NCBI GenBank assembly: GCA_023475105.1 | Contig: JAMCWJ010000094.1 | Location: forward strand, 50,626-114,625 | Direction of reading: 5' to 3' | Origin: Nitrospirota bacterium | Lineage (GTDB): Bacteria > Nitrospirota > Thermodesulfovibrionia > Thermodesulfovibrionales > UBA9159 | Length of the DNA: 64,000 nucleotides | Part shown: piece by piece, positions 1 to 64,000 of the stretch | How positions within the stretch are numbered: position 1 is the first letter of the stretch | Layout: each line of letters starts with the position of its first letter | Notes under the pieces: generated by a model | Told to the model about the DNA's origin: nothing | What the model saw: only the letters and a program-made list of their open reading frames with translations | The model's database searches: none | Made by a program: the position numbers and the translations under genes

Positions 1-629
1 ACCACTGCGCTTGCGCTGCCGCTGACCACGTGCGTTCCCATAAAAAGAGTGTTGGTTCTTTGGGCGAGCGGAGTTTCCTCCGGCAGTACCCCGGGTATTT
101 TATCTTGAGGGTAGGTCTCGCCTGTCAGAGACGCCTCATCCACAAAGAGATTTTTCGATTCGAGGACCAGACAGTCTCCCGGAATGACATCACCGGCGTT
201 GAATGTGACGACATCTCCAGGCACTATCTCATCAACGGGAATATCCTGCAGAACGTCATCGCGCATGACCGCAGCCTTGATCTGTACGATCGACAGCAAC
301 TTGTCGATTGCATTCGTCGCCCCTCTTTCCTGCCAGAAGCCGAGGAGCCCGCTTACGAGAACAATTGCAGAGATGATAACGGCGTCCACAGGGTTGCGGA
401 GGAAAAATGACAACACTGAGGCAAATATCAGGATCAGGATGATCGGGCTTTTGAATTGAGAAAGGAGGAGAGAGAGTGCATTCGCTCTCTTCTTGGGCTT
501 GAGGAGATTGGCCCCATACTGCGTGAGGCGCCGGTGGGCCTCTTCGCTCGTCAATCCCTGAGCGGTTGCCTGTAACTGCTGAAGAAGTTCAGCAGCGGGA
601 ATGCTCCAAAAGGACTGTTGATTATCCAA
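1..629 (-). CDS. P-type cation-transporting ATPase, N-terminal part (runs off window start)
   Basis: Reverse-complement translation from TTG at 629: MDNQQSFWSIPAAELLQQLQATAQGLTSEEAHRRLTQYGANLLKPKKRANALSLLLSQFKSPIILILIFASVLSFFLRNPVDAVIISAIVLVSGLLGFWQERGATNAIDKLLSIVQIKAAVMRDDVLQDIPVDEIVPGDVVTFNAGDVIPGDCLVLESKNLFVDEASLTGETYP...; GDVIPGD and DEASLTGE are P-type ATPase A-domain motifs. Absent from the ORF track (TTG start, truncated). Confidence 0.9.
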   Translation of the reverse strand, partial: MDNQQSFWSIPAAELLQQLQATAQGLTSEEAHRRLTQYGANLLKPKKRANALSLLLSQFKSPIILILIFASVLSFFLRNPVDAVIISAIVLVSGLLGFWQERGATNAIDKLLSIVQIKAAVMRDDVLQDIPVDEIVPGDVVTFNAGDVIPGDCLVLESKNLFVDEASLTGETYPQDKIPGVLPEETPLAQRTNTLFMGTHVVSGSASAV

Positions 630-708
630 GGTTATGTTTCACCCGGCACTGAACAAACAACAACACTATAAACCCTTTCTGATTAATTTTCACCTTTTTA
701 ATGGGACT

Positions 709-900
709 TTAAACTCCAGCTTTCGGTAATGTCCGCCGCGCGGTCCGCGTCGTTTCATTTGGGAGACTCATCTTCCCGCCCCCAAGCAGCAGCCCAAACG
801 TCACCAGCGGCGGCAATAACGCCACCTCCACCATCACGCCGATCAACGTCGCCGACACACCCGTCGCAAACGCCAGCGCGGCGGCGCAGCCCGACGCCTG
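709..900 (-). pseudogene. C-terminal fragment of a DUF389-family membrane protein
   Basis: Minus-strand frame reads ...CAAALAFATGVSATLIGVMVEVALLPPLVTFGLLLGGGKM..., the conserved TGVS-ALIGVMVAVALLPPL motif of DUF389/TIGR00341 proteins; no start, only ~60 aa, stop at 711-709. Confidence 0.6.
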
Positions 901-1166
901 GCCTGCACGAGGTCATCTACCTTCTTGCGGAAGGCGGGATCGGCTGACACGCGCTGGAGCCGGTCACGGGAGACCGTCTGCAGGACGGCCCAGGGGTTGT
1001 ACGTGAGATCCCACAGCGCGGGATCAAGCCGCCGCCATACTTCGTCGGCAGCGTGATTCCATGACCAGCGCATATCCGGGGCGAGTTCGGCCAGGGAATC
1101 GAATCCCTCGATGTCCGTCGGCAAAGGACTGTAGACCGGCTTGCTGACAGGTGTCTGTTTGTTCAT
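895..1166 (-). pseudogene. N-terminal fragment of alpha-glucan (glycogen) phosphorylase
   Basis: ORF 843..1166: YSPLPTDIEGFDSLAELAPDMRWSWNHAADEVWRRLDPALWDLTYNPWAVLQTVSRDRLQRVSADPAFRKKVDDLVQARR is the DUF3417 N-terminus of GT35 alpha-glucan phosphorylases; the rest of the ~700+ aa protein is absent. Confidence 0.75.
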
Positions 1167-1193
1167 AGTTTCTCCTTTACCCGCCGGGCAGTT

Positions 1194-1661
1194 TTACTGC
1201 CCCTCGTGCAAAGGTCCCGGCTCTTTTTTCACCAGGAGAACCGAACAGGGCATCTTACGAATAATCTCTTCGTTGCTTCGTCCGAAAAGGAAGTGCTCCA
1301 GATGCCCCTCCTCATGGGCGAGCATGACGACGAGATCTATCTTTTCGTCCCTGACTGTTTTGAAGATTTCCTTCTCAGGATCACCTTCTTTAACCAATTC
1401 CTTTATGGACATTCCCTTCTTTTTCTCCGAGTTTATCATTGTGTGAAGTTCTTCCCTCGACTCCTTCAAAAGCTTCTTGTACTCCACATGCAGTGAAGGC
1501 ATGGGAAGGTTCCACCCCCCAAAAGTGAAAGGGTCATGAACCACATGGATAACATAAAGTTCCGCTCCATATTTCCTGGAGAGCGAAACTCCATAATGAA
1601 CAGCTTTTCTGCAGTATTGAGTGTCCCTGCTCACAACGAGAATCCGTTTAACATCTTCCAT
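1194..1661 (-). CDS. Universal stress protein (UspA family)
   Basis: MEDVKRILVVSRDTQYCRKAVHYGVSLSRKYGAELYVIHVV...IDLVVMLAHEEGHLEHFLFGRSNEEIIRKMPCSVLLVK; Usp fold with the G-x9-G(S/N) region. Confidence 0.85.
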   Translation of the reverse strand: MEDVKRILVVSRDTQYCRKAVHYGVSLSRKYGAELYVIHVVHDPFTFGGWNLPMPSLHVEYKKLLKESREELHTMINSEKKKGMSIKELVKEGDPEKEIFKTVRDEKIDLVVMLAHEEGHLEHFLFGRSNEEIIRKMPCSVLLVKKEPGPLHEGQ

Positions 1662-1780
1662 GACTGACCTCCTTATAGTTGAAGCGATTTCCTTTTGGTT
1701 CTTCTCCTTTGCTTTCAACAAAGGAGTTTCTCAAAGATCTTCCGTAAATGAAACCCGCAGATCGCAGGCGTAATGGCCCG

Positions 1781-2173
1781 CTACTTCTGAAAGTACTTCC
1801 GGACTTTCGCCGCAATCTGACGGTCCGTCATCTTGTCGACTGTCTCAACACCTACGATTCGTCCTCCGAGATTGTTTCTTTTAAGACGTTTCTTGAGCTC
1901 GCCCTTTGCGTCGCCAGGACCGAATATCAGAATAGATTCTGCATTACGAATACTCGCAACTACCGCATCGTAGTAAATGTTGAGGTGTCCCGTTAACGTT
2001 CTCCGGCGGCTGTCACTTGCCGGTACCTGCAGCGGGTCATAGGACCCCTTAAGAGGGGAATCACCGGAACGGCGGGGCTGCTTTTCGGCCTGCGATATTA
2101 CCAGTGCTGTCTCTTCTCCTTTTTCCGTAATAAGCCCGGCTTCAAGAGCTTCCTGCAGTGTTTGCTCTGTCAT
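1781..2173 (-). CDS. Small protein resembling eRF1 domain 3 / host-attachment-like proteins
   Basis: HLNIYYDAVVASIRNAESILIFGPGDAKGELKKRLKRNNLGGRIVGVETVDKMTDRQIAAKVRKYF; intact ORF. Confidence 0.45.
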   Translation of the reverse strand: MTEQTLQEALEAGLITEKGEETALVISQAEKQPRRSGDSPLKGSYDPLQVPASDSRRRTLTGHLNIYYDAVVASIRNAESILIFGPGDAKGELKKRLKRNNLGGRIVGVETVDKMTDRQIAAKVRKYFQK

Positions 2174-2454
2174 TTAACATGGTCCCCTTCTTGTGGAGAC
2201 TCGTCTATCAAGGTATCGAGCACTACATCAAATACATTTTCTCCCCTTGCTTTCATGTCGCTGAGGAATAGCTTTATTTCTTCCTCAGCTTGCTCTCTCG
2301 TGTACCCGTATTTTTCTTGCAGGAGGCCCGGTAGCTGATCCAGTCTCCCATCGACCGTATCAAGCAAGGTCCTTGCCAGTGAGCACTCCCCATCGCTGTT
2401 TTACTGCATCTCCTAATGTTTCAACTTGTCCTGCAGCACGCCTTCATTCATCAT
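2170..2454 (-). pseudogene. CsbD-family stress protein gene with two compensating frameshifts
   Basis: ATG at 2454: MMNEGVLQDKLKH*; shifted frame LGDAVKQRWGVLTGKDLA; back in the original frame LLDTVDGRLDQLPGLLQEKYGYTREQAEEEIKLFL. Together this matches the CsbD architecture (MNEDxLKGKWxxxKGxxKxxWGxLTDDDL..GxxDQLxGxLQExYGxxxExAExE). Confidence 0.65.
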
Positions 2455-2518
2455 TTTATCTCTCCATTTATGAACCCTCTTTACAGAATGCCCAGCGGCT
2501 TGTCGCGTAGAAGCATCA

Positions 2519-2851
2519 CTATTTCTTTTCTATCCTCAGGAGGCTCTTCACGGATTTCACACCCCTGATTTCCTTGATCTTTCCAATAAGCCGTTCCTCG
2601 GTATTTCTGTTGTTCACAAAACCCTGGAGAACAACATCTCCCTGTGTTGTCGTGACATCGATCTTGAAATAATGAGCATCCGGGTCTTTAACGATTACCG
2701 CATTAACTTTTGTAGTGATCGTCGAGTCGTCGATATATTCACCCGTTGTTTCTCCCTTCATTGTGGCGCAGCCGGAAAACAAGGCTACTCCGAAAACCAA
2801 TAATACTGTCATAAAAATAACCTTCTGGCTTAAGCCCCTACTCTTAGTCAT
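2519..2851 (-). CDS. BON-domain lipoprotein (OsmY-like)
   Basis: Lipobox FSGC; YIDDSTITTKVNAVIVKDPDAHYFKIDVTTTQGDVVLQGFVNNRNTEERLIGKIKEIRGVKSVKSLL is a BON domain. Confidence 0.85.
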   Translation of the reverse strand: MTKSRGLSQKVIFMTVLLVFGVALFSGCATMKGETTGEYIDDSTITTKVNAVIVKDPDAHYFKIDVTTTQGDVVLQGFVNNRNTEERLIGKIKEIRGVKSVKSLLRIEKK

Positions 2852-2909
2852 TTCTCTCCTCCTTTCTTGAGATGTGCAATCATCCGATAAGGCTTTAACT
2901 TTCTTACCG

Positions 2910-3059
2910 TCAGAATGGTTTGCGCCCCTGAATGATCCTGATCAGCACAACAACGATTGCGATAACTAGCAGGACATGAATGAACCCGCCAATCGTGTAA
3001 CCGCTCACCAGCCCCAACAGCCAGAGTATCACGAGTACTACAAAAATCGTCCAAAGCAT
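2910..3059 (-). CDS. lmo0937-family small membrane protein (49 aa)
   Basis: Minus-strand translation MLWTIFVVLVILWLLGLVSGYTIGGFIHVLLVIAIVVVLIRIIQGRKPF*; absent from the ORF track, which lists an overlapping out-of-frame ORF instead. Confidence 0.8.
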   Translation of the reverse strand: MLWTIFVVLVILWLLGLVSGYTIGGFIHVLLVIAIVVVLIRIIQGRKPF

Positions 3060-3366
3060 TCATTCCCTCCTTCCGGCAACAAGGGTGCCTGTTTGTATCA
3101 TGTCATTAATTAAATTGTATCCTCTTTTGAGGTGATGTCAAAATCAGGACTTTCTCGCCGGACAATTTTCAAAGACAGTTAAATTGACTCAAACTTTCAA
3201 CCGCAAGGGATTATACTTCAAATGCAGTCTTTTGATAGCTTGACAGTCGTTTGACGTGTACACCCTTGTGTGATACCTTAAAATCAAGATTTACAAATTC
3301 AATGGAGGCTCAACTGCGCAGGGAGGGCCAGAACTTTTTGTGGCCGGACAGTATGGTATTCCTCTC

Positions 3367-5034
3367 ATGAATGCGAAGAAGAAAGTCCTTCTTATCTTTG
3401 GCGCCGCCGCCGCAGCCCTTGTTCTGGCTGCAGTCATTTTCGCCCTCACCTTCGACATAAATTCCTACAGGTCCCGCATCGAGGCTGCTGCCTCCGGGGC
3501 GACCGGCCTGGAGGTCAGGATTGATGGGAAGATGGGGCTCTCTTTCTTTCCCTTTGGCGTATCGGCTAAGGATATCCACATCGCCAACAAGGGAGGCGAA
3601 ATCCTTTCCCTCGAAATCCTCAAACTGGGGGCTGAGTTGATGCCCCTGCTGAAGAAGCAACTCAAAGTTACCAGGTGCGAGCTTGTCAAACCTGCCCTTA
3701 CCATCGTGAAGAACGCCGATGGGAAATATAATTTCGAAAGCACTGAAAAGAAATCGACTAAAGGGCAGCCTGGAGCAGCCTTCAGCTTGAATGAGCTCAA
3801 GCTGTTTAAAGGGGTACTTGCCTATCTCGACAAGAAAACGGGGGAAAAGACGGAGTTCAAAGATTTCAATCTGGCAATCAAGGACCTCACGATAGAAGAT
3901 ACCGCAGCGGACATCATGAAGAACGTCTCGTTCACAGGAAGCTTCGACTGCGCGGAGGTGCTGCAAAAGGACTTCAGAATCGAGAATCTCAAGGCCCCTG
4001 TGAAGGCGGTTAAGGGGATATATAATTTCGAACCACTTACCATCGGGGCCCTCCTCTTCTTTGACAAGAAGGCTGGTGAAAAAACCGAGTTGAAAGAAAT
4101 CAGTCTGGCCATCAAGGACCTTTCGGTAGTGGATACCTCAGGGGTCATTATAAAGAACATCTCATTCACGGGAACCATGGACTGCAAGGAGGTGCGGAAA
4201 AAGGACCTCAAGATCGACAACGTCAAGAGTCCTGTAAAAGTGGTGAGGGGGGTAATCTACCTCATACCCCTTACCATGGACATCTTCGGCGCGAAGGGTG
4301 AAGGAGATGCCACAGCAGACAAGTCGGAAGTCGATGCTGTGTATAGAATCAATTTGAAGGTATTGAAGCTGGACTTCGCAAAACTCCAGGAGTCCTTCGG
4401 CACAAAAAAGGTTATCGGCGGGAAGGGCGATCTCTATGCTTCCCTGACGATCAAAGAAGAAGGAAGCCGCAATCTGATGAGGGGCATGGACGGTACTTTT
4501 TCTCTCCGAGGTGATAATCTCGTCATGTATACTATGGACCTCGACAAGGTCCTCTCATCGTATGAAACGAGCCAGGAGTTCAACCTCGTCGACCTCGGCG
4601 CCTTCTTCATCGCCGGCCCTCTCGGTACTGCTGCGATCAAAGGGTACCGCTATGGGGACGTTTACAGCCAGACCCGGGGAGGGCGGGGCACCATCACACA
4701 GTTCATCTCCCACTGGAAGATCAAGGACGGTGTTGCGGACGCTGCGGACTGCGCCCTTGCGACGCGCCATAATCGGGTTGCACTTAAGGGCAAGCTCAAT
4801 CTTGTGAGCGGACGATATGACAATGTAATAGTGGCGCTTCTCGATGAGAAGGGATGCGCAAAATTCAAACAAGGCATCAGCGGTCCCTTCGGCAGTCCCC
4901 AAATCGGCGCGGTGAGCGCGGTCGAGTCCCTTGGCGGCCCAATCTCCAGTCTTTACAGGAAGGCAAAACGCTTTGTCCGGGGCGGCAAATGCGAGGTCTT
5001 TTATAGCGGCGCCGTACATCAACCTTCAAAATGA
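3367..5034 (+). CDS. AsmA-family protein
   Basis: N-terminal TM, then FDINSYRSRIEAAASGATGLEVRIDGKMGLSFFPFGVSAKDIHIANKGG..EILKLGAELMPLLKKQLKVTRCELVKPALTIVKNADGKYNFE, typical AsmA. Confidence 0.85.
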   Translation: MNAKKKVLLIFGAAAAALVLAAVIFALTFDINSYRSRIEAAASGATGLEVRIDGKMGLSFFPFGVSAKDIHIANKGGEILSLEILKLGAELMPLLKKQLKVTRCELVKPALTIVKNADGKYNFESTEKKSTKGQPGAAFSLNELKLFKGVLAYLDKKTGEKTEFKDFNLAIKDLTIEDTAADIMKNVSFTGSFDCAEVLQKDFRIENLKAPVKAVKGIYNFEPLTIGALLFFDKKAGEKTELKEISLAIKDLSVVDTSGVIIKNISFTGTMDCKEVRKKDLKIDNVKSPVKVVRGVIYLIPLTMDIFGAKGEGDATADKSEVDAVYRINLKVLKLDFAKLQESFGTKKVIGGKGDLYASLTIKEEGSRNLMRGMDGTFSLRGDNLVMYTMDLDKVLSSYETSQEFNLVDLGAFFIAGPLGTAAIKGYRYGDVYSQTRGGRGTITQFISHWKIKDGVADAADCALATRHNRVALKGKLNLVSGRYDNVIVALLDEKGCAKFKQGISGPFGSPQIGAVSAVESLGGPISSLYRKAKRFVRGGKCEVFYSGAVHQPSK

Positions 5035-5169
5035 TTCCCTCCTTGTGATTAGCTTTGTTCTTGTTGCTCGTTCCGGATTTGCCTCAAATGTGCCTTCTTT
5101 GCGTGCAGCGTCATGAACAGGAAGAATTTTGGAAGGTTTCCGATCTTATGCATCTGATTCACATTTACA

Positions 5170-5310
5170 GTACTCAGGTTGATAGACTGAAGGCTGAAGA
5201 CTGTAAGTAATATATAATGTCACAGCAAAAAGTTCAGGACAATTGAATCTTGTGACTAAGTATTGCTTTATTGAATAACCTTCAGTCTTCAGCCTAAACA
5301 CCTGAGTAGT
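5170..5310. repeat. Interrupted inverted-repeat element (~140 bp)
   Basis: Left arm TACTCAGGT...AGGCTGAAGACTG (5171-5203); right arm CAGTCTTCAGCCTaaacACCTGAGTAGT (5283-5310); the arms are reverse complements apart from small gaps. Confidence 0.65.
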
Positions 5311-5323
5311 TACTTTCAATGTT

Positions 5324-6715
5324 TTACAACCAATGGGCAAATAAATGCGCAAACCACTCCCCGAGCCTGTCTGCCAAGGGTCTTTCTTTCCACTCTTCCC
5401 ATTTAATCTGATCGGACTCTGCAAGGTCCCCGGAAAACATCTTCTCCATTTCGGCGGCAAACTCGCGGCTCAGGACAACCGAATTTACCTCATCATCGCT
5501 TAAAAAGCTCCAGAAGTCCATGTTGGTTGAACCGACCGTGGACCAGACTTCGTCAATGACCGCAGTTTTAGCGTGCAGCAGGGCGTTTCGGCGTTCGTAT
5601 ATCTTCACCCCCGCTTTCAAAAGCCCGGAATAATTATACCGCTGTGCCCGTAACGCCATTTTCGAATCGGTTATTGAGGGAACAATAATCTTTACGTCAA
5701 CACCACGCTTTGATGCATCAGTGAAGGCCGTGAGTATCTGCTCATCGGGGATAAAATAAGCATTCATAAGATGCACGGAATGCTCTGCAAAAGTGATGGC
5801 GGACACATAGACAATAAAAGTGATTCTGTTGTCCTGTCCCGGCGTGCTGCCGACCACCCGCACCAGTGCATTCCCCACTTCTTTCGGCTCAGGGAAATAG
5901 TTTCTCCCCGAGAGTTCCGGGCCATTTTGCTTCTGCCAGGTGTCAAAAAAGAGCTTTTGGAATTCAGCCACGGCAGGGCCTTCAATTTGAACGTCGGTGT
6001 CACGCCATGGCAGCGGCGCTCCTTCCACTTGTCTCCTTCCGGAAAGCCTGCTCGAATAAACCGAACTGATGTTGATACCCCCTGAAATGGCGACTTTGCC
6101 GTCGATGATCAAAATCTTGCGATGGTCCGGATGCGCCAGGAGCCAGTGCCCGTGGGCCTTGAACGGATTTACCGGATTGAATTCGACCACCTGAATTCCC
6201 GCGTCCCGCAGGCGCTGGAAAAAAAGAGCAGGGGTACTGTAACTGCCCATGCTGTCATAGATGAGATTTACCTGGACACCTTCCGCCTGTTTCTGCAGCA
6301 GCAGTTCGGAAAATTTGCGGCCCACTTCGTCATCTTCAATGATAAAGGTTTCAAGGTTGATATGGTCTTTGGCGTTCTGTATCGCTTTGAACATGGCAGC
6401 ATAGGCGGCCTGACCATCGGCGAGCAGAGTGACTTTGTTCCCCTTCGTCAGAGGGCTTTCGGTGACCGATTCTACAACGGCGGTGTGGCGTTCCAGGATG
6501 TCCGTCGGGTCGACAGAGCTCTTCAGTCGTTCCATGATAACCTTGCTTTTCTCGGGAGATAACAGTCCTTTGGAAGAAACGATTTGACGAGGCTTCTCTC
6601 CAGTCGGCGCCTCATCAATCATTTCAGAGACGTTCGGCAAGGTCGCGCATCCATTGCTGAGGCCCAAGATGAATACGAATAGAAAGAACAAAAAGAAAGG
6701 CTTGACGGTTATCAT
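5324..6715 (-). CDS. Phospholipase D-like / cardiolipin synthase-family lipoprotein
   Basis: Two HKD motifs (HPDHRKILIIDGKVAISGGINIS; LLHAKTAVIDEVWSTVGSTNMD); lipobox-like SNGC. Confidence 0.85.
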   Translation of the reverse strand: MITVKPFFLFFLFVFILGLSNGCATLPNVSEMIDEAPTGEKPRQIVSSKGLLSPEKSKVIMERLKSSVDPTDILERHTAVVESVTESPLTKGNKVTLLADGQAAYAAMFKAIQNAKDHINLETFIIEDDEVGRKFSELLLQKQAEGVQVNLIYDSMGSYSTPALFFQRLRDAGIQVVEFNPVNPFKAHGHWLLAHPDHRKILIIDGKVAISGGINISSVYSSRLSGRRQVEGAPLPWRDTDVQIEGPAVAEFQKLFFDTWQKQNGPELSGRNYFPEPKEVGNALVRVVGSTPGQDNRITFIVYVSAITFAEHSVHLMNAYFIPDEQILTAFTDASKRGVDVKIIVPSITDSKMALRAQRYNYSGLLKAGVKIYERRNALLHAKTAVIDEVWSTVGSTNMDFWSFLSDDEVNSVVLSREFAAEMEKMFSGDLAESDQIKWEEWKERPLADRLGEWFAHLFAHWL

Positions 6716-7009
6716 ATGTTATTTTACCATAGAATAAAGAATATCATGTTTTTAGTTGAATCTAATAATCTCAAAATAGTAGCAACGTCGCGGTCATCGC
6801 CGCAGTGTGTTGAGCGGGAATCCACAGGTCTTAAAACTCTGTCCTGGATGACCGATTAAAGACTTGGGGCATGACAGACAAAGACTAACGAATGTCCATT
6901 CTATTATGAGGCTGTTAATAATTTCTCACGTCCGGCTTGTCCGGGTTTGGCACTATTAATCAATGATTTTTGGTGGTAGACTCTTCTAAAAAAGGGGAGT
7001 GATCGGGGA

Positions 7010-7252
7010 ATGGAAGAAACGGCGTCTTTCGAATTCAGACAGTGCGTGAGCATACACAAGTCCACCGGAAAAAAGGCGGGGGAAGCGGAGGCCCGACGAT
7101 TCTTATCAGGCTTCCTTCCGCACCTGAGCGAGGCCTGCATCGGCTCCATCAGCGAGATCTTTGATGCCGAGCCGCCGTACACGCCGCGCGGTTGCGTGGC
7201 GCAGGCGTGGAGTGTGGCGGAAGTGCTGCGCTGCTGGGTGAAAACCGCGTGA
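7010..7252 (+). pseudogene. C-terminal remnant of glycogen debranching enzyme (amylo-alpha-1,6-glucosidase)
   Basis: [50 protein letters not shown] matches the conserved C-terminus of GDE-C enzymes; only ~70 aa present. Confidence 0.75.
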
Positions 7253-7274
7253 TATTGCAAAAGGAGTGCTATTG

Positions 7275-9710
7275 ATGAACCGATTTATTTGTATCCATGG
7301 GCATTTTTATCAACCTCCCAGGGAAAGCCCGTGGCTGGAGGCAATTGAGATCCAGGATTCTGCATTCCCGTACCACGATTGGAACGAGCGGGTTTCTTCT
7401 GAATGTTACGCTGCAAACGCAGTGTCGAGAATCTGGGACACGGAAGGACGAATCGTCCAGCTGGTGAACAATTATGTTAACATAAGCTTCAACTTTGGTC
7501 CAACTGTCTTGCTCTGGATGCAGAAGTATGCCACCGAAGCCTATGAGGCAATTCTGGAGGCTGACAGGCGGAGTGTAGAGAAATTCTCAGGTCACGGCTC
7601 TGCGATGGCCCAAGCTTACAATCACATGATCCTGCCGCTGGCCAACAGCCGCGACAAGAAGACCCAGATTATCTGGGGAATAAAGGATTTTGAGTATCGC
7701 TTTGGACGCAAGCCGGAAGGGTTGTGGCTCCCCGAGACGGCGGTAGATCTCGAAACCCTGGACATAATGGCACAACAGGAAATCGGATTTGCCATACTTT
7801 CCCCCAGTCAGGCACGGAGGGTCAGGTCCGTTGGCGGTGATAAATGGCAAGATGTGAGCGGTGGAAGAATCGATCCCGGCATGCCTTACAGGGTATCGCT
7901 GCCCTCAGGCAGCGTCATGAACCTGTTCTTTTACGACGGCTCCATTTCACATGCTCTGGCATTTGAAGGATTACTCAACAGCGGAGAGGCATTCGCCAAG
8001 AGGCTATTGTCCGCGTTCCCCGACGGCTCTTCCTCTCCCCGCCTCGTCCACATCGCAACGGATGGCGAAAGCTATGGCCATCACCATCGCGGCGGCGACA
8101 TGGCCCTCGCTCACGCGCTCCATTACATTGAGTCCAACGGACTTGCGCAGTTGACGAATTATGGCGGCTATCTGGCGGACCATCCACCGACGCACGAAGT
8201 GGAAATCTTTGAGAACAGCTCGTGGAGCTGCGCTCACGGAATAGAGCGTTGGCGGTCGGATTGCGGGTGTAACAGCGGCGGGCACCCGGGTTGGAACCAG
8301 ACCTGGCGGGCCCCCTTGCGTGCGGCGCTGGACTGGCTGCGAGATGCCGTTACCCCGGCTTATGAACAATTGGCTGAACGGTTGCTGTCCGATCCGCGGG
8401 CGGCCCGGGACGACTACATCGACATCATCGTGGATCGAGCACCCGAGCGCATCAGTGCGTTTTTAAGTCGCCACGCGACCCGTCCCTTAAACTCCGAGGA
8501 CGAGATCACGGTCCTGAATCTCATGGAGCTCCAACGTCACTTAATGCTCATGTACACAAGTTGTGGTTGGTTTTTTGACGAGCTTTCCGGGATTGAGACG
8601 GTTCAGGACATAAAATATGCCGGCAGAGTTCTGCAGTTGGCCGACCAGCTTTTTAGCGAACCGCTCGAACCTGCCTTTCTCGATCATCTTGAACTGGCCA
8701 AGAGCAACATGCCTGAACACCGTGACGGTCGCACCATATATGAGAAATTGGTCAGGCCTGTCATGCTCGATATGAAAGACGTGGGCGCCCACTATGCCTT
8801 AAGCTCACTGTTCCAGGACATCGGCGAACGCAGCTCGATCTACGCGTATTCCGCCACCCGGGAGGACTATCGCAGTTTTCAGGTCGGAGGCTCAAAGCTG
8901 GTAATCGGGCGGGCCACGGTCACTTCAGAGATTACGCGCATATCCTCCAGCTTATGCTTTGGCGTTCTACATCTTGGTGATCACAGTATCGCCTGCGGCA
9001 CCGGCGAATATCAGGGCGCGCAAAAATATGAAGCGCTGGCCAAAGAGATTTCCGCGGCTTTCGCCGGAGCTGACTTCCCGAAGACCATACTTCTGTTGGG
9101 TAAATACTTCGGGACGTCCACGTACTCTCTGACCTCGTTGTTTGCCGATGAGCGGCGAAAAGTCCTGGACATCATCATGGGGCCGACCCTGAGAGAGGCT
9201 GAAGCCGCATATAGCTCGATTTACGAACACCATGCTCCACTGATTCGCTTTCTGACCGGGACTGGCACGCCACGGCCAATAGTCCTGTCTGTCGCAGCGG
9301 ACTTGTGCTTGAATGCCAAGCTTCGCAGGGTACTTCAAGGGGATGGACTTGATTCCCAGGTAGTGAGACCTCTTCTGGAAGAAGCTCGTTTGGCCGGCGC
9401 AATCCTGGATGAGGCCGCTCTAGGAATGTTGCTGAAAATCAACATTGAGCGTCTCGCCCGGCAAGCCCTCGAGCAATGTGAGGACCTTTCTTGCATGGAG
9501 AGATTGAATAAAGCTGCAAAACTAGTCCGGACATTGCCGTTCGAGATTAATCTGTGGCAAATCCAGAACATCTGCTACAAAATCCTTCACACAAAATGGG
9601 CCGACTTCAAGAAGAAAGCCGGACTGGGTGACAAAAAAGCTCAAGAATGGATTCGCAATTGCACGGAAGTATCCGAGAATTTCAAGCTGCAGGTGCCCCA
9701 GGCCGAGTAA
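7275..9710 (+). CDS. GH57 family glycoside hydrolase with DUF3536-type C-terminus
   Basis: MNRFICIHGHFYQPPRESPWLEAIEIQDSAFPYHDWNERVSSECYAAN...GLWLPETAVDLETLDIMAQQ...SWSCAHGIERWRSDCGCNSGGHPGWNQTWRAPLRAALDWLRD. Confidence 0.9.
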   Translation: MNRFICIHGHFYQPPRESPWLEAIEIQDSAFPYHDWNERVSSECYAANAVSRIWDTEGRIVQLVNNYVNISFNFGPTVLLWMQKYATEAYEAILEADRRSVEKFSGHGSAMAQAYNHMILPLANSRDKKTQIIWGIKDFEYRFGRKPEGLWLPETAVDLETLDIMAQQEIGFAILSPSQARRVRSVGGDKWQDVSGGRIDPGMPYRVSLPSGSVMNLFFYDGSISHALAFEGLLNSGEAFAKRLLSAFPDGSSSPRLVHIATDGESYGHHHRGGDMALAHALHYIESNGLAQLTNYGGYLADHPPTHEVEIFENSSWSCAHGIERWRSDCGCNSGGHPGWNQTWRAPLRAALDWLRDAVTPAYEQLAERLLSDPRAARDDYIDIIVDRAPERISAFLSRHATRPLNSEDEITVLNLMELQRHLMLMYTSCGWFFDELSGIETVQDIKYAGRVLQLADQLFSEPLEPAFLDHLELAKSNMPEHRDGRTIYEKLVRPVMLDMKDVGAHYALSSLFQDIGERSSIYAYSATREDYRSFQVGGSKLVIGRATVTSEITRISSSLCFGVLHLGDHSIACGTGEYQGAQKYEALAKEISAAFAGADFPKTILLLGKYFGTSTYSLTSLFADERRKVLDIIMGPTLREAEAAYSSIYEHHAPLIRFLTGTGTPRPIVLSVAADLCLNAKLRRVLQGDGLDSQVVRPLLEEARLAGAILDEAALGMLLKINIERLARQALEQCEDLSCMERLNKAAKLVRTLPFEINLWQIQNICYKILHTKWADFKKKAGLGDKKAQEWIRNCTEVSENFKLQVPQAE

Positions 9711-9806
9711 ATTGCAGACCTGCGATTTGATGAGCGTCCGCCGCAGAGGGCGCAGAGGTAAATAAATAAGGCTACATGATTCTCCCGCGCTCGTTTTGTC
9801 CCCTGT

Positions 9807-12800
9807 TCATATGGTTTCATTTTTGAACCCGCAATCCATTGTTCCTTCGAGCATTGCCACCGGGAAACAGGAGAAGACATCGGCCAGGGCCAACACCCTT
9901 TTTTCAGCGCGGCGAATCACTTTCACCTCTTCTCCGGTCAGAACATTCTTAAAGCTGCTGCCTGAGATTTCATCCGGCAACAGAACTCCGGTCTTTCCCC
10001 ACACCTTTTCTCCAAACGGAGCTTCAACAGTAAAATGCGAGACTTGAGTCATAAATCTCGGAACAATAACAAGGACAGCCTTATTGTCTTTCCGTCGCGC
10101 AAATCCGCAGACCTGATCTTTTAATTCTCCCTCTGCCGTGAGCGGCATATAGGCTCCTTCCATGAAGAGCATATGGTTATCTCCCCGATATGTCAGTGCC
10201 TTCGATGTGACATAAAGTTTTACGGACCCGTCTTCCCATTTTTCGATGAGTGCTTTCAATGCTACTTTTAAATCCGGTCCGTACTTTGTCATATTCTCTT
10301 TGAGAGATGTAAGCATCGTTCTTCTGCGGTTGAAATCGACAGGCCTCCGATTATCCGGATCACAAAGACTGAAATCCCATATCTCGGTCCCCTGATAGAA
10401 ATCTGGAACACCAGGACAAGTTATTTTTAGCAATGTCTGCGATAGCGAATTCAGCATGCCGAAATAGGAAATCGTCTTTTGGAAGGGTTCGAACTCCTCA
10501 AGAAACTTGTTGTCGGCGCTAATCGCCAAAATAGCATCGATAAAAGACATCACGGAGTCTTCATAGTCCGCGTGAGGATTTATCCAACTCGTATTTACTT
10601 TAGCCTCCCTTAGCGCCTTTATGATATATTCCTTGATCCTCTTTTTGAAGGCATTGTATTCGGTCTCATCGAGACGGCCAAGCGGCCAGGCGCCCATGAG
10701 TGTCTGGTAGAGAAGGCACTCTTCATTGCGGTCCGGTACATTCTGTCCCTCAATGGCAGTTTTTTTCATCTTATTGAGGTAACTCCATCTCGCGAGACAT
10801 CCTCTCCATTTGTCAGGAATCTCTGAGAGGACATTTATCCTTGCCCTTACATCTTCGCTCCGTTTTGTGTCATGGGTGGAAGTGGTGATAAGAGCGTGCG
10901 GCCAGAACTTGAGCCTGTCCAGATTCTGTCCATGAAATGCCTCCAGAGTCAGACCGAACCTGTCGGGACTTCCGCCGACCTCATTGAGCGATACGAGGCG
11001 GTTATACACGTAAAAAGCCGTGTCTTCAACCCCTTTTGCCATGACAGGCGCTGTAAGCTGCTGGAACTTCATCGTGAAATCGAACCACTCTTTTTTGTCT
11101 TCTTCGCTAAAGCCTTCAGGGAATTTGAGCGAAAGGACATCTCCGAGAAAATCGAATATGAATGCGTTGATAGCGGGATTTTTTCTTTTAGCCTTAGAAA
11201 CCGCAGCCTCTATGTACTGACGGTCTCTGTCTTTAATGGTCGATGAATTTATATAAGTCCGGTAGACCGGGAAAAAGGCGATGACTTCGGTTATCGCTCT
11301 GGTAAGGCTGTTCAGTGTCAAATCCCGGGTATGCCTGTTCTTTTCAGAGATATTGTTCAGGTAATTTCCGAGGGTGTTTATCTCGCCTGACATGGCTACT
11401 TGCATCACAAGCTTCTTCGTTTCATACACCACGTCGGAAAAATGATTTTTGGTCCCCGAGAACTTTGCATAGAGGTTATCGAACATCTTTGCTTTTTTCG
11501 TGTCTATGAAGATTCCGTTTAGAGAATTCAAAAAATCATAACCCGTCGTTCCGAAAATGGGCCAGTCCTCAGGCATTTTTTCGCCCTTTGTGAGGATTTT
11601 TTCTCCGACTATATAGAAGGGTTTGTACTGCGGGTCTAATGACAATAGCCTCTCATATCGCCTCAACACTTCCGGGACCACGTCAGACTGTTCATGATCA
11701 TCATCTCCCGGGGCTTTCGTGGAGACGAGTCGGCTGAAACATTCACGCTGGAGTTTTTCAAAATATTGTGAAGGGTTGTACAGGCCGTCCGGGTGGTCGA
11801 CCCTCAATCCTGAGACCCTCTTTTTTTCAACAAGCCTGAATATCAGTTTGTGGGTTTCCTCGAAGACGGCCGGGTCTTCGGTCCGCACCGCGGCGAGGTT
11901 ATTTATGTCAAAAAACCTGCGGTAATTAATCTCTTCATTTGCGACACGCCAGTGTGAGAGTCTCCATACCTGTTCGGTGAGAAGAGCGTCCAGAGGGTTG
12001 AAGCTCCTCGGGTCGCCCTTCTTGCCGTTAAATATATCCACATTGTCGTCAATCAACTTCCTTATTTCGGGGCTCTCAAGGTACAGGGTTAAAAGACGCT
12101 TTTTGATGATTTCTTTTTCGCGGTATCGTTCGCCGATTCTTTCCACATCTTTCTCTGCAGCCGGAGGCAGATGCTTCAGCGCGGTGACTATGCTCAAGAG
12201 TTCGGTGAGATGAGGGTTATCATTAGCGACAAGATTCCGGAGGTCCTCCGTGCGGTGATGGAGCAAAAGGACATAGGTTTCCGGCAGTAACGGAAACTTT
12301 ATGTCCTGATAGTAGATGAAGAAAGCACCCTCCTCAAAGCGTAACTTCAGTTCCTGACTTTCGAGTACCTTGCCGTATTGGTCTCCAAGAACGGGGATGT
12401 GCAGTTTGCCTGAGAGCTTCTTAATGGCCGGATTCCAGTCGATGTCGAAGAAGTCAGCATAGGGAGAACTTCGGCCGTTTTCGAGGACATCCATCCACCA
12501 GGGGTTTTCACTTTCGCAACTCATGTGGTTCGGAACGATATCGAGGATCTGTCCCATTCCGTATTTCCCCAGCTCTTGTATGAAGATATCATATTCTTCT
12601 TCTGTTCCCACTTCCGAGTTCAATGCAGAGGGGTCAACGATATCATATCCGTGAAGGCTTCCCTTTCGTGCCTTGAAGTAGGGAGATGCGTAGACATCGC
12701 TAATGCCGAGATCGTGGAGATAGGAGACTATCCCCCGTGCATCATTGAATCCGAAGGTGTGATTGAACTGAAGCCTGTAAGTCGCAACAGGTATCCTGGG

Positions 12801-12824
12801 AAAGGACTTGTCTATATCCTCCAT
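9807..12824 (-). CDS. treY: Malto-oligosyltrehalose synthase
   Basis: FPRIPVATYRLQFNHTFGFNDARGIVSYLHDLGISDVYASPYFKARKGSLHGYDIVDPSALNSEVG; GVEDTAFYVYNRLVSLNEVGGSP; PGVPDFYQGTEIWDFSLCDPDNRRPVDF. Confidence 0.95.
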   Translation of the reverse strand: MEDIDKSFPRIPVATYRLQFNHTFGFNDARGIVSYLHDLGISDVYASPYFKARKGSLHGYDIVDPSALNSEVGTEEEYDIFIQELGKYGMGQILDIVPNHMSCESENPWWMDVLENGRSSPYADFFDIDWNPAIKKLSGKLHIPVLGDQYGKVLESQELKLRFEEGAFFIYYQDIKFPLLPETYVLLLHHRTEDLRNLVANDNPHLTELLSIVTALKHLPPAAEKDVERIGERYREKEIIKKRLLTLYLESPEIRKLIDDNVDIFNGKKGDPRSFNPLDALLTEQVWRLSHWRVANEEINYRRFFDINNLAAVRTEDPAVFEETHKLIFRLVEKKRVSGLRVDHPDGLYNPSQYFEKLQRECFSRLVSTKAPGDDDHEQSDVVPEVLRRYERLLSLDPQYKPFYIVGEKILTKGEKMPEDWPIFGTTGYDFLNSLNGIFIDTKKAKMFDNLYAKFSGTKNHFSDVVYETKKLVMQVAMSGEINTLGNYLNNISEKNRHTRDLTLNSLTRAITEVIAFFPVYRTYINSSTIKDRDRQYIEAAVSKAKRKNPAINAFIFDFLGDVLSLKFPEGFSEEDKKEWFDFTMKFQQLTAPVMAKGVEDTAFYVYNRLVSLNEVGGSPDRFGLTLEAFHGQNLDRLKFWPHALITTSTHDTKRSEDVRARINVLSEIPDKWRGCLARWSYLNKMKKTAIEGQNVPDRNEECLLYQTLMGAWPLGRLDETEYNAFKKRIKEYIIKALREAKVNTSWINPHADYEDSVMSFIDAILAISADNKFLEEFEPFQKTISYFGMLNSLSQTLLKITCPGVPDFYQGTEIWDFSLCDPDNRRPVDFNRRRTMLTSLKENMTKYGPDLKVALKALIEKWEDGSVKLYVTSKALTYRGDNHMLFMEGAYMPLTAEGELKDQVCGFARRKDNKAVLVIVPRFMTQVSHFTVEAPFGEKVWGKTGVLLPDEISGSSFKNVLTGEEVKVIRRAEKRVLALADVFSCFPVAMLEGTMDCGFKNETI

Positions 12825-13003
12825 GCTACCCTTCCGGCAATATGGCCGATAGATTGTTGATGCTTACACGGTGCTTAAATTCGAAGGAGGCGATTGTTTC
12901 TTCATTCCTCTATCACTCTCCTTTTTTCAAATCTTATCATGTCTTGATTATTGCGACAATCTCATAAATATCCCTTCTCAGTCGCAGAGGCGCGACTTCT
13001 TTT

Positions 13004-13894
13004 TCATATCCTAAAACCTGACAGTTTCTCCCCAGTCAATTCGTCTGTCTTGCGCTCAAGTTCCGCGATAACCTGAGCACCCAACAAAAGGATTAATGCT
13101 ACAGCTTCTACACTGAGAAGGGCAACCACTGCCGTGGCGATGGAACCATAAATTAAATTTACCATAGATAAGACCGCGTAATACCAGACCAGCACACGGC
13201 GGGTGATCTCCCATAAAATTGTTGCGGTCAGCCCTCCGATTAGTGCGTGACGAAAGGTGATACGTACGACGGGCATCACCAAATATATGGAGGTGAACAT
13301 AAGCACCTCACCAAGTATCCCCAGTATATACAGCGCGGCCCTGGAAGCTCCTTCAAGACTCAAACTCCATCCGAACAGTAGCAATTGCCTTTTTTCAAGT
13401 ATCTCTAATGCACTTGCAATAAACGACACCAACACTATACCCAGACCCATTAACAGGATATACACATAAGGAATAATTGCAGAAATGAGAAAGTTGCGGC
13501 GCTGAATCCTGACGCGTTGAAAAAAGATTACTGACATCGCGTTTTCAAGCATCGAAAAGGCTATGGAGCTGAAAAACAACATGACAAGGAAGCCGATAAT
13601 ACCAATCGCCTTGCGATGTTCGAGAAATACCCGCACTTGTTCAGTCAAAGTTGCTGCATAGCCGGGTATCAGCAGTTCTATATACATTGATAAGGTCTGA
13701 AACAACTGTTCCTGTCCTATAAAATGCGACAACGCGATGAGGGCGAGGATTGACATGGGTACAATTGACAACAGGGTATGATAGGCAACAGCGCTGGATA
13801 ACAGCAGACCCTGATTGCGTTTGAAACCACACAATACCCTCAGCAGGAAGCTGAAGAGCCGACCCGGTCTCCAATTTGCTTTTTGTTGTCTGTT
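13004..13894 (-). CDS. YihY/BrkB family inner membrane protein
   Basis: LLLSSAVAYHTLLSIVPMSILALIALSHFIGQEQLF...; multi-TM YihY/RBN-type. Confidence 0.85.
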   Translation of the reverse strand, partial: NRQQKANWRPGRLFSFLLRVLCGFKRNQGLLLSSAVAYHTLLSIVPMSILALIALSHFIGQEQLFQTLSMYIELLIPGYAATLTEQVRVFLEHRKAIGIIGFLVMLFFSSIAFSMLENAMSVIFFQRVRIQRRNFLISAIIPYVYILLMGLGIVLVSFIASALEILEKRQLLLFGWSLSLEGASRAALYILGILGEVLMFTSIYLVMPVVRITFRHALIGGLTATILWEITRRVLVWYYAVLSMVNLIYGSIATAVVALLSVEAVALILLLGAQVIAELERKTDELTGEKLSGFRI

Positions 13895-14486
13895 CATCAT
13901 GGAATAGGAAATTACACAAATACAAAAAGTAATTTTACTTTCTACAATCATCCTATCACGGCTTAGGGGGAAAGAGAACAGTCTGTATTCAGGGTTCTCA
14001 GACCCGGGAAGTAGTGAGTCCTCCTGCCTTATCTCTCTTGATTCTTATACCATATCTATTGGTAGGCGGTGTAGGCTTTAACCTTAGCTAAGTTTCCCAT
14101 GGAAAGTCTCTCATAAAAAATGCTGACTTCAACATGAAACGTTACCGCTGAGGCCAAGGCCTTCTCCGCTGAGTTTGGGGAGTACGCGGAATCAATAGGA
14201 GAAACCCGATTTTGAGGAGTAGGAGTAGTCAACATTCTTCAATGCACCTCTTTCAACCCGAAGCCGCGAGTCGTTTGCCAATTTTAGAAATGCGGAGTAG
14301 TGGTTGAAAGTGAGATCTTGGTGTCAGGCCAGGTAGCGTGACTTTCTGGATGAAATATAAAAGCGCATTCCTGATAGAAGTGTTACTGCCGGAAGGATGT
14401 AAGATAGCACGGCATGAAATCGGAGCAGCCTCACACGCTTATCAATATTTGGAACGATGCCCACTTGAGCCATAGCCTGAACAGAC

Positions 14487-15002
14487 CTATTTCGCAGAAG
14501 GAGACCAAACAGTAATGCTCGGCACGGCCGCAAAATCAGAGTCCTCTGTGGCTATATGATTGATGGATTTTCTGAACATGACAGCAAGATGCGCGGCATC
14601 GGCAGTTACAAGCCCATTTTCTTTTGCAAGATGTGCCGCCTGTTTCATGTCGCTGCCCTTCAGGTCTATGACACTCATGCCTGCTTCCTGCAGCTTACCA
14701 ATGTAATCAATATATTCAATGAGAGGAGATAACACCTTTCCCCTGTTCTTGGGGTTTTCGAGAAATTTCTTGACGTACCGGACAGTCACCCTCTCAAGAT
14801 AATTAGAGGCGGACTGCATCATTATCTTGTACGATACTTCTTCCAGCACAAGGGCGGAGGTATATGCCTTGACACTTGAGAGCTCTATCCGGTTGAGAAA
14901 TTCAACCGATACCGGGTTTGTATCAAAGGCATGATGCAGAAAAATCGTTGCGTCTATGAAAACGGGAGTGTTGCCTTCGAAGTCTCTAAGATCTTTCCGC
15001 AT
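14487..15002 (-). CDS. PIN-domain toxin (VapC-like)
   Basis: VFIDATIFLHHAF...ALVLEEVSYKI...NGLVTADAAHLAVMFRKSINHIATEDSDFAAV; PIN acidic residues; start overlaps the upstream AbrB-type ORF by 17 nt. Confidence 0.8.
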   Translation of the reverse strand: MRKDLRDFEGNTPVFIDATIFLHHAFDTNPVSVEFLNRIELSSVKAYTSALVLEEVSYKIMMQSASNYLERVTVRYVKKFLENPKNRGKVLSPLIEYIDYIGKLQEAGMSVIDLKGSDMKQAAHLAKENGLVTADAAHLAVMFRKSINHIATEDSDFAAVPSITVWSPSAK

Positions 15003-15207
15003 AAAGATCTTCCAATTCCTTCATCGAAAGTTTGCCCTTGACTATCCCTCTGACCTTCTCAGTATAGGTTTTCTTGATCGGTACAACCACGATGCCTTTC
15101 GGCGTCATCTGCACATCCACTTTATCGCCTGTGCGGATATTCGCCTTTTCCCTTATCTCTTTGGGTATTACAATCTGCCCCTTCGCAAGGACCTTCGCCA
15201 TCGGCAT
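14986..15207 (-). CDS. AbrB/MazE-like antitoxin
   Basis: MAKVLAKGQIVIPKEIREKANIRTGDKVDVQMTPKGIVVVPI, SpoVT/AbrB swapped-hairpin domain; operonic with the PIN ORF. Confidence 0.85.
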   Translation of the reverse strand: MPMAKVLAKGQIVIPKEIREKANIRTGDKVDVQMTPKGIVVVPIKKTYTEKVRGIVKGKLSMKELEDLYAERS

Positions 15208-15472
15208 ATGCTACCTCCACCGTTCAGTTTGTTTAACCTTAATTTAAGGTTTAACTATATATTTAGTATTACCAGCGAGTGCGTCAATTGTCAATAAAGA
15301 GAGAATTTGGAAAGGCGCGCACTCGCGCCGTATGCGAATATTCTATTGAATATGTGGTCTGCATCTTCAAAATAAGTCCCCGTATTTCAATGATTTTTTC
15401 TCCACAGGGCTATCATAACAAAAAAGAAAGTTCCGACATTTTCACAACCTCATCGATTTTTTGAGGAAAGAG

Positions 15473-15521
15473 AAATAACCCTCTGAATCTCTTTTTGTCT
15501 TTTAGGTTCAGAGGGTTATTT
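15473..15521. terminator. 15-bp perfect inverted repeat abutting the tRNA-Pro 3' end
   Basis: AAATAACCCTCTGAA (15473-15487) / TTCAGAGGGTTATTT (15507-15521), 19-nt loop. Confidence 0.6.
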
Positions 15522-15597
15522 GGTCGGGGCGACCTGATTTGAACAGGCGACCACTCGCACCCCAAGCGAGTGCGCTACCAGGCTGCGCCACGCCCCG
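15521..15597 (-). tRNA. tRNA-Pro (anticodon GGG)
   Basis: CGGGGCGTGGCGCAGCCTGGTAGCGCACTCGCTTGGGGTGCGAGTGGTCGCCTGTTCAAATCAGGTCGCCCCGACCA: 7-bp acceptor, CTCGC-TTGGGGT-GCGAG anticodon arm, T-arm and encoded CCA; 77 nt. Confidence 0.95.
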
Positions 15598-15598
15598 A

Positions 15599-15979
15599 TT
15601 ACCGTATCTGGCTCAGAATATCCCTGAGTCTCTTCTTGACCTTGTCGAGGACTTCCTTCGAGGGGAATTGCATGACAGGGGTTTGGGGTTGCGCTGCCGT
15701 AGCGGGTTCTCCGAGCCTCTTTCTCACACCTTCGATAGTGTAGCGTTCTTCGTACAGCAGCTTCTTTATCTGGAGAACCAGTTCGAGGTCTCTCTTTACG
15801 TACACCCTTTGTCCCGACTTATTCTTTCTCGGCTTCAGGAAAGAAAATTCCGTCTCCCAGTATCTCAGCACATAGGGCTCGACATCGGCGATCTTGCTCA
15901 CTTCGCCTATCTTGTAAAAGAGCTTGTCCGGGAAACTCCTCTTGGCGGCCGAGATGTTTTCTGCAGAAGACCTATGCAT
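15599..15979 (-). CDS. MerR-family transcriptional regulator
   Basis: LFYKIGEVSKIADVEPYVLRYWETEFSFLKPRKNKSGQRVYVKRDLELVLQIKKLLYEERYTIEGVRKRL. Confidence 0.9.
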   Translation of the reverse strand: MHRSSAENISAAKRSFPDKLFYKIGEVSKIADVEPYVLRYWETEFSFLKPRKNKSGQRVYVKRDLELVLQIKKLLYEERYTIEGVRKRLGEPATAAQPQTPVMQFPSKEVLDKVKKRLRDILSQIR

Positions 15980-16256
15980 CCGTCTTCTCTATCATGTCCT
16001 TGAAATGGTTACTCGCCCTGAAAGTGATCACCCTGCGCGGCGTTATCTGAAGCTCATCACCCGTCTTGGGATTCCGTCCGCGGCGCGCATTCTTCTTCTT
16101 GACGTTGAACGTGCCGAACCCCGATACCTTCACCGATTCTCCTTCGACAAGCGTCGCTTTGATCGTATCAAAGATCATCTCGATAATATTCTGCGACTCT
16201 ATCTTTGACAGCCCTACCTTCCCGAATATGATATCAACAAGATCAGCTTTTGTCAT
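15972..16256 (-). CDS. Integration host factor alpha-like HU-family protein
   Basis: MTKADLVDIIFGKVGLSKIESQNIIEMIFDTIKATLVEGESVKVSGFGTFNVKKKNARRGRNPKTGDELQITPRRVITFRASNHFKDMIE. Confidence 0.93.
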   Translation of the reverse strand: MTKADLVDIIFGKVGLSKIESQNIIEMIFDTIKATLVEGESVKVSGFGTFNVKKKNARRGRNPKTGDELQITPRRVITFRASNHFKDMIEKTDA

Positions 16257-16360
16257 ATACACCTCTTCATGAATCTTCCGCTGAATGCCTGAGGCATTTA
16301 CCCCGGTTTTCTTAATTATATGTATGAAGTGGATGATTGTCAAGTGAAATCAACGAGTTA

Positions 16361-16389
16361 TTGACAGTACACTCTTTTTTCTGTTATGT
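16361..16389 (+). promoter_or_regulatory. Putative sigma70 promoter (TTGACA-17-TTATGT)
   Basis: TTGACA at 16361-16366, 17-nt spacer, TTATGT at 16384-16389, just upstream of the ATG at 16398. Confidence 0.45.
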
Positions 16390-16397
16390 TTAGGCTG

Positions 16398-17189
16398 ATG
16401 AAAAAGAATCTCCTTTTCCTTTTCCTCTTCCTTGCCGTGACTGCCCACGCCGGATACGCAGCTGGTTTTGACCTGAAGGGCCTGCAGCCCCTCGCTCCCT
16501 ACGGCGTATTCTCCACCTTCGGTGCAGAAAGCCTGAAACAGGGGAGATTCGGCATCCAACTGGGATTCGAAAAATCGAGACAACCGGACTATTACCGCTT
16601 CACAAACCAGTTTGCCTACGGCATCACGGACAATATCGAATTCGATCTCACCTTGCCGTATGTTCTGAACGAGAACCGCTCCGGGGACGGCTTTGAAGAT
16701 CTCTCACTCGGAATAAAACACAGGTTTTTCGAAGAAGGAAAGTACGGACCTTCGATCGCCTATATCATAAGCGCGTCGCTCAATTCGGGAAAATCGGGAT
16801 TCAGCACGGAAGGGAGCATAGGCGGAGGGATTATTTTAACGAAACGGGTCGGACCGGTCACCGGCCATGTGAACGTGCTCTATTTCAGGCCGGGTACCGA
16901 CAAATTTACGGACGACATCACCTTCGCTGCCGGCCTCGATTTTGCTGCCGCGCACAACTTCAAAATCCTCGCCGAACTGTATGCGAAAAAGAGCTATTCG
17001 GGCAAGGTGGACCGCCTCGAGGCACGCTTCGGCTACAGAATTCTCACGGCGGAGAACCTGTACACGACCCTCGGTGCGGGGTTCGATCTCAAGAACAGGA
17101 GTCCTGAATACCGCCTTCTGTTGTCTCTTACGTATCTCTTCCCGCCCGAAAAAAAGAAGATAAAGAAGATCTTCGAACAGGAGGAATAA
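16398..17189 (+). CDS. Outer-membrane/transporter-like beta-barrel protein (phenol MetA-type)
   Basis: Signal peptide [21 protein letters not shown]; alternating beta pattern; [39 protein letters not shown]... Confidence 0.55.
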
Positions 17190-17569
17190 TGTTTGACCTT
17201 GGCATTCAGGAACTCGTCGTGATCTTTGTCGTGGCCCTCATCGTCTTCGGCCCCAAGAGGCTGCCCGAACTCGGGAAGACCCTGGGAAAAGGGATACTCG
17301 AACTCAAGAAGGCGATGGAGGGCGTAAAAGAACAAATGAGTACGGAATCTGATAGAATAGACATGGAGGCCGAGGGCGCTCCCGTATCAGAAGAGAAGAA
17401 GGACGAGGCAATGCCCGAGGCGCCCGCAACGCACGGACCGGAAGAAGATTTTTACGTGAGTGAAAAAGGGGACGAGAGCGCAACCGGCACGGGCACGGCA
17501 GGGACCGAAAAGACTTCCTCAATGCAAGAAAAAAAACCATCTGAAGAGAAGGGGAACCAAGGGAGATGA
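17189..17569 (+). CDS. Sec-independent translocase TatA/TatB family
   Basis: [46 protein letters not shown]; next to tatC. Confidence 0.92.
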
Positions 17570-18360
17570 CGGATGAGTCCAAGATGCCTTTTACGGGACA
17601 TCTCAGTGAGCTCAGGAAAAGGATTGTCGTCTCTCTGATAGCCCTTCTGATCACTTTTATCGTCGCCTTCAGCTATTCCGAAAACATTTTCGAACTGCTC
17701 ACGCTCCCCCTCAGGTCGGAGGTGAGTTTCAGCCTGCATAACCCGTATATCTCGTTTGTTCCATCCAAGATCAAGAACCCCTCGCTCGTGTTCCTTGCTC
17801 CGGCAGAGGCCTTCTGGATGCACCTCAAGGTTTCCTTTGTGGCAGGGCTGCTTCTGTCCCTGCCGGTAATACTTCATCAGTTCTGGAAGTTCATATCGCC
17901 GGGACTGCTTCCCAGAGAAAGAAAATACATCGCGCCCTTTGTCGTGAGCGCCACTTCTCTTTTTCTGGTCGGGGCGGCCTTCTGTTTTCTCTTTGTCCTT
18001 CCCTTTGCAATGGGGTTTCTCCTTACCTATAAGACGGCTTCCATGACCCCGATGCTTTCCGTAGGCAATTATGTCGATTTTTGTCTGAAATTCATCCTCG
18101 CCTTCGGCGCCGTTTTCGAACTCCCGATCATCATCGTCCTTCTGACCCGCATGGGCATAGTCACGCCGAAAACGCTTGCGAAGAACAGAAAATATGCGGT
18201 CCTGCTTGCCTTCGTCGTCGCTGCCATACTCACCCCGACCCCTGATGCCTTCAATCAAACGCTCATGGCGGTCCCGATACTCGTTCTCTACGAGGCGGGC
18301 ATAATCGTATCGAGATTCTTTGTGCGAAAGAGAACGGAAAGTGCCGAACGTCAGGGGTAA
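17566..18360 (+). CDS. tatC: Sec-independent protein translocase TatC
   Basis: [32 protein letters not shown]...[41 protein letters not shown]...[25 protein letters not shown]. Confidence 0.95.
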
Positions 18361-18619
18361 AGGCCTCAAGACCATAGCCCGGGACGTGGCCGAAGGCTAT
18401 ACCGTCGTCAATCCCCTCTTCCTGAAGCCCTTTGACGGAGAAACGCTGAAGGCGCTCTACATGGAAGTGATGAAGGCCCAGGCGGAGATCAGGGGGGAGA
18501 AGTTTCCCTACAGCGATGTGCAGGCCATCAGAGGGAGAAACCTAAAGCTCCAGAGGCTCCATATCTCCGCGATGATCATCAAGACATATGCGAGAGACAA
18601 GCGCATTCCTCTTATTTGA
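18341..18619 (+). CDS. Small hypothetical protein downstream of tatC
   Basis: ORF overlapping the tatC end; low-complexity-free coding-like translation; no family recognised. Confidence 0.45.
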   Translation: MPNVRGKGLKTIARDVAEGYTVVNPLFLKPFDGETLKALYMEVMKAQAEIRGEKFPYSDVQAIRGRNLKLQRLHISAMIIKTYARDKRIPLI

Positions 18620-18649
18620 CACATGTAGCGATCTGTGTTATTTTTGGAC

Positions 18650-20293
18650 ATGGAAATTTCCGACGATATAAGGATTGCAAAAGACGTTGTCCAGGCCCTG
18701 CTGAAGGCGAAAAAGACCATCAGGATGTACCCGGAAAACAACCCCATCTACAAAAAGACCATAGAGGATACGTTTTCGAAGTTCAGCGATCTCTTCATAT
18801 ACAGAGACGCTTTCCCGCTGAAGATAAAGCAAAACGACCTTCTTTTCGACTCTGAACAGGTCTATCACAATTCCGAAAAAGAGGATAACCTTGCTCTCTT
18901 TTTTTTCAAGGACGGGTTGCGTGAACTGACGTTCAAAAGAGGTCTTCTCCCTGCCGAACTTGAAGAGTTCTTGAAAATCATCGCCCTCGATTTCGACAGG
19001 GAGGCCGTCGACGACGACATCGTCACCCTCCTCTGGGAGAAGGATTTCCAGAACATCCGGTATGTCGCCGACGACGCCTTTCTCATGGAGGATGAAGACT
19101 ATGAAGCAGAGGCCGTCAAAGAAATAAGGGGAAAAGCTCCCGAGACGGACGAGGTCCTCAAGGCATATGCCTCCGCATTTGAAGGCGAAGATGTAGCAGA
19201 CATTTCTATTGTGAACCTCACCGACAAGGACCTGCAGTTGCTCGTCAAGGAAATGGAGAAAGATCTCGAGGATAAGACAGGAAAGATTTACGACATACTC
19301 TTCGAGATGCTCTTCCAGGCCGAGAGTCTTCCCGAGTACGAGGATATCTATCACCTCCTCAAAGAGGTATTCTCTTACTGCATCCAGCGCAGGGACCTCA
19401 GACTGGTCGTGCAGGTACTGAAGAAGACAAGGGAAACAGCTGAGAGCCCTTCCCTGTCCGAGGCCGCGAGACGCCAGATGAACGGCCTCCTGTCCATGAT
19501 AAATTCGCCGGAATCCGTCAAGAGCGCGGGGGCGATATTCGATTCCGAGGCGAATGTCGAAGAGACGGTCCTTGCGGAATACCTGGAGTTTCTCGACAGG
19601 ACCGCCATCCCTCCCTTTATGACCCTTCTCGGCGAGATGGAAGGCATACACGGAAGAAAGATTATCATCAATATCCTGATCTATCTCGGAAAGATGGACC
19701 TTCAGACCATCGCGAAGGGTCTGCAGGACCACCGCTGGTACGTCGTAAGGAATATCATTTATATCCTCCGTCACATAGGGGACAAGAAAGCCGTCGAGTA
19801 CCTTCTGAACACGGCGCGACACACCGACGAACGGGTGAGGAAGGAAGCGATCAGGGCCCTCGGAGAGCTCAAGAGCCCCCTCGGGCTGCAGACCTTGAGG
19901 GATTGCCTGAACGACAGCGAGCTCTCCATCAGAAAGTCCGCGGTGAGGGCGCTCGGCAGCATCGCCTCGGAGACGGCCAAGAGGATCATCCTCGAAAAGA
20001 TCTCCGGCAACGACTTCAGGGACAGGGATTTCGACGAAAAGAAAGACTTCTACGAGGTGCTTGCCCACTGGAACGACAGCGAGACGACGGATTTCATGGT
20101 GAGAACCCTCAAGAAGAAGGCCCTGTTCAAAAGGGCGAAGATTGACGAGGGCAGGGCCTGCGCCGCTTACTGCCTCGGCTTGATGGGCAGCAAAGATTCC
20201 CTTCCCTACCTCTACAAGCTGCATGGAACGAAGAACAGGCTGCTGAGAGAATATGTCGGAGCCGCCATCAAGAGGATAGAACATGGCAGATAG
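18650..20293 (+). CDS. HEAT-repeat protein
   Basis: C-terminal DHRWYVVRNIIYILRHIGDKKAVEYLLNTARHTDERVRKEAIRALGELKSPLGLQTLRDCLNDSELSIRKSAVRALGSIASETA. Confidence 0.8.
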   Translation: MEISDDIRIAKDVVQALLKAKKTIRMYPENNPIYKKTIEDTFSKFSDLFIYRDAFPLKIKQNDLLFDSEQVYHNSEKEDNLALFFFKDGLRELTFKRGLLPAELEEFLKIIALDFDREAVDDDIVTLLWEKDFQNIRYVADDAFLMEDEDYEAEAVKEIRGKAPETDEVLKAYASAFEGEDVADISIVNLTDKDLQLLVKEMEKDLEDKTGKIYDILFEMLFQAESLPEYEDIYHLLKEVFSYCIQRRDLRLVVQVLKKTRETAESPSLSEAARRQMNGLLSMINSPESVKSAGAIFDSEANVEETVLAEYLEFLDRTAIPPFMTLLGEMEGIHGRKIIINILIYLGKMDLQTIAKGLQDHRWYVVRNIIYILRHIGDKKAVEYLLNTARHTDERVRKEAIRALGELKSPLGLQTLRDCLNDSELSIRKSAVRALGSIASETAKRIILEKISGNDFRDRDFDEKKDFYEVLAHWNDSETTDFMVRTLKKKALFKRAKIDEGRACAAYCLGLMGSKDSLPYLYKLHGTKNRLLREYVGAAIKRIEHGR

Positions 20294-21686
20294 GGAAGAC
20301 CTGGAAATCGCGAGAAACGCGAAGGACATCATCAACCAGATCGCTGTCGTGATCAGGACGGCCCACATCCATGACGCCGGCAACATCGCGGTCCTTACGG
20401 GAATTGAAAGGCTTCTCTCTCTCGTAAATCCCCTCGTGGACGGAGACGGCACTCTGACTCTCGAAGTGGTCGGAGAGTTCTTTTACATGAATGAGTCGAG
20501 AGTGAGGTACTCGATGGAGTACCTCCTCAACTTCGACTTTCTCATCAGGGAGTTTAAGAGGCGCGACCTGGGCAGCATCACGATCCATAGCCCGATAACC
20601 TCCGAAGACATCCAGGTCTTTGTGAAGGCCTTTCTGAACTCCTCGTTCTCCGACACGCCCTTCAATGCCCTTTCAGAAGGCACAGCAGGCGTGAATTCCC
20701 TCAGTGTCGGTCCGCTCAAGAAGATCGTCGAAGAAGGCGAGTTCGATATCAGGAAACTGGTCAAGCGGACCTATTTCAACGCCGTTTCCTACACAAAGGG
20801 AGTAATCACCAAGATCAAATCGGGCGAGAGGGTCAACATAAAGAAAGCAAAAAGAGTTGTGGAATCGATGGTGGACATGATCCTCGAAGAAGAGGAGCTC
20901 CTTGTAGGCATGACTGCGATAAAGGATTACGATGAGTATACGTATCACCATTCCGTGAACGTGAGCATCCTCTCGGTCGCCCTCGGGCAGCGGCTCGGGC
21001 TCAGCAGGAAGGCGCTGACCGACCTCGGCCTCGTCGCGCTTTTTCACGACATCGGCAAGATGGAAGTCCCTGCGGAGATACTCAATAAACCGACAAATTT
21101 CAGTGAAGACGAATGGAAGATCATCAAGAAGCATCCCTTCTGGGGAGTAAGGGCGATATTGAAGCTCAAAGGTCTTGACGCCACATCGGTCAGGACCGCA
21201 ATCGTCGCCTTCGAACATCACCTCAATTACGACATGTCCGGATACCCGAAGGTCTCGAGACATTTCGACCTCGATTTTTACTCAAAGATCGTGAGCCTCG
21301 CCGACCAGTACGATGCTATGACGTCCTCAAGGGTCTATTCGAGGGTCCCGATGGCCCCCGACAAGGCCCTGAGCATCATGATGGAACGGGCGGGCACACA
21401 GCTCGACCCCCTTCTGTTCAAGTTCTTCATTAATATGATAGGGGTCTTCCCCATCGGAACTCTCGTCCTCCTCGATACCAAAGAACTCGGCCTTGTTTAC
21501 GGGGGCAATACGATGTTTCAGGACAGACCGCGGGTCCTGATCATTATTGATCACGGCGGCAACAGGGTCAAGGGCCATGTGGTCGATCTCACCGAGAAAG
21601 GCCGGGGCGGCAGACATCTCAGGACGATCGTAAAGACGATGGATCCGAACAAATACCGGATCAATCTCGCCGAGTATATGCTGTGA
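20283..21686 (+). CDS. HD-GYP / HDIG domain phosphohydrolase
   Basis: YHHSVNVSILSVALGQRLGLSRKALTDLGLVALFHDIGKMEVPAEILNKPTNFSEDEWKIIKKHPFWGVRAI...HHLNYDMSGYPK. Confidence 0.88.
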   Translation: MADREDLEIARNAKDIINQIAVVIRTAHIHDAGNIAVLTGIERLLSLVNPLVDGDGTLTLEVVGEFFYMNESRVRYSMEYLLNFDFLIREFKRRDLGSITIHSPITSEDIQVFVKAFLNSSFSDTPFNALSEGTAGVNSLSVGPLKKIVEEGEFDIRKLVKRTYFNAVSYTKGVITKIKSGERVNIKKAKRVVESMVDMILEEEELLVGMTAIKDYDEYTYHHSVNVSILSVALGQRLGLSRKALTDLGLVALFHDIGKMEVPAEILNKPTNFSEDEWKIIKKHPFWGVRAILKLKGLDATSVRTAIVAFEHHLNYDMSGYPKVSRHFDLDFYSKIVSLADQYDAMTSSRVYSRVPMAPDKALSIMMERAGTQLDPLLFKFFINMIGVFPIGTLVLLDTKELGLVYGGNTMFQDRPRVLIIIDHGGNRVKGHVVDLTEKGRGGRHLRTIVKTMDPNKYRINLAEYML

Positions 21687-21785
21687 CCGGCGAAACCGTC
21701 CGCCCGCGTCCCCTCATCCCTCCGGTATTCCGTTAGGGCATCGCCGCACCGGCGTCGAGCCGCCTTACAGGTCGAAGACCCTTTC

Positions 21786-23711
21786 ATGGTACAATGCTCC
21801 ATGGATTTTTTCGATGTCGTTTTTCCGCTGAACATCGGCCCTCTCACCTACTGCCGTTCCTCCGATCAGGGGCAGCTTTCTCCCGGGATGATCGTAAGGG
21901 CGGAGGTGAAGAAAAGCGTCCGCCACGGGATCGTCCTCGGAAAAGCGGTCCATCCTCCCGAAGGACATATCAAGAAAATTACCGAGGCGATGTCCGGGGA
22001 GGTTCGGGTGAGCGGGTCGTTCCTGAGGCTCCTGAAGTGGATGGCCGAATATTACCTGGTCCCCGAAGGGGCGGTCCTCAAAAGTGCGGCCCTGATGGAA
22101 TATCTTCGCCCCGCAAAACCGGGAAACACCCGCACAAAGCGTCCGGGGAGCCCGGGACCCGCACGCGAAGCCCTTCAGCTGCCTGCGGTCTCTCATCGTG
22201 CCCTTGCTCCGGTCTGCGATTCGCTTTCACGGCGTGAATACGGAACCTACCTGCTTCATGCGCCGTCGCTCTCTTTCGAGATTTCAGCCCTGCTGACCGT
22301 TATGGACGGGTTGAGGAATATCGTCATCCTCGTTCCCGAAATCGCCCAGATCGGGCTTCTCTCGCAGGCCCTGGGCGACTCTTGCGGCAGCAGACTCGCG
22401 ATCCTCCACGGCCGCCTTTCGAAAAGGGAGCGGAGAAATGTGCTCGCCCGAATCCTTTCCGGAGAGTCCGACATTGTTCTCGGCTCAAGAATCGCCGCCA
22501 CCGCCCCCTTGCCTACCGTCGCGCTCTTCGCGGTCCTTCAGGAACAGAATGATTCCTATAAGAACCTCGAAGGTGTCCGCTACCATGCGAGGGACGTGGC
22601 AGTCATGCGCGGCTATCTCGAAAAGTCCACGGTTCTCCTGTCTTCGACGTGCCCCTCTGTCGAATCCTTCTTCAACGCCGAAAAGGGCAAATACCACCTC
22701 ATCACCGCCGCGGAAGAAGCGGCCCGGCCCAGGGTCGAGGTGGTCAACATGAAGACATCGGGAAAGGCGACGCCTCATCTTTCCCGCAGGGTTCTCCGGG
22801 CTGTGTCCGATGCCATCAAGAAGCAGGAGAGCGTCCTTTTTTTTGTCAACAGAAAAGGCTACTCGCTGATACAGTGCGAGGAATGCGATTACGTGTTCAG
22901 ATGTCCCGAGTGCGGCATACCCCTCATATATCACAAGGACAAACACCTCCTCAGGTGCCACTACTGCAACCATTCTTCACGGGCGCCGGAGGCATGCGGC
23001 AAGTGCGGCAGCATACGACTTGAAAGCGTAGGGGCGGGGACGCAGCGCGTCGCTTCCGAGATCGAAAAACATTTCGGCATCGAACCCGTGAGAATCGACA
23101 AAGACACCCTGCGGGATGAACCGGGACTGAACGCCCTTTCCGGCGGCGCGCACGGCGAAGAGGTGATTGTCGGAACAAAAGCGCTCTCAGGAAGGCTCCT
23201 CCGCGCAGAAGGCCACAGTCTCTGCGTCTTTCTGAACCCTGATATCAGCCTCCACGTGCCTGACTTCAGGTCCTCGGAGCTCCTTTTCCGGGAGATCATC
23301 GGCATGTCGGAGCATCTGAGGCCGGAAGGTCTCATCATCATTCAGACGAAGATGCCCGAAAGCTACGTCTTCCGGTGCGCGCGAGGATACCGGTTCAGGG
23401 AATTCTTCCTGGAGGAGCTCTCGATGAGGAGATCCCTCGCCTACCCGCCTTTGTCCCGCATGATCGTGATCACGCTGTCGGCAAGCCATGACTCGGGGAA
23501 GACCTTCGTGGATGCCTTTCCGCGCACGGACGAAAAGATCGAGATCATGGGGCCTCTGCCTCTGCACAGAAAGGGAATTTACACGTGGAAGTTCGTACTG
23601 AAGTCCGCGTCAAAGACGCGCCTCACCCAGTATGCAAGAACCGTCCTCGAAGCCCTCAGGAAGGAAACGAAGGTCCGCGTCGCGGTCGAGGTGGACCCTA
23701 TAGCAATTTAG
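21786..23711 (+). CDS. PriA-like primosomal protein N' with degenerate helicase motifs
   Basis: DSYKNLEGVRYHARDVAVMRGYLE and CEECDYVFRCPECGIPLIYHKDKHLLRCHYCNHSSRAPEACGKCGS are PriA hallmarks; Walker A, DEEH and motif VI positions are not conserved. Confidence 0.85.
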   Translation: MVQCSMDFFDVVFPLNIGPLTYCRSSDQGQLSPGMIVRAEVKKSVRHGIVLGKAVHPPEGHIKKITEAMSGEVRVSGSFLRLLKWMAEYYLVPEGAVLKSAALMEYLRPAKPGNTRTKRPGSPGPAREALQLPAVSHRALAPVCDSLSRREYGTYLLHAPSLSFEISALLTVMDGLRNIVILVPEIAQIGLLSQALGDSCGSRLAILHGRLSKRERRNVLARILSGESDIVLGSRIAATAPLPTVALFAVLQEQNDSYKNLEGVRYHARDVAVMRGYLEKSTVLLSSTCPSVESFFNAEKGKYHLITAAEEAARPRVEVVNMKTSGKATPHLSRRVLRAVSDAIKKQESVLFFVNRKGYSLIQCEECDYVFRCPECGIPLIYHKDKHLLRCHYCNHSSRAPEACGKCGSIRLESVGAGTQRVASEIEKHFGIEPVRIDKDTLRDEPGLNALSGGAHGEEVIVGTKALSGRLLRAEGHSLCVFLNPDISLHVPDFRSSELLFREIIGMSEHLRPEGLIIIQTKMPESYVFRCARGYRFREFFLEELSMRRSLAYPPLSRMIVITLSASHDSGKTFVDAFPRTDEKIEIMGPLPLHRKGIYTWKFVLKSASKTRLTQYARTVLEALRKETKVRVAVEVDPIAI

Positions 23712-24645
23712 GGTATCTCTTCGTCCTCAGGATCTCCCTCGCGCGCCCGATATCCCGCAGGATGTTCTCACGGAGGGTCGCGATGTCCGGGAATGTCTTC
23801 TCGTCTCTGATGCGATCTATAAAATATATCTTGAGCTCTTTCCCGAGAATGGTTTCGGAAAAATCGAATATGTGGACTTCATAATTCATGCGTGTCTCGT
23901 GGAACGTCGGGTTCCTGCCTATATTGGCCGCTCCGTCAAATATTCTTCCCTCAAGCCCGACCTTCACGGCGTAGACCCCCTCTTTCGGCACCAGTTCATT
24001 CTCCGTATCCAGATTGGCAGTAGGAACATTCAGGACCTTCCCTCCTCTCCCGGCACCCGTCACCACCCTGCCCTCTATCCTGTAAGGTCTGCCCAAAAGC
24101 CACGAGGCCTCGCAGACGCGCCCCCGGCTCAGCAGGCTCCTCACCCTGCTGCTGCTCACGACCTCTCCGTAAAGCCTTGCGCTCCTTACCACTTTGAAGG
24201 AAAACCCGTATCTCGCGGCCCGCCGCCTTAGGAGGCCCGTGGTCCCCTTCTTCCCTTTGCCGAAGGCATAGTTGTGCCCGACGATCACCTCTTTCGCTCC
24301 GATCCTTCCGACAATTACGTCGCGGATGAAATCATCAGGCCTTGTGTTCGAGAAATCCCTGTCGAACCTTATCGAGAGGACTGCGTCCATGCCGTACAGT
24401 TCCATAAGCCGCGCCTTTTCCCGAAAGGGTGTAAGGACCCTCACCCCGCGCTCCGGAGCAACGACTTTGAGCGGATGGGGTTCAAAGGTCATCGCCACGG
24501 CGGTCCCGCCGAGAGCCCCTGCCCTCTCGGCGACTTTCCTGAAGATCTTCTGATGCCCGACGTGGACGCCGTCGAAGTTCCCTATCGTCAGCACCACGTT
24601 CCTGTATCGTTCCTTCATGTTTTCAATCCCGTGTATGATCACCAT
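23698..24645 (-). CDS. ribF: Bifunctional riboflavin kinase / FAD synthetase
   Basis: VVLTIGNFDGVHVGHQKIFRKVAERA...GKGKKGTTGLL...RVVTGAGRGGKVLNVPTANLDTENELVPKEGVYAVKV. Confidence 0.93.
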   Translation of the reverse strand: MVIIHGIENMKERYRNVVLTIGNFDGVHVGHQKIFRKVAERAGALGGTAVAMTFEPHPLKVVAPERGVRVLTPFREKARLMELYGMDAVLSIRFDRDFSNTRPDDFIRDVIVGRIGAKEVIVGHNYAFGKGKKGTTGLLRRRAARYGFSFKVVRSARLYGEVVSSSRVRSLLSRGRVCEASWLLGRPYRIEGRVVTGAGRGGKVLNVPTANLDTENELVPKEGVYAVKVGLEGRIFDGAANIGRNPTFHETRMNYEVHIFDFSETILGKELKIYFIDRIRDEKTFPDIATLRENILRDIGRAREILRTKRYPKLL

Positions 24646-24652
24646 CTGCGAA

Positions 24653-25258
24653 TCACTCCACCTCTTTCAAAAGCGTGATATATATCTCCTCCACCTGTCT
24701 CTCGGTCTCCTCAGGGCTTCCCGCGTTGTCGATCGCGAAGTCGGACAATGCGATCTTTTCCGCGATCGGCATCTGGGCTTCCAGTCGTCTCAGGACGTCT
24801 TCCTTGGTTATGCCTTTTGCCTGCAGCCTCCGGAGGACCGTGTCCTTGTCAGTGTGCACCGTAATCCTTTTCCGGAATCTCCTCTCATACCGTTTCTCGA
24901 ACAACAAGGGGATTTCGACCACAGCAACCTTATGCGGCTCCCCCTCCCCGGCCTCTCCGGACAGAACATGTTCAATTCTCACGAACACCAGGGGATGGAG
25001 AATTCCTTCGAGGACTTCTCTGCTTTCCCGGTTCGAAAAGACAAGGGCCGCAACCTTCTCCCTGTCGAGACGGCCATCCTCCGAAAATACCTCGCTTCCC
25101 AAGGCCTTCCTGATGCTGTCGAGGACGTCCGGTTCAAGGAGCAGGCCGCTCACAATCGTATCGGCATCGATCGTGACCGCACCCAGTTTGCCGAACATAC
25201 CGAGCACCGTACTCTTTCCCATCCCGTAATTTCCCGTGAGACCGACAACAAGCACCAA
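24653..25258 (-). CDS. coaE: Dephospho-CoA kinase
   Basis: LVVGLTGNYGMGKSTVLGMFGKLGAVTIDADTIV...LHPLVF...VVEIPLLFEKRYERRFRKRITVHTDKDTVLRRL. Confidence 0.9.
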   Translation of the reverse strand: MVLVVGLTGNYGMGKSTVLGMFGKLGAVTIDADTIVSGLLLEPDVLDSIRKALGSEVFSEDGRLDREKVAALVFSNRESREVLEGILHPLVFVRIEHVLSGEAGEGEPHKVAVVEIPLLFEKRYERRFRKRITVHTDKDTVLRRLQAKGITKEDVLRRLEAQMPIAEKIALSDFAIDNAGSPEETERQVEEIYITLLKEVE

Positions 25259-25377
25259 GTATTATACCTCATGGGGTCTGAAAGTACGGAAAAAGAGTCG
25301 CTTTCCAAGCCGGTATTTGACCGTGTAGCGAGAAATCGGTTATAGTAATGGAGCAGTATGCCAGGGAGGTGTTTGCG

Positions 25378-25665
25378 ATGCCTATTTATGAGTATCAGTG
25401 CGAATCCTGCGGCAAAAAGCACGAGATCGTGCAGCGATACACCGACATGCCCCTCACGAAATGCCCGGAATGCGGCGGAACGATGAGGAAACTGATTTCG
25501 AGCACGTCCTTCATTCTCAAGGGCACGGGCTGGTACAAGACCGACTATGCTACGACGGGCGGCGGTGGAAAGGCTGATAAGCTTGCGAAAGGCAACGGCG
25601 CGAAACCCGAAAAGAAGCCCGAGAGCAAGCCGCAGCCGAAGCTTGAACCCACTCCCAAGTCATAG
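25378..25665 (+). CDS. FmdB-type zinc-ribbon protein
   Basis: [57 protein letters not shown]. Confidence 0.92.
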
Positions 25666-26430
25666 GTGAAGACCGTCCATGTCCATGTCCCTTACTCCGA
25701 GGTGGGGGATTATCTGGACTTTATCAGGGAATACAAGCTTAATTTTGAGTTGTATCTCTCTTCTTCCTCGCTGGACTCCCTTCGGCCGGGCGCTATCGGG
25801 GAATTAAGGGAGAAATTCGACTACAACCCCTCGATTTCTCTTCATGCGCCCTTCATGGACCTCTCTCCCGGTGCGGTTGACACAAAGGTCAGGGCCGTTA
25901 CCCTCGAGCGTTTCTCTCACATTATGCAGATCGCGGAGACCCTCTCGCCGCGCGTTATCGTATTTCATTCCGGATACGAGAAATGGAAGTATGCCCATAG
26001 AGTAGACCTGTGGCTCGAAGGAAGCATCCTCACATGGAAACCTCTCATCAAAAAAGCTGCCGCTCTCGGAATAAGGATCGCCATCGAGAACATCTTCGAG
26101 GACGAACCCTCGAACCTCGAAGCGCTGATGAAGGAACTCCATTCCAGGCATTTCGGGATATGTTTCGATACAGGCCACTGCAATCTTTTCACGAACGTGT
26201 CCCTTGACGACTGGCTCAGGGTCCTCGGGCCCTACCTTTTCGAACTCCATCTCCACGACAACGACGGGAGCTCCGACCAGCACCTCCCGATAGGCGAAGG
26301 CACCTTCGACTTCAGGACCCTGTTCTCTTCCCTTGAAAAGAGGGATTATCTCTGCACGATCGAGGCGCGCACCCCGGAATGCGTGATGAAGAGCATGGAG
26401 AAGCTGGCCGTCTTCCTACAGACTCCCTGA
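25666..26430 (+). CDS. Sugar phosphate isomerase/epimerase-like TIM barrel (AP endonuclease 2 family)
   Basis: SLHAPFMDLSPGAVD...VFHSGYEK...IAIENIFEDEPSNLEALMKEL...GICFDTGHCNLF...LFELHLHDNDGSSDQHLPIGEGTFDF; GTG start. Confidence 0.85.
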   Translation: MKTVHVHVPYSEVGDYLDFIREYKLNFELYLSSSSLDSLRPGAIGELREKFDYNPSISLHAPFMDLSPGAVDTKVRAVTLERFSHIMQIAETLSPRVIVFHSGYEKWKYAHRVDLWLEGSILTWKPLIKKAAALGIRIAIENIFEDEPSNLEALMKELHSRHFGICFDTGHCNLFTNVSLDDWLRVLGPYLFELHLHDNDGSSDQHLPIGEGTFDFRTLFSSLEKRDYLCTIEARTPECVMKSMEKLAVFLQTP

Positions 26431-27576
26431 CTGGTTCCTCATAGCAAACCCCCTCAGCCCCGGCTCTCCCTTTCCCTTATACTGAATCATGACCTTGTGC
26501 GATTCCCCCATGCCCTCCGGAAGTATCAGGCCCTTGATCTTTGCGACCTCAAAAGGATCAGGTGCTTCGCCGCAAAGTTCCGTAATGACTTCGTCGATGC
26601 CGAGGGAGATGAGGTATGTTCCCTGCGAGCAAAAACCGCTCGTCTTCAAGCCGGCCTCTTCCCCCCATGCCTTCAAAGAACTAAAGTCGACATGGGCGGT
26701 CATATCCTGTTCCCCGATATTCCTGTACGGATCTTCATTTACCTGGTGCCGGTAATAGCAGAGGAACGTTCCCCTGTTCCTCTGCTCACCGTAGTAATCC
26801 CATGCCGGATAGCCGTAATCTATGGTCAGGACAAAGCCCTCCGAAAGTCTCTCGATCACCCCCCCGACCCACTCCCTTATCTTCAGATTCACCTCTGTCC
26901 TGTATCCGGCCGGAAGTGCGATGCCGAGGTCCCTGAAATGACTCCTTACCTCTTCAGCCGCGGCCATCCTGACTTCAGCGAATTCCTCTTCCCTGACAGA
27001 GACATATATCTCCTTCAACTCCCCGTCGCTCTCAATTATTCTCACCGGAAGGGCATCCAGGAGCTCATTCGAGAAGAAGCAGCCCATAACCGGCTCCAGA
27101 CCGTGCAGGCTCGAGACCCAGCCGACCTTGCCGCCGAACTCCGAAAGCAGTTCCTGCTGCCTCCTTCTGAGCGCCGGATTCAATTCGATGATCGTGTATT
27201 TGAGGGATTCAAAAAGGCTTGAACCCTGAACGTAGTGCAGCAGATCTTTCGCCAGATACCCCATGCCCGCGCCCGCCTCGACCGCATCGAACGTTGCCGG
27301 CCTGCCGAGGGCTCCCCACATTTCTCCCAGCTGTCTTCCCAGCATCGCTCCGAAGACGGGATGGAGATGGCTGCCGGTGTAAAAATCCCCTTTCCTGCCT
27401 ATCGCTGCCGCATCTCTTGCGTAATAGCCGAGACCGGGATAATAAAGGGCCATCTCCATAAAGGTCTCGAAATTTATCGGACCTTCCGATCTGATTTTTT
27501 CGATGATCTTCTTTTTGAGAGAATTCATTCCTGGGAGGAATTCCCCCGGTCCCGGTTTGTTCCCTGCATCCTGCAT
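26416..27576 (-). CDS. MidA/NDUFAF7-type SAM-dependent methyltransferase
   Basis: INFETFMEMALYYPGLGYYA...GRKGDFYTGSHLHPVFGAMLGRQLGEMW...AVEAGAGMGYLAKDLL...GCFFSNELLDALPVRII...LTIDYGYPAWDYY. Confidence 0.88.
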   Translation of the reverse strand: MQDAGNKPGPGEFLPGMNSLKKKIIEKIRSEGPINFETFMEMALYYPGLGYYARDAAAIGRKGDFYTGSHLHPVFGAMLGRQLGEMWGALGRPATFDAVEAGAGMGYLAKDLLHYVQGSSLFESLKYTIIELNPALRRRQQELLSEFGGKVGWVSSLHGLEPVMGCFFSNELLDALPVRIIESDGELKEIYVSVREEEFAEVRMAAAEEVRSHFRDLGIALPAGYRTEVNLKIREWVGGVIERLSEGFVLTIDYGYPAWDYYGEQRNRGTFLCYYRHQVNEDPYRNIGEQDMTAHVDFSSLKAWGEEAGLKTSGFCSQGTYLISLGIDEVITELCGEAPDPFEVAKIKGLILPEGMGESHKVMIQYKGKGEPGLRGFAMRNQSGSL

Positions 27577-27588
27577 TCGCGTGCGTCG

Positions 27589-28572
27589 TTACGATATCGC
27601 AAGCATCCGGTCGAGGGCCCGTTTTGCAGGTATCCTCACCTCTTCAGAGACTTTGATCACATTCCGCATCTCGTTGAGTGCGGAGAGAACGCTCTTCAGA
27701 GTCGTCTTTTTCATGTTGGGGCATATCATGTCTTTCCTCAGGGGATAAAAGGCCTTTCCGGGATTCTCCTTCTTCAGGCGGTGCATAAGTCCCATCTCGG
27801 TGCCGACGATAAATTCCTGTGCCGGAGAAGCATGTGCAAACCTGAGCATGCCCGAGGTGCTCGTCACGTGATCCGCCAATTCCAGCACTTCCGGCCTGCA
27901 TTCCGGATGGGCCATTAGGGGAGCCCCGGGGTGGTCCCTCCTCGCTTTCGCGACGTCCTCCTTCGTGACCCTGTCATGGACATGGCAAAAACCGTCCCAG
28001 GCGATCACCTTCTTCTCCGTATTTTTCTGCGCCCACATCGAAAGGTTTCTGTCCGGTACGCAGATGACCCTTTCGTCGGGAAGGGATTCGATCACCTTCA
28101 CTACGTTTGCAGAGGTGCAGCATATATCGCTCTCCGCCTTCACGTCAGCGGTCGTGTTCACATAGGCAACCACGGGCACATCGGGGTACTTCCCCTTTAT
28201 ATCCCTTAAACTAAATTCATGAGGGAAAACAAAGACAGGTTGAGTTTCGTATCCCGGAAACGTCTTCCAGACTTTCCGGGTGGAACTCACCTCGATCATG
28301 TCCGCCATGGGGCAATTGGCATCAAGCTCCGGCAGGAGCACGGTCTTTTTCGGAGAGAGTATCGAGGCGCTCTCTGCCATAAAGTTCACTCCGCAGAAGA
28401 CGATCACCTCGCAGTCGATCGCTGCCGCAGTCCTCGACAGTTCAAGGGAATCGCCCACAAAGTCTGCGATATCCTGGACTTCTTCCCTCTGGTAGTTGTG
28501 GGAAAGAATGATCGCCCGCTTTTCGCGCTTCTGCTTCAGAATTTCTTCACGAAGGTCCTGAGAAAGGGGCAT
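27589..28572 (-). CDS. nadA: Quinolinate synthase
   Basis: AIILSHNYQREEVQDIADFVGDSLELSRTA...VFCGVNFMAESASILSPKKTVLLPELDANCPMADMI...HPECRPEVLELADHVTSTSGM...CPNMKKTTL. Confidence 0.96.
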   Translation of the reverse strand: MPLSQDLREEILKQKREKRAIILSHNYQREEVQDIADFVGDSLELSRTAAAIDCEVIVFCGVNFMAESASILSPKKTVLLPELDANCPMADMIEVSSTRKVWKTFPGYETQPVFVFPHEFSLRDIKGKYPDVPVVAYVNTTADVKAESDICCTSANVVKVIESLPDERVICVPDRNLSMWAQKNTEKKVIAWDGFCHVHDRVTKEDVAKARRDHPGAPLMAHPECRPEVLELADHVTSTSGMLRFAHASPAQEFIVGTEMGLMHRLKKENPGKAFYPLRKDMICPNMKKTTLKSVLSALNEMRNVIKVSEEVRIPAKRALDRMLAIS

Positions 28573-29337
28573 CTAGAACCTTGGATTCTTTTTGTAGAAA
28601 GGGGAATTGGTGAACAACACCGTGCCGTCTTCTTTCACAATCCGGTAAATGGATTCGACTACCGGGGCGGCGACGGTTGAAGCGGAACCCTGCGCCGATG
28701 AAACAGGCAGGACAGTCTTCCCCTTATAAAGGGAAAGGACCCGTTTTACGTACTGCTTCGTTTCCGGGATTTGCGGAACGGACCGCGTCCTTTCGACCGT
28801 TTTCGGCCCCGCGTTGTAAGCCGCGAGCGCAAGGGTGAGGTCCCCTCCGAACTTCTCGATGAGATACTTCAGGTATCGCGTCCCGCCGTCGATATTTTCT
28901 TCAGGGTCGAAGGGGTTGCGCACATCGAGATCGTCTGCCGTGGTCGGCATCAGCTGCATCAGTCCCATCGCTCCTTTTCTCGAAACCGCGCGCGGATTGC
29001 CATTCGATTCAGTCTTGATCACGGCATGCAGGAGGGAGGGATCGAGATCATACTTATTCGCCTTGTCTTCAACAATGCGGGAGAAATCCTTCTCAGGCGC
29101 CGCGGTCTTCCCCTCTTTCGGCGACGTCGAGATATCGCTTCTCACCACCCTTACGGCTTTCTTATTCAGGGGGGCGTCCGTATAGCATATCACGCCGTTG
29201 TCATCCACATACCGGTAAATGTCCGCTGCAGATGAAGTAACAAGCATAAACACGATCAGGAATGCACCCGGTATGATGCGTACCATAGCTGAAATAGTAG
29301 CACGCACCGCCTCTTCTGTCAAGCACGAAAGCCGCAC
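28573..29337 (-). CDS. Lytic transglycosylase (SLT) with DUF4124
   Basis: IYRYVDDNGVICYTDAPLNKKAVRVV (DUF4124); HAVIKTESNGNPRAVSRKGAMGLMQLMPTTADDLDVRNPFDPEENIDGGTRYLKYLIEKFGGDLTLALAAYNAGPKTVER (SLT). Confidence 0.9.
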   Translation of the reverse strand: MRLSCLTEEAVRATISAMVRIIPGAFLIVFMLVTSSAADIYRYVDDNGVICYTDAPLNKKAVRVVRSDISTSPKEGKTAAPEKDFSRIVEDKANKYDLDPSLLHAVIKTESNGNPRAVSRKGAMGLMQLMPTTADDLDVRNPFDPEENIDGGTRYLKYLIEKFGGDLTLALAAYNAGPKTVERTRSVPQIPETKQYVKRVLSLYKGKTVLPVSSAQGSASTVAAPVVESIYRIVKEDGTVLFTNSPFYKKNPRF

Positions 29338-29341
29338 GGCC

Positions 29342-29539
29342 CTAGGGTTCCCTTATCCCCACATAGGCAAAGTAGAATGCCATGACCGAAAAAAAGAGAC
29401 TGACAAGAGCGAGAACCAAAAAAAGCAGAGACCTTAGTCCGTTCCCGCTCCTGAAATGAAAGGCAACCCTCGGGGCGAGATTGACGGCACCGAAAAGGAG
29501 CATCAGCCCGATCAGCACCTGGGTAACAATTCTCATCAT
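29342..29539 (-). CDS. Small two-TM hypothetical membrane protein
   Basis: MMRIVTQVLIGLMLLFGAVNLAPRVAFHFRSGNGLRSLLFLVLALVSLFFSVMAFYFAYVGIREP. Confidence 0.5.
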   Translation of the reverse strand: MMRIVTQVLIGLMLLFGAVNLAPRVAFHFRSGNGLRSLLFLVLALVSLFFSVMAFYFAYVGIREP

Positions 29540-29654
29540 TTAACAAATTTAGACTAAACATAACCAAAAAATCAAATGCCTCTTTTCTCGCCGTAGTTGC
29601 GCACCGCACCCTTTTGTGATATATGTGGTAGTACACTCGCGAAAGGAGGGAGCT

Positions 29655-30845
29655 ATGGTTTACAAGAGATTCACGCGAAGGGATTTTTTGAAGACCGCCG
29701 GAGCGATCACCGCTATGGCGGCAACCGGCAGTTTTCCGACGAACATCTTTGCCGATGGAAAACGACTTGCGAAGTTTCCCGAGAAAACGGATATGATCCT
29801 TCTTACGTCAAGGCCGCCTCAGCTGGAGACGCCTCTCCATTATTTTAAGGAGATGATCACACCGAACGACGCGGTTTTTGTGAGATGGCATCTTGCCAAT
29901 ATTCCGACATCCGTGAACGTTGCGCAGTGGAGACTAAAGGTTGGTGGAAACACTGAAAAGCAGGTCGAGCTTTCGATGGATGATCTCAAAAAGCTCGAAA
30001 AGGTTTCTCATACCGCGGTCATACAGTGTTCAGGGAATAGCAGGAGTTTCTTCGACCCTAGGGTTCCAGGGGGACAGTGGGGGAACGGCGCTATGGGTAA
30101 TGTCACTTGGGCGGGCGCCCGCCTCAGAGACGTCCTCGCTATGGCGGGTGTCAAGGCAGGCTCGGTAGACGTTGCCTTTAACGGCCTTGATGGTCCCCCC
30201 CTTCCCTCTGTCCCGGATTTCGAAAAAAGCCTGCACATCGACCAGGCCATGGACGACGATATAATCATTGCCTACGAGATGAACGGCACATATCTGCCTA
30301 TGCTCAACGGCTTTCCTGCCCGGCTCGTGGTGCCGGGTTGGTACGCAACGTATTGGGTGAAGTCCCTCAGTGACATCACCGTCCGTGATAAGCCTTTCGA
30401 TGGATTCTGGATGAAGAGCGCGTACCGGATTCCCGATAATCCCTGCGGATGCATTCCGCCCGGCTCCGCCCAGAAGACATCAATCCCTATCAACCGGATG
30501 ACAACGAGGTCACTCATTGTCGACCCGTCTGAAGGTTCGTCAATAGCAGCAAATAAACCAGTGGAAATTACAGGGATCGCTTTTTCGGGAGGCTACGGCA
30601 TCAGAGATGTGCTCATCTCGGCAGATGGCGGCAACTCTTGGAAAGAGGCAAGGCTCGGCCCTGACAAAGGGAGATACTCGTGGAAACAGTTCTTCTTTTC
30701 GTGGAGACCTGCGAAACCAGGCAAATATACTTTGATGTCGCGGGCAACGGACAACATCGGCGAGTCGCAACCACTTGACAGCCTCTGGAATCCAGCAGGG
30801 TTTATGCGGAACAAAATCGAAAAAGTCGAAGTTGTCGTAAAGTAG
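29655..30845 (+). CDS. Tat-exported sulfite oxidase/dehydrogenase-family molybdopterin protein (SorA/SoxC-like)
   Basis: Twin-arginine TRRDFLKTAGA; HTAVIQCSGNSRSFFDPRVPGGQWGNGAMGNVTWAGARLRDVLAMAGVKAG; YEMNGTYLPMLNGFPARLVVPGWYATYWVKSL. Confidence 0.9.
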   Translation: MVYKRFTRRDFLKTAGAITAMAATGSFPTNIFADGKRLAKFPEKTDMILLTSRPPQLETPLHYFKEMITPNDAVFVRWHLANIPTSVNVAQWRLKVGGNTEKQVELSMDDLKKLEKVSHTAVIQCSGNSRSFFDPRVPGGQWGNGAMGNVTWAGARLRDVLAMAGVKAGSVDVAFNGLDGPPLPSVPDFEKSLHIDQAMDDDIIIAYEMNGTYLPMLNGFPARLVVPGWYATYWVKSLSDITVRDKPFDGFWMKSAYRIPDNPCGCIPPGSAQKTSIPINRMTTRSLIVDPSEGSSIAANKPVEITGIAFSGGYGIRDVLISADGGNSWKEARLGPDKGRYSWKQFFFSWRPAKPGKYTLMSRATDNIGESQPLDSLWNPAGFMRNKIEKVEVVVK

Positions 30846-30854
30846 GAGGACACC

Positions 30855-31175
30855 ATGAGACTATATGTAGCTTTGGCAATAGTACTGGCAATGGCGGCAG
30901 GCATCGCCTATGCAGCTTCCGAAGAAATGGTGCATTCGATCACTTTACCCGCAGTCCATACCGAGCTGAAAACCGGGCCCGGCAAGGAGAAAACGGAAAC
31001 GCTTTGCGCCAGCTGCCATAGCGTCGATTACATAACAATGCAACCGAATTTTTCGAAGGCCGTCTGGACCGCCGAGGTGAACAAAATGATAAAGGTCATG
31101 GGCGCGCCCATACAGGAAGTGGACGCAATGACCATCATTGATTACCTTGCCGCCGAGTACGGCACAGGGAAATGA
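30855..31175 (+). CDS. Monoheme c-type cytochrome (SorB-like)
   Basis: Signal peptide; CASCH heme motif; directly downstream of the sulfite oxidase-like gene. Confidence 0.82.
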   Translation: MRLYVALAIVLAMAAGIAYAASEEMVHSITLPAVHTELKTGPGKEKTETLCASCHSVDYITMQPNFSKAVWTAEVNKMIKVMGAPIQEVDAMTIIDYLAAEYGTGK

Positions 31176-31200
31176 CTTATCGTCAAGGAGGTGACGGACA

Positions 31201-31527
31201 ATGAGAAAGATCTTCGTATTGTTCTGTGTTCCGGCTATCGCCGTATTCGTATTAGGAACGCTCGCAACAGCAAAGGAAAACGAGAAGGAGGGCCAGGCCC
31301 TCTTTCAGCAGAATTGTTCACCCTGCCATCCGAACGGGGGCAATGTGATCAACCCCGAGTTTACGCTGCACAAAAAGGATCGTGACAGGCATGGCGTGAA
31401 AACAGCGAAAGACATTATCGGCAAAATGAGAAACCCCGGACCGGGAATGACCAAGTTTGACGAAAAAACAATCTCTGACAAGCAGGCAAAGGAGATTGCC
31501 GAGTACATCATCAAGACGTTCAAATAG
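31201..31527 (+). CDS. c-type cytochrome (class I)
   Basis: Signal peptide; CSPCH heme motif; GMTKFDEKTISDKQAKEIAEYIIKTFK. Confidence 0.85.
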   Translation: MRKIFVLFCVPAIAVFVLGTLATAKENEKEGQALFQQNCSPCHPNGGNVINPEFTLHKKDRDRHGVKTAKDIIGKMRNPGPGMTKFDEKTISDKQAKEIAEYIIKTFK

Positions 31528-31638
31528 GCGGTATCGTCATTGCGGGGGGGGCAGACAACCCCCCTTTGCGGTTCGCGGAGAATGGGCTTGTTTCCTCCGC
31601 AGTGGCGGTCTCCTTTTTCTCCCGTATGTGAAAGATTC

Positions 31639-31986
31639 GTGGTAAAGATCAAAAGGATATACGAGCCGCCTTCGCGGAGCGACGGCAAAAGGGTGTACGT
31701 GGACCGCTTGTGGCCCAGAGGACTCAGGAAGGAACAGGCGCACTTCGACGAATGGATCAGGGACATTTCCCCAAGCGACGAACTGCGGAAATGGTTCGGG
31801 CATGACCCTTCGAAATGGCAGGAATTCAGAAGCAGATACAAGGCGGAAATGAAGACGAGAAAAGATTTCATCGAGAAACTCAGGGATTATTCCGAAAAGG
31901 GCACGGTTACGCTTCTGTACTCCGCCAAAGACGAGGAACATAACAACGCACTGGTCATAAAAGAGGTCATAGAAGGGAAACGATAG
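31639..31986 (+). CDS. DUF488 family protein
   Basis: IKRIYEPPSRSDGKRVYVDRLWPRGLRKEQAHFDEWIRDISPSDELRKWFGHDPSKWQEFRSRYKAE...VTLLYSAKDEEHNNALVI; GTG start. Confidence 0.88.
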   Translation: MVKIKRIYEPPSRSDGKRVYVDRLWPRGLRKEQAHFDEWIRDISPSDELRKWFGHDPSKWQEFRSRYKAEMKTRKDFIEKLRDYSEKGTVTLLYSAKDEEHNNALVIKEVIEGKR

Positions 31987-32168
31987 TGCCTGACGTGGCG
32001 CAAGAAGATGCCGCTCCTGCCTCTGAAAGGCACAGCCGCAATAACCTGCGGTCGCACGACCTGCCGGGCCGTTGCGGCTTGTACGTGGTCTTCTCGAATA
32101 CTTCTCCGGTGAGGAGAGCCCGAAACCTCCGGCATTGACATTCGAAATCGTTTCAGCAATCATGTACT

Positions 32169-33329
32169 ATGTCTCAGATCTGTGACAGATCTTCCATAGA
32201 GGCGATTGCCGGAACCGCTTTCACGACAGGCAACAGTGTGAAGCTCCTCTATAAGGGAAAGGATCCTTTCGCCGCCATTTTCCGCAGCGTCGAAGGAGCG
32301 AAAAGTCTCATCTGTCTCCAGTTCTACATATTCCGCAACGACGAAACAGGAATAGAATTGGCCGGACTCCTCAAGAAGAAGGCAGCCGAGGGCGTAAGAA
32401 TATATATCCTTTACGATCACTTCGGGTCCATCGGCACACCGCGGCGTTTCTGGAAAGAACTTAAGAATGCAGGAATCGCGATACGCGCCTCAAGGCCGTT
32501 CAAATGGAGATCGGCCTTTCGCTATCCCCATCGGGACCACCGGAAATTGCTGATAATAGACGGTATAAGGGCATTTACCGGCGGACTGAATATTGCGAAT
32601 GAATACAGGGGATTTCACCTAAGGTCGAAGAAAAGATGGAGGGACACGGCCATCCTGCTCGAAGGCCCTGTCGTTGCGGACCTTTTCCTGACGTTCCGCA
32701 AGGCCTGGCAGAAATGGGGAGGAGACCCCATCACGTTCTGCGGTCAAACGACCCAGGGAAGTCCCGCCCCCGAGGCCGGCGGACTGGAGGCGGTTCCCAT
32801 TTTCGCTTCGTCCGCAAGGGGGCGAAGGAAGATGAGGAAGCTCCTCTATTACAGCATGGCCCGCGCGGAGAAGAGCATCTTTTTTACGACCGCATATTTT
32901 ACCCCAAGCAGAAGGATGATATATTCGCTTGAAGAGGCGGTAAAGAGAGGCGTGCAGGTGAATCTGCTTTTGCCGGGTGAAAGCGATGTTCCCGCGGCAT
33001 ATTATGCGGGCAGGGCCTTTTTCACGAGGCTCTTACGAACGGGAGTGAGGATATACGCCTACCAGGGAGAGGTCCTCCACGCGAAAAGCTATGTCTTCGA
33101 CGGATGCTGGAGCGTGGTCGGCTCTGCGAACCTGGACTTTCAATCGCTCAGATGGAACGACGAGGGAAACGTGGGCATTCTCGACAATGGTTTCGGAAGC
33201 GAAATGATCCGCGTTTTCGAAGAGGACACCGCAAACTCCGAGGAGGTGAGGCTCGGGGAATGGCTGACCAGGCCGCTCTGCGAGAAGGCAAAAGAGAGGC
33301 TCTTCATCCTGTTCCGGCGGAGGCTGTAA
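32169..33329 (+). CDS. Cardiolipin synthase / PLD-family protein
   Basis: Two HKD motifs: YPHRDHRKLLIIDGIRAFTGGLNIANEY and EVLHAKSYVFDGCWSVVGSANLDFQSL. Confidence 0.9.
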   Translation: MSQICDRSSIEAIAGTAFTTGNSVKLLYKGKDPFAAIFRSVEGAKSLICLQFYIFRNDETGIELAGLLKKKAAEGVRIYILYDHFGSIGTPRRFWKELKNAGIAIRASRPFKWRSAFRYPHRDHRKLLIIDGIRAFTGGLNIANEYRGFHLRSKKRWRDTAILLEGPVVADLFLTFRKAWQKWGGDPITFCGQTTQGSPAPEAGGLEAVPIFASSARGRRKMRKLLYYSMARAEKSIFFTTAYFTPSRRMIYSLEEAVKRGVQVNLLLPGESDVPAAYYAGRAFFTRLLRTGVRIYAYQGEVLHAKSYVFDGCWSVVGSANLDFQSLRWNDEGNVGILDNGFGSEMIRVFEEDTANSEEVRLGEWLTRPLCEKAKERLFILFRRRL

Positions 33330-33380
33330 GAAACGGCTCGCGGGCCCCGGCGGGGCACAAAACCATTCGCGGGGGATTTG

Positions 33381-34181
33381 CTATGCGAACATCACTCCCA
33401 GGGTGTCTCCTACTTTAATCTCGAAGTCCCTTGAGGCATTGCCCCGGTACACGAAGAGTTCCAGCCGGTCCATGCTGTTGACAAGGGCATAGAGCTCCTT
33501 GTCTCCCGCCTGACTGTAATACTCTTTCATCGCGAGCTGCATGCCCTTCATCACGACCTTCAGCGTCCCCTCGGGCCTTACATTGCGGAGCATCTCGAGA
33601 TCCTCCGCTCTGATATTCGTGATGGCGTTGCCGAAATGGTCGACATGGATCACCTGTCCTTCGAGGGCGGTCTTTGTAGGCATGGAGGGAACGGGGAAAG
33701 GCAATTTCACGTAGTCCGTTATCGGGGTGCCGAAATTCGGCGCCAGGACGCCCTTCGAAAGCCACGCGGCCACCGGCGCAAAAACGTCCCTGGCATGAAA
33801 CGTCGCGCTCTGTTTCCGTTTGAAGTAATGATCCGCGGTGAGGTGGAGCACCTCGCATCGCTCGTTCTCGTAATACACCACCGAAAAGACTCCGTTGTCC
33901 GGACCGACGAAATAGTGATTTTCGGTTATCACCATGAGAGGCCTGCGCTCGGAGCCTACGCCTGGATCGGCGACAACCACATGGATTGTCCTCGACGGGA
34001 ACAGCCGGTAGCTCATCCCGATCATAAGCGCCGCTTCCCGTACGTTGTACTTCCCGATACCGTGAGTGATATCCACCAGGTTCACATCGGGGTTGATGTT
34101 GAGGATGACTCCCTTCACGATCCCGCTCAGCGGATCCCTGTATCCGAAATCCGTCGTCAGCGTAATGATCGGCTTCTGCAT
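33381..34181 (-). CDS. SAM hydroxide adenosyltransferase (DUF62) family
   Basis: IITLTTDFGYRDPLSGIVKGVILNINPDVNLVDITHGI...HVVVADPGVGSERRPLMVITENHYFVGPDNGVFS...VIHVDHFGNAITNI. Confidence 0.92.
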   Translation of the reverse strand: MQKPIITLTTDFGYRDPLSGIVKGVILNINPDVNLVDITHGIGKYNVREAALMIGMSYRLFPSRTIHVVVADPGVGSERRPLMVITENHYFVGPDNGVFSVVYYENERCEVLHLTADHYFKRKQSATFHARDVFAPVAAWLSKGVLAPNFGTPITDYVKLPFPVPSMPTKTALEGQVIHVDHFGNAITNIRAEDLEMLRNVRPEGTLKVVMKGMQLAMKEYYSQAGDKELYALVNSMDRLELFVYRGNASRDFEIKVGDTLGVMFA

Positions 34182-34191
34182 GGCGCCCTCC

Positions 34192-35100
34192 CTATACCTC
34201 CAGTTTGCCCCTCAACTCCCCGATATCCTGCAGGCCCTGCTCCCGCATGAAAGCCTCCATACCCTCAATTATATCAAGAGTCGCGGCAGGGTTAATAAAA
34301 TTCGCAGTGCCTACCCCAACCGCGGTCGCACCGGCAAGAATGAATTCGAGGGCATCGGCCGCATCCATGATCCCGCCCATGCCGACAACCGGAATTTTCA
34401 CGGCCCTGTAAACCTCCCAGACCATCCTCAGCGCCACGGGCTTCACCGCCGGCCCCGACAGCCCCCCGGTGATGTTTGCGAGCTTCGGCCTCCTGGTTCT
34501 GATATCGATTGCCATACCGGTGATCGTGTTGATCAGGGAAACAGCATCGGCGCCTGCATCCTCGGCGACTCTTGCGATAGACGCAATATCGGTCACATTG
34601 GGGGAAAGCTTCACGATGAGAGGAAGGCGCGTCGCTTTTCGCACTGCACGAACCACGGTAGAGGTCTCCCCCGGGTCCGTTCCGAATACGCGCCAACCCG
34701 CCTCCTTGTTGGGACACGATATATTCATCTCGAGGGCACCGATCCCTTCAGCGTCGTTCAATCTCCTTGCAGCTTCCGCATATTCATTTACGGAATCGCC
34801 GAAGAAATTGGCGACCACCGGGGTATCGAACCCCCTCAGAAAAGGAAGGCTCTCCTTGATGAAACGTTCTATGCCGATATTCTGGAGGCCGATCGCGTTC
34901 AGCATCCCTGCTGCCGTCTCTACGATACGGGGCGGCGGGTTTCCCTCTTTCGGCGCAAGCGAAAGCCCCTTCACCACGACCGCGCCCAGCCTGTTCAGAT
35001 CGACGAATTCGGAGTACTCCTCCCCATACCCGAACGTTCCCGAAGCCGTCATCACCGGGTTCCGGAGCTTCAGCCCGCCTATCTCGACTGAGAAGTTCAT
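34192..35100 (-). CDS. pyrD: Dihydroorotate dehydrogenase (class 1B catalytic subunit)
   Basis: [66 protein letters not shown]...MNISCPN...[10 protein letters not shown]; adjacent to pyrK. Confidence 0.96.
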
Positions 35101-35130
35101 ACCATCCGGAGGGGCGCCATCACAAAATTT

Positions 35131-35937
35131 TCACCACAGGACCTCGCCGATATCAAATACGGGCCCCTCTTTGCAGACCCGCTGATGCCCTGTTACCGTC
35201 TTGACTACGCAGCCGAGGCAGGCCCCGATACCGCAGGCCATGTTCTCTTCCAGAGAGACATACCCCTTCATTCCCCTCTCCTTCGCAATACTGTCCAGCG
35301 CCGCCATCATCGCCCTCGGTCCGCACGCATACAACGTGTACATTCCGGCCGGGTCCTCGCCGCCGAAGTTCCTTATCATGTCGGTGATACAGCCTTTTGC
35401 CCCGCATGAACCGTCATCGGTGCTTATGAGAAGCCTCTTTGCGAACCCCTTCAGCTCATCGAGCATGACAAGCTCTTCCGTAGTCCTCGTGCCGTAAAAA
35501 ATATATGCGCTGCCCGCGAACTTCTCGGCAAGAGAAAAGACCGATGCGATGCCGAGGCCCCCTCCCACGATCACCGGCGTATGGCCTTTTGGAAGCGGCG
35601 GATAGGAATTGCCGAGGGGACCGAGGACGTGCAGTGAAGAGCCCTGCTTCATATCCCGCATCATCGCCGTCCATTTTCCCTTTATCCTGTAGAGTATCTG
35701 GTAGCCGGTGCGGGTCTTTCTGAAAAAACTGAAGGGCCTCTTGAGAAGGGGGTCACGGAGGTCCCTGCATGAGACGGGAATGAGAGAGACCCCGTTTTTC
35801 CCCGCACACCTTCCGATCATGTAAAACTGCCCCGCTTCCGGCTCGACCGCAGTTTCGGAGGGAGCGAAGGTGAGGATGCCATAGTCCTTGCCGAGCGGCC
35901 GGTTCTCTGCGATCTCTGCCCTGAAATACCTACTCAA
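35131..35937 (-). CDS. pyrK: Dihydroorotate dehydrogenase electron transfer subunit
   Basis: GQFYMIGRC...LLKRPFSF...[17 protein letters not shown]...[22 protein letters not shown]; 2Fe-2S cysteines. Confidence 0.93.
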
Positions 35938-36406
35938 AAGAGATCTCTAATATCTCGTATTCTATGGTTCTCGCCGGCACCTTGATCACGACTGTGTCCC
36001 CTGCTTCCTTGCCGAGCAGGGCCCTTCCGACGGGCGAGCTTATCGATATCCTGCCCCGTTTCACGTCCGCTTCCTCGATGCCGACGAGGGTAAACACGTA
36101 CTCCTCGTCCGCCTCGACGTCCAGGACCTTCACCGTTGCGCCGAAGGCGACCCTGGACTGGTTTATCTTCGAGGGATCGATCACCTCGGCAAGCGCGAGT
36201 TTCGCCTGAATTTCCTGAATCCTCCCTTCCAGGAAAGACTGCCTCTCTTTGGCCGCGTGGTACTCGGCATTCTCGGACAGGTCCCCATGGGCGCGGGCCT
36301 CTGCGATGGCCTGTATATTCTTCCGCCTCTCGACCTTCAGAAGTCTCTCTAGCTCTTCCTGGAGTTTCTGAAAACCCCCAGGGGTCATCGGTACTCGTTT
36401 CTGCAT
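35930..36406 (-). CDS. greA: Transcription elongation factor GreA
   Basis: [70 protein letters not shown]...[22 protein letters not shown]. Confidence 0.95.
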
Positions 36407-36507
36407 GGTCCTCTCCCTGATAAATTTGCTTTTGTAATGTAACACTTTCCCTCCCCTTTTTTAAAGTTCTCTTGACTAAAGCACGCGCATAAATTACTCT
36501 AACGGAA

Positions 36508-36598
36508 AACAGTGAAACGTGTAAGCGCAAGGGGGCTCGCCGCTTCCCGCTTGCCTGCTCGCGATTGACGTTTCTTAGCGCAGTTGCTGATCACTGTT
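36508..36598. repeat. Degenerate inverted repeat upstream of proS
   Basis: AACAGTGAAACGT (36508-36520) versus ACGTTTC (36568-36574) and TCACTGTT (36591-36598). Confidence 0.4.
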
Positions 36599-36618
36599 CA
36601 CTGAGTTGAGGAGGCTAT

Positions 36619-38295
36619 ATGCGATTCTCTACGATGCTGATTCCGACCCTGAGGGAGACACCCTCGGAAACCGAGGCGGTCAGTCACAGACTGATGCTGC
36701 GCGCAGGCTTTGTGAGACAGCTCGCCGCGGGCCTGTATATATTTCTCCCCCTCGGCTGGAGGGTGATGACCAGGATCAACGCGATTCTGCGAGAGGAGAT
36801 GAATGCCATCGGCGCCCAGGAAGTTTCGATGCCCGTTCTCCATCCCGCCGAAGTGTGGCAGCAGACGGGCAGGTGGGACACTATAGGGGAGGAGATGTTC
36901 AGACTGAAGGACAGGACGGAACGCGACATGTGCCTCGGCATGACCCATGAGGAAATCATGACATGGCTTGCCGCGAAAGAGCTCCGCTCCTACAGAGACC
37001 TCCCGCAGGTATGGTACCAGATACAGACGAAGCTCAGGGACGAGGCACGACCGAAGAGCGGCATCCTCCGGACAAGGGAATTCCTCATGAAAGACAGCTA
37101 CAGCTTCGACGCGTCGGAGGAAGGCCTCAGAAAGAATTACGAGCGCCACGCGGAGGCGTACCACAGGATATTTGCGCGATGCGGCCTGACGTTCTCTATG
37201 GTGGAGTCCGACCCCGGGATGATGGGCGGCGCGGTCTCCCACGAGTTCATGGCGCCGAGCCCGGCCGGAGAGGACGAGGTCGCATTGTGCGACAGCTGCG
37301 GGTATGCGGCAAATGTAGAACTCGCCGCTTCCCTTGCGGAAAAGAACGAGCTCAGGGAATGGCCCCTCGAGGAGGTGCATACACCTGAAAAAAGGACGGT
37401 GCAGGAGGTCTCGAACTTCCTGAAGCTGCATCCTTCATATTTCCTGAAGAGCATACTCGTAATGACCGACAAAGGACCCGTCCTTGCGCTGGTGAGGGGA
37501 GACCAGGAACTTCATGAAAAGAAGCTCATGAAGATAGTCGGCGCGCACAGGCCCGCGCAAAAAACCGAGGTGAAAGACATCCTGGGAGTGGAGGCCGGAT
37601 TCATAGGCCCCATGGGTCACAAGGTCAGAATCATCGCAGACGACTCCCTGAAGGAAGGCGTCTATGTGAGTGGCGCGAACAAACCCCACTATCACCTTAG
37701 GGGGATAAGGGCGGGACGTGATTTCTCCGCCGAGTGGCACGATATCCACACGGCAAAGGCAGCTGACCTCTGTGTAAAGTGCGGAAGCGCCTTGCGCGTC
37801 GAGCGCGTGATCGAGATAGGCAACATCTTCCAGCTCGGCATAAAGTATTCGAATCCCCTCAGGGCGTATTTCCTCGACGAGAACGGCCAGGAAAAGCCGA
37901 TCATCATGGGCAGCTACGGGATCGGTCCCGCACGCATCGCCGCGGCGGCTATCGAACAGAACAACGACAAAGACGGCATTATCTGGCCGAAAAGCATCGC
38001 ACCTTTTGATGTCGAGATCCTGCCCCTGAACATGAATGATCCCGCGACCGTGGAACTCGCCTCCGCGCTCTACGCCCGTATGAGCGCAACGGGACTCGAG
38101 GTCCTCCTCGACGACAGGGAGGAAAGGGCGGGAGTAAAGTTCAAGGACGCCGATCTGATAGGCATTCCGGCCCAGGTGATCCTCGGTGAAAAGAACGTCA
38201 AGGAGGGGATTGCAGAGATCAAGGACAGAAGGACGAAAGAGACTGTAAAAGTGAAGGTCGATGAAGTCGTGGAGCGGATAAGCGCCTCGCACTGA
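36619..38295 (+). CDS. proS: Prolyl-tRNA synthetase
   Basis: AGFVRQLAAGLYIFLPLGWRVMTRINAILREEMNAIGAQEVSMPVLHPAEVWQQTGRW...TREFLMKDSYSFDASEEG...SYGIGPARI. Confidence 0.97.
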   Translation: MRFSTMLIPTLRETPSETEAVSHRLMLRAGFVRQLAAGLYIFLPLGWRVMTRINAILREEMNAIGAQEVSMPVLHPAEVWQQTGRWDTIGEEMFRLKDRTERDMCLGMTHEEIMTWLAAKELRSYRDLPQVWYQIQTKLRDEARPKSGILRTREFLMKDSYSFDASEEGLRKNYERHAEAYHRIFARCGLTFSMVESDPGMMGGAVSHEFMAPSPAGEDEVALCDSCGYAANVELAASLAEKNELREWPLEEVHTPEKRTVQEVSNFLKLHPSYFLKSILVMTDKGPVLALVRGDQELHEKKLMKIVGAHRPAQKTEVKDILGVEAGFIGPMGHKVRIIADDSLKEGVYVSGANKPHYHLRGIRAGRDFSAEWHDIHTAKAADLCVKCGSALRVERVIEIGNIFQLGIKYSNPLRAYFLDENGQEKPIIMGSYGIGPARIAAAAIEQNNDKDGIIWPKSIAPFDVEILPLNMNDPATVELASALYARMSATGLEVLLDDREERAGVKFKDADLIGIPAQVILGEKNVKEGIAEIKDRRTKETVKVKVDEVVERISASH

Positions 38296-38304
38296 ACGCG
38301 GGGG

Positions 38305-38533
38305 TACCCGGTCGGGCGAGATTCACCACCCATAGCCCTGTCACGAGCATCAGTGCATACCCCGGGAACACAAAAAAGACGACAATCCGATAGACAGCGC
38401 GGAGTACGAATGCCCCGTGGGCAGGATGGTTCCCGTAGAACTCGAGTACGATCCCGAGCCCGGCGCTCGGTCCCAAAGCGACAATGGCTATCAGGGTATG
38501 AATGAACTTTACGAAAACATACTCGGTGATCAT
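38305..38533 (-). pseudogene. N-terminal fragment of a DUF2269-like membrane protein
   Basis: VFVKFIHTLIAIVALGPSAGLGIVLEFYG...AVYRIVVFFVFPGYALMLVTGLWVVN, then homology-like sequence stops ~10 bp from the proS stop codon. Confidence 0.5.
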
Positions 38534-38561
38534 CGGGCAACCGTCCCCTTTATTCCTCTTA

Positions 38562-38972
38562 CTATCTGTTAATGATGGCGAACGAAATGGGAATTATGGC
38601 CATGCTCAGCAGGACATGCGACATGACCAGGGCCGAGGCCGTAGTACCGTCACAGCGGTACCGGGAAGCAAAAACGGTCCGAGAACGGCGGCCGGCATGG
38701 TCGTTATAAGGACAACCACCTGGGTCCGCGACCATGAGGACAAGCGCAGCAACGATGATCGTTAAGGCCATAAGATACTGGCGGGGTTCCGCAGGGTGGG
38801 TAGCCAACTGGGAGAAGATGACCGCGGGCAGGGCGGCCTGTGTCAGCAGGCGTGCGAGAACCGACTCGTGCGTCTCCGTCACAATGCCTTTCCACTTCAA
38901 CAGCACGCAAAGGGCAACGACTGAGGCAAACGCCGCGACCGTCTCAATAACTCTTATGTCTACATCCACCAT
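38562..38972 (-). pseudogene. AEC (auxin efflux carrier)-family transporter, internally deleted/frameshifted
   Basis: N-terminal IETVAAFASVVALCVLLKWKGIVTETHESVLARLLTQAALPAVIFSQLA, then a frame change (TTMPAAVLGP) and VFASRYRCDGTTASALVMSHVLLSMAIIPISFAII resembling the AEC C-terminus; ~300 aa expected, ~135 present. Confidence 0.6.
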
Positions 38973-39085
38973 ACAGCAGTCCCCCCTTTATATCACAATC
39001 AAAGCCTGGGAATCACCGTCTTGAAAAAAAGGGTGCTCTCTATGAACATTCTTCGCCTAAAAGGTTTCCCGGAAACGGGAACAGA

Positions 39086-40126
39086 GGGTCAATTCTTTCA
39101 TCTTGACAATCTTCCTTCAATTCGCTCTGCGAGCTCTCTGAGGCTCTTGTCCTTTTCCAATCGCTTCCTCAGCCTTTTTCTCTCTTGGCTTACGGTGCTG
39201 TAGTCTACCCCAAATATCTTTCCGATCTCTACACCTTTCATCCCCCCAATCCGATAGAGAATATCCATCGCGACACGTCGAAGGGGGTGCCTGGACTTGG
39301 TGATAGCCTCAAACTGATCCCCTGTTTCCATTTCTATTGCTCGAATAATCTCCTCTTCAGCCTTGTATCGCGCTACCTCCCTATGCCCGGGGCTCTCTCG
39401 GTCCTTTCCCTTTATGAAGCTCTCTTTAATCCATTTAATAAATGCATCTCCCCCAAGCACACTCTGACCCACAATATTTTTCTTGACCTCCAATCCCTCA
39501 GCAATATCCTGCAGGAGTCTTTCCTTGTATGATCTTCTGCCTCGCGCTGTATCGCCGCCGTACTCTGAAAGGACGGCTCCATAGTGGACCAAATTGTTCC
39601 TTCGCTTTCCGAGATACCCGTTAAAACTGCTCCAAGGATAGTCCTGCAGATAGCGGAATTTGTCCTCAACTGTCTTTGTTCTCATTGATTTGATCCGTAC
39701 GGGGTTGAGATGTATATATCGCGAGAGAACGGACAGATACTCATCTTTATCCACAAGGATACTCTTATATCGCCCTTGGTAAAGGTGGCCGGACCGCTTG
39801 TATTTTCTGTTGTAGAAACCCGTATAACTAACATTGAAGTGCCTCATGAACTCCCCCAAATTGCCCAAAGGAGTTTCCACAAGAAGATGGAAATGATTCT
39901 CCATAAACACATAGCTATACAGCTTTACAGTATAAACATGGAGAGAATTAGATAGAATGCGAATAAACTCTTGTTTGTCTTTGTCATCCCTAAAGATCGC
40001 TTTGCGCTCATTACCTCGGCAGGTCACGTGGTAGAGTGCCCCCGGATATTGTATTCTCAATGGTCGAGACATAATGAAAGATTACAGGAACTAAGAGGAC
40101 TTGTCAATAATAAAGAATTGACCCCC
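39086..40126 (-). mobile_element. REP-associated (IS200-like Y1) transposase element with hairpin ends
   Basis: Ends GGGTCAATTCTTTCATCTTGACAA (39086-39109) and TTGTCAATAATAAAGAATTGACCCC (40101-40125) are imperfect inverted repeats; each contains GTCAA-N10-TTGAC. Confidence 0.8.
39098..40072 (-). CDS. REP-associated tyrosine transposase (Y1_Tnp) with C-terminal DnaA-like HTH
   Basis: MSRPLRIQYPGALYHVTCRGNERKAIFRDDKDKQEF...YVFMENHFHLLVETPLGNLGEFMRHFNVSYTGFYNRKYKRSGHLYQGRYKSILVDKDEYLSVLSRYIHLNPVR. Confidence 0.93.
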   Translation of the reverse strand: MSRPLRIQYPGALYHVTCRGNERKAIFRDDKDKQEFIRILSNSLHVYTVKLYSYVFMENHFHLLVETPLGNLGEFMRHFNVSYTGFYNRKYKRSGHLYQGRYKSILVDKDEYLSVLSRYIHLNPVRIKSMRTKTVEDKFRYLQDYPWSSFNGYLGKRRNNLVHYGAVLSEYGGDTARGRRSYKERLLQDIAEGLEVKKNIVGQSVLGGDAFIKWIKESFIKGKDRESPGHREVARYKAEEEIIRAIEMETGDQFEAITKSRHPLRRVAMDILYRIGGMKGVEIGKIFGVDYSTVSQERKRLRKRLEKDKSLRELAERIEGRLSR

Positions 40127-40234
40127 TTTGGTTTGTTGTTTGGGTATCTAATAAAAAAAGAGGTCTTTGTGAAGGCAGAAAGACAGCCCGAATCCGACGT
40201 CAACTCTGTATGAGGATGCATTCGATCTATTTCG

Positions 40235-42040
40235 CTACTCCGAAGGCGGCCCTCCCCCTTCTCCTCCGGTCCCGGCGCCGGCGCCCTGCTCAGCGGCCCC
40301 GGGAGTCGGCTCTCCGGAAGAACCGCCTTTCTTCGGACGCCTCGAACGTCTTCTTCCCCGCGATCTGAACCGCCGCTTGGGCCGCCTTTCCGGTTCCGCC
40401 TTTTCTTCCGCCTTGACCCCGGTTTCTTCTCCGACCCTCTCTTCGGGCTTTTCTTCGGCTTCCGGCGCGGCCCTGTGCTCCGCCCTCTGCTGCGCCTGTT
40501 CCCCGGCCCTGTGTTCGGCCTTCTTTCCTCCCCTTTTTTCCTCGCCGGCCTCGACCTTTTCCTCCTCGCTCTTTTCTACCGTCAGCGCATACTGACCAGC
40601 GAAGAGTTTCATGTCACCTTCGAGCCTGATCGAAATCCCGAATTCCTTTTCGATCTGGGCCACCTCATCCCTCCGGGTATTGATAAGGTAATTCAGGCTC
40701 TCCACAGGCAGCGAACAACGCACGCCCCTGACCCCGCCCTTCGACGCCTTCATAGAGACATCCCTGAGGGCCGAAAGAGCGGTCATTTCCGGGGTCTTCA
40801 CGGAGCCCGTGCCCCCGCATGCTTCACAAGGGGTAAATACGCTCTCGAAAGACGTCGACCTCAACCGCTCCCGCGTCATCTCGACAAGACCGAATTTAGA
40901 TATGCCGGTGATTTCCGCATGGGCCTTATCCGCAGTCAGGGCGCCCTTCAGCCTGTTTTCGACCTCCCTCCTGTTTTTGAAGGAGAGCATATCGATAAAG
41001 TCGATAACGATCAGCCCCCCGATATCCCTGAGACGCAGCTGCCGCGCACCCTCTTCCGCAGCCTCGAGATTCGTCTTCAGCGCTGTCGCCTCCACATTCT
41101 CTTCTTTTCTCGACCTCCCGGAATTCACGTCGATGGCGGTGAGGGCCTCCGTCTTGTCGATCACGAGATAGCCCCTCGAGGGGAGGTATACGTACCTGTC
41201 ATAGATCTTCGCGATCTGCTCCTCGATGCCGTATTTTACGAATATCGGCTTCTTCTCCTTGTAGAGCTTCACATTGATCTTTCTCCACGGCAGAGTCTTC
41301 CTCAAAAACTCCTTCGTATTCTTCAGTGCCTCCTGCTCGTCGATGACGACTTCCGCCACGTCGTCGGTGAGGTAATCCCTCACGGTCCTCACCGCGATAT
41401 CCTGCTCCTTGTAGATCAGGGCCGGCACCGTCACTTTCTTCGATTCGGTCTGTATCTTGTTCCAAAGCTTGGTGAGATATTTCAGGTCGTTCTCGAGTTC
41501 TTCGCCTGTCTTGTCGCTGCCTGCCGTTCTCAGGATAAATCCCATCTCCTTCGGGAGCTTGAGCTTGGCAAAGATCTCTTTCAGCCGGTCCCTCTCCTCC
41601 CGGTCTTCGATCTTCCTCGAAATGCCGACCCTCTCCTGGCCCGGCATCATGACAAGATACCTTCCCGGGATCGAGAGGTAGGTGGTAAGGCTTGCTCCCT
41701 TCGTATCCCTCTCGTCCTTCTCGACCTGGACAACAAGCTCCTGTCCCTTCGAAAGGACGTCCTGAACCCGCGGCCTCCTGCCTTCAACAACGTTTCTGAA
41801 ATACTCCGGCCTTATTTCCCGCATCTGGAGGAAGCCGTGCTTCTTCTGGCCGAAATCGACGAATACGGCCTGGAGGCCCGGCTCTATCCTCGCAATAGTT
41901 CCCTTGTAGATATTTCCTTTCAGGGGCTCCCTGGCCAGAACTTCCACATAATAATCGACGAGTGTTTCACCCTCAACGATAGCCACCCTCTTCTCTTCTG
42001 GAAACCGTGCGTTTATCAATATCTTTTTCTTCATCCTCAC
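40235..42040 (-). CDS. rng: Ribonuclease G/E family
   Basis: YVEVLAREPLKGNIYKGTIARIEPGLQAVFVDFGQKKHGFLQMREI...YLPSRGYLVIDKTEALTAIDVNSGRSRKEENVEATALKTNLEAAEEGARQLRLRDIGGLIVIDFIDM...FTPCEACGGTGSVKTPE. Confidence 0.94.
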   Translation of the reverse strand: MRMKKKILINARFPEEKRVAIVEGETLVDYYVEVLAREPLKGNIYKGTIARIEPGLQAVFVDFGQKKHGFLQMREIRPEYFRNVVEGRRPRVQDVLSKGQELVVQVEKDERDTKGASLTTYLSIPGRYLVMMPGQERVGISRKIEDREERDRLKEIFAKLKLPKEMGFILRTAGSDKTGEELENDLKYLTKLWNKIQTESKKVTVPALIYKEQDIAVRTVRDYLTDDVAEVVIDEQEALKNTKEFLRKTLPWRKINVKLYKEKKPIFVKYGIEEQIAKIYDRYVYLPSRGYLVIDKTEALTAIDVNSGRSRKEENVEATALKTNLEAAEEGARQLRLRDIGGLIVIDFIDMLSFKNRREVENRLKGALTADKAHAEITGISKFGLVEMTRERLRSTSFESVFTPCEACGGTGSVKTPEMTALSALRDVSMKASKGGVRGVRCSLPVESLNYLINTRRDEVAQIEKEFGISIRLEGDMKLFAGQYALTVEKSEEEKVEAGEEKRGGKKAEHRAGEQAQQRAEHRAAPEAEEKPEERVGEETGVKAEEKAEPERRPKRRFRSRGRRRSRRPKKGGSSGEPTPGAAEQGAGAGTGGEGGGPPSE

Positions 42041-42082
42041 CGTTCCTCTCTCACACTCCGTGCCGCATCGTTTTTCTTTTCC

Positions 42083-42409
42083 TCACTTTTCTTCCCCGCT
42101 CGTCACATTCTCTGCGTCCCGGCCTTCCGAATTCCGCGCATCTTCCTCCTTGTGCATCTGATAGAGCGCTTCGCTCAGCAGAAGATCCGGGTACCTCACG
42201 GTCGCCTCTATCGCCTCCGTAAGCGGATAATCAACGTAATAGCCCTCCGGGTAGACGATCCTGATCCACCTCCTCTTCAGCAGAAAAAAGCGCCTGGTAT
42301 GACCGTTCTTGTCGGTCACGGGGATGATCACGTGTTCCAGATCTTCTTCCAGGCCGTAGCGCCTGATCAATGCATTCACTTCTTCCACGGAAATCAGACC
42401 CCTTTGCAC
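42083..42409 (-). CDS. Hypothetical protein upstream of RNase G
   Basis: Intact 108-aa ORF, MQRGLISVEEVNALIRRYGLEEDLEHVIIPVTDKNGHTRRFFLLKRRWIRIVYPEGYYVDYPLTEAIEATV. Confidence 0.5.
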   Translation of the reverse strand: MQRGLISVEEVNALIRRYGLEEDLEHVIIPVTDKNGHTRRFFLLKRRWIRIVYPEGYYVDYPLTEAIEATVRYPDLLLSEALYQMHKEEDARNSEGRDAENVTSGEEK

Positions 42410-42623
42410 AGTCCCGCGCCGGGAACTCGATCATGAAATCATCCCATGCCCTTCCCCGGCGCGCGTAACTTCAATTCTACAGAATGCGGCGGCAGATGTA
42501 AAGAATTCGGGGCAGTCGATTGCAGAAGGATTCGGAACACCGGGAGCTCCCGAACGGCGAATTCACCCTCTTCGGGCTCTCACGGAAGACCTGTTCGCTC
42601 GGCCGCGGGAGATGAGGTCCTCT

Positions 42624-43097
42624 TCACTTCAGCACCGCATCAATCGTTAAGGCCAGCTCCGCACTGCTCATACGACCCTCAACCCGTTTTGCGATCTTTC
42701 GGTCCCGCGTGATGAATACCGTGGCGGGAAGTGCTCTTACCCCAAGCGCACCGGCAATGCCGTTGTCCATCCCGACCGGGAAGGTGATCCGGTAGGTCCC
42801 CGCAAACTTCCTTATCTCCCGCTCTCTGCTCATTGCAAAGACGCCGATGAACACCACCCCCCTTGCCCTGGAGGAGAGATACGCGCCCTGAAGTTCGGGG
42901 GCCTCTTTCGCGCACTCAGGTCACCAGGGTGAAAGTACGGCGACGACGAGCGGCATGCCGCTGAATGCTCCTGTACTGACCGTTTTTCCGTCTACGGTCC
43001 TGAGCGTAAAATCCTTCACCGTATCGTGGCCGGAGGCGGCGCACGCGGGCACTGAGATCGAGAGAATGACCGCGCATATGCCCGCCGTAAATCTCAT
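42624..43097 (-). CDS. TlpA/thioredoxin-like periplasmic protein with in-frame TGA at the first active-site Cys position (candidate selenoprotein, UxxC)
   Basis: ATG at 43097, preceded by AGGAG; MRFTAGICAVILSISVPACAASGHDTVKDFTLRTVDGKTVSTGAFSGMPLVVAVLSPW[TGA]PECAKEAPELQGAYLSSRARGVVFIGVFAMSREREIRKFAGTYRITFPVGMDNGIAGALGVRALPATVFITRDRKIAKRVEGRMSSAELALTIDAVLK*. TGA at 42923-42921, one continuous frame on both sides. Confidence 0.75.
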
Positions 43098-43278
43098 CGT
43101 TTGTCTCCTTTCTCCGTTCCGTATTTTTTCCCTTTGCCCTTCGGGTTTGCCCGCATTAGATTTTCACTATTTCCTCTGATAAGATTAGCACAGGCGGGTG
43201 TTTTTGTGAATCGTCCGGGAGCGTCCGCGGCGATTCCGGACAGCTAATCGCTATTGTTCCGCATAGACGATTCTTTGC

Positions 43279-43370
43279 CTGCGTTCACCCTTCGGGTGAT
43301 GAGCGCCGATTCCCCCCGAAGTCCGGAGCTCCGACGGACCGAGAATAGGTGAGAATGCCTCCTCACGCAG
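43279..43370. repeat. Possible degenerate copy of the CTGCGTGAGGA-type inverted repeat
   Basis: Right end GAATGCCTCCTCACGCAG (43353-43370) resembles the 52837-52855 arm; left end CTGCGTTCAC is weaker. Confidence 0.35.
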
Positions 43371-43451
43371 CATTGGTTCTTATAATGATGCATTTGCCGG
43401 TCCCTTCTTCTTGACTTACCTGAAAATTACCCATTATACTTTTAGCTTCAG

Positions 43452-44927
43452 ATGGACGAAGCGAACGAGCAGAGAGAACAAAGACTGAAGAAGCTTGAAG
43501 AGCTGCGCCAGGCCGGAATCGAACCCTTCGGACAGCGCTTCGAGGCGACCGATCATGCCGCGGAAATCCTCGGCTGCTACAGGGAGACTTCGAAAGAGGA
43601 TCTTGATGCGCATCCTGTCTCTTTCGTCATCGCCGGCAGGATCGTGGCGCTCAGGGACTTCGGGAAGGCCGCGTTCGCGCACCTCCAGGACTCCTCGGGA
43701 AAGATACAGGTCTACTTCAGAAAAGACCTCATCGCCGAGCACTATGCTATTGTAAAGAAACTCGACATCGGAGATATCGTCGGTATCAAGGGCAGGCTCT
43801 TCCGGACAAGGACGCAGGAACTCACGCTCGAGGTGGAAGATTTCACGCTCCTCACCAAGTCGCTGAGACCCCTCCCCGAAAAATGGCACGGCCTCAAGGA
43901 CATAGAAACGAGATACCGGCAGCGTTACGTCGACCTGATTGTGAACCCGGAGGTCCGCAGGACCTTCGAAACAAGGAGCGCCGTCATGAAAGCGCTCAGG
44001 GATTTCTTCGAGGCCCACGGCTTTATCGAGGTCGAAACCCCCATGATGCACCAGATCCCCGGAGGGGCGACGGCGAGGCCCTTCAAGACCCATCACAACG
44101 CCCTCGACCTGGATCTTTATCTCAGAATCGCCCCGGAACTTTACCTCAAGCGGCTTCTCGTGGGAGGGTATGAACGCATTTATGAGCTGAACAAGAATTT
44201 CAGAAATGAGGGGATATCGACGAAGCACAACCCCGAATTCACGATGCTCGAATTCTATATGGCCTACAAGGACTACACCTTCCTGATGGAATTCACGGAG
44301 GAGATTTTCTCCTTCATCGCAAACAAGACGCTCGGGACACTGAACGTACCATACGGCGATACCGTCATCGACCTCACCCCGCCTTGGAAACGTCTGCCCA
44401 TGCTCGATGCCCTGCGCGAGAAAGGCCTGCCCGATGACGCCGTTGCGGACTTTGACAAAGCGCTCGCCTGGGCAAGGGAAAGGAACATCGAGATCGAAAA
44501 AGGCGCCTCCCACGCCAGGGTCCTCGATGAGATTTTCAAGGAGATCGTCGAGCCCGGACTGGTCCAGCCGACCTTCATCATCGATTACCCGGTCGAACTC
44601 TCCCCGCTGGCGAAGAGGAAACGGGACAACCCGGCACTCGTCGAGCGCTTCGAACTCTTCATTGCATCGAGGGAAATCGCCAACGCCTTCTCCGAGCTGA
44701 ATGACCCGATCGACCAGGAGGAGAGGTTCCTCCGACAGGTGGAAGCCCGGGAGCAGGGAGACGAAGAGGCCCAGCATATGGACGAAGACTTTGTGAGAGC
44801 GCTCCAGTACGGAATGCCTCCGGCCGCAGGCGAAGGGATAGGCATCGACCGGCTCGTTATGCTCCTCACAAATTGCTTCTCCATCAGGGACGTCATCCTC
44901 TTCCCGCAGTTGAAGCCGGAGCAGTAG
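43452..44927 (+). CDS. lysS: Lysyl-tRNA synthetase (class II)
   Basis: AFAHLQDSSGKIQVYFRKD...RYRQRYVDLIVNPEVRRTFETRSAVMKALRDFFEAHGFIEVETPMMHQIPGGATARPFKTHHNALDLDLYLRIAPELYLKRLLVGGYERIYELNKNFRNEGISTKHNPEFTMLE. Confidence 0.97.
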   Translation: MDEANEQREQRLKKLEELRQAGIEPFGQRFEATDHAAEILGCYRETSKEDLDAHPVSFVIAGRIVALRDFGKAAFAHLQDSSGKIQVYFRKDLIAEHYAIVKKLDIGDIVGIKGRLFRTRTQELTLEVEDFTLLTKSLRPLPEKWHGLKDIETRYRQRYVDLIVNPEVRRTFETRSAVMKALRDFFEAHGFIEVETPMMHQIPGGATARPFKTHHNALDLDLYLRIAPELYLKRLLVGGYERIYELNKNFRNEGISTKHNPEFTMLEFYMAYKDYTFLMEFTEEIFSFIANKTLGTLNVPYGDTVIDLTPPWKRLPMLDALREKGLPDDAVADFDKALAWARERNIEIEKGASHARVLDEIFKEIVEPGLVQPTFIIDYPVELSPLAKRKRDNPALVERFELFIASREIANAFSELNDPIDQEERFLRQVEAREQGDEEAQHMDEDFVRALQYGMPPAAGEGIGIDRLVMLLTNCFSIRDVILFPQLKPEQ

Positions 44928-44932
44928 AAAAC

Positions 44933-46219
44933 GTGGGCAGTGGGCAGAAGCCGAAAGACACCCCCTCGCCTGCCGGCCACGGCTCGTTCCGTCATTTTCC
45001 TTATCACCTTTTTATCGCCCTGCGCTATCTGAAATCGAAGAAAAGGCACAAGGGCGTCTCCTTCAATACCGCCATCTCCATCGGGGGCGTAGCCCTCGGG
45101 GTGATGGCCCTCCTCGTCGTGCTCTCCGTGATGAGCGGCTTTCACGAGGACCTCCAGCGAAAAATACTCGGTGTGAATGCCCATATCGTCGTTCTCGATT
45201 ATAAGGGCGCGCTTCCCGAATATACGCAGATTGACGCAAAGATACGGGGGTTAAGGGATGTCGTCTCCGTTTCACCCTTCGTCCTCGGGCAGGTCATGAT
45301 CTCCGTGGGAGGCAAAGGACAGGGGGTGTACCTGAGAGGCATAGACCCGTCGCTCGAAGAAAAGACGACGGACATCGCAAGACATATGAAGGAGGGGAGT
45401 CTTTCCGCGCTCGACGTGAAGGACGGTTTCCCCGGGATCATCCTCGGAAAGGAGCTGGCAAACCGGCTTGGAGTTTTCGTCGGAGACGCGATCCACATCC
45501 TTTCGCCCACCGGAGAGATCGGCCCTCTCGGGATGCTCCCCCGGGTCAAATCCTTCAAGGTAGTCGGCATCTTCGAAGTGGGCATGTTCGAGTATGATTC
45601 GAATCTCGTGATAACCGGCCTGAAACCGGCCCAGGGCTTCTTCGACCTCGGTAATTCCGTGACAGGCATCGAGGTGCGCTTATCCGACATCTACAAGGCG
45701 CCTGAAGTGAGGGAAAAGATCCAGTCAGAGCTCGGTTTTCCTTACCATGCAAGGGACTGGATGCAGATGAACAAAAACCTTTTTTCTGCACTGAAGCTCG
45801 AAAAGTTCGCGATGTTCGTGATCCTGGTGCTTATCGTTCTCGTCGCTTCTTTCAATATCGTGAGCACCCTTATCATGAACGTAATCGAAAAGGAGAGGGA
45901 GATAGCGATATTGAAGACCATGGGGGCCACGAACGGCGGCATCATGGCGATCTTCGTCTTTCAGGGATTTATCATCGGCCTCATCGGTACGCTCATCGGG
46001 CTGGTGAGCGGCTATCTCCTGTCTTACGTCCTGAATACCTACGAGCTGATAAAACTCCCGCCGGATATATACTACCTTAGCCACCTGCCGGTGAAGATGA
46101 ACCTTTCGGATTTCATATCCGTTTCACTTTCCGCCATCATCATCAGTTTTCTCTCGACAATCTATCCTGCCTGGCAGGCGGCCAAGGTGAATCCTATCGA
46201 GCCTTTGCGGTACGAATAG
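44933..46219 (+). CDS. Lipoprotein-releasing ABC transporter permease (LolC/LolE family)
   Basis: FIALRYLKSKKRHKGVSFNTAISIGGVALGVMALLVVLSVMSGFHEDLQRKILGVNAHIVV...FNIVSTLIMNVIEKEREIAILKTMGATNGGIMAIFVFQGFIIGLIGTLIG...YPAWQAAKVNPIEPLRYE; likely GTG start at 44933. Confidence 0.92.
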   Translation: MGSGQKPKDTPSPAGHGSFRHFPYHLFIALRYLKSKKRHKGVSFNTAISIGGVALGVMALLVVLSVMSGFHEDLQRKILGVNAHIVVLDYKGALPEYTQIDAKIRGLRDVVSVSPFVLGQVMISVGGKGQGVYLRGIDPSLEEKTTDIARHMKEGSLSALDVKDGFPGIILGKELANRLGVFVGDAIHILSPTGEIGPLGMLPRVKSFKVVGIFEVGMFEYDSNLVITGLKPAQGFFDLGNSVTGIEVRLSDIYKAPEVREKIQSELGFPYHARDWMQMNKNLFSALKLEKFAMFVILVLIVLVASFNIVSTLIMNVIEKEREIAILKTMGATNGGIMAIFVFQGFIIGLIGTLIGLVSGYLLSYVLNTYELIKLPPDIYYLSHLPVKMNLSDFISVSLSAIIISFLSTIYPAWQAAKVNPIEPLRYE

Positions 46220-46308
46220 AGCCACTTTGCGCATTCCATCCGGAAGGGGTGTCAGGCCCCGGATCCGGACCCTTTCGGCGAAAGAAGAAAACCGGTGAAC
46301 GGACAGGA

Positions 46309-47466
46309 CTAGAGGGACAGTTTCTCGACCTGTCTCAAGACAAACTCCCGTATCTCTTTGTGAGGAGGAAGTGCAACGCGGTAGCTTGCGTCGTCGAGGA
46401 CCGGGACGAGGATGTCCTCAAGACCGCCGCCGCATGCGCATGTGTGCGATGTATCGTCGAGGGGCACAATCGCTCCCTTACCGCATTGCGGACACCTCAG
46501 CACGCGCTTCGCTCCCGACCACTTTCCTCTCTTCGCAAAGGGTCTCCCTTCAATTTCGATAATGTCCATTGCGTAATCGACGACCGGCGCATTGCTTATC
46601 GAGGTGCCGATTCCGTAGCCGTCGACCAGGGGGTTGAGGCCCGGAATGTCTTCTTCCTTTATCCCGCCGCTCACATAGAACTTTACAGCCTTGTATCCCC
46701 GCAGGTCCAGCTCCCACCGACATTCCTCGAGTATCCGGTAAAGATCCCCGCGGCGTGAGGCAGGCGTATCGAACCTCACGGCAAAAAGTCTCTTTCCCAT
46801 CGCCCCGGCAACGTTCAGCACTTCGAACTTTTCGTCGAGAAGCGTGTCGATCAGGGCGACCCTTTTCAGCTCAGGTTCGAGGACCTCATCGTACGCCTTG
46901 ACCGCCTCCACGGTCGACCCCATGCAGAGAATCAGCGCATGGGGCATGGTGCCCATCGGATCCTTCCCTATGACCTCGCCCGATTTCACCACCGCCACGC
47001 CGTCGCAGCCTCCGATATAGGCATTCCGCTCTATCATCGGGGCGAGCACCGGGTGTATCCGCCGTGCGCCGAAGCTGATGACCGCCCGCTCTCCCGCGCG
47101 TTTCTTGAACCTCGCCGCCTTTGTGGCAACGCCGGAGGCCTGGCATATCAGTCCGAGCAGCGCCGTCTCATAGACGCAGAAGTCCCGGTATCTCCCCTCG
47201 ATCTCCATCACCGGCTCAAGGGGAGAGAAGACCGTACCCTCCTTCATCGCCCTCACCCTGACGGGAAGATGTCTCAGGAGGTAGAGCGCCTCCTCAAGAC
47301 CGGCGAAAACGGCCCACTGCCAGTCCTCGGGAAGGTTCTTCGCGATGCATTCAGCCCTGACTACCGGGTTTATCCCTTTCGCTTCCAGGATTCTGATGGT
47401 TCGTTCAAAATAGACGTCTGTAATCTTGCCGTCAAGAACGTCCTGAGGATCTGCGGTGTGAAACAT
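46309..47466 (-). CDS. Nicotinate phosphoribosyltransferase-family protein with C-terminal zinc ribbon
   Basis: LEEALYLLRHLPVRVRAMKEGTVFSPLEPVMEIEGRYRDFCVYETALLGLICQASGVATKAARFK...SFGARRIHPVLAPMIERNAYIGGCDGVA...GTMPHALI...FYVSGGI...DGYGIGTSIS; CPQCGKGAIVPLDDTSHTCACGG. Confidence 0.88.
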   Translation of the reverse strand: MFHTADPQDVLDGKITDVYFERTIRILEAKGINPVVRAECIAKNLPEDWQWAVFAGLEEALYLLRHLPVRVRAMKEGTVFSPLEPVMEIEGRYRDFCVYETALLGLICQASGVATKAARFKKRAGERAVISFGARRIHPVLAPMIERNAYIGGCDGVAVVKSGEVIGKDPMGTMPHALILCMGSTVEAVKAYDEVLEPELKRVALIDTLLDEKFEVLNVAGAMGKRLFAVRFDTPASRRGDLYRILEECRWELDLRGYKAVKFYVSGGIKEEDIPGLNPLVDGYGIGTSISNAPVVDYAMDIIEIEGRPFAKRGKWSGAKRVLRCPQCGKGAIVPLDDTSHTCACGGGLEDILVPVLDDASYRVALPPHKEIREFVLRQVEKLSL

Positions 47467-47540
47467 TTTTCATCCCTCCCGTGAGGCCTTCCCTTCGCTA
47501 GTTCCGGGCCGATTTCTCTCATTATAACAGACTTCTCCGG

Positions 47541-48572
47541 TCACTTCTCGGCCCTGAACCCGCTCAGCCTCACTCCCACAAGCCGCACCTTCTTCTTCAG
47601 TTCGAACCTGTTCAGACACTCAAAGGCGGCCCTCCGTATCTCCTCCAAGGAGTCGCTGTGTCCCGCAAGGGTTTTTGCCCTTGTAAGCGTTTTGAAGTCA
47701 TTGAACCGTATCTTCACAGTGACGGTCCTGCATTTGCAACCCCTGCCGCCAATATCGTCAACGACCTCCCTGGTGAGTTCCGCAACGGTCTTTGCGAGGA
47801 CCTGCCATTTCCCGACATCGGCCTGGAAGGTCGTCTCGCGGCTCACGGATTTCGGCTCCCAGTGGGTGACGAGGGGACTCTCGTCCACCCCCTGTGATGC
47901 TTCGTGAAGATACTGACCGTACGATTTTCCGAAATGGCTGAACAACTCCTCCACAGGCACGGCAGCGAGTTCCCCGATAGTCGTAATGCCGAGGCCATTG
48001 AGATACGCCTCTGTTTTCGGTCCGACACCCCACAGCTTTCTCACGGGCAGGGGCCAGATCCGCGATTCCACATCCTCCTCGCTGAGTATGGTGAGGCCGT
48101 CCGGTTTCTGCATGTCGGAGGCGATCTTTGCAAGAAGCTTATTCGGTGCGATCCCGATGGAACAACTCAGCCCGATCTCATCCTCAATCTTTTTCTTGAT
48201 CTCCCTCGCCATTTCCTGAGGCGCTTTCCCGCTCTCCGAGATATCAAGGAACGCCTCATCGATGCCCACGTCTTCCATTATCGGGCTGAACTCGCTCAGG
48301 ATCGCCTTGATCTTCCCGGAAATCCTTGAATATTCTTTATAGTCTACGGGCAAAAAGATTGCACGGGGGCAGAGCTTGTATGCAGTTCTCAGGGGCATGG
48401 CGGAATGGATTCCAAATTTTCTCGCTTCGTAAGAGGCAGTCGAAACCACACCCCGCCGCGTGGGATCACCCTCCCCACCTATGACGACCGGTTTTCCGAC
48501 AAGCTCGGGACGTCTCTTCTGCTCAACCGAGGCAAAAAAGGCGTCCATATCGATATGAAGAATCCGCCGCAT
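47541..48572 (-). CDS. dinB: DNA polymerase IV
   Basis: RRILHIDMDAFFASVEQKRRPELVGKPVVIGGEGDPTRRGVVSTASYEARKFGIHSAMPLRTAYKLCP...MEDVGIDEAFLDIS...SCSIGIAPNKLLAKIASD. Confidence 0.97.
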   Translation of the reverse strand: MRRILHIDMDAFFASVEQKRRPELVGKPVVIGGEGDPTRRGVVSTASYEARKFGIHSAMPLRTAYKLCPRAIFLPVDYKEYSRISGKIKAILSEFSPIMEDVGIDEAFLDISESGKAPQEMAREIKKKIEDEIGLSCSIGIAPNKLLAKIASDMQKPDGLTILSEEDVESRIWPLPVRKLWGVGPKTEAYLNGLGITTIGELAAVPVEELFSHFGKSYGQYLHEASQGVDESPLVTHWEPKSVSRETTFQADVGKWQVLAKTVAELTREVVDDIGGRGCKCRTVTVKIRFNDFKTLTRAKTLAGHSDSLEEIRRAAFECLNRFELKKKVRLVGVRLSGFRAEK

Positions 48573-48710
48573 AGAAGTACTTTAGTCCATATCCATTAGG
48601 CGAAATCAAGTGGGCGTTTCTTTGACCTGTCGTGCAGGGAAGGAAAACTGAATCGGGAAGGTGCGGCAAGTCGTTCCCTACTGGACTTATCCTTTCAAAA
48701 AGGGTTAGAT

Positions 48711-49949
48711 TTGACAATGGAGCTTTTCGGGGAAGAGACGCTGAAAGAACCGCTCGCGTACCGCATGTGTCCGAGGACCCTCGAAGAATATGCGGGGCAA
48801 GGACACATCCTCGGCAAGGGGAAACTCCTCAGAAGGGCCGTCGAGGCCGACAGGATTTCGTCTCTCATCCTGTACGGGCCGCCCGGCACCGGAAAAACTG
48901 CGCTCGCACGGGTGATCGCGGCGAAGACCAGGGCCCACTTCGAATGGCTCAACGCCGCAACCGCAGGGCTCGACGAACTGAGAAAGGCGATTCATTCCGC
49001 GAGGATGAGAAAGGAAAAGGGCACCCCGACGATCCTTTTCCTCGATGAGATTCACCGCTTCAACAAACTTCAGCAGGACGCGCTCCTGCCGGACGTTGAG
49101 GAAGGCAATATCATCCTGATCGCAGCCACCGTCGAAAACCCCTTCTTCTACGTCAACTCCGCCCTTCTTTCGAGAAGTCAGATCTTCGAGCTGAAACCTC
49201 TCGCCGAAGAGGATATCCGCCGGATCCTGCATGCTACTCTGCGCGATAAGGAGCGTGGGTTGGGGAATACGGCTATCGTTGCGGATGAAGAGGCCCTTCT
49301 CCATATCGCAAGGATGTCCGATGGAGATGCACGCAAGGCACTCTCGGCTCTCGAGATCGCCGTTCTCACGACCGCGCCCGATGAAAAAGGCGTGATACGC
49401 ATCACCCTCGAAGTCGCAGAGGAGTCGATACAGAAAAAGGTGGTGGTCTATGACAAGAAAGGAGACCAGCACTACGATACGATCTCCGCGTTCATCAAGA
49501 GTATGAGGGGCTCGGACCCCGACGCCGCGGTCTATTATCTCGCAAAAATGCTCTATGCCGGTGAGGACCCGCGGTTTATCGCGAGGAGGATAATAATCTG
49601 CGCATCCGAAGATGTGGGCGAGGCCGATCCCATGGCGCTCGTCCTTGCAACTTCTGCCCTGAGGACGGTGGAGTTCGTCGGGATGCCCGAGGCGAGGATA
49701 CCCCTTGCCCAGGCGACCCTCTATGTCACCAACGCGCCGAAGAGCAACGCCTGTTATAAAGCGATAGAGGCTGCAATGGAGGACGTCGCGAAGGAACGGA
49801 CCGTGGAGGTCCCTGACCATCTGAAAGACGCCCATTACCCTGGCGCCAAGAAGCTGGGGCATGGGAAGGGATACAAATATCCCCATGAGTACGGTGGCTA
49901 TGTGGAGCAGGAATACCTGCCCAAGAAGAAGAAATATTACAGGCCGTAG
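48711..49949 (+). CDS. rarA: Replication-associated recombination protein A (RarA/MgsA AAA ATPase)
   Basis: PLAYRMCPRTLEEYAGQGHILGKGKLLRRAVEADRISSLILYGPPGTGKTALARVIA...TPTILFLDEIHRFNKLQQDALLPDVEEGNIILIAATVENPFF...HYDTISAFIKSMRGSDPDAAVYYLAKMLYAGEDPRFIARRI. Confidence 0.96.
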   Translation: MTMELFGEETLKEPLAYRMCPRTLEEYAGQGHILGKGKLLRRAVEADRISSLILYGPPGTGKTALARVIAAKTRAHFEWLNAATAGLDELRKAIHSARMRKEKGTPTILFLDEIHRFNKLQQDALLPDVEEGNIILIAATVENPFFYVNSALLSRSQIFELKPLAEEDIRRILHATLRDKERGLGNTAIVADEEALLHIARMSDGDARKALSALEIAVLTTAPDEKGVIRITLEVAEESIQKKVVVYDKKGDQHYDTISAFIKSMRGSDPDAAVYYLAKMLYAGEDPRFIARRIIICASEDVGEADPMALVLATSALRTVEFVGMPEARIPLAQATLYVTNAPKSNACYKAIEAAMEDVAKERTVEVPDHLKDAHYPGAKKLGHGKGYKYPHEYGGYVEQEYLPKKKKYYRP

Positions 49950-49973
49950 ATTCACTTTGCAGGAGACTGTCAC

Positions 49974-50792
49974 ATGCGTTCCTTCAGAATCATTTTTGCG
50001 TTACTGTCTTTCGCCTCGTCGACTGCCTTTGCAACTTCGATCGTCGCTGTAATGAATAATGACGAAATCGTGATAGGCGCCGACAGCAAAACCACACTGA
50101 TCCAGGCAGGCCGGGGGAAGGGCGATCCGGAAAACATCACTAAATGCAAAATTGTGCAGGCGGGAAATCTTTTCTTTGCGTCTGCCGGGTCTGCCGGTAT
50201 CGGTCCGGCCGGCGCGGTCGATCCGGAGTTTGACATCAGGGAGACTATTGCCAGGGGGCTCCTCACCGGCGGGGGGATCGACGAGAAGGTCGGGAACCTG
50301 GAAAAGGCCCTTGTCGCAGGCCTTACCAGAATCGCGGAAGAGGCGAGACAGGACAATGCCGCTTTCTTTTTGAAAAGTTTCGTCGGACAACCGGTACACA
50401 CGGTTATCATCGGCGGACTCGACAACGGTGAACTCGTGCTGAGGGTAAGAACATTCAGCTTGATCATCTCGCCCTCGGGTTCGCTTTCGTTCGAGATCGG
50501 ACGCTTTGCCTGTCCGGGAGATTGCGGGACATCCTTCCTAACGGTATTCGAGGGGCAGACCGAGGCGATCAGGAACTACCTTCAGGACCACTACTTTGCC
50601 GATCCCGTTACCGCGGTTCGCGATCTCGTGGAACTGGAGATCTCGAAAGACCCTTCTTCCGTAGGCCCTCCCGTCGATATTCTGCGTCTGACGAGAAAAG
50701 GCGTCAAGTGGGTCCAGAGAAAACCTTTGTGCCCTGATATTCAAACAATTCCCATCCTTCTTGAAGGAGAAGCAGGGGCGAATAATCCATAG
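49974..50792 (+). CDS. Secreted proteasome-like N-terminal nucleophile (Ntn) hydrolase candidate
   Basis: Signal peptide MRSFRIIFALLSFASSTAFA followed directly by TSIVAVMNNDEIVIGADSKTT...KCKIVQAGNLFFASAGSAG; predicted mature protein has T1 and D17-S18, with K39 near proteasomal K33. Confidence 0.7.
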   Translation: MRSFRIIFALLSFASSTAFATSIVAVMNNDEIVIGADSKTTLIQAGRGKGDPENITKCKIVQAGNLFFASAGSAGIGPAGAVDPEFDIRETIARGLLTGGGIDEKVGNLEKALVAGLTRIAEEARQDNAAFFLKSFVGQPVHTVIIGGLDNGELVLRVRTFSLIISPSGSLSFEIGRFACPGDCGTSFLTVFEGQTEAIRNYLQDHYFADPVTAVRDLVELEISKDPSSVGPPVDILRLTRKGVKWVQRKPLCPDIQTIPILLEGEAGANNP

Positions 50793-50830
50793 CGCGCGCC
50801 TGCGGGCCGGTCCGCGTGCTCGACCGCGGC

Positions 50831-52627
50831 TCATCTGATCTTCCCTAACCTCCGGGCCAATGTCTCGGTCTCCTGCAGGAGGTTCTCCACTTCGTCCAGC
50901 CCTCTGTCCCAGAAAGAAGTTTCGGCGATGTCGATCCCGAGGCCCTCGAAAATGTTTCGAGGGGACTCCGATGAGCCTGCGGACAGAAAATCCTTTACTT
51001 TTTCGATAAAACGCGGATTCTCCTTGACCGAGTTCTGCAGGGACTTCGAGATCAGCAGGCCGCTGGCATAGGAATAAACGTAGAAGAAATGCCGGATATG
51101 TCCCCAGTACACCCACCAGTTTTCTGAGCCCGGCGATTGTTCGACAAAGTCGCCCATGTACGCAGCCATGTGTTTTCGGAAGATCGCCCCGATCTCCTCC
51201 TTTGCGAGATACCCCTTCTGCCTGAAGGCCTGATGCAATTCCTGTTCGAACCGGTAGCACGCCGCCTGCCTGAATATGGTCGAGACATCATCGTTCAGTT
51301 TGTTCATCAACACCGCCAGCCTTAGCTCGTCGTCCGCCTCTCTGAGAAGTTCCTGGAGCACGAAATCTTCCATGAAGGTGCTTGCGACCTCCGCCGTCGA
51401 AAGGGGCGACCCGAAGTTGAGCGCGTTCTGTTTCTCCTTCATCAGCTCGTTGTTGATCCCGTGGCCGACTTCGTGGGCGAGGGTGAGGACGTCATTAAAC
51501 TTGCCGGTATGATTGAGAAGGATGTAGGTAGGCTGTGAGATAAGGTGATGGGCGCAGAAGGCGCCGCTCGCCTTTCCCTGCCTGGGAAGGGCGTCGATGA
51601 AGCCGTTGTCGAGAAAGGCGGCGAATATGTCCGCGAATTTCGCGTCGAGCCTGCGAAGCACCTTTCTGATGATCCCGGCGGATTTCGCGAAAGAGTATTG
51701 TCCGGTGATCCGGCCGTATTCGACGTTCCTCTCGTGGTACTTCAGGAGCTTCACTCCGAGCAAACCGGCCTTTAGTTCGTAATACCTTGCAGCGATCGGA
51801 AACCTTTCGAGGACCGTCCCGATGAGCGCATCGACGATCCCGCTTTCGATGTCGTCGCTGACATGCCGTCCGAGATCGGGGCGGTCCATCCTGCGAAGGG
51901 TGTCATCGGTCTTCTTGTTTGCGAGTATCGCATTAAGCTCGGCTTCGGCGACATCGGAGTGTTTTCTCATGATCTCGTTGAAGGCCTTTGCCCCGGAATC
52001 CCTCACTCGCCGGGACGGACTGTTCATGAGACTCAGGATCTCGGAAAAATTCCTAAGGCTTTTCCCGCCGTCCTCCGACAGTATTTCCCTCTCTTCTTTC
52101 GCGAGGAAGCCCGACGTCATACGCACCCAGTTCGAATAGGAGGTGGGCGCTTTGAGGGTGAGTATCTTCTCTTCTGCCTCGCTCAGGAGAAACCTCGATT
52201 CCGCGAAGAGCCTTTCGAGGTAGTGCCGGTAAGGCTTCAGACCTTTTTGCCGAAGGAACATCTTCTGTCTTGTCCGCGGGATTTTGCTTATCCGTATGTG
52301 GAAGAACTGGATGTCGTTTTGGATCCTGTGGCTGAACTCCTCTATCCTGTTGTAGTTGGCTTTCAGTTTCGGATCGTTCTGGTCCTGCTGTGTCCTGAGC
52401 ATGAAATAGTAGCCCTCGTCCCCGTCGGCGCCGTAATACCTGTTCCACTCTTCGTATTCGTCAAGGGCTTTTCTGAGCACCGCAGGGTCGACGAGATAAT
52501 CCCGGCGGTCCTTCCACTTCCGGATGAATTCATAGCTCTTCTTTTCGACGATCTTCCGCCTCTCCTCCATGCGCGGGTCGCTGTCGTCCTCAAACAGAGG
52601 TCTGAGATTCCATACGCTGCGTTTCAT
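50831..52627 (-). CDS. M3-family oligoendopeptidase F-like metallopeptidase
   Basis: DVLTLAHEVGHGINNELM (HExxH), STAEVASTFMEDFVLQELL, VEQSPGSENWWVYWGHIRHFFYVYSYASGLLIS. Confidence 0.9.
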   Translation of the reverse strand: MKRSVWNLRPLFEDDSDPRMEERRKIVEKKSYEFIRKWKDRRDYLVDPAVLRKALDEYEEWNRYYGADGDEGYYFMLRTQQDQNDPKLKANYNRIEEFSHRIQNDIQFFHIRISKIPRTRQKMFLRQKGLKPYRHYLERLFAESRFLLSEAEEKILTLKAPTSYSNWVRMTSGFLAKEEREILSEDGGKSLRNFSEILSLMNSPSRRVRDSGAKAFNEIMRKHSDVAEAELNAILANKKTDDTLRRMDRPDLGRHVSDDIESGIVDALIGTVLERFPIAARYYELKAGLLGVKLLKYHERNVEYGRITGQYSFAKSAGIIRKVLRRLDAKFADIFAAFLDNGFIDALPRQGKASGAFCAHHLISQPTYILLNHTGKFNDVLTLAHEVGHGINNELMKEKQNALNFGSPLSTAEVASTFMEDFVLQELLREADDELRLAVLMNKLNDDVSTIFRQAACYRFEQELHQAFRQKGYLAKEEIGAIFRKHMAAYMGDFVEQSPGSENWWVYWGHIRHFFYVYSYASGLLISKSLQNSVKENPRFIEKVKDFLSAGSSESPRNIFEGLGIDIAETSFWDRGLDEVENLLQETETLARRLGKIR

Positions 52628-52743
52628 CGAGTGTCCTTTCCGGCGAAAGACAGTGTCCGCAACAGTTCCGCCTGCCGTCATTGTAGCATAAAGGCGCGAC
52701 CTGTAAAGGACGCGACCCCAAATCCACCATCGAGAAAATGATG

Positions 52744-52855
52744 CCTGCGTGAGGACGGCATTCGCTCTCATTCTCGCTTCGCTCCGAGGCGCCGGGCCGC
52801 TTCACCCGAAAGGTGAGCCGGCCCGCTGAAGCCGTTCGAATGCATCCTCACGCAG
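52744..52855. repeat. MITE-like nested inverted repeat (~112 bp)
   Basis: Outer arms CTGCGTGAGGACGGCATTCG / CGAATGCATCCTCACGCAG; inner arms CGGGCCGCTTCACC / GGTGAGCCGGCCCG; folds into one long hairpin. Confidence 0.65.
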
Positions 52856-52927
52856 AGTGGATGTTGAGTTTTCGGGGGACGCGCCTGCATGGACTCGCAG
52901 CTCGGAAAGGATGTAATATAATGGATT

Positions 52928-53407
52928 GTGAAAAAGACGGAGAGGCCCTTTGTCGAGATTTTTACGGACGGCGCATGCAGCGGCAATCCCGGTGTCGGAG
53001 GCTTCGCCGCAATATTACGTTCCGGGACAAGAGAAAAAGAGATCTTCGGCTGTGAAGCGTTGACCACGAATAACCGCATGGAGCTGATGGCGCTCATCTC
53101 GGCCCTCGAAGCGCTCAGGAAGCCTTGCAGGGTGAGGATCACGACGGATTCGAATTATGTGGTGAAGGGCATGTCCGAGTGGATAGAAGGCTGGATCGCA
53201 AGGGGCTGGAAGACGGCCCAGAAAAAGGAAGTCCTCAACAGGGACCTGTGGGAGCGGCTTTCGGCGGCGGCAAAACCCCACGAGACGGAATGGGTCTGGA
53301 TAAAGGGACACAATGGACATTCAGAGAATGAGCGGTGCGACCTGCTTGCCCGCGAGCAGATAAAGAGGTGCAGGAAGAAGGCGGCGAAGGGAGGGAATGC
53401 CCTGTGA
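52928..53407 (+). CDS. rnhA: Ribonuclease HI
   Basis: [103 protein letters not shown]...[20 protein letters not shown]. Confidence 0.96.
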
Positions 53408-54651
53408 GAACGCCTGAGCTTCTGGCCCCTGCGGGCGATTTCGAAAAGCTGAGGGCCGCGATTCACTACGGCGCCGATGCGGTCTATCTCGGGGATTCGC
53501 GTTTCAGCCTGAGAAGCAAAGCGGGGAACTTCGACCACGGAGAACTGAGGGCCGCTCTCCTCTATGCCCGCGAACGGGGCGTGAAGGTTTACGTAACGGT
53601 GAACATTTTCCCCCATACCAGGGATTTGAGGGAGATCGCGGAGCATATCGACGTTCTGAAGGAACTCGGACCCGACGGCATTATTCTGTCGGACCCGGGG
53701 GTATTCGCGCTGGTCAGAGAGAAGTTCCCCGGGGCGCCCATCCATATGAGCACTCAGGCCAATATCACGAACGGGGAATCGGCCCGTTTCTGGGAAAGCC
53801 TCGGCGCAAAGCGCCTCGTGCTTTCAAGGGAATTGACGATCGATGAAATAAGGGAAATACGCGGCAAGACCGGAGCCGAGCTTGAGGTCTTCGTGCACGG
53901 TTCTCTCTGCATCTCCTATTCGGGCAGATGTTATATCAGCAGCTTTCTTGCGTCACGGCCTGCGAACACGGGTGAATGCACCAACTCCTGCCGGTGGAAT
54001 TATGCCCTGATGGAAGAGAAGAGACAGGGCGAGTATTTGCCCGTATGCGAGGACGACAGGGGAACCTACCTGATGAGTTCGAAGGACCTCTGCATGATCG
54101 GACACCTCGACCGCCTTGCAGAAGCGGGTGTCGACAGTTTCAAGATCGAGGGAAGGATGAAGGGCATCAATTATGTGGCCGGTGTGGTGAAGACCTACAG
54201 GGAGGCGATCGATTCCCTGCAGGAAAGAGGCGGCACATATGCCGTGAATCCGCGATGGATCCGGGAGCTCGGAATGTGCAGCAGCAGGGGTTACACAACC
54301 GGGATGTTTTTCGGAAAACAGCCTGATGCGGACTACAATTTCGACGGTGAGAGCTACAGGATGAGTCATGACCTCATCGGCGTCGTCCTTGCGCTGGATG
54401 GCGATACGGCAAGGGTCGCTCTGAGGAACAGGCTCGATATCGGGGACCGCATAGAGTATCTCTCGCCCGGTCTGGAGGAGAAGCCCTGCTCCGTCATAGC
54501 GATGAAGGACACGGAGGGGACGGATATCACTTCCGCGCGGAACGGGAACACGGTTCTTATGGAGGTCCCCGAGGGGGTGCGGGAAAACGATCTCATCAGA
54601 AGAGAGAGGAACTCCAGGGGAGCGGGCGATGATTCTTTGAGGGTGTTATAA
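53404..54651 (+). CDS. Peptidase U32 family protein
   Basis: [68 protein letters not shown]...[39 protein letters not shown]...[29 protein letters not shown] start. Confidence 0.94.
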
Positions 54652-54847
54652 TAAGGGCATGTAAGCATTTGACACGTCAAAAGCGAGGCAGGGAGCAGAA
54701 AGATGTCAAATCATGCCGCAGCAAAGCCCGGGATATCCATACGCGAGCCTGAAAGTATTTACCGGAGCCGGGGAGAAATCTTGAACGACGCGTTGATGCG
54801 CCCGTCATCCCGACTTATCTGTTTATGATCCCCCCCGAACACGTTCC

Positions 54848-55018
54848 TCACTTCATGACCCTCTCAGCTTCTTTGTCCGCCCGCGTCACAAAGTCCGAAG
54901 TCTGTTTCAGGCCGATGTCGTCCTTCGAGATCCTGCCGAGATAAGCGGTGATGATCCGCCCGGCACGTCGTGCCGCCCTGACGGCAATTTCAAAGAATTC
55001 TGCGTTCACGTTTTCCAT
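54848..55018 (-). pseudogene. N-terminal fragment of an inositol monophosphatase (SuhB)-family gene
   Basis: Minus-strand translation MENVNAEFFEIAVRAARRAGRIITAYLGRISKDDIGLKQTSDFVTRADKEAERVMK*; matches the IMPase N-terminus (FVTxAD-E) but stops at 56 aa. Absent from the ORF track. Confidence 0.7.
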
Positions 55019-55118
55019 GCCTCAGTCATCATACATTACTACACCAACAATACCGGTCCCGGCATTCTCACGCGAATGGAATTTCTTCAGAAATGCTGAT
55101 ACACTTGATAATAGAATA

Positions 55119-55808
55119 ATGCGGGGAGAGAGACCCTTGTCAGAAGGCATACCGACAGCGGCTTTTCAAAGACTCAGGGAATGGATGGTTGCCGATCAAC
55201 TCGTCCCGCGCGGGGTAAAGGACCCGCGCGTCCTGCGCGCGATGGAGAAGGTTCCCCGGCATCTTTTTGTCGATGAATCCCTGCAAGACAAGGCATATGA
55301 CGACATGGCGTTGCCTGTTGGAGAAAGTCAGACAATCTCGCAGCCTTACATCGTCGCGGTAATGACGGAACTCCTCGAACTCAGAGGCGGCGAAAAGGTT
55401 CTTGAAATAGGAACGGGTTCGGGTTATCAGGCGGCCATATTGGCAGAACTCGCGGCGGAGGTGTATACCGTGGAGAGAATCCGGTCGCTGTCGGAAAGGG
55501 CGGAACAGACACTGAGATATCTCGGCTATGCGGACATACACTTCAGGGTGGCGGACGGAACTCTCGGATGGCCCGAGGCAGCTCCTTTTGAGAGGGTTCT
55601 GATAACCGCAGGAGCACCCGAAATACCGGAACCCCTCGCAGAGCAGCTTTCGGAAGGAGGCATACTCGTCGCACCTGTGGGTGACCGCTTCGCCCAGCAA
55701 CTCATCAAGGCAAAGAAGCTCCAGGGCCGCCTGTCAAAAGAGTATCACACTCCCTGCGTATTCGTGCCGCTTGTGGGAGAACACGGATGGAAGGATGACA
55801 ATCGCTAA
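55119..55808 (+). CDS. pcm: Protein-L-isoaspartate O-methyltransferase
   Basis: VADQLVPRGVKDPRVLRAMEKVPRHLFVDESLQDKAYDDMALPVGESQTISQPYIVAVMTELLELRGGEKVLEIGTGSGYQAAILAELAAEVYTVERI. Confidence 0.95.
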   Translation: MRGERPLSEGIPTAAFQRLREWMVADQLVPRGVKDPRVLRAMEKVPRHLFVDESLQDKAYDDMALPVGESQTISQPYIVAVMTELLELRGGEKVLEIGTGSGYQAAILAELAAEVYTVERIRSLSERAEQTLRYLGYADIHFRVADGTLGWPEAAPFERVLITAGAPEIPEPLAEQLSEGGILVAPVGDRFAQQLIKAKKLQGRLSKEYHTPCVFVPLVGEHGWKDDNR

Positions 55809-55865
55809 TGTCTCTCGCGTCTCCTTCGTATCAGAAGTTCCGCAGCGATCTCATTCCTCACAACC

Positions 55866-56237
55866 CTATTTTGCGGGAGCGGGTTGCGGTGCGGGCGCCT
55901 GCTGCGGGGCCTGGACCGGTCCCTGCTGGGGCGCTGTCTGTACCGGCCCCTGCGGGGAAGGGATGCCCGTCTTCTGTTCGATCGGTGCGGTCCGTTTTAC
56001 CACCGAGCCTTTCCTCACGTCGATCATGGCGAGAAAAAGGGACGTGAGCATGAAGATGACCGCGGCGATCGTCGTTAACTTACTCAAAAGCGTGGCGGCT
56101 CCGCGGCTTCCGAAAAGCGTCTGGCTCGAGCCTCCGAAGGCAGCTCCCAGTTCGGCGCCTTTGCTGCTTTGAATGAGAACGATGAAGATAAGGAAGAAAC
56201 AGACAAGCAAATGGATTATCGTAAGAAATACCGTCAT
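55866..56237 (-). CDS. secG: Preprotein translocase subunit SecG
   Basis: MTVFLTIIHLLVCFFLIFIVLIQSSKGAELGAAFGGSSQTLFGSRGAATLLSKLTTIAAVIFMLTSLFLA; Pro/Gln/Ala-rich C-terminal tail. Confidence 0.94.
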   Translation of the reverse strand: MTVFLTIIHLLVCFFLIFIVLIQSSKGAELGAAFGGSSQTLFGSRGAATLLSKLTTIAAVIFMLTSLFLAMIDVRKGSVVKRTAPIEQKTGIPSPQGPVQTAPQQGPVQAPQQAPAPQPAPAK

Positions 56238-56986
56238 TGATGCCCCCTTGTAAATTTAACTATTCGTTCGAAGCTGCCGGGCTTCAGGCTCGCTCCTCCG
56301 ACCAGTGCACCGTCGACATCGGGACATGCCATCAGGCTGTCGACATTCTCCGGTGTCACACTCCCGCCGTATAGTATCCTGACGGAATCGGCTTCGTCCC
56401 GTCCGCTCTCTCTCAGTTTACTTCTGATATATTGGTGCGCTTCCTGGGCCTGTTCCGGGGTCGCGGTCTTTCCGGTACCGATCGCCCATACAGGCTCATA
56501 GGCAACTATCACCTTACGCGCTTCAACTTCCCTGAGGCCTTCGAGCAGCTGTCTCTGTAAAACCTCATAGGTCTGACCGGCCTCACGTTCCTTCAGCGTC
56601 TCTCCCATGCAGAAGATGACCCGGAGCCCGTTGTTCAGCGCAGCCTTTACTTTCTTGTTCACGATCACGTCCGTGTCTCCGAAGTACTGCCTCCGTTCCG
56701 AATGTCCGATAATCACAAAATCGCAGCCCACATCCACCAGCATCGGCGCAGAAATCTCCCCGGTGAAGGCCCCCTTTTCCTCGTAATAGAGGTTCTGGGC
56801 GGAAAGCATCACATTGGTCCCGACAAGCCTTTCCGCTGCGGCGAAAAGCGCGGTAAAAGGAGGCGCAACCACGATATCCGCGTCCTTCACATCCGCCACC
56901 GAAGGCAGGAACTCGTAAATAAAGTCCATCGCCTCCGGAACGGTCTTGTTCATCTTCCAGTTGGCTGCGATACAAGGCCTTCTCAT
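56234..56986 (-). CDS. tpiA: Triosephosphate isomerase
   Basis: MRRPCIAANWKMNKTVPEAMDFI...FVIIGHSERRQYFGDTD...VIVAYEPVWAIGTGKTATPEQAQEAHQYIR...RILYGGSVTPENVDSLMACPDVDGALVGGASLKPGSFERIV. Confidence 0.98.
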   Translation of the reverse strand: MRRPCIAANWKMNKTVPEAMDFIYEFLPSVADVKDADIVVAPPFTALFAAAERLVGTNVMLSAQNLYYEEKGAFTGEISAPMLVDVGCDFVIIGHSERRQYFGDTDVIVNKKVKAALNNGLRVIFCMGETLKEREAGQTYEVLQRQLLEGLREVEARKVIVAYEPVWAIGTGKTATPEQAQEAHQYIRSKLRESGRDEADSVRILYGGSVTPENVDSLMACPDVDGALVGGASLKPGSFERIVKFTRGHQ

Positions 56987-57228
56987 AATCGAATTATTAT
57001 TAAATATCATCACGCCCGGTAAAGTCAAGGAAGTACGGGAATTCGGGAATTATTCGATTCCTTACATAGGCCCCCGCCTTGTAAGAATCGCCTCAGAGCC
57101 GTCCGGAAACGGCACATCAGACCCCGGCCGGCGCGTCGGGGAACACCTTCGGACTGTTTCTCCGCTCAAAAGCTGGTTGAACCCTGCGACCGTGTCTGGT
57201 ATTCTGAATAGTGGAGTGGAGACGAAAT

Positions 57229-58479
57229 ATGAACTATTGTCTCAAAATGGATCTCAACGGCCGTGAAAACCCGCCCTCGGGCCCGGCCCTCACCTATTGG
57301 GACGCCATAAAACGAAAACTTGCCCCTCTCGACGCGAACGCTCTGCTCGCAGGGGCGAGGCGAAGGACTCGTCTCGAAGACTTCGGCGATCCCCCTTGCG
57401 AGGAGGCGCTGCGCGTCCTCGTCGATGCCTGCAACACGGAAGCACGACTCAGCTTTTTCGGGCAGTTTGCCGCCCGTCAGCACCTGCAGCACCTGCTCGA
57501 TACGAGATTGAGGCTCGAAAGCTGGTGGCGCCAAAGGCCTGAGATCCTGGAACGCCCCATCGACCGGCCTCTCATCATTACCGGTTTACCGAGAAGCGGC
57601 ACTACCTTCCTTCACGATCTCCTGGCGCAAGATCCGGCCGGCCGCGTTCCTCTGACGTGGGAGACGATGTTCCCGCTTCCGTCCCCGACGCAAAAGCCGT
57701 TCGCTCGGGATGCGCGCATTGCAAAAGCGGAGAGACAACTCAGGCTGTTCCGCCGCATCAAGCCGGACATCTCGAAAGCCCATCCCGTTGGCGCCCTTCT
57801 CCCCCAGGAGTGCATAACTCTTATGAGCTATGTGCTTCAATCCGACGAGTTTCTCTGCACGTTTCGTATCCCCTCCTATGAGTCCTGGCTCAGGACAAGA
57901 GATATGACCCCCGTTTACGCTTTTCACCGGCGCTTCCTCCAGCATCTGCAGCACCTGTGTCCCGGTGAGAGGTGGGTACTGAAGGCCCCCGATCACGTCC
58001 ACGCACTGAAGGCCCTGTGTACGGTATATCCCGATGCGCAGCTCGTGTTTCTGCACCGCGACCCGCTGAAGGTGTTGGGCTCGGTGGCAAATCTGACGAA
58101 ATTGCTGTGGAGCGCGTTCAGCAGCGGCATTGATCCCCGCCAGGTGGGTCTGGACGAGGCCCGCGTCCTGTCCGAAAAGGTGCGAAACATCATGGAGTTT
58201 CAGGGTACTGCCTCCATGACTGATCGTCTCATCAATGTCAGGTACCTGGACCTCGTGCGCGATCCGTCCGCGACGGTCAGAAGCATATATGAACGTTTCG
58301 GGCTCGCTCTTTCCTTCCATGCGGAAGAGTGCATGCGCTCTTTCCTGCAGTCCGGTCGCAATAAGAACCGTATGAAGCACGTGTACGGCATCGAGGACTT
58401 CGGCCTCGACCCGGCCCGGGAAGACCCGCATTTTGCGGCCTACAGGGAACGCTTCGGCGTGGAGCGCGAAACCGCGTAA
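57229..58479 (+). CDS. Sulfotransferase family protein
   Basis: LIITGLPRSGTTFLHDLLAQDP (PAPS 5'-phosphosulfate loop), WVLKAPDHVHALKALCTVYPDAQLVFLHRDPLKVLGSVANL, INVRYLDLVRDPSATVRSIYERFGL. Confidence 0.87.
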   Translation: MNYCLKMDLNGRENPPSGPALTYWDAIKRKLAPLDANALLAGARRRTRLEDFGDPPCEEALRVLVDACNTEARLSFFGQFAARQHLQHLLDTRLRLESWWRQRPEILERPIDRPLIITGLPRSGTTFLHDLLAQDPAGRVPLTWETMFPLPSPTQKPFARDARIAKAERQLRLFRRIKPDISKAHPVGALLPQECITLMSYVLQSDEFLCTFRIPSYESWLRTRDMTPVYAFHRRFLQHLQHLCPGERWVLKAPDHVHALKALCTVYPDAQLVFLHRDPLKVLGSVANLTKLLWSAFSSGIDPRQVGLDEARVLSEKVRNIMEFQGTASMTDRLINVRYLDLVRDPSATVRSIYERFGLALSFHAEECMRSFLQSGRNKNRMKHVYGIEDFGLDPAREDPHFAAYRERFGVERETA

Positions 58480-58570
58480 TCTCAAAGGGAGGCGCCGGCA
58501 TATCCGGGCCGATGGGGCGCTTAGAGCCCACTCGCGGCCATGCGTTTCAGCCCGTGCAACAACGATGCGA

Positions 58571-59638
58571 TCACCTTTCCGAGGGAGTTCCAGCCCCGCT
58601 GCGCCTGCCTCTCCCGAGTGTCAAAAAATGCCTTCCCTCCAACCCCTGCCACACGAGAAGGCCGGGGATGCCGATGACAATGTCGCAGAACCTCTTGACG
58701 AGCGAGAGCGCGAGCCCAAGTTCCGGAGGTATCCCGAAGAGTCCTCCGACTACCATGTACCCTGCCTCCTGGGCGCCGAGTGAAGCGGGCATGATGAACG
58801 CGGCAGTACATACGACCTGGGAAAGACTCTCGATAATAAAGGCCTCGGCCCAGCCGGTCTCTTGCCCCATGAAGTGCAGGGCAAGCCGGATCTGGACGGC
58901 GCCCAGCACCCAGCCGAGGGTATGAAGGAACGTAGCCGCAGCCAGCCGGCGGCCGCTGCCATAGATCTCCCACAGCGCGTCATGGATACCTTCATTCTCA
59001 CCCGCAGGCTTCCATCCCCACTTCCGCAAGACCTTCAAAAGCACCCTTTCAAAAACCCTCAGAACACCAAGGCGCTGTGCAACCAGCAACGCGATCAGAG
59101 CCGGAAAAATCACCATCAGACCGAAAATGGACCATCGCAGAAGGTCATGATTCCCTCCCCTCTCCATCAGAATCGAGACCCCGGCGACGGAAAAGAAAAA
59201 CTGCGAGAGCACTTCGACGGTTCTGTCGGCAACAATGCCGGCGCTCGCCACATTCACACCGGTTCCCTGCAGCACTTGCAGCCGGACTCCCGCGATGTCT
59301 CCTCCGACGTGCGCCACAGGCAGCAGGGAGTTGATGGATTCGCGGATCCACCGAAGGGTAATCAAAAGCTTTGCGCGCGCAGCCCGCTCCGGACTGAACA
59401 GTACCCGCCACGCCAGACCGCAGAGGACAATGGCCGTGAAATGCAGGAAAACGATCGGACCGAGCCCCCAGCCTATCCGCCATACGGCGCCTCCGACGGC
59501 GGAAAAGCTGTGATACCCGACAAGGGCAGTGCTGATCGCCAACCCGATGATCAAAGTGAAGACGACCCCTGTACGCACGCCACTTCCCGGGAAAAGCCCC
59601 GGGTCGCTTCGCTTTATGGGGGCATCTGCTGAGGACAT
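58571..59638 (-). CDS. Lysylphosphatidylglycerol synthase TM-region / HpnL-like membrane protein
   Basis: RWIRESINSLLPVAHVGGDIAGVRLQVLQGTGVNVASAGIVADRTVEVLSQFFFSVAGVSIL...AFIMPASLGAQEAGYMVVGGLFGIPPELGLALSLVKRFCDIVIGIPGLLVWQ. Confidence 0.82.
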   Translation of the reverse strand: MSSADAPIKRSDPGLFPGSGVRTGVVFTLIIGLAISTALVGYHSFSAVGGAVWRIGWGLGPIVFLHFTAIVLCGLAWRVLFSPERAARAKLLITLRWIRESINSLLPVAHVGGDIAGVRLQVLQGTGVNVASAGIVADRTVEVLSQFFFSVAGVSILMERGGNHDLLRWSIFGLMVIFPALIALLVAQRLGVLRVFERVLLKVLRKWGWKPAGENEGIHDALWEIYGSGRRLAAATFLHTLGWVLGAVQIRLALHFMGQETGWAEAFIIESLSQVVCTAAFIMPASLGAQEAGYMVVGGLFGIPPELGLALSLVKRFCDIVIGIPGLLVWQGLEGRHFLTLGRGRRSGAGTPSER

Positions 59639-59891
59639 ATCACCTTTCTTTCCTTTTCCTTGCGGGTGCGCCGGATCTTTTCATCACGTCAATTATATCC
59701 TGCTTCACCATTTGTCACAAGGCACAGAGGGGATACGGGTACTACAGGGAGATACGTCGGGAAGGAAATGCCTTCACTCCGTTACTGATGCTGCAGCGAA
59801 AAACCCGGTCAGGGAGCTCTTCTGACGGTCCTGCACGGCGAGGCGCGGACGAGAAAGTCTGAACATTCTCCGGAACCCGGTCGGGGCATCC

Positions 59892-59934
59892 CTATGACGG
59901 CCGTCATAGCAGGCCGAATCCGTCCTGCTATAAT
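59892..59934 (+). promoter_or_regulatory. 18-bp perfect palindrome (FNR/FixK-like half-sites) and TATAAT -10 box
   Basis: CTATGACGGCCGTCATAG at 59892-59909 (TATGAC-GG-CC-GTCATA); TATAAT at 59929-59934; gene start at 59963. Confidence 0.6.
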
Positions 59935-59962
59935 GTAGGAGAAAGGAAAAAGGAGGTCTTGT

Positions 59963-60373
59963 ATGGACAGGTTCGTAAAGAATTTCATAGGGATGAGCAT
60001 CATCTATCTCTTCATCGCATCGCTCTTTGGAGTAGCGATGCTCGCATCCCCCCCGATGGTCTCTCTCAAGTTCGTGCACTCTCATCTGAATCTTCTCGGA
60101 TGGGTGTCGATGATGATCTACGGCGTAGGGTATCATATTCTGCCGAGGTTCACCGGGAAACCGCTGAAAAGCCCGAAGTTGGGGGAAATACAATTCTGGC
60201 TCGCGAATATCGGTCTCATCGGCATGCTTTTTTTCTACGTCCTGGAGAGTACCAACCCTGAAACCGGTGTTTACAAGACACTGACTGTCGTCTTCGGGCT
60301 CGTCGAGGCATTGTCGGTATTCCTCTTCTTTTATAACATGCTCGCGACGATCTATGCGAAATCGGAGGAATGA
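59963..60373 (+). CDS. Stand-alone cbb3/NorB subunit I-like four-TM protein
   Basis: MDRFVKNFIGMSIIYLFIASLFGVAMLASPPMVSLKFVHSHLNLLGWVSMMIYGVGYHILPRFTGKPL...; resembles the first TM block of heme-copper oxidase subunit I (VHSHLNLLGW, GxxYHILPRF). Confidence 0.75.
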   Translation: MDRFVKNFIGMSIIYLFIASLFGVAMLASPPMVSLKFVHSHLNLLGWVSMMIYGVGYHILPRFTGKPLKSPKLGEIQFWLANIGLIGMLFFYVLESTNPETGVYKTLTVVFGLVEALSVFLFFYNMLATIYAKSEE

Positions 60374-60506
60374 TCGGGAAGTTTTCACTTTTGAAGATAG
60401 TTCCGATGCGATCAAGGGCAGACTTTTTTCGCAGGGGGAGACTTCCCGCCCCTGTCGGGCAGCCGGTGACCGCGCATGAAGGGAATCCACGCGCGACAAG
60501 GAGGCA

Positions 60507-61187
60507 CTAATAGCAGAGGGCCTTCAGTTTCCCGGGGTTCTTTATCGTTATTCTCCCCTCTTTTTCCGCCATGATTCCGGCCTTCTTGAGCTTGGATATC
60601 GTCCTGATCGAAGTCTCGACGGTCGTCCCGACCATCTCGGCGATGTCCTGCTTCGTGAGCCTCATCTCGATCACAATTCCCTCGTCCGTCTTTCTTCCCG
60701 TCTTGTCCGACAGTTTGAGCAGGAGCGAAGCGATCCGCGCCTCCACCCTTTCGAGCGCGATGTTCTTCAGGGTCTCGTGCGATTCCTTCATTCTGTCCCC
60801 GACCTGCTGCGCCATGCAGTACATGAGATTCGGGAATCTGTCGAGGACCCTCATCAGGTTCGACCGCGAGATCTTCAGTAGCTTCGAGTCCTCCATCGCC
60901 ACGGCATTAGCGGGATAAGGAAACCCTCTGAGGACTGCAAGACCCCCGAAAAAATCGCCGGGATGGATTACTTCGAGGATGATCTCCTTGCCGTCCATAG
61001 AGAGTTTGGTGATCTTCACCTTTCCTTCGGTCACAATATAGAGCCACTCCGAAGGGTCTCCTTCAGAAAAGATCGCTTCCTTTTTCCTGAATGACACGGG
61101 AATCAGATAGGGGGCGACTTCTTTGAGTTCAGAACCGTTGAGGGTGGTGAACAGGGCTATCTTGCCGGGTTCTCTCATCATCGATGA
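60507..61187 (-). CDS. Crp/Fnr family transcriptional regulator
   Basis: IFSEGDPSEWLYIVTEGKVKITKLSMDGKEIILEVIHPGDFFGGLAVLRGFPYPANAVAMEDSKLLKISR...RLTKQDIAEMVGTTVETSIRTISKLKKAGIM. Confidence 0.93.
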   Translation of the reverse strand, partial: SSMMREPGKIALFTTLNGSELKEVAPYLIPVSFRKKEAIFSEGDPSEWLYIVTEGKVKITKLSMDGKEIILEVIHPGDFFGGLAVLRGFPYPANAVAMEDSKLLKISRSNLMRVLDRFPNLMYCMAQQVGDRMKESHETLKNIALERVEARIASLLLKLSDKTGRKTDEGIVIEMRLTKQDIAEMVGTTVETSIRTISKLKKAGIMAEKEGRITIKNPGKLKALCY

Positions 61188-61197
61188 AGGAAAAGGT

Positions 61198-61686
61198 TCA
61201 TTTCTTCCTGACGCCTTCTCTCGAGATCGCCACCTTGCCCGTCCTGACAAACTCCTTGATGCCCATCGGTTTCATCAGTTCGATGAAGGCCTCGATCTTC
61301 TTTTCGTCTCCTGTGATCTCTATGGTATAGGTCTTCTGGCTCGAGTCGACAATCCTCCCGCGGAATATCTCGGCGATATTCAAGACCTCGGGCTTGTCCT
61401 CCTGTCTCGGGGCGATCTTCACAAGGACCATCTCGCGTTCCACATGCTCGAGTTCGGTCATATCGGTGACTTTGATGACATCGATCAGCTTGTTCAACTG
61501 CTTGGTGATCTGCTCGATGATCTGATCGTCTCCCGTCGTCACGATCGTCATGGTCGATATCTGCGGGTCTATCGTCTCGCCGACGGAGAGGCTTTCGATG
61601 TTATATCCTCGTCCGCTGAAAAGTCCGGATATCCTCGAAAGAACGCCGAATTTGTTTTCCACAAGAACAGAGATTGTATGTCTCAT
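61198..61686 (-). CDS. ilvH: Acetolactate synthase small subunit
   Basis: [73 protein letters not shown]. Confidence 0.96.
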
Positions 61687-61695
61687 TCCTTCTCC

Positions 61696-63426
61696 TTATT
61701 TGACCGCCTTTAGTTTCTTCTCCCCCTTTTTTTCAGTCTCCTCGAACAGCATATGGTCTATGGGCGCGCCTGCAGGCACCATGGGGAAGACCTTTTCCTT
61801 CCAGTCGATCACGAAATCCATAAATACCGGTTTCTTCACCCTGAAGGCTTCTTTCAGTACCGGCTCGACCTCGGAGGGCTTCGTTGCCCGTAAACCGAGG
61901 GCCCCGTACGCACGGGCAACTTCGACGAAGTCAGGGGTCACATCGAGATGGCTGTATGAGTAGCGTTCGTTAAAGAAGAGCTCCTGCCATTGCCTCACCA
62001 TGCCGAGATACCGGTTGTTCAGGATCGCCACCTTCACCGGGAGCTTGTTCACAATCGCCGTGGCGAGTTCCTGGATATTCATCTGGATGCTCCCATCCCC
62101 CGCAATGTCGATCACAAGCTTCCCCGGGTGCGCAAGCTGCGCCCCGATGGCGGCGGGAAAACCATAGCCCATCGTCCCGAGTCCGCCCGAGGAGAGCCAC
62201 GTCCGCGGTTTGTCATACTTGTAAAACTGAGCTGCCCACATCTGGTTCTGCCCGACCTCGGTCGCAATGATGGCGTCGCCTTTTGTGAGCTCGTAAATCT
62301 TCTCGACGACAAACTGCGGCTTTATCACCTCGTCGCTCCAGGTGTACGTCATCGGCCTCTCGGCCTTCCACGCCTCCACCTGTTTGAGCCAGGCCTTTCT
62401 CACTTCTTCCCACTGCTCCTGGATCTCTTCCTTCAGGATCTTGTTCAGGACGGTCAGCACGCGCCTGACATCGCCGACGATCGGGATGTCGACTCTCACG
62501 TTCTTTCTGATCGAAGTCGGGTCGATATCGATATGGATGATCTTCGCATGAGGAGCAAAGGCGTCTATCTTTCCCGTGACCCTGTCGTCAAAGCGCATCC
62601 CTATGGCAATAAGCAGGTCCGAATCCTGCACGGTGCGGTTCGCGTAGTATGTTCCGTGCATGCCGAGCATGCCGAGGGAGAGGTCATGCGTGCCCGGGAA
62701 ACCGCCGAGACCCATGAGGGTCATCGCCACGGGGATACGGGTAAGCTCCGCGAATTCATGGAGCTCCTTCGCCGCCCCCGAACTGATCACCCCGCCCCCG
62801 GCTATGATCACGGGCTTCTTCGCCTTCGCGATGAGGTGGGCGGACTGGGTGATCATGTATTTGTTGCCTTCATAGGTCGGTTTGTAGCTCCGCACGTCGA
62901 TATGCGGCCAGTGGAACTCCGTTTTTGCGGTCGTCACGTCCTTGGGAAGGTCGATGAGGACCGGGCCGGGCCTTCCGGTTGTCGCGATATGGAAGGCCTC
63001 CCGGATAATCTTCGAGAGCTCATTCACGTCCTTCACGAGGTAATTGTACTTTGTACACGGCCTGGTTATCCCGACGATGTCGGCCTCCTGAAAGGCATCG
63101 TTACCGATAAGCATGGTAGGCACCTGCCCGGACAGAACCACGAGAGGGATCGAATCCATGCATGCCGTTGCGATACCCGTTACGGTATTCGTCGCCCCGG
63201 GGCCTGAGGTCACGAGGGCGACCCCGGCCTTCCCGGTCGCCCTGGCATAGCCGTCCGCCGCATGGATCGCTCCCTGTTCGTGTCTCGTCAGAATCAGCTG
63301 CACATCCTTGGTGTCGTACAAAGCGTCGAAAATATTCAGGACCACGCCGCCCGGGTAGCCGAAGATATGCTTCACCCCTTCCCTTCTCAGGGATTCGATA
63401 ATGATTTCAGACCCCGTCATCTTCAT
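61696..63426 (-). CDS. ilvB: Acetolactate synthase large subunit
   Basis: [103 protein letters not shown]...[16 protein letters not shown]. Confidence 0.97.
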
Positions 63427-63512
63427 GCCTGCAAGCTCCTTTAAGGTTTTACAATTCTACCAAAACAGCGGATAAAAGGAAATAAACTTTTCCCGCAGAG
63501 GTGGTCGGTTTC

Positions 63513-64000
63513 TCACTTCATCACCGCACCATTGCCCGCGGAACTGACGCCGCGCGCATATCGAGAAAGGTACCCTTTTCTTATCTTCGCCTTCGGAGGC
63601 TTCCACTGGGAGAGTCTTTTTCGTATCTCGTCATCCGGCACCATCAGGTCTATCCTTCTCTTCCGGATATCTATCCTGATCCTGTCGCCGTCCCGTATCA
63701 CCGCAATCACCCCGCCTTCCATCGCCTCCGGCGATATGTGTCCGATGCAAGGCCCCCTCGTGCCGCCTGAGAACCTGCCGTCGGTGATGAGGGCGACCGA
63801 TTCGCTCAGTCCCATTCCGGCAATCGTCGCGGTGGGGGAAAGCATCTCCCTCATACCCGGGCCGCCCTTCGGCCCCTCGTACCTGATCACCACGACATCG
63901 CCCGGTCGGATCTTCCCCGCGAGGATCGCCTCCATGCCCCCTTCCTCCGAGTCATACACCCTGGCTGCGCCCTCGAACTGCATCACGCCCTGACTCACCT
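63513..64000 (-). CDS. ilvD: Dihydroxy-acid dehydratase, C-terminal part (runs off window end)
   Basis: [98 protein letters not shown]. Confidence 0.96.

Follow-up and report, generated by a model that had tools for sequence, protein, structure and literature searches.

A ResA/TlpA-Like Protein of a Nitrospirota Bacterium With a Predicted Selenocysteine at Its Catalytic Position

Described UxxC Selenoproteins and ResA-Like Proteins

The thiol-disulfide oxidoreductase ResA is known from cytochrome c maturation in Bacillus. Selenoproteins with a related active site have been predicted, and a 2026 review lists a family of Prx-like thiol:disulfide oxidoreductases (PF00578) with a UxxC or UxxU motif (PMC13188914 Table 1; also PMC9312934). 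Further predicted UxxC groups are Redoxin and the TlpA-like or "thiol-disulfide isomerase-like" proteins of cd02966 (PMC13188914, PMC9312934).

The gene described here lies in a window of 64,000 nucleotides, by which we mean the whole stretch of Nitrospirota DNA that was analyzed (GCA_023475105.1, contig JAMCWJ010000094.1). Its product shares both the AhpC-TSA domain and the U-x-x-C motif with the Prx-like PF00578 family. The domain scores above the gathering cut-off (67.1 bits versus 26) and the motif reads U59-P-E-C62, so by domain and motif definitions the protein falls in this family, the reference of which is WP_010940744.1. Unlike that family, the present clade is centered on Nitrospirota. 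With a Redoxin match of 3.6e-16 and its UxxC motif, the window protein can also be likened, by description, to the Redoxin and cd02966 groups, and the boundaries among the predicted UxxC groups are fuzzy.

The window protein resembles ResA in its best fold match and in the E-x-P sequence after the second active-site Cys (E65-A-P67), but the two are only 24% identical and the window protein has Sec for the first Cys. It scores 67.1 bits with the ResA model NF002854, below the cut-off of 170 bits. The WAxxUGC_long family (NF041054) is likewise ResA-like and carries Sec in its active-site region, but has a UGC motif and a longer protein, and the window protein reaches 13.4 bits against a cut-off of 300. 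The thioredoxin-like selenoprotein with a HUIPC motif (NF047660) and SaoT (NF040730) are UxxC thioredoxin-like proteins, as is the window protein; when eight clade members were searched, neither model was among their matches at E ≤ 0.01. The NCBIfam models for ResA, StoA, DsbE, WAxxUGC and TsoB gave weak matches, none of which reaches its cut-off where one is shown. None of the NCBIfam selenoprotein models recognizes the window protein above its cut-off.

We conclude that the window protein belongs to an already predicted kind of selenoprotein, perhaps as a distinct subfamily. With it comes a well-supported clade of ResA-like proteins in which some members have Sec and others Cys, a set useful for testing the benefit of Sec at the ResA-type nucleophilic position. 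Standard annotation misses the gene, the two halves of which would come out as fragments or go uncalled.

Reading Frame of the Window Gene

On the minus strand one frame runs from the ATG at 43097 to a stop codon at 42626–42624 (157 aa; CDS 42624–43097, stop included), and its sole break is a TGA at 42923–42921, codon 59. This is the frame of the original prediction, whose coordinates and translation were correct. Read through, the frame gives ...VVAVLSPW-U-PECAKEAPELQGAYLSSRARGVVFIGVFAMSRE...RALPATVFI..., with ...SPW-U-PECAKEAPELQ... around the motif. The gene is free of any second internal stop or frameshift. Its terminal codon is TGA too, and the homologs end within about two residues of there. 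The Pfam matches (AhpC-TSA 1.8e-18, Redoxin 3.6e-16) span residues 25–144 in an alignment that crosses the TGA.

The second Cys and an ALPATVFI segment had been described as intact after the TGA, and the read-through translation indeed has Cys62 and RALPATVFI. Cys62 (42912–42914) is invariant in our two alignments (A1 and A2) and, by analogy with ResA/TlpA, is presumably the resolving Cys of the UxxC motif. Glu65 (42903–42905), three residues past this second active-site Cys, is aligned in the homologs as well, with Asp in its place in L088. Pro124 (42726–42728), the Pro of ALP, aligns where the cis-Pro of a thioredoxin fold would be. An AGGAG Shine-Dalgarno sequence was found as predicted at 43109–43105, 7 nt 5' of the ATG. 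By inspection, the N-terminus of the read-through protein is hydrophobic and export-signal-like. The putative signal covers about residues 1–20 (43038–43097), and the N-terminus is of low confidence in the structure model.

Conservation of the UGA Among Homologs

A TGA at the same codon was found in ten distinct genes, the window gene included, and the homologs, 35–48% identical to it, come from Nitrospirota and from two deltaproteobacterial MAGs. These non-identical genes represent different genera and phyla, and such a recurrence is well past what chance would produce. In 101 related genomes searched in six frames, six close homologs had exactly one internal TGA, which in translation is the first position of W-U-x-x-C in all six. 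The TGA-bearing genes are those of the window, G073, G059 (= G084), G089, G006 and G033, together with bin398 (CP070737, recorded as a chromosome), S139_46, Dive96_bin4.212 and CG2_30_60_27, the latter four being added by alignment-based, order-wide and phylum-wide searches. A first scan of the named-genome contigs with a single protein as query gave no match; the alignment query succeeded. Dive96_bin4.212 is a deltaproteobacterial MAG and CG2_30_60_27 a Desulfobacterales MAG, in which the Trp of the motif is replaced. The genes of G059 and G084 were counted once because their DNA is identical across the compared overlap.

Three members of the group have Cys instead of Sec (WCPPC in G043, WCPEC in G213 and G223). 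In a maximum-likelihood tree the ten Sec and three Cys members form one clade (support 100/99), and the Cys members occupy two places within this 13-member clade. At the second Cys, the TGA-bearing genes (10/10) all use the codon TGC and none uses TGA. Identity to five Sec homologs is 47–62% after the UGA compared to 34–41% before it within the mature part, which indicates that the sequence past the apparent stop is constrained as protein. Since the TGA is kept in ten distinct genes, a base-calling error or a nonsense mutation is untenable as its origin. The UGA stands where the clade members keep Sec (10) or Cys (3), as is looked for in bacterial selenoproteins.

The original prediction had placed the TGA on the first Cys of a W-C-x-x-C motif, and homologs do carry TGA or Cys at this very codon. 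Comparison with them was also to reveal any stops or frameshifts elsewhere; none appeared, and the TGA is kept at precisely codon 59. The central claim, that the gene encodes a selenoprotein and is not a nonsense mutant, is supported by the conserved TGA of the ten genes and by the Sec machinery of the genome.

Two points on these loci deserve a comment. About 2.5 kb were compared between L003 and L004 (G059:C62, G084:C271) and all of it is identical, although these draft genomes are assigned to different genera; mis-binning or the same organism is the likely cause. In G006 the 3' end of the homolog is lost near the contig end (L006 1–150, G006:C29) and an ORF starting MSKTKRNRYSAEFKARVAREAMKEE comes next, so the gene was apparently cut by a mobile element.

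Search for a SECIS Element

The bacterial SECIS would be expected at 42878–42920 of the minus strand, directly after the UGA. A hairpin with CCUGA/UCAGG arms had been proposed here. The arms are present, but folding predicts a different structure and the stability of the region is ordinary, with single-sequence folding giving z = -0.25. RNAalifold found no consensus structure in 24 windows over the ten genes, and post-UGA stability across these genes did not exceed that of controls in which the synonymous codons were shuffled. Folding past the UGA, which the original prediction had put forward as a check, thus gave no significant fold, whether from the single sequence or by consensus. A synonymous codon bias was seen at Ala +7 (GCC/GCT only, p about 0.02) and at Leu +10 (CTT/CTC in 9/10, p about 0.03), both p values being uncorrected for roughly 40 columns, and this bias may be the sole, weak trace of a SECIS. 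Bacterial SECIS elements are diverse, and the missing fold support is therefore not contrary to the selenoprotein reading.

Selenocysteine Machinery

The genome that contains the window (G000, 92% complete) was searched for the machinery family by family. It has a tRNA-Sec with anticodon UCA, SelA (603.1 bits) near SelB (379.6 bits; one SelB passes the cut-off), SelD (344.6 bits) and YedF. All four components that a selenoprotein calls for, tRNA-Sec(UCA), SelA, SelB and SelD, which the original prediction had wanted to see, are thus present in one genome. SelD has an in-frame TGA of its own near the N-terminus (SSCAG-U-ASK), and one such TGA occurs in SelD of 8/8 genomes tested. The SelD gene (G000:C31:4984–5907, L069; SSCAG-TGA-ASK) is itself a selenoprotein gene.

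Among the genomes with a UGA-containing gene that were tested, a set apart from the deltaproteobacterial records, SelD was found in every one and SelA and SelB in all except G073. In this draft genome (96% complete, TGA-bearing) no SelA or SelB was above the cut-off; a strong tRNA-Sec match and SelD are present, and the absence may be an assembly gap. For the draft genome G059, only a tRNA with a Cys anticodon is among the tRNA-Sec matches listed.

A tRNA-Cys (GCA) with a long variable arm adjoins yedF in the window genome (G000:C20:25398–25489, L051 5399–5494). It scores 60 bits as tRNA-Sec with Rfam, and similar second tRNA-Sec matches occur in many genomes of the order. It is similar to the published selC* tRNA-Cys, for which Nitrospirae are among the reported sources; in some Desulfobacterales, selC* tRNA-Cys has a UCA (opal) anticodon and occurs with a second SelB and CysRS (PMC7609411).

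Predicted Structure and Proposed Action

A structure model was built from eight sequences with Sec entered as Cys. The model (pLDDT 86.2) has a ResA-type thioredoxin fold in which residue 59 lies directly before the helix 60–79. The top PDB matches are ResA (2f9s, 1st9; E 5.6e-15, rmsd 1.3), followed by other TlpA/DsbE-type proteins, and a ResA E80Q entry is also among the fold matches. The spacing U59-P-E-C62-A-K-E65-A-P67 follows the ResA pattern, and from this spacing we take Glu65 to be the equivalent of ResA Glu80, three residues after Cys77.

There is very little doubt that the gene encodes a small redox protein, probably exported, with its UGA read as selenocysteine at the catalytic position. 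We are highly confident that the product is a thiol:disulfide oxidoreductase of the ResA/TlpA type, probably secreted or periplasmic, with SelB-delivered Sec at codon 59; Cys62 would be its resolving residue. The most likely function is that of a thiol:disulfide oxidoreductase that works in the periplasm and uses a selenol as nucleophile. SelB would bring Sec-tRNA(Sec) to the UGA. In the finished protein U59 would attack, through its selenol, disulfides of the substrate or other oxidized species, and Cys62 would then resolve the mixed selenenylsulfide. Glu65 and the cis-Pro loop may shape the reactivity, as in ResA.

Genomic Context and a Broken Paralog

The window gene, apparently a single-gene unit, has lysS upstream, in divergent orientation, and an unassigned ORF followed by an RNase E/G gene downstream. 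In the neighborhood of the gene, several relatives instead have a TsoR-like ArsR regulator, an MbdU-type protein or a small MWNGWGPMYGWW-type membrane protein. The ArsR regulator scores 79.9 bits with the TsoR model, below the cut-off of 115, and the MbdU-type protein scores 618 bits, over the cut-off of 600. The G033 locus also contains a MerA-like flavoprotein (357 bits, below the cut-off of 454). A DUF5714/DUF2284 protein in G059 (L058 12702–13895) scores above the NF045648 cut-off (double selenoprotein MbdU).

The window genome has such a locus on contig C55, which includes a DUF5714 (MbdU-like) gene and an ArsR regulator and where the TlpA gene is cut. Here the beginning of a conserved membrane-protein gene runs directly into the final, C-terminal third of TlpA (G000:C55:25995–26171, L054 2993–3217), and a similar truncated copy was seen in L089/L169. 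We tentatively consider, with somewhat more doubt than belief, that the clade is a separate selenoprotein subfamily still lacking a model, which ancestrally sat in an ArsR(TsoR-like)/membrane protein/MbdU-type locus; the locus copy of the window genome would have been broken by deletion, leaving the solitary window copy as the sole intact one. If true, the ancestral locus would have served metal(loid)- or selenium-linked periplasmic redox chemistry.

Alternative Readings

The gene could be a pseudogene in which a Cys codon was mutated to TGA, so that the protein stops at residue 58. There is just one in-frame stop, and the genome does contain a truncated paralog (C55). The identical codon is, however, TGA in nine other divergent homologs, the window gene has no other stop or frameshift, and conservation past the stop is no lower than ahead of it. 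Conservation of the TGA across phyla refutes this reading for practical purposes, and we regard it as extremely improbable. It is also very unlikely that the UGA is read as cysteine by a selC*-type tRNA-Cys. Such a tRNA is present next to yedF (C20), some Desulfobacterales have the UCA-anticodon form with a second SelB and CysRS (PMC7609411), and two of the homologs come from deltaproteobacterial MAGs. Yet the C20 tRNA has the anticodon GCA, unable to pair with UGA, and a single SelB exceeds the cut-off, which makes Cys insertion at UGA unlikely in the window genome. The same genome has a genuine UCA tRNA-Sec with SelA, SelB and SelD, and the second Cys of the motif is always TGC in the ten genes. 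For the deltaproteobacterial homologs Cys insertion remains a rival. The several genes with an in-frame TGA might further suggest that TGA is a sense codon genome-wide (Trp or Gly), but TGA terminates the window gene at a conserved end point, the neighboring genes are open under table 11, and a Gly or Trp would abolish a catalytic position occupied by Cys in relatives. Because a terminal TGA ends the same gene, global reassignment was rejected, and we give it a practically negligible probability.

Another alternative concerns the function and leaves the selenoprotein status as it is. The protein might mainly be a metal(loid)- or selenium-handling redox factor of Tso/MbdU-type operons and not a general thiol:disulfide reductase. 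The TsoR-like regulator and MbdU-type protein near relatives, and the MerA-like flavoprotein of G033, speak for this, and Tso operons are described in the review as multi-selenoprotein loci. The window copy, in contrast, lies outside any such operon, and we find this role possible but rather unlikely.

Other Observations in the Window Genome

A second ResA-like gene with an in-frame TGA (FWATW-U-PYC) is located at G000:C35:7992–8459 (L056 2993–3460). Homologs of this WUPYC gene have one TGA in G082, G057 and G058, and are stop-free in G006 and G081. The existence of this second gene, with TGA-bearing homologs of its own, counts in favor of the selenoprotein reading of the window gene. Within the window, a 324-aa ORF on the minus strand (39098–40072) resembles, by inspection, a REP-associated (Y1-type) transposase.

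Follow-up and report, generated by a model that had tools for sequence, protein, structure and literature searches.

The locus examined here raises the question of how an N-terminal threonine nucleophile of the proteasome type could become exposed in a protein that carries what looks like a signal peptide. The window, by which we mean the whole 64,000-nucleotide stretch of a Nitrospirota contig that was analysed, contains an open reading frame whose precursor starts with MRSFRIIFALLSFASSTAFA and continues, after the junction AFA/T (a slash marks a junction throughout), as TSIVAVMNNDEIVIGADSKTT. To our knowledge, proteasome-like enzymes have so far been treated as cytosolic, with a nucleophile that is freed either by self-cleavage or by methionine aminopeptidase. 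A first-pass annotation of the DNA had proposed that in this protein Sec export and signal-peptidase cleavage take the place of autocatalytic propeptide removal. We consider it probable that the protein is indeed a threonine Ntn-hydrolase of the proteasome type, that Sec exports it, that signal peptidase I would cut it after AFA to free Thr1, and that it would work outside the cytoplasm independently of an ATPase.

The gene starts 24 bp after the stop codon of rarA, and no strong promoter or terminator stood out at it. Its features are collected in Table 1, where mature residues are counted from the threonine after AFA. On this count Ile40 follows Cys38-Lys39, and Gly52 lies within the stretch FFASAGSAG.

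Table 1. Features of the proteasome-like gene, in window coordinates.
Feature	Position	Strand	Basis
RBS-like AGGAG, 8 nt 5' of the ATG	49961..49965	+	direct reading
ORF for the proteasome-like protein, 272 aa, ATG start	49974..50792	+	ORF call, homologues, purifying selection
Predicted signal peptide MRSFRIIFALLSFASSTAFA, 20 residues, A-x-A c-region, ends AFA	49974..50033	+	sequence; hydrophobic core and Ala(-1) in predicted exported homologues
Thr1 codon (precursor T21), putative catalytic nucleophile	50034..50036	+	invariant in 18 homologues; aligned with mature Thr1 of BPH/HslV
Asp17-Ser18 (precursor D37 S38)	50082..50087	+	invariant in 18 homologues
Cys38-Lys39 (precursor C58 K59), Lys equivalent to Lys33	50145..50150	+	both invariant in 18 homologues; BPH Lys alignment
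Gly52 (precursor G72), equivalent to oxyanion Gly47	50187..50189	+	invariant in 18 homologues
CPGDC, conserved Cys pair (mature C160, C164), possible disulfide	50511..50525	+	cysteine table
VGPPVDIL motif, common to cytosolic Met-Ser relatives	50661..50684	+	sequence/profile comparison
WVQRKPLC: invariant Trp (precursor W246), conserved C-terminal Cys (mature C233)	50709..50732	+	homologue alignment, cysteine table

The gene is genuine, and its conservation is beyond chance, since eight genomes of the window's order (8/177, the window's own included) hold it with the same A/T junction. The distribution is patchy; the other seven copies are 53-73% identical to that of the window. The gene is under purifying selection, with dN values of 0.16-0.35 against dS values of 0.73-1.95, and the presequence evolves faster than the first 60 residues of the mature part. 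A ninth match within the order (L019) was rejected as an unrelated CBS-domain protein. In the acidobacterial sample, matches were found in 10 of 297 genomes (~3%), some of which hold only cytosolic cousins.

Searched alone, the window protein matched nothing in Pfam or NCBIfam, with no hit to PF00227 or to the HslV model, found no proteasome in the PDB, and gave nothing informative against viral and genome collections. A profile built from 18 homologues from Nitrospirota and Acidobacteriota (profile A6), when run against the PDB with hmmsearch, retrieved nearly exclusively proteasome-type chains, with BPH as the best match (E 1.8e-4), followed by 20S subunits and HslV; the family threonine aligns to residue 1 of mature BPH and HslV. 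Profile-profile comparison with hhalign gave E-values of 3.5e-6 for BPH and 1.8e-5 for HslV. AlphaFold2 models of the precursor (pLDDT 70, pTM 0.71) and of the mature form (pLDDT 75, pTM 0.76) were compared to the PDB using Foldseek, and in both cases the top 50 matches were all 20S subunits, with best E-values of 1.5e-7 and 9.6e-9, respectively. Model confidence is moderate and the Foldseek TM-scores are about 0.4-0.55 with a high rmsd, so that the models support a proteasome-type Ntn fold rather than its details. The fold proposed in the first-pass annotation is borne out. The listed PDB profile matches of the family included no Anbu chain.

The existing annotation models miss such proteins. 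The curated cut-off of the Pfam Proteasome model PF00227 is 22.4 bits, and members of the main family score at most 19.8 bits; a distant relative that is also predicted to be exported (L021/L035) lies above the cut-off with 27.0 bits. The NCBIfam HslV model gives weak matches for three of the 18 members (best E 0.0018). We file the window protein as a proteasome-like relative, apart from HslV, BPH and the members of PF00227. A further, cytosolic family with a Met-Ser start is related to it by profile comparison (E 3.7e-11), via the C-terminal half.

Only eight columns are invariant across the 18 homologues: Thr1, Asp17, Ser18, Cys38, Lys39, Gly52, a later Gly and a Trp. The four catalytic positions that have been named for proteasome-like proteins (PMC8665760) are all among them. 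The D17-S18 spacing noted in the first-pass annotation is present, and its reading of K39 and FFASAGSAG as the K33 and G47 region with a small insertion also holds: in the diverged members from Acidobacteriota, where the loop insertion of the Nitrospirota is mostly absent, the catalytic lysine is mostly found at positions 32-37, which makes Lys39 the equivalent of Lys33, displaced by a short insertion. The invariance of Thr1, Asp17 and the lysine, which that annotation had set as a check, is likewise what we observe.

Having established fold and catalytic positions, we turn to the leader. Homologues with a signal-like leader are called exported members here, export itself being a prediction. 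A signal peptide with Ala directly before the threonine is present in 14 of the 18 homologues, while three have Gly-Thr and no typical signal. The exported members comprise the eight Nitrospirota, six Acidobacteriota (L033, L034, L043, L044, L045 and L049) and the distant L035; a second exported-type paralogue in the genome of L033 (L041/L042, G439 contig C113; GRA/TTIVIRRT) is frameshifted. Their leaders differ in sequence, nearly all have a hydrophobic core and most have a basic n-region, and Ala(-1)-Thr1 is their invariant junction, the very diverged acidobacterial members included. In the window protein the leader, which ends in AFA directly before Thr1 as first described, has the basic n-region, the hydrophobic core and the small residues at -3 and -1 of a Sec/signal peptidase I substrate, and the genome that the window comes from has a gene for signal peptidase I.

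The exact cleavage site is a part of the earlier proposal that stands less firmly. A scan with a simple signal peptidase I rule accepts A/T1 for the window protein as well as for almost every exported member, but this alone does not settle the site, since neighbouring positions pass too, such as STA/FA two residues earlier in the window protein; cleavage there would leave a non-catalytic N-terminus. Together with one relative that has a signal-like leader but Gln before the threonine (L047:1477-2235, SSYGQ/TCIV), the one exception to Ala(-1), this leaves some room for a leader that stays on as a membrane anchor or is removed at a site some residues off Thr1; signal peptidase would then not activate the protein, which would be inactive or in need of trimming. 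We regard this as unlikely: the hydrophobic core is short and followed by A-x-A, Ala(-1) is kept in every other exported member, and the invariance of Thr1 would be unexpected if it were never freed.

In 20S beta subunits Thr1 is freed by propeptide removal, commonly at a Gly-Thr junction, and the same motif is found in some of the non-exported relatives here. The leaders of four acidobacterial proteins end in Gly-Thr, namely L046:1411-2187 (PLQLG/TAIV), L048:1471-2190 (LIKHG/TAIV), L052:1453-2259 (AYLSG/TTVV) and L061 on the minus strand (MTSLLSG/TCVV), and a broken Nitrospirota copy with a frameshift and stops (L025/L073, G331 contig C51) has the junction LLFG/TTVV. From their sequences, the acidobacterial leaders are likely short autolytic propeptides; these relatives would then differ from the families surveyed previously, where propeptides were described only for proteasome beta subunits and HslV (PMC8665760). 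One may ask if the leader of the window protein is such a propeptide too, removed autocatalytically in the cytoplasm and merely resembling a signal peptide, as the beta-type motif in these four might suggest. This seems to us less likely still, because exported members have Ala instead of Gly at -1 and leaders with a hydrophobic core, mostly preceded by a basic n-region, whereas the same signal peptidase I rule finds no signal-like site at the junction of the Gly-Thr members; the even cysteine numbers of the exported members described below also argue against it. The Gly(-1)-Thr1 relatives without a typical signal rather strengthen the suggestion that export stands in for autocatalytic propeptide removal. 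More distant cytosolic cousins start with Met-Thr (L059, L026) or Met-Ser (L020, L022, L036, L050, L051), and across Gly-Thr, Met-Thr, Met-Ser and Ala-Thr at the same junction the nucleophile is always located where processing would free it. If this holds, the activation switch of these relatives is open to study with simple mutants.

In one of these cousins (L059:688-2154), the Met-Thr proteasome-like gene lies directly 3' of a gene that ends in a partial kinase-like stretch (GRYKLLRELARGGFGEAWLGE) and that had no match in Pfam.

The mature part of the window protein has four cysteines (C38, C160, C164 and C233). Exported members have 4, 2 or 0 in their mature parts, and several of the non-exported ones have odd numbers. 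Even numbers would fit an oxidising compartment, a weak argument because Gly-Thr members, too, can have a cysteine of the C38 type and because the sequences are related; we would guess that C38 pairs with C233 and C160 with C164.

In the mechanism that we propose, Sec would export the precursor, signal peptidase I would cleave it at AFA/T to leave a free N-terminal Thr1, and the protein would fold outside the cytoplasm with this residue free. The secreted penicillin V acylases may be a precedent for exposure of an Ntn nucleophile by signal peptidase. Thr1 would then attack a peptide or other amide bond, assisted by Lys39 and Asp17, with Gly52 in the oxyanion hole. The site of action would be the periplasm or the extracellular space, where the enzyme, in whatever oligomeric state it adopts, would do without an ATPase. 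Its activity is most likely that of a peptidase or amidohydrolase, while a connectase-like transpeptidase activity is possible. Activation would in this way be tied to secretion, and the enzyme would be active only outside the cytoplasm.

An exported protein could of course have retained the fold in a purely structural or binding role. Because the sequence-profile alignments of the family span mainly the first half, the canonical auxiliary residues of the second half of 20S subunits could not be mapped. Since Thr1, Asp17, the lysine and the glycine have stayed invariant over deep divergence, we consider a non-enzyme very unlikely, and favour the exported hydrolase. That it is simply HslV or BPH with an added signal peptide, as the best PDB profile match to BPH and the alignment of HslV from residue 1 might suggest, deserves hardly any credence given the longer mature part (~225-270 residues vs about 175-190), the distinct second half with a C-terminal VGPPxDI..W motif common to the Met-Ser family, the coexistence of HslV-type PF00227 genes in at least five carrier genomes, and a tree that places the family apart from HslV.

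The family shares with 20S beta subunits the fold and the catalytic positions, but differs by a signal peptide with Ala(-1) in place of a propeptide with Gly(-1) and by having no ATPase partner, and the overall sequence similarity is marginal. With HslV it shares the signature T-T/S-I-V...D17...K...G; HslV, however, is cytosolic and works with HslU, no HslU-like gene neighbours the window gene, and most relatives have separate HslV-type genes. The beta-proteobacterial proteasome homologue BPH (PDB 5OVS, 5OVU; PMC5777263) gives the best sequence-profile match in the PDB, and its Thr1/Asp17/Lys/Gly region lines up with that of the family starting at the first mature residue, but its chains are ~200 residues long and lack a propeptide (PMC5777263), whereas the window family is longer, of the exported type, and has extra cysteines and another C-terminal half. 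Anbu is also a proteasome-like subunit with an N-terminal Thr nucleophile and no beta-type propeptide; its Thr1 is exposed by methionine aminopeptidase (PMC5666114). Fuchs, Alva and Lupas (2021; PMC8665760) have described 22 proteasome-like families (e.g. PHD, PMI, AAH), which belong to the same broad family and likewise have no AAA+ partners in their gene context. Their main text makes no mention of signal peptides, export or the periplasm and describes no exported family; the window family may nevertheless belong to one of the 22 without having been recognised there. Our literature search, with most subscription journals outside its reach, found no paper on periplasmic or exported proteasomes.

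The tree also has a bearing on how export arose. Placing all exported members, L035 included, in one clade was rejected by the AU test (p 4.9e-7), and L035 lies nearer to the Met-Ser group, so that the exported forms do not make up one clade. When L035 was left out, a single clade of exported members was not rejected (p 0.19), in a tree with many long branches where L035 is one sequence. This implies more than one gain of export, or a gain followed by loss. On the wider proposal we are evenly divided: that signal peptidase I acting during export is a third route to Thr1 exposure besides autolysis and methionine aminopeptidase, that Gly(-1) and Ala(-1) are interchangeable within one family through repeated gain, or gain and loss, of export, and that the products act beyond the cytoplasm as threonine proteases or ligases that need no ATP. 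What has been found so far suggests that a group of proteasome-like enzymes operates outside the cytoplasm; if so, this branch would put the proteasome fold into an ATP-free compartment, and raise the question of what is cut or joined there.

The gene context fits such a compartment. As the first-pass annotation had stated for this locus, no ATPase partner, HslU-like or other, adjoins the window gene, and none is conserved at the loci of homologues; the flanking genes vary, which leaves no conserved partner ATPase. For the same reason a conserved operon with rarA was rejected. Downstream and convergent with the window gene lies a gene for an M3-type oligopeptidase-like protein (50831-52771, minus strand), in a neighbourhood that varies among homologues. 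A search for PF00227 genes of the HslV type was positive for 97 of 101 related genomes, and such genes coexist with the proteasome-like gene in G002, G005, G059, G076 and G081, from which we conclude that the latter is no replacement for HslV; in the window's own genome (92% complete) no PF00227 gene was found.

PADLOC gave no match at all, and thus no link to defence. Searches with tblastn also returned no match, either in plasmids, queried with the window protein plus four family members from Acidobacteriota, or in phages, queried with L033. Against PHROGs, some members matched the phage 'peptidase HslV family', but weakly, and there were no other matches. One IMG/VR contig does carry a proteasome-like gene (L037:4449-5171) with a C-terminal GGPIDILLIT..W motif, and this gene adjoins phage-type repressor and ImmA-like genes.
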